DNA of 12,917 nt from positions 1-12,917 of the forward strand of contig DYJV01000064.1 in the NCBI GenBank assembly GCA_020722945.1, given 5' to 3'. Every line of letters begins with the position of its first letter. Position 1 is the first letter of the stretch. The translations under genes and the position numbers were made by a program. The stretch comes from Candidatus Methylomirabilis sp. (lineage in GTDB: Bacteria; DYJV01). Positions 1 to 12,917 of the stretch are shown here, piece after piece. The notes under the pieces were generated by a model. The model did no database searches. It was not told the origin of the DNA and saw nothing but the letters and a program-made list of their open reading frames with translations.

Positions 1-25
1 TGCCACCCCTCCATAGAGGGGAATT
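1..25. repeat. GC-rich palindromic repeat, left copy (window edge, probably partial)
   Basis: The segment contains the palindrome CCCCTCCATAGAGGGG followed by AATT. Its 25 bases are the exact reverse complement of 12848-12872, so the same element occurs in inverted orientation at the far end of the window. It is markedly GC-rich against an AT-rich background and lies outside genes, as dispersed intergenic repeats of many bacteria do. The copy starts at the window edge, so it may extend further left. No transposase is nearby. Confidence 0.8.
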
Positions 26-85
26 AAAAAGAGAAACTACAATTTCAAGGTTTAAAATTTAAATTATAATGATAATGATAAAAGA

Positions 86-116
86 ATTGCCCCCCCCTCA
101 ATGGGGAGGGGAGTTA
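86..116. repeat. Degenerate copy of the GC-rich palindromic repeat
   Basis: A run of eight C (90-97) leads into TCAAT and then GGGGAGGGG (103-111), giving an imperfect palindrome with arms CCCCTC (94-99) and GAGGGG (106-111). It resembles the palindrome at 1-25 but differs in the loop and in the C run. The core CCCCTCAAT reappears in inverted orientation as ATTGAGGGG at 12907-12915, so two related subtypes seem to be present at each end of the window. Confidence 0.6.
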
Positions 117-190
117 AAGTAGTGTGATGGGAAAAGATAGTTGTTAGTTGGTAGTTAATAAAAGGGTTTAGAGTTTAAAAATTTAAAAAA

Positions 191-199
191 AAAGGAGAT
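191..199 (+). promoter_or_regulatory. Ribosome binding site of the 12-cysteine protein gene
   Basis: AAAGGAGAT lies a few bases before the ATG at 203. It is one of the clearest Shine-Dalgarno sequences in the window, supporting this start and real translation of the otherwise unrecognised small gene. Confidence 0.7.
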
Positions 200-202
200 A
201 AG

Positions 203-571
203 ATGAAAAATTTTTTAAAAAGAAAATTTAAAATCCAAAGAGTGTTACCCTTGATAATCTTTTCTATCTTTATCTATTCAGGATTACTTTTCTCTGATTG
301 TCCTGATTGGGTGGACTGCTGCACCAAACCAAATATGGACTATGTTGGCTCATTTCAAACTCCAACTTGTTTTAATTTTTGGAACCAAGAGTGTAAACCT
401 GCGTATTGTAAAGATAAGAAGCATGATCATCAGGAGCAGTGTAAATGGGATAGAGAGTGCAAAAAGAGATTTCCTGAAAAGTGTAAAAATGGTTGTTCCG
501 CAAATTTCCCCACATTTAATTTAGATAAAAAGGATTGTGCTGATGGATGGACACCTTGTGGAGATGATTAG
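203..571 (+). CDS. Small exported cysteine-rich protein (12 Cys), function unknown
   Basis: I do not recognise this 122-residue protein. The N-terminus is basic (KRKFK) and is followed by a hydrophobic stretch at about residues 14-30, which reads as a Sec signal peptide or an N-terminal anchor. There is no proper lipobox: the first cysteine is preceded by FSD. All 12 cysteines (33, 39, 40, 56, 64, 69, 80, 86, 94, 98, 112, 119) lie after this segment, with spacings x5, 0, x15, x7, x4, x10, x5, x7, x3, x13, x6. The even number and extracytoplasmic location fit disulfide bonds; metal binding is possible. There is no CxxCH heme site. The middle part is rich in Lys, His and Asp. The gene ends 18 bp before the regulator gene, so the two are probably co-transcribed. 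The strong ribosome binding site argues that it is real. Confidence 0.75.
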   Translation: MKNFLKRKFKIQRVLPLIIFSIFIYSGLLFSDCPDWVDCCTKPNMDYVGSFQTPTCFNFWNQECKPAYCKDKKHDHQEQCKWDRECKKRFPEKCKNGCSANFPTFNLDKKDCADGWTPCGDD

Positions 572-579
572 TTTTAGTT

Positions 580-589
580 GGAGAAGAAG
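580..589 (+). promoter_or_regulatory. Ribosome binding site deciding the regulator start
   Basis: GGAG at 580-583 stands six bases before the ATG at 590. A TTG at 578 in the same frame would add four residues, but it overlaps this Shine-Dalgarno sequence and has no good site of its own, so the ATG at 590 is preferred. Confidence 0.6.
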
Positions 590-1810
590 ATGAATTTACC
601 TACAGAAAATGATATTTACAAATATCTGACAACTCTTGCTGAGAAGGTTGCATCGGGGATTTACGATGCACCTGATCAACTTTTTAAACTTACAGTGCAG
701 GGGGATTACCCTGAGGGGGTTACCCGTCTTGCTGAAGCATTTGGTATGATGCTTGTAAAAGTTGAAGCGAGAGAATTTTTACTTGAAAAAACAATAAAAG
801 AGTTAAAAAAAGTAAAAGATGATCTTGAAATTGCAAAAAATGAACTTGAACGGCAGAATATAACCCTCAAAACATCTTTAAAAAATACATTTGCCCCACC
901 TACGATTACAGGGATAAGTAAATCGATAAAAGATATTCAGAGTATTATCAGAAAGATAGCAGACACTCCTGTTAATGTTCTTATAACTGGTGAAAGTGGA
1001 ACAGGGAAAGAACTTGTTGCCAAATCACTTCACTATTCGAGTATAAGGGGTGATGAACCTTTTGTAGCTCTCAACTGCGGAGCATTACCTGAAAACCTTA
1101 TAGATAGTGAGTTGTTTGGTATAGAGAAGGGTGTTGCAACAGGAGTTGATAAAAGAGTAGGAAAAATTGAGCAGGCTGGCAAAGGAACCCTTTTCCTTGA
1201 TGAGATAGGGGAGATGAGTCTCAATGCTCAGGTGAAACTTTTGAGAGTTTTACAGGAGAAGACCCTCCAAAAAATAGGCAGCAGTAAAGCTGTAAATATA
1301 ACAGCCAGAATCATTGCAGCAACAAATAAAGACCTTGAAGTTGAGATAAAGAGAGGTAATTTCAGAGAAGACCTTTACTATCGATTAAATGTTATTCACT
1401 TGAGGATTCCGCCACTACGTGACAGGAGAGAGGACATCCCTCTACTATTTCAGAATTTTCTCGATTTTTATTCAAAAAAGTATGGACGGATGAGATTTCA
1501 GGTAGATAAAGAAGTTTTTGATATTATTTCAAATTATCATTGGGCAGGAAATATCAGAGAGCTTGAAAATCAAGCTGAGCGTATAGCTGTTTTGGCATAC
1601 TCAAATGTTGTCTCAAAAGACCTCCTTTCAGATGAGATATTGGCTTTTAATAAGAGTGAAGTTGTTTCAGACAATAATAGAAATGATGAGATAGAGATTC
1701 TCAAAAGGGTAATAGCATCAACCAATGGTAACAAAACTGCAGCAGCAAAGATTCTTGGAATATCAAGAGAGGGTTTGAGAAAGAAATTAATTAAATTGGG
1801 TGTAAAATAG
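590..1810 (+). CDS. AAA+ bEBP-family transcriptional regulator with atypical GAFTGA loop
   Basis: This 406-residue protein belongs to the NtrC-like enhancer-binding protein family. The N-terminus (about 1-62, with LAEAFGMMLVKVEAREF) is not a receiver domain. It resembles a short module found ahead of coiled coils in several signalling proteins, and a coiled coil follows at about 62-95. The AAA+ core has Walker A GESGTGKE (134-141), Walker B LFLDEIGE (201-208), an arginine-finger segment FREDLYYRLN (258-267) and sensor II GNIRELEN (320-327). A Fis-type helix-turn-helix closes the protein (about 368-405). The loop that touches sigma-54, normally GAFTGA, reads GVATGV at 181-186: the Thr is kept but the key Phe is Ala. 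ATP binding should be intact, but normal sigma-54 activation is uncertain. With no receiver domain, the input signal is unknown. The gene follows the 12-Cys protein gene by 18 bp, so that protein may be part of the same system. Confidence 0.9.
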   Translation: MNLPTENDIYKYLTTLAEKVASGIYDAPDQLFKLTVQGDYPEGVTRLAEAFGMMLVKVEAREFLLEKTIKELKKVKDDLEIAKNELERQNITLKTSLKNTFAPPTITGISKSIKDIQSIIRKIADTPVNVLITGESGTGKELVAKSLHYSSIRGDEPFVALNCGALPENLIDSELFGIEKGVATGVDKRVGKIEQAGKGTLFLDEIGEMSLNAQVKLLRVLQEKTLQKIGSSKAVNITARIIAATNKDLEVEIKRGNFREDLYYRLNVIHLRIPPLRDRREDIPLLFQNFLDFYSKKYGRMRFQVDKEVFDIISNYHWAGNIRELENQAERIAVLAYSNVVSKDLLSDEILAFNKSEVVSDNNRNDEIEILKRVIASTNGNKTAAAKILGISREGLRKKLIKLGVK

Positions 1811-1846
1811 CTTGATTTATAAAATTTAAAATAAGAATTACTACCC

Positions 1847-1860
1847 ATTTATCGATAAAT
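1847..1860. promoter_or_regulatory. Perfect 14-bp palindrome, possible operator
   Basis: ATTTATCGATAAAT is a perfect palindrome 36 bp after the stop codon of the AAA+ regulator gene. It could be a binding site for a dimeric regulator. It has no T-run after it, so it is not a good terminator. In such AT-rich DNA, chance cannot be excluded. Confidence 0.25.
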
Positions 1861-1906
1861 ATTTACATTTGAGTCCCTTTATTTTCAGAGAGTTTTGCCG
1901 ATTTAC

Positions 1907-1977
1907 ATCAGCCTATCTTTCAGATTGCCCTTAATTTTTTGTAAATGTTTGCAATTTTTTAATAGAGGATAGCTGAT
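1907..1977 (+). other. Possible RNA structure in the spacer before the c-di-GMP gene
   Basis: ATCAGCCTATC (1907-1917) can pair with GATAGCTGAT (1968-1977), leaving one bulged C. Inside, ATTGC (1924-1928) can pair with GCAAT (1951-1955). TTTT follows directly (1977-1980). It may be a structured 5' leader, or a weak terminator for the upstream gene. I do not see the conserved core of a c-di-GMP (GEMM) riboswitch. Confidence 0.25.
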
Positions 1978-1997
1978 TTTGTTACTTTAAAGCTTTA

Positions 1998-2036
1998 TTT
2001 TACAAAAATTTTACAAATCTTTAACTTTTTTACAAA
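1998..2036. repeat. Three direct copies of TTTTACAAA before the EAL-CBS-GGDEF gene
   Basis: TTTTACAAA occurs at 1998-2006, 2009-2017 and 2028-2036, and an inverted TTTGTAAA at 1938-1945. The cluster ends 22 bp before the ATG at 2059 and may hold regulator binding sites or overlap the promoter. The spacings (11 and 19 bp) are about one and two helical turns. The low sequence complexity makes this tentative. Confidence 0.3.
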
Positions 2037-2058
2037 GTAATAGGAATAGAAACTCAAA

Positions 2059-3822
2059 ATGCTCAATACTGATTTAATTAAAAATATTCACAATAAAATA
2101 GATTATGCTTTTCAGCCGATAATTACACCTTCAGGTAATACAATTGCATTTGAAGCACTTATCAGAAATACTGATAAAATTGGTTTTGAAACTATTCAAA
2201 GTTTTTTTAACTTTCTTTTTGAATCGAAACTCCTTTTTCAAGCAGAAATTATCTTAAGGAAAAAAGTTATAAAAAAATTTTCAGAGATACCTTTCTCTAA
2301 AGATGTAAAACTTTTTTATAACCACGATCCCCGTATTATTGAAATGCCTGATTATGAATTTGGGATAACAAATACTCTCCTTGATCAATTTAAAGTTGAT
2401 AGTAAGAGTTTCTGTCTTGAAGCAAGTGAGCTCTACTCATACAATTTTTCAGATTTTAATCTCAAAACATATCACCGTGCAAAAAAGGGTGGGTTTAATT
2501 TTGCACTTGATGATTTTGGTGTCGCATTTTCCAATTTTCAGATGCTATACTACATAGAACCAGATTTTATCAAGATAGACCGCTTTTTTGTTGATGGGGT
2601 GAGCAGCGACAATAAAAAGAGATTTTTCTGCCAAAAAATTGTTGAGATAGGGCATACCATAGGTTCACTTATCATTGGAGAGGGAGTCGAAGCTATCAAA
2701 GATTACTACACATTAAAGGCAATAGGTGTAGATGCCTTTCAAGGTTATCTTGTTGCCAAACCTACAACGGATAGAGAATTATTAAGAAAGTCTTATGAAA
2801 ATATAAAGGAACTTTTTGAAGTTGATAAAAGGGGTGGAAATGACGATTCTGAACTTTTAAAATCTGAAATCGAGTTTATAGAACCTGTAAAGAGTAGTGA
2901 TGAGATCAAAATAGTTTTTGAAAGATTGAAAAACCTTAAAAATGCTGATTATCTTCCTGTTGTTGATAATACAGGTTTTCCTGTGGGAGTGATACGTGAG
3001 AAGGACCTAAGGAATTACATCTATTCCCCCTTCGGCAAAGATATTCTTGTAAACAGATCTCTTAATCACAGAATACTTGATTTTACCAAACGTATAGGGG
3101 TGTGTGATATAAAGGATAGTGTTGATAAAGTATTGAATATTTACACACATTTCCTTGATAGTGAGGGGATAATTGTAAAGAGAGAAAATAAATATATTGG
3201 GATTATAAGTGCTAAATCTATTGTCAAATTAGTCAACGAAAAAAATGTTATGGAAGCAAGCAACCTTAATCCACTCACTAAATTGCCGGGTAATATGGCA
3301 ATTGCAGAGAAAATTTGTAAAGCGATGGAGGATAATGGGGCATCTTTTCACTACATAATATATTACGACTTTAACAACTTCAAACCTTTTAATGATAAAT
3401 TTGGGTTTAGGGTTGGTGATAGGGCGATACTTGGTTTTACTGATATGCTCAGAAAAGATAAAACATTTGAGAAATTTATTGGGCATATTGGGGGTGATGA
3501 TTTTGTAGAGATAATAAATATCGAAACTTCAAAATATAATTTAAATTCTATTTTAGATTATATAAAAATCATTTTTGAGAAATTTGAGGATTTTATTTAT
3601 AGCTTTTACTCTGAATCAGAGAGGGAGAGTGGATTTTACTCATCAAAGGATAGATATGGAGAGTATAAGAATTTTAATCTCCTTGATGTCAGTGCTGCTA
3701 TAGTAGAGATATCAAATAAAGCACACATATACAATGAGATAGAGTTTTCTAATATAATTGCAAATGTAAAAAAGAATGCAAAAAAATCGAGTAATAAATA
3801 CTCTATTGTTACACTTTATTAA
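2059..3822 (+). CDS. EAL-CBS-GGDEF cyclic di-GMP signalling protein
   Basis: The 587-residue protein has three parts and no visible membrane segment. The EAL phosphodiesterase domain (about 15-240) keeps the expected catalytic set: E32 of EAL, N88, E121/E124 (LEASE), D151-D152 (DDFG), K172 (KID), E208/E211 (GEGVE) and Q228 (QGYL). It should therefore be able to hydrolyse c-di-GMP. A CBS pair (about 272-395) is likely to bind an adenine nucleotide or SAM-like ligand. The C-terminal GGDEF-type domain (about 400-587) starts with NPLTKLPGN, but its signature is GGDDF (478-482) and I see no RxxD inhibitory site ahead of it. It may be a regulatory GTP-binding domain rather than a cyclase. The ATG at 2059 is preceded only by a weak TAGGAA at 2041-2046. 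The gene has its own spacer upstream and a terminator downstream, so it appears to be monocistronic. Confidence 0.9.
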   Translation: MLNTDLIKNIHNKIDYAFQPIITPSGNTIAFEALIRNTDKIGFETIQSFFNFLFESKLLFQAEIILRKKVIKKFSEIPFSKDVKLFYNHDPRIIEMPDYEFGITNTLLDQFKVDSKSFCLEASELYSYNFSDFNLKTYHRAKKGGFNFALDDFGVAFSNFQMLYYIEPDFIKIDRFFVDGVSSDNKKRFFCQKIVEIGHTIGSLIIGEGVEAIKDYYTLKAIGVDAFQGYLVAKPTTDRELLRKSYENIKELFEVDKRGGNDDSELLKSEIEFIEPVKSSDEIKIVFERLKNLKNADYLPVVDNTGFPVGVIREKDLRNYIYSPFGKDILVNRSLNHRILDFTKRIGVCDIKDSVDKVLNIYTHFLDSEGIIVKRENKYIGIISAKSIVKLVNEKNVMEASNLNPLTKLPGNMAIAEKICKAMEDNGASFHYIIYYDFNNFKPFNDKFGFRVGDRAILGFTDMLRKDKTFEKFIGHIGGDDFVEIINIETSKYNLNSILDYIKIIFEKFEDFIYSFYSESERESGFYSSKDRYGEYKNFNLLDVSAAIVEISNKAHIYNEIEFSNIIANVKKNAKKSSNKYSIVTLY

Positions 3823-3830
3823 AATTATCT

Positions 3831-3869
3831 ATGACTGGCGGAGATAAATTGCAATGACCAGTCATTTTT
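3831..3869 (+). terminator. Probable intrinsic terminator after the EAL-CBS-GGDEF gene
   Basis: ATGACTGG (3831-3838) pairs perfectly with CCAGTCAT (3858-3865) across a 19-base loop. A run of five T (3865-3869) follows, overlapping the stem end by one base. It starts 9 bp after the stop codon. The loop is longer than usual, but the position and T-run fit a rho-independent terminator separating this gene from the vitamin operon. Confidence 0.55.
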
Positions 3870-3970
3870 GAGAAATTCTGCTAAACCGAAGTTTATCTTT
3901 TATCCTCTCTCTTTTTACGACAACTACTTCTGAACTAAATATTTTTTAGTGACTTTAATATCAATATTTT

Positions 3971-4003
3971 TTGATTGACGAACAGAGTTATTTATATTAA
4001 TAA
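3971..4003 (+). promoter_or_regulatory. Candidate promoter of the six-gene vitamin operon
   Basis: TTGACG (3975-3980) lies 17 bp before TAATAA (3998-4003). The overlapping pair TTGATT (3971-3976) and TATATT (3993-3998), with a 16-bp spacer, is an alternative. Either would start transcription within a few bases of the ATG at 4011, where no Shine-Dalgarno sequence is present, so the mRNA may be leaderless or nearly so. It is the only region between the terminator at 3869 and the coupled genes downstream. Confidence 0.35.
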
Positions 4004-4010
4004 ATTTTAT

Positions 4011-5159
4011 ATGGAACAACAGACATTTTTTGCACCAGCCAAAAGATTATCAAAGAGCGAAATAGCTCAATCTGTCGAGAGACTTTTACAAAACTCTAAT
4101 TTTAAAATAATTGACTTTATCCCATACAATGTTCTTCTACTGAATAATTGTAGGCAGATAATCTATTGTAACAAATTTTTTCTTGAAACATTCAAAATAG
4201 ATGACCCAAATACAATTTATGGGTTAAGACCGGGTGAGCTACTCAACTGTATCAATTCTTCTATTACCTCAGGTGGCTGCGGAACATCAGAGTTTTGCAA
4301 GGAGTGTAAAGCAGTCAATACTATCCTTTCTGCATTAGATGGCAACCCTGCCTCTTCAGAGTGTCATATATTCCTCAAAAATTACACAGAGATCTTTCTT
4401 CAAGTCCATGGAGAGCCTTTCTTTGCAGATGCTGAGGAGTTTGTATTTTTTACTTTTGAAGATATCACCGAAAAAAAGATGAAAGATATAATATACAAAA
4501 GTTTCTTTGTCAGCCTCAAAAATAATATTTCAGAGATCAAGATGGCATCACAGATAATTGATGCGTCCAATCAGAAGCTATTTATAAACAGTATTTCAAA
4601 AAATGCTGATGAGATATTGGACCAGATTAATATTGAAAATTTTATATTTGATGCCTACAACAACAGAATAACTATTACACCTTCTGTTATCAATTTTTAT
4701 GATATTGTTAACGAAATTTTAGAAAATTACAGCAACTATGAGTTTTCTACCGATAATTCAAATACAAAAGTAGATATATCATCTATTGGCAGAGATATTA
4801 ATTTTATTTCAGATTATAGACTACTTTATATCCTTCTCAAAAATATACTGGTTCTATTTAATTACCTCTCCCAGAGGAGAGATTCTCATTTAAAGTTTAA
4901 TGCAAGAGTAGATGGGGAAACTCTTTTTATAATTTTCCAAAGTGATGATATTATTATCTCTGATAATATCAAGAAGCAGTTCTTCCGAAAATATTTCTCT
5001 GAGGTGATTGATACAAAATATCTCTATATATACACAATCAGGTTAATAATCCAAAAATATCTTAAAGGTATTATCGAAATCAGTTCAAAAGATTCTGAAG
5101 GGTCTACTTTTATAATCCATTTACCTTATAGGATAGAGGAAGGGATAAATGAAAGTTAA
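4011..5159 (+). CDS. Cys-rich PAS protein with degenerate histidine-kinase module (probable pseudokinase)
   Basis: The 382-residue protein looks soluble. A PAS domain (about 25-155) contains C80, C90, C96 and C99 in a pattern LNC-x9-C-G-x4-FC-x2-C, as in a family of PAS kinases with GGCG and FCxxC motifs. This cluster could bind a metal or Fe-S group. A kinase-like region follows (about 158-375). Where relatives have an H-box of the type FFHDxLN, this protein reads FFVSLKNN (165-172), so the phospho-accepting His is missing. The N-box keeps LLKN (275-278), but the Glu expected nearby is not seen. The glycine-rich ATP lid, KGxGRGLG in relatives, is replaced by IDTKYLYI (333-340). The end, GSTFIIHLPYR, is still kinase-like. 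I infer a sensor or scaffold without kinase activity. An in-frame TTG at 3975 would add 12 residues but has no ribosome binding site. The last 11 bp overlap rlpA. Confidence 0.75.
   Translation: MEQQTFFAPAKRLSKSEIAQSVERLLQNSNFKIIDFIPYNVLLLNNCRQIIYCNKFFLETFKIDDPNTIYGLRPGELLNCINSSITSGGCGTSEFCKECKAVNTILSALDGNPASSECHIFLKNYTEIFLQVHGEPFFADAEEFVFFTFEDITEKKMKDIIYKSFFVSLKNNISEIKMASQIIDASNQKLFINSISKNADEILDQINIENFIFDAYNNRITITPSVINFYDIVNEILENYSNYEFSTDNSNTKVDISSIGRDINFISDYRLLYILLKNILVLFNYLSQRRDSHLKFNARVDGETLFIIFQSDDIIISDNIKKQFFRKYFSEVIDTKYLYIYTIRLIIQKYLKGIIEISSKDSEGSTFIIHLPYRIEEGINES
5135..5144 (+). promoter_or_regulatory. Ribosome binding site of rlpA
   Basis: AGAGGAAGGG lies four bases before the ATG at 5149, inside the end of the upstream coding region. 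It supports the overlapping start, which begins directly with a lipoprotein signal peptide. Confidence 0.6.
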
Positions 5160-5841
5160 GATATACTTGACAATTTTTATACTCATATCTTTATTTGCTT
5201 CTGGTTGCGGGAAGAAAGATTATTATATTTATGACAAAGGTAAACCCTCTCCCACAGGTAAAAGGAAGGCTTTTTCAGATTTTGAAGAAACGGGTATTGC
5301 TTCATGGTATGGTAAAGATTTCCACGGCAGACCAACTGCGAGTGGAGAGATATACAATATGTATGGTATGACTGCTGCACACAAAACACTCCCACTTGGC
5401 ACAGAGGTAAATGTTTTTAACCTTGAAAACAACAGAGAGGTAAAAGTCAAAATAAATGACAGAGGTCCATTTGTTGATGGTAGGATAATTGATCTTACAT
5501 ATGCTGCTGCTAAAGAGCTTGGTATGGTAAACAAGGGCATTGCAAAGGTCAAAATTACAATTTCAGATTCCCCATTCTTATATTCTAAGGGTAAGTTCAA
5601 TTTTACCAAATATTATGCTATCCAGATGGGATCATTCAAAATTAGCCAAAATGCTACCAATTTTAAAAATAAGATCAGTAAAAATTTCAAAAATACTTAT
5701 ATCCAGAGTGTAAATTTTGATTATGGACAATTTAACAGAGTCTTAATTGGAGATTTCACTGATAGGAATTCTGCTGAAAAAGTCCTCAAACAAGTTGAAG
5801 ATTTAGGTTATGATGCATTTATAATCGAAATTAATAAATGA
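5149..5841 (+). CDS. rlpA: RlpA family septal lytic transglycosylase lipoprotein with SPOR domain
   Basis: The 230-residue protein starts with a lipoprotein signal peptide with lipobox FASGC, placing lipidated Cys at 20, so it is probably anchored in the outer membrane facing the periplasm. The double-psi beta-barrel domain (about 47-138) has ASWYG (51-55), TAAHKTLPLGT (75-85) and NDRGPFVDGRIIDL (103-116). H78 and D104 match by position and spacing the catalytic pair of Pseudomonas RlpA, which cleaves peptidoglycan strands lacking stem peptides. A SPOR domain (about 154-228, YYAIQMGSF to GYDAFIIEI) should bind such denuded glycan at the division septum. The start overlaps the upstream gene by 11 bp and the stop overlaps cobT by 4 bp (ATGA). 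Why a cell-wall gene sits in a vitamin operon is not evident; shared transcription rather than shared function is likely. Confidence 0.93.
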   Translation: MKVKIYLTIFILISLFASGCGKKDYYIYDKGKPSPTGKRKAFSDFEETGIASWYGKDFHGRPTASGEIYNMYGMTAAHKTLPLGTEVNVFNLENNREVKVKINDRGPFVDGRIIDLTYAAAKELGMVNKGIAKVKITISDSPFLYSKGKFNFTKYYAIQMGSFKISQNATNFKNKISKNFKNTYIQSVNFDYGQFNRVLIGDFTDRNSAEKVLKQVEDLGYDAFIIEINK

Positions 5842-6956
5842 AACTTGATATAAGAGATAGTATGGGTAAGGTTATTTACAACTATTTACCAGAAAATGGT
5901 CAGCGTTTCTTAAAAAACTTTAAATCTCAGCAATCTTTATTCTTCTGCACAATAGCACATACAGAGACAAGCTCTATCCCCGGTATATCTGCGGCAGGTG
6001 CAAGTGTTGATCTGATAAAATATACCCCTGTTTCAGATATAGAGGCAATTTACTACGGAAGTGGCAAAACTATTGATAAAATCCCTGAAAATCCTTTAGG
6101 TCCGCCATCACCGGTAGTTATATCAATAGCAGCTCTCAAGATCCTTAATATCCCATTTTTTGCAATAAATGCAGGTGTTATAATAAAGCCACTCACCCCA
6201 CTTATAGAGATAAACGATATATATGGTGAAAGTATTTACAACGGAAAAGCTCTGTTTAATCTAAATATTGACAATATCTTTGAGAAAACCTCCACCCTTG
6301 CCAAAGAGATTGGGAAAATATCCAAATTTATTACACTTGGGGAGAGTGTCCCCGGTGGCACAACTACAGCGATGTCTATGATAAACAGTCTTGGATACAA
6401 CTCTTTTAACAAAATCTGCGGAAGTATGCCGGGTAACCAGCATAATCTCAAAATAGAGGTAGTAAAAAAAGCGTTATCTCATCTCTTACCTGACGATACA
6501 TTACGCAGCAAAATTTTAAAAATAGCTGATCCTATGCAGCCTATTCAAGCTAAACTTACTATTGAGCTTGCAAAGATGGGAGTTCAAGTGTTGCTTGCAG
6601 GTGGGACACAGATGGTTGCAGTAGCAGCTCTTATTAAAGAGATCATCAAAGATGAAGGTTTATCTGAAGATATTTTTAAAAATATTGCAATAGGCACTAC
6701 AAAGTGGGTATCTCTTGATAAACATTCTGATATTGTAGGATTAATGGAGCATATAGATCTACCAATCCCTCTGCTATCTTGTAATCTCAATTTCTCCAAA
6801 TCAAAGTATAAAAATCTTCAGATGTATGAGGATGGTTATGTCAAAGAGGGTGTTGGAGCAGGTGCTTTAGCACTACTTACTCTAAATAATGATGATATTG
6901 AGCACGACTACTTTGTTGAAAAAGTAGAAGAAATATATGAAGGTATATACAAATGA
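5838..6956 (+). CDS. cobT: Nicotinate mononucleotide-dependent phosphoribosyltransferase CobT (archaeal/cyanobacterial type)
   Basis: The 372-residue protein matches the CobT branch known from archaea and cyanobacteria (TIGR00303/UPF0284 type) rather than the classical bacterial one. Recognisable parts are the N-terminal HTETSSIPGISAAGAS (41-56), NPLGPPSPVV (85-94), GESVPGGTTTAM (168-179), CGSMPGNQHNLK (194-205) and LLAGGTQM (252-259). CobT proteins transfer phosphoribose from nicotinate mononucleotide to the lower-ligand base (such as dimethylbenzimidazole), giving the alpha-ribazole phosphate used in nucleotide-loop assembly of cobalamin. It is cytoplasmic. Start and stop each overlap a neighbour by 4 bp (ATGA), and no ribosome binding site is seen, so translation is probably coupled to rlpA. 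Corrin-ring genes cbiD and cbiET lie 3.5 kb downstream, consistent with a role in B12 synthesis. Its base preference cannot be read from the sequence. Confidence 0.9.
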   Translation: MKLDIRDSMGKVIYNYLPENGQRFLKNFKSQQSLFFCTIAHTETSSIPGISAAGASVDLIKYTPVSDIEAIYYGSGKTIDKIPENPLGPPSPVVISIAALKILNIPFFAINAGVIIKPLTPLIEINDIYGESIYNGKALFNLNIDNIFEKTSTLAKEIGKISKFITLGESVPGGTTTAMSMINSLGYNSFNKICGSMPGNQHNLKIEVVKKALSHLLPDDTLRSKILKIADPMQPIQAKLTIELAKMGVQVLLAGGTQMVAVAALIKEIIKDEGLSEDIFKNIAIGTTKWVSLDKHSDIVGLMEHIDLPIPLLSCNLNFSKSKYKNLQMYEDGYVKEGVGAGALALLTLNNDDIEHDYFVEKVEEIYEGIYK

Positions 6957-8227
6957 CTCTCCTTTTATTAGGATTGCTTATTACTCTTTTCCTACTAAAT
7001 GTTCCTATTGCATTAGCGATAGCAGGTGCATCGATCCTTTCAATTATGATTTTTAGTAACTTCCCCCTTATAATGGTTGTCCAGAGAATGCTTACTGCTG
7101 TTGATTCCTTTCCACTTATGGCAATTCCACTTTTTATGATAGCAGGCTCATTGATGGATGTTGGTGGAATATCGAGAAGGATAGTTAATTTTGCTGAAGC
7201 AATAGTGGGCTGGCTTCCGGGTGGACTTGCGGCTGTTTCTATTGTGGCAAGTATGTTTTTTGCCGGTATATCTGGTTCTGCTGCTGCTGACACTGCAGCA
7301 GTAGGTGCACTCCTTATCCCTTCAATGGTAAAAAGGGGTTACAAAGATACTTTTTCTGCTGCTGTTCAAGCTTCAGGTGGTTCGATAGGGGTCATCATAC
7401 CTCCAAGCATACCTATGATTATTTACGGATTCATAACAGGGACATCTATTTCTAAGCTATTTGCCGCAGGGATACTCCCAGGTATCTTGGTAGGGGTATC
7501 ATTGATAATTGTTGGGATAATTATCTCAATCAAAAATGGTTACGGAAGTGAAACAAAATTTTCAATTATGAATGTTTTTCTCAGGTTTAAAGAGGCTTTT
7601 TGGGCAATGGGAGCACCGATAATTATATTAGGTGGTATTTTGGCAGGTATTTTTACTGCAACAGAGTCAGCAGCAATAGCAGTCATATATGGATTTGTTG
7701 TTGGGAAATTTATTTATAAAGAGATAGATATTAAGAAAATTCCTAATTTACTTATAAATTCTGGAATTTTAGCATCAAGTATCCTTTTTATAATATCTGC
7801 GGCATCTATTTTTGGCTGGATACTAACCATAAAAAATATACCTCAATCATTAGCTTCTAATCTGCTATATCTTACAAACAACCCTATTATTATGTTTCTT
7901 ATCATAAATCTGATACTACTTGTTGCAGGCACTTTTATTGAAACAACAGTCTCTTTGATACTACTTACCCCAATTATAATGCCACTCCTTCCAACTCTCG
8001 GAATAGACCCGATACAGATGGGTCTGATTATAGTAACCAATCTTGCTATTGGAATGCTTACTCCACCACTTGGGATATGCCTGATAGTTTCGTGTGGAAT
8101 ATCTAAAAATAGTATAATGGAAGTTGGTCAGGCAGTTATCCCTTTTTTAATTGCACTGATTGTTGATCTTCTTATAATAACATTTTACACTCCAATAACT
8201 ATGTTTATACCATCTTTAATGAAGTAG
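6953..8227 (+). CDS. TRAP transporter large permease, DctM family, without DctP/DctQ
   Basis: The 424-residue, very hydrophobic protein has the usual length and features of the DctM subunit of tripartite ATP-independent periplasmic transporters, with about 12 membrane segments. Diagnostic motifs are AGISGSAAADTAAVG (104-118), ASGGSIGVIIPPSIPMIIYG (140-159) and FTATESAAIAVIYG in the second half. This subunit uses ion gradients to import organic acids delivered by a periplasmic binding protein (DctP), together with the small membrane subunit DctQ. Neither partner gene is in the window, and no DctQ fusion is present in the protein. The start codon overlaps the cobT stop (ATGA), with GAAGG at 6939-6943 as ribosome binding site. 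The gene lies 12 bp before bioB. Substrate unknown; context suggests a vitamin precursor or an acid linked to biotin or cobalamin synthesis, but this is only inference. Confidence 0.9.
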   Translation: MTLLLLGLLITLFLLNVPIALAIAGASILSIMIFSNFPLIMVVQRMLTAVDSFPLMAIPLFMIAGSLMDVGGISRRIVNFAEAIVGWLPGGLAAVSIVASMFFAGISGSAAADTAAVGALLIPSMVKRGYKDTFSAAVQASGGSIGVIIPPSIPMIIYGFITGTSISKLFAAGILPGILVGVSLIIVGIIISIKNGYGSETKFSIMNVFLRFKEAFWAMGAPIIILGGILAGIFTATESAAIAVIYGFVVGKFIYKEIDIKKIPNLLINSGILASSILFIISAASIFGWILTIKNIPQSLASNLLYLTNNPIIMFLIINLILLVAGTFIETTVSLILLTPIIMPLLPTLGIDPIQMGLIIVTNLAIGMLTPPLGICLIVSCGISKNSIMEVGQAVIPFLIALIVDLLIITFYTPITMFIPSLMK

Positions 8228-8239
8228 AAAGGTCAAATT

Positions 8240-9190
8240 ATGGAATATATTTTAAATGGAAAAGAAGTGAAGAGAGATGATATTGATAAAATTATTAATG
8301 CAAACAGGGTAGAAATTTTTCAGATCTTCTATCTTATCTCAAAATTAAAAGAGCAGTGTAAAAAAGATGATGTCAAACTATGTTCGATAATAAATGCAAA
8401 ATCTGGTAAATGTCCTGAGAATTGTGCATTCTGTGCCCAGTCAAGTCATCATAAGACTGATATTAAAATTTTTGATCTACTATCCCCTCAGGATATATTA
8501 CAGAGAGCAAAAATTGCAGAAAGAGCTGGTGCAGAGAGATTCTCTATTGTTACAAGCGGGACTTCTATAAAAAAGCGAGATAATAAAGATTCTATAATTG
8601 AAACAGTGAAACTGATAAAGAGCAGCACAACTCTTAAAATTTGTGCTTCACTTGGGATTTGTGACAGAGATTTTTTAAATGAGTTAAAAGATGCAGGATT
8701 GACAGGGTATCACCACAACCTTGAGACATCAGCATCATTTTTTAATAATATCTGCACTACTCATAATTACAAAGAGGATATTGAGACTGTAAAGAGTGCT
8801 AAAGAGATTGGTTTTTATACTTGTAGTGGCGGAATTTTTGGCTTGGGTGAATCGTGGGATGATAGAGTAGAGATGGCAAACACATTAAAGGAGCTTGATG
8901 TTGATTCTATTGCAATTAACTTTCTAAATCCGATAAAAGGCACCAAACTTGAAAATGCCCATTTCCTTGATCCTTTTGAGTGCCTCAAAATTGTCTCACT
9001 TTTCAGATTTATCAATATTGATAAAGATATAAGAATTTGTGGGGGGAGAGAGCTTAATCTGAGAGATTTTCAAGGTTTACTCTTTGCCGCAGGTGCAAAT
9101 GGATTGATGATTGGTGATTACCTTACTACAAAGGGGAGAAAAAGTGAAGATGACATTCAGATGCTCTCAGATTTAGGGTTTAATATATAA
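8240..9190 (+). CDS. bioB: Biotin synthase BioB, radical SAM, with altered auxiliary cluster ligand
   Basis: The 316-residue enzyme should insert sulfur into dethiobiotin to make biotin. The radical SAM motif CPENCAFC gives C58, C62 and C65 for the [4Fe-4S] cluster. Other family landmarks are YHHNLETS (157-164), YTCSGGIFGLGES (193-205), NFLNPIKGT (228-236) and RICGGRE (265-271). Aligned by eye with E. coli BioB, the Cys128 and Cys188 positions are C135 and C195, and Arg260 lies in the conserved 265-271 segment. The Cys97 position is Ser (RFSIVTSG, S102). Extra cysteines near the site are C141 and C267. The E. coli type [2Fe-2S] cluster therefore cannot form with the same ligands. A second BioB class with a different auxiliary iron-sulfur cluster has been reported from anaerobes, and this protein may belong there. 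AAAGGT (8228-8233) precedes the ATG. bioF follows after 3 bp. Confidence 0.93.
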   Translation: MEYILNGKEVKRDDIDKIINANRVEIFQIFYLISKLKEQCKKDDVKLCSIINAKSGKCPENCAFCAQSSHHKTDIKIFDLLSPQDILQRAKIAERAGAERFSIVTSGTSIKKRDNKDSIIETVKLIKSSTTLKICASLGICDRDFLNELKDAGLTGYHHNLETSASFFNNICTTHNYKEDIETVKSAKEIGFYTCSGGIFGLGESWDDRVEMANTLKELDVDSIAINFLNPIKGTKLENAHFLDPFECLKIVSLFRFINIDKDIRICGGRELNLRDFQGLLFAAGANGLMIGDYLTTKGRKSEDDIQMLSDLGFNI

Positions 9191-9193
9191 AAT

Positions 9194-10333
9194 ATGGAAC
9201 ATTTTTTACAATTTCTAAAAGATGAGATAGAATCGGTCAAAAAGAGTAACAGATATAGATTTTTAAGAGAGATATCCTCAAAACCTGATAGGTTTATTAC
9301 TGTAAATGGTAAGAGGGTTTTAAATCTCTGTTCAAATAACTATCTTGGACTTGCCGGACACCCGAAGCTAATCGAAGCAGAGATAAATACAGCAAAAGAG
9401 TTTGGTGCTGGTTCAACAGGCTCAAGGCTCATATCTGGGACGACATCTCTGCATCTTGAACTTGAAAGAAGAGTTGCACTACTTAAGAAAACTGAAAAAG
9501 CGATAATTTTTAATACAGGATACATGGCAAATCTGGGTGTGCTTTATGCATTAATAGGCAGTAATGATGCAATATTTTCTGATGAGTTAAATCATGCAAG
9601 TATAATAGATGCTTCAAGGCTTTCAAGGGGCAAAGTCTTTGTTTATCGGCATAATGATATGGAACATTTAGAAACACTCTTAAAAAGTGGGAAGAACTTC
9701 AATAAAAAAATAGTAGTTACAGATTCTGTATTTAGCATGGATGGTGATATTGCAAAACTTCCTGATATTGTTTTTCTTGCAGGGAAATATAGTGGAATAG
9801 TTATGACAGATGATGCCCACGCAACAGGTGTTCTTGGTGAAAATGGTGGTGGGAGTGGGGAGTATTTTCGATTATCAGATAAAATCCATATCCAGATGGG
9901 GACATTTGGTAAAGCTTTGGGGACTTTCGGGGCTTACATTGCAGGATGTAAAGAGCTGATAGATTTTCTTATAAATAAATCAAGACCATTAATCTATACT
10001 ACAGCACTCCCGCCGGGGATATTGGGAGCCACAATAGCGGCAATTGATATTGTCAGCTCTGAAGAGGGTAAACGTAGGAGGAGACTTTTGATGTTAAAAT
10101 CTGATAAATTAAGAAAGCTACTAAATGATTCAGCAATAGATACCTTTGGAAGTAAAACCCAGATTATTCCTATATTTGTAGGTGATGAAAAGGTTGCTAT
10201 GATGCTCACCTCCAAACTTTTGGAAAATGGGATATTTGTGCAAGGTATCCGCCCCCCTACTGTTGCTCCTGGTAAATGCAGGTTAAGGGTAAGTATGACG
10301 ATTCCTACCGATATTGACAATAATTCTGAATAG
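9194..10333 (+). CDS. bioF: 8-amino-7-oxononanoate synthase BioF, C-terminus probably altered by frameshift
   Basis: This pyridoxal-phosphate enzyme condenses pimeloyl-ACP (or -CoA) with alanine, the first dedicated step of biotin ring synthesis. The 379-residue product shows NLCSNNYLGLAGHP (44-57), GAGSTGSRLISGTTSLHLEL (71-90), DELNHASIID (130-139), DSVFSMDGD (177-185), TDDAHATG (205-212) and TFGKALGTFGAYIAG (237-251), with K240 as the PLP lysine. The segment GSTGSRLISG is typical of BioF rather than of the related 2-amino-3-ketobutyrate CoA ligase, and bioB lies 3 bp upstream. After RLRVSMTIPTDID the reading frame ends abruptly with NNSE. The +1 frame continues with a more family-like helix (see the entry at 10320-10379). 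The loss affects only the last helix, so activity may remain. No Shine-Dalgarno sequence is evident at 9194; translation is probably coupled to bioB. Confidence 0.9.
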   Translation: MEHFLQFLKDEIESVKKSNRYRFLREISSKPDRFITVNGKRVLNLCSNNYLGLAGHPKLIEAEINTAKEFGAGSTGSRLISGTTSLHLELERRVALLKKTEKAIIFNTGYMANLGVLYALIGSNDAIFSDELNHASIIDASRLSRGKVFVYRHNDMEHLETLLKSGKNFNKKIVVTDSVFSMDGDIAKLPDIVFLAGKYSGIVMTDDAHATGVLGENGGGSGEYFRLSDKIHIQMGTFGKALGTFGAYIAGCKELIDFLINKSRPLIYTTALPPGILGATIAAIDIVSSEEGKRRRRLLMLKSDKLRKLLNDSAIDTFGSKTQIIPIFVGDEKVAMMLTSKLLENGIFVQGIRPPTVAPGKCRLRVSMTIPTDIDNNSE

Positions 10334-10379
10334 TCTTGAAATATTCAATACTATTTTTAGAACCTCAAAGAGAGATTAA
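10320..10379 (+). other. Out-of-frame continuation of the BioF C-terminus
   Basis: If one base is skipped after D375 of BioF (A at 10319), reading continues as IILNSLEIFNTIFRTSKRD to a TAA at 10377-10379. The joined protein would have 394 residues. DID followed by a helix of this kind matches how BioF proteins usually end. A single-base insertion, a sequencing error, or natural variation of a tolerant C-terminus could explain it. There is no homopolymer at the point of change. Confidence 0.4.
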
Positions 10380-10428
10380 TATAGAGGATAGAGGAGTATT
10401 TTTTGGAGAGAGCTATAATTACTATTTT

Positions 10429-10456
10429 TTAACAACATATTACAGCTAAATATAAA
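10429..10456 (+). promoter_or_regulatory. Candidate promoter for cbiD-cbiET
   Basis: TTAACA (10429-10434) and TATAAA (10451-10456) are separated by 16 bp, placing a start of transcription about 35 bases before cbiD. It lies in the 164-bp gap that separates cbiD from bioF. This gap holds no recognisable cobalamin riboswitch or B12-box sequence and no strong terminator; a weak TTGAA-ATA-TTCAA hairpin with a following T-run sits at 10336-10358. Confidence 0.3.
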
Positions 10457-10497
10457 ATTTATTTTAATGGTGACTTGCAAAATATGAAGTTTAGCAG

Positions 10498-11556
10498 ATG
10501 AAAAAATTACGAGAAGGTTTTACAACTGGTGCTTGTGCAGCAGCTGCTGCAAAATTGGCGGTTATGAATCTATCCACTGATAAATTGATATTCACTGCTG
10601 ATGTGTGGTTTCCTGATAACATATATTTTCAGTTTAATGCTTTTAACATTGCAAAGCAGAACGATACGGTCTCTGTGTTAGTTAAAAAGTTTGCAGGTGA
10701 TGACCCTGATATAACAAATGGAGCATTGATAGGGGCGAAGGTAAAGAGGATTGATAAGTCAGGCATAGTGATAAAAGGTGGTAAAGGTGTAGGGAAAGTC
10801 ACCAAAAAAGGTCTTGCAATCCCACCGGGTGAGCCAGCCATTAACCCTATTCCTCTTTTGATGATATCAACTAACATCAATCAAGTTGACCCTAACCCTA
10901 AATATGAAGTGGAGATATTTGTAATAGATGGTGAAAAGCTTGCAGAGAAAACTTTAAATAATAAACTTGGAATAGTTGGGGGGATATCGATATTAGGGAC
11001 AACAGGTATTGTCAAGCCTGTATCTGTTGAGGCATATTTGGCTACAATTGAGTTAGAGCTCAATGTAGCAAGAGAGTATAATATTGATGAAATTGTTTTT
11101 ACAACGGGTAGAACTACTGAAAAGATAGCAAAATCTTTTCTTAATTTTGATAACGAGGCTTATGTGACAGTTGCTGATAATATCGGTTTTTCACTAAAAA
11201 AAGCAGCAGATTACGGTTTTAAAAAGATCCATTTAGTTGGACAGTTTGGGAAATTTACCAAGATAGCATCAGGTGAATTTCAAACACATGTTAAAAATTC
11301 AAATATATTTATTTCAAATCTCATAAATTTTTTAAATCAGGATGAGAGGGATGATGATTTTATAAATCTCATTAAGGAGAGTATATCTGCAAGAGATGTA
11401 TTTGAGATGGCATTAAATAAAAATTTTTTAGGTCTATTAAAAAATGTAACAGATAGAGTTGCTCGGAACTGTTCAGATTTTATATCGGGTAGAGTCTCTA
11501 TTCACGCTTATCTTGTGGGATACAATTCAACTCTTTACAGTGAGTCAGAAATATGA
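10498..11556 (+). CDS. cbiD: Cobalt-precorrin-5B (C1)-methyltransferase CbiD
   Basis: CbiD performs the SAM-dependent C1 methylation of cobalt-precorrin-5B in the early-cobalt (anaerobic) route to cobalamin. The 352-residue length is usual. The N-terminal signature LREGFTTGACAAAAAKLA (3-20) is the family hallmark. Further landmarks are a glycine-rich stretch around KGGKGVGKVTKKGLAIPPGE, the motif GTTGIVKPVS in the middle, and GKFTKIASGEFQTHVKNS in the C-terminal half. An in-frame stop lies directly upstream, so the ATG at 10498 is the first possible start, although no Shine-Dalgarno sequence precedes it. The stop overlaps the cbiET start by 4 bp (ATGA). The presence of CbiD indicates that the host inserts cobalt early and can complete the ring without oxygen. 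Confidence 0.95.
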   Translation: MKKLREGFTTGACAAAAAKLAVMNLSTDKLIFTADVWFPDNIYFQFNAFNIAKQNDTVSVLVKKFAGDDPDITNGALIGAKVKRIDKSGIVIKGGKGVGKVTKKGLAIPPGEPAINPIPLLMISTNINQVDPNPKYEVEIFVIDGEKLAEKTLNNKLGIVGGISILGTTGIVKPVSVEAYLATIELELNVAREYNIDEIVFTTGRTTEKIAKSFLNFDNEAYVTVADNIGFSLKKAADYGFKKIHLVGQFGKFTKIASGEFQTHVKNSNIFISNLINFLNQDERDDDFINLIKESISARDVFEMALNKNFLGLLKNVTDRVARNCSDFISGRVSIHAYLVGYNSTLYSESEI

Positions 11557-12743
11557 TTGATGTAGTAGGGATAAGCCCTGATGGGAGCTCTTTTTACCCT
11601 GAAAAGATTACAAATGCTGATATTCTAATTGCAGCTGAAAGGTTATTACTCCTTTTTTCTAATTTCAAGGGTGAGAGAATTCCTCTTTCTAAAAATCTTG
11701 AATCTTTTTTGAATAAAATAGAGGTGATAAAAGATAAAAATATAGTTTTTCTGGCTTCAAATGATCCTCTGTTCTTTGGAGTGGGGAAGAAATTAGTAGA
11801 AAAATTTGGGAGAGAGGGTGTTAGATTTTACCCTTACTTTAACTCTGTCCAACTCCTTGCAGCAAAAGCCAAGACCAATTATGAGGATTGTATCAATATT
11901 TCCTTTCATGGGAGAAGTATATCAGAAATTGATTTTATATCTAAAATAAAAAGTAACTATAAAATATCGATTCTTACTGACCCTGTAAACAATATAAAAA
12001 AAGTAGCTGAAATACTTATAAAATACAATCTGAAAGATATAGAAATTATACTTGGGCAGATGCTTGACAGTAAAGATGAGAGAGTTATCTTTACAACCCC
12101 AGAACTATTAATGGATATAGAGCCTACACTACTTGACACACTTATATTAATAAACAAAAATTTGATTAAAGATTTAAAATTTGGTTACGATGATGAAACT
12201 TTTATTCATGAAAATGGATTGATTACCAAAAGAGATATCAGAGTAGTAACATTATCTTATCTTGAACTTGCCAAAGACTCTACGCTATGGGATATTGGAG
12301 CGGGAAGTGGCTCTGTAAGTATAGAGGCATCTTTTTTTGCAGATTTTGGTAAAATATACGCTATTGAGAAGAGTAGTGCGAGGGTATCTCAAATTGAGCA
12401 AAATATAAAAAAATTCAATAGGCACAATGTCTTCCCTATTTTGGGGAGTGCTCCTGATATATTTCCCACTCTGCCAAAGCCAGACAGAGTATTTATTGGT
12501 GGAAATTCAGGGGGGGTTGTTGAGATAGTTGATAAAGTTCTAAATTTTATAAAAGATAATGGGATTATTGTAATTAATCTTGTTTCAATCAACAAACTAT
12601 CTGAAATATTTGAATTCTGCAAGAACCGAAGTTTAAAATTTACCTCTACTTCAATTCAGATAGGGAATTTAAATATTATAGGGGAGGAATCTTTCTACTT
12701 CTCTGCCAATAATCAGGTTTATATTGTAAAAATATCTCTTTAA
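11553..12743 (+). CDS. cbiET: CbiE-CbiT fusion: cobalt-precorrin-7 C5-methyltransferase / cobalt-precorrin-6B C15-methyltransferase (decarboxylating)
   Basis: This 396-residue protein joins two SAM-dependent enzymes of corrin-ring synthesis, as in CobL. The CbiE half (about 1-200) has the tetrapyrrole-methylase fold with VVGISPDG (4-11) and LASNDPLFFGVG (67-78). In most relatives these read GxGPG and ASGDPLF, so both glycine-rich loops are somewhat altered. The CbiT half (about 215-396) has the class I methyltransferase motif WDIGAGSGSVSIE (246-258), an acidic residue at the end of the next strand (AIEKS, 270-274), and PDRVFIGG (310-317). CbiT methylates C15 and removes the ring C acetate carboxyl; CbiE methylates C5. 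Translation is coupled to cbiD by the ATGA overlap. No further cobalamin gene follows in the window, although a strong ribosome binding site overlaps the stop codon. Confidence 0.93.
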   Translation: MIDVVGISPDGSSFYPEKITNADILIAAERLLLLFSNFKGERIPLSKNLESFLNKIEVIKDKNIVFLASNDPLFFGVGKKLVEKFGREGVRFYPYFNSVQLLAAKAKTNYEDCINISFHGRSISEIDFISKIKSNYKISILTDPVNNIKKVAEILIKYNLKDIEIILGQMLDSKDERVIFTTPELLMDIEPTLLDTLILINKNLIKDLKFGYDDETFIHENGLITKRDIRVVTLSYLELAKDSTLWDIGAGSGSVSIEASFFADFGKIYAIEKSSARVSQIEQNIKKFNRHNVFPILGSAPDIFPTLPKPDRVFIGGNSGGVVEIVDKVLNFIKDNGIIVINLVSINKLSEIFEFCKNRSLKFTSTSIQIGNLNIIGEESFYFSANNQVYIVKISL

Positions 12744-12800
12744 GGAGAAGGTTTATTGGGAAAGAATTGTAAGGAGAAAAAGAGAAGAAGAGAGAGATAA
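12741..12800 (+). other. Strong ribosome binding site followed by only a 14-codon ORF
   Basis: TAAGGAG (12741-12747) overlaps the cbiET stop. A TTG at 12756, at good spacing, opens a frame of 14 codons (LGKNCKEKKRRRER) that ends at 12800. In cobalamin operons another gene commonly follows here. The stretch could be the interrupted beginning of such a gene, a tiny peptide gene, or chance in a purine-rich tract (about 12759-12814). I do not recognise the peptide. Confidence 0.25.
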
Positions 12801-12815
12801 AAATAGAAAAAGAAC

Positions 12816-12894
12816 GACCACCCCTTGGATGTTATAGTTTTTTTAAAAATTCCCCTCTATGGAGGGGTGGCAGGCAGAGCCTGACGGGGTGGTC
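12816..12894. repeat. Composite GC-rich repeat with 9-bp terminal inverted repeats
   Basis: The element is bounded by GACCACCCC (12816-12824) and its perfect inverse GGGGTGGTC (12886-12894). Inside are a T7A5 tract, the palindrome CCCCTCTATGGAGGGG (12852-12867) and the hairpin CAGGC-AGA-GCCTG (12871-12883). The part 12848-12872 is an exact inverted copy of bases 1-25. The 79-bp size, terminal inverted repeats and nested palindromes resemble a MITE- or REP/BIME-like intergenic element. No coding capacity or flanking transposase is visible. It may also stop transcription after cbiET, though no T-run follows the hairpins. Confidence 0.7.
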
Positions 12895-12905
12895 AATTTA
12901 CCTTG

Positions 12906-12917
12906 AATTGAGGGGAA
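12906..12917. repeat. Start of a further repeat arm at the window edge
   Basis: AATTGAGGGG (12906-12915) contains ATTGAGGGG, the reverse complement of CCCCTCAAT at 94-102 in the degenerate left copy. It appears to open another palindromic repeat unit truncated by the window end. Confidence 0.4.

What the first reader, a model, noticed from the sequence alone, without database searches (positions are those of the whole stretch)
4011..5159. PAS protein with four-cysteine cluster and a kinase module that has lost its catalytic motifs
The PAS domain keeps C80, C90, C96 and C99 in a C-x9-C-x5-C-x2-C arrangement. In the kinase-like part the H-box reads FFVSLKNN instead of the FFHDxLN type, and the KGxGRGLG-type ATP lid is IDTKYLYI. 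The fold seems kept (GSTFIIHLPYR end) while catalysis is lost. A redox- or metal-sensing pseudokinase heading an operon for B12, biotin, transport and cell-wall genes would be an unusual regulator. The Cys retained alongside a lost kinase suggests that sensing is the selected function.
Basis: partly seen in the sequence, partly recalled or inferred. Interest (0 to 1): 0.62.

Follow-up and report, generated by a model that had tools for sequence, protein, structure and literature searches.

The report
Cysteine-cluster PAS sensor with dead kinase
This gene encodes a member of a widespread, little-studied bacterial sensor-kinase family that has kept its cysteine-rich sensing domain intact while losing every catalytic part of the kinase, so it most likely signals by binding a partner protein rather than by phosphorylation.

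Summary
It belongs to a family of soluble PAS-histidine kinases found in more than ten phyla. Of 142 members examined, 129 have an intact His, N-box Asn and Gly-rich lid. The window protein has lost all three (H167V, N282L, GxG to YLY), and so has its only relative in the other sequenced genome of the phylum. Apart from a few fragments and kinase-less proteins, no other member shows this. The PAS domain is ordinary for the family (mean identity 0.37; median 0.44). The DHp and CA parts are the most diverged of all (0.18 and 0.22, against 0.40 and 0.44). The frame is intact in two distant lineages, and the model keeps a full PAS-DHp-CA fold (pLDDT 89, Z 19-20 to HK853 and DivL). The best reading is a non-catalytic sensor working by protein-protein contact, as DivL does. 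The operon-regulator part is not supported: in the sister genome rlpA-cobT is conserved without this gene, which stands alone elsewhere. The cofactor (Fe-S, metal or disulfide) is not shown.

The parts
4011..5159 (+). Whole gene: 382-aa soluble PAS-DHp-CA protein with a non-catalytic kinase module (P0001). The ATG at 4011 is preferred over the in-frame TTG at 3975 because it precedes the family's N-terminal T-x-FAPA-x-R motif by a few residues, as in L002.
4023..4046 (+). N-terminal family motif TFFAPAKR (residues 5-12); T5, A8 and R12 are conserved in 86-97% of the family
4098..4475 (+). PAS domain (residues 30-155)
   Evidence: Pfam PAS_8 E=3e-4, just under the cut-off; model pLDDT mostly above 90
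4248..4307 (+). Four-cysteine loop CINSSITSGGCGTSEFCKEC: C80, C90, C96, C99
   Evidence: Cys in all 87 other members of the first alignment; the same spacing is seen in nearly all members
4362..4364 (+). C118, a fifth conserved cysteine in the strand after the loop (EC motif)
   Evidence: 95% in the family, kept here and in L002
4476..4655 (+). DHp helical hairpin (residues 156-215)
   Evidence: two long helices H153-181 and H185-216 in the model
4503..4526 (+). Degenerate H-box FFVSLKNN (residues 165-172); the phosphoacceptor His is V167 and the following Asp is S168
   Evidence: His 99% and Asp 98% in the family
4656..5138 (+). CA (HATPase-like) domain (residues 216-376)
   Evidence: Pfam HATPase_c 14.7 bits, below the 26.4 cut-off; full CA fold in the model
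4842..4871 (+). Degenerate N-box NILVLFNYLS (residues 278-287); the catalytic Asn is L282, and the family Lys and Glu are also lost
4998..5036 (+). Degenerate F/G2 box and ATP lid SEVIDTKYLYIYT (residues 330-342) in place of STKGxGRGLGTYS

Best explanation
The protein is a non-catalytic offshoot of a widespread family of soluble, mostly orphan PAS-histidine kinases with a Cys4(+1) PAS domain. The PAS cysteines probably carry a redox-active cofactor (an Fe-S cluster or a bound metal) or a redox-sensitive thiol set; this is inferred from strict conservation. A change there should alter the dimeric DHp/CA scaffold, which can no longer bind ATP productively, autophosphorylate or act as phosphodonor (inferred with high confidence from the shown loss of His, N-box Asn and lid). 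The output is therefore most likely a protein-protein contact: binding a response regulator, or forming a mixed dimer with one of the genome's active kinases, so that redox or metal state gates someone else's phosphorylation, as in DivL-type pseudokinases. Shown: the motif losses, Cys conservation, occurrence in both genomes of the phylum, and an open frame. Predicted: the fold. Inferred: cofactor, partner and output.
For: All catalytic motifs are lost while the Cys motif is 100% and C118 95% conserved. PAS identity to the rest of the family is ordinary (0.372; median 0.436, sd 0.033); DHp (0.178 vs 0.398) and CA (0.219 vs 0.440) are the lowest of all members, followed by L002. The other genome of the phylum carries the same combination. 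There are no stops in the kinase part in two lineages only about 20% identical there; under neutral drift at 0.3 substitutions per site, 0.15% of simulated copies stay open, and L002's kinase part keeps strong codon-position bias. The fold is predicted at pLDDT 88.9 and matches HK853 (Z 19.7) and the pseudokinase DivL (Z 19.3). The genome's other kinases mostly keep H-boxes, so this is not an assembly-wide error, and about 30 HATPase and 38 receiver domains offer partners. DivL is a precedent for signalling without kinase activity (PMC4211667).
Against: No partner is identified and no gene neighbourhood is conserved. The kinase part is so diverged (GC at codon position 1 is 0.31, against 0.38-0.49 in the other genes measured) that weak constraint or ongoing decay is possible. 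The AlphaFold model leans on the alignment of active relatives. Shared derived residues between the two pseudokinases in the kinase part only modestly exceed chance (18 vs 10.2 expected).
Confidence: 0.55

Rival explanations
1. The kinase module is simply decaying: the gene is a relic in which only the PAS domain (or nothing) still works, and the open frame persists by chance or because the fold is needed for solubility or dimerisation.
For: The kinase part is the most diverged of all members, has low GC at codon position 1, and scores below Pfam's HATPase cut-off.
Against: Both genomes of the phylum keep a full-length frame although they are only about 20% identical there; simulation makes this unlikely under neutrality. 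L002 keeps strong codon periodicity in its kinase part. Structural residues such as Y341, L351, G353, G364 and F367 are kept in both.
Confidence: 0.2
2. The cysteines form a structural zinc or disulfide site of the PAS fold, and the protein is a constitutive scaffold or inhibitor, not a redox or metal sensor.
For: Invariant cysteines are also typical of structural zinc sites (general knowledge); nothing here distinguishes zinc from Fe-S. A PAS domain that binds zinc is known in WalK (PMC6624279), though there the zinc is regulatory.
Against: Many of the named relatives come from lineages rich in anaerobes (titles), and a fifth conserved Cys, C118, is more than a tetrahedral site needs. Both points are weak.
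Confidence: 0.18
3. A redox regulator that heads and controls the downstream rlpA-cobT-dctM-bioB-bioF-cbiD-cbiET genes.
For: It lies directly upstream on the same strand and overlaps rlpA by 11 bases.
Against: In the sister genome rlpA-cobT are adjacent without it and it stands alone elsewhere. No DNA-binding domain is found, and promoter-like matches are near chance level. The family has no conserved neighbours.
Confidence: 0.05
4. A sequencing, assembly or mis-binning artefact.
For: The genome is a draft (184 contigs, 5.8% estimated contamination).
Against: The frame is open with no stops, the same losses occur in a second genome, and the contig shares rlpA-cobT order with that genome.
Confidence: 0.02

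Closest known systems
Uncharacterised PAS-Cys4 / FFHD(V/I)LN histidine kinases (the family found here; e.g. Ornatilinea apprima L006, Desulfobotulus alkaliphilus L015, Mariniphaga L040 and L052)
   Same: Length, FAPAER N-terminus, PAS with C-x9-C-x5-C-x2-C and a fifth Cys, DHp and CA in the same order
   Different: They keep the His, N-box Asn and STKGxGRGLGTYS lid; the window protein has lost all three. No paper text contained any of six typical motif strings of this family.
DivL of Caulobacter (pseudo-histidine kinase)
   Same: PAS domains plus a kinase-fold DHp/CA without a phosphoacceptor His; fold match Z 19.3, rmsd 4.0 over 214 residues; works without kinase activity (PMC4211667)
   Different: DivL has Tyr at the His position and keeps the N, G1, F and G2 boxes, with weak ATP binding; here N-box and lid are gone too. 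Whether DivL has the Cys4 loop was not tested.
ChrS pseudokinase variant of Corynebacterium glutamicum (PMC9491836)
   Same: A kinase that lost its CA function but still promotes signalling through the paralogous active kinase
   Different: A laboratory-evolved frameshift in a heme sensor, not a natural lineage-wide form.
NreB-type [4Fe-4S] PAS oxygen sensors
   Same: Four cysteines in a cytoplasmic PAS domain of a histidine kinase (NreB details recalled, not tested)
   Different: Different Cys spacing and domain layout as far as recalled; no spectroscopic evidence here.
WalK of Staphylococcus aureus (zinc in a cytoplasmic PAS)
   Same: A metal in the PAS domain controls a kinase module (PMC6624279)

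Membership tests
PAS-Cys4 FFHD histidine-kinase family (defined here) | C-x9-C-x5-C-x2-C loop in the PAS domain | tested here: met
PAS-Cys4 FFHD histidine-kinase family (defined here) | Full-length homology, including the N-terminal FAPAER motif and the PAS-DHp-CA order | tested here: met
   E down to 7e-60 over residues 5-376
PAS-Cys4 FFHD histidine-kinase family (defined here) | Catalytic motifs FFHD, KNALE and STKGxGRGLGTYS | tested here: not met
   V167, L282, Y337/Y339; so it is a homologue, not a functional kinase member
Catalytically active histidine kinase | Phosphoacceptor His in the DHp domain | tested here: not met
Catalytically active histidine kinase | ATP-binding N, G1, F and G2 boxes | tested here: not met
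   HATPase_c below cut-off
Pseudo-histidine kinase (DivL-like in mode, not in descent) | Kinase fold kept without a phosphoacceptor | tested here: met
   model and fold match; prediction only
Pseudo-histidine kinase (DivL-like in mode, not in descent) | Binds a response regulator or partner kinase | not testable with these tools
   no interaction data; no response regulator gene in the window next to it
Fe-S PAS sensors (NreB-like in mode) | Fe-S cluster bound by PAS cysteines | not testable with these tools
   needs purified protein; cysteines conserved only

The most novel reading that the evidence does not exclude
A lineage-wide, phosphorylation-free redox sensor: an Fe-S or metal PAS domain that drives a fully dead kinase scaffold as an allosteric partner of other two-component proteins, within a large, uncharacterised family of Cys4-PAS kinases.
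Probability: 0.3. Interest if true: 0.62.

Novelty: new variant of a known kind. Interest (0 to 1): 0.48.

Why it matters
It points to a broad sensor-kinase family, from Chloroflexota, Bacteroidota and Desulfovibrio to a Lokiarchaeota bin, whose invariant cysteine loop did not show up in the papers searched. It also gives a natural experiment in which sensing is kept and catalysis lost. The known pseudo-histidine kinase DivL keeps the ATP-site motifs; this one has lost both phosphoacceptor and ATP site, which makes the question of what a kinase fold does without chemistry directly testable.

Tried and rejected
A single-protein scan of genome contigs found no relatives; an alignment was needed. 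Looking for a conserved neighbourhood gave none: no neighbour cluster in more than 4 loci, and receiver-type genes within about 4 kb in only 6 loci by a crude motif scan. Asking whether window and L002 share one loss: the full-length tree joins them (SH-aLRT 86) but both are long branches; a PAS-only tree leaves them apart without real support, and holding them together is not rejected and scores slightly better (p-AU 0.577); so undecided. Sequencing error was rejected (second genome, intact frame). Own-genome paralogues: none. A literature search for the family by motif strings found nothing.

Full report
What is there. The frame at 4011-5159 on the + strand encodes 382 aa. The family's N-terminal motif T-x-FAPAER starts four residues after the ATG at 4011, so that start is preferred over the in-frame TTG at 3975. 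No transmembrane segment is apparent in the sequence. Pfam sees a PAS domain (E 3e-4) and only a weak HATPase_c (14.7 bits, cut-off 26.4).

Family. A profile of four relatives found 299 related stretches in the species-level genome collection; the best 80 come from many phyla, including Chloroflexota, Thermodesulfobacteriota, Bacteroidota, Planctomycetota, Lentisphaerota, Bacillota, Omnitrophota, Elusimicrobiota, Armatimonadota and one Lokiarchaeota bin. Most are about 380-450 aa with the same layout: FAPAER, a PAS domain with C-x9-C-x5-C-x2-C, an H-box FFHD(V/I)LN, an N-box KNALE and a lid STKGxGRGLGTYS. No paper in the library contains any of six typical motif strings of the family. Pfam, scanned on 65 members, recognises only generic PAS and HATPase domains.

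What is lost and what is kept. In the first alignment, 87 other members set the standard. The four cysteines are Cys in 100% of them and C118 in 95%; the window protein and L002 keep all five. The window protein has lost H167 (V; 99% His), D168, E162, R274, K281, A285, E287, N312, R327, T331, K332, G333, R336, G337 and G339. The column called 'N284 kept' is an artefact: MAFFT placed a 2-residue gap inside the N-box helix. The helix has the same length in the models of the window protein (269-286) and of an active relative (267-284), so the register is ungapped and the catalytic Asn is L282; the larger alignment agrees. L002 has I, A and E/I at the H, N and lid-Gly positions.

How unusual it is. 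In 142 members (first set plus surveys of relatives and of two further phyla) 129 have His, Asn and both lid Gly. Full-length loss of all three occurs only in the window protein and L002. The other cases counted as lacking all three are fragments or proteins without a kinase part (L129, L131, L132, L172). His-only losses with an intact ATP site occur in L004 (Asp), L152/L153 (Asn, one genus) and L164 (Ser). One paralogue, L176, shows the opposite: kinase intact, C90 changed to Tyr. Caveat: members added from the surveys were required to match a Cys pattern, so Cys conservation counts mainly in the first set; and that first set was itself found with patterns taken from the region around the cysteines, so members that lost them would be under-sampled.

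Where the divergence lies. Mean identity to the rest of the family is ordinary for the window's PAS domain (0.372; median 0.436, sd 0.033) and its Cys loop (0.544 vs 0.572), but the lowest of all members for DHp (0.178 vs 0.398), CA (0.219 vs 0.440) and N-box-to-lid (0.215 vs 0.563); L002 is second lowest in each of these three. Between the two, PAS identity is 38% and kinase-part identity 17-20%.

Function or decay. Both genomes known in this phylum carry the gene once with an open frame. In a neutral simulation of the window's kinase part the chance of no stop is 0.077 at 0.1 and 0.0015 at 0.3 substitutions per site, far less divergence than has accumulated. L002's kinase part keeps strong codon-position bias (GC 0.344, 0.222, 0.113); the window's is weaker (0.313, 0.233, 0.291), which hints at looser constraint. 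Residues shared by both but not the family consensus exceed chance modestly in the kinase part (18 vs 10.2 expected, P 0.011) and clearly in the PAS domain (11 vs 3.4, P 0.0008). Whether the loss was one event is undecided.

Structure. With the family alignment AlphaFold gives mean pLDDT 88.9 and pTM 0.83, with a complete PAS, a DHp hairpin and a CA domain. Solved structures matched best are HK853 (Z 19.7, rmsd 3.4 over 219 residues) and the pseudokinase DivL (Z 19.3, 4.0 over 214). The alignment is dominated by active relatives, so the model shows compatibility with the fold, not proof.

Surroundings. Downstream genes are rlpA (overlapping by 11 bases), cobT, dctM, bioB, bioF, cbiD and a cbiE-cbiT fusion; upstream are an EAL-CBS-GGDEF protein and a sigma-54 activator. 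In the sister genome rlpA-cobT follow an integrase/recombinase-like gene (XerC-like by eye) without the pseudokinase, while the pseudokinase stands alone between genes on the opposite strand. The operon-regulator idea therefore has no comparative support. The active family members are mostly orphans too: receiver-like genes lie within about 4 kb in only 6 loci by a crude scan.

Mechanism. Shown: no phosphoacceptor, no ATP-site motifs, invariant cysteines, maintained frame. Predicted: kinase fold and dimerisation hairpin. Inferred: the cysteines carry a redox-active cofactor or metal, or form a redox switch, and the scaffold acts by contact with a response regulator or another kinase. DivL sets the precedent (no kinase activity needed, TNP-ATP bound weakly at 57 uM; PMC4211667), as does the ChrS pseudokinase, which raised signalling through the paralogous kinase HrrS (PMC9491836). 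Metal in a cytoplasmic PAS controlling a kinase is known for WalK (PMC6624279). The genome has about 30 HATPase and 38 receiver domains as possible partners, and most of its kinases keep H-boxes.

Verdict. A real, well-defined pseudo-histidine kinase of a widespread Cys4-PAS kinase family for which no description was found; a new variant of a known kind. Cofactor, partner and output remain to be found.

Noticed in passing
window 203-571 (+): A 122-aa secreted-looking, cysteine-rich protein with no Pfam or NCBIfam match.
   Followed up: no
window 2059-3822 (+): EAL-CBS-GGDEF protein whose GGDEF motif reads IGGDDF, just upstream of the pseudokinase.
   Followed up: no
L131 (204-aa ORF on the - strand, from 1462 of the reverse complement): The same Cys4-PAS domain followed not by a kinase but by a short Cys-rich C-terminus (LIPICAKCKKVR...HGLCPDC): the sensor used with another output.
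   Followed up: no
L164 (806-aa ORF from 91, + strand): Family member with a long N-terminal part rich in HD motifs (HD-domain-like by eye) fused to Cys4-PAS and kinase, with Ser at the His position and an intact lid.
   Followed up: partly
L152 and L153: Two relatives in one genus with Asn in place of the phosphoacceptor His but a kept ATP lid: independent His-only losses.
   Followed up: partly
L176 (421-aa ORF on the - strand): Paralogue with intact kinase motifs but C90 replaced by Tyr, the mirror image of the window protein.
   Followed up: no
L139 5373-7125: The rlpA-cobT gene pair (cell wall lytic protein and B12 phosphoribosyltransferase) is conserved between the two genomes of this phylum.
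   Followed up: partly
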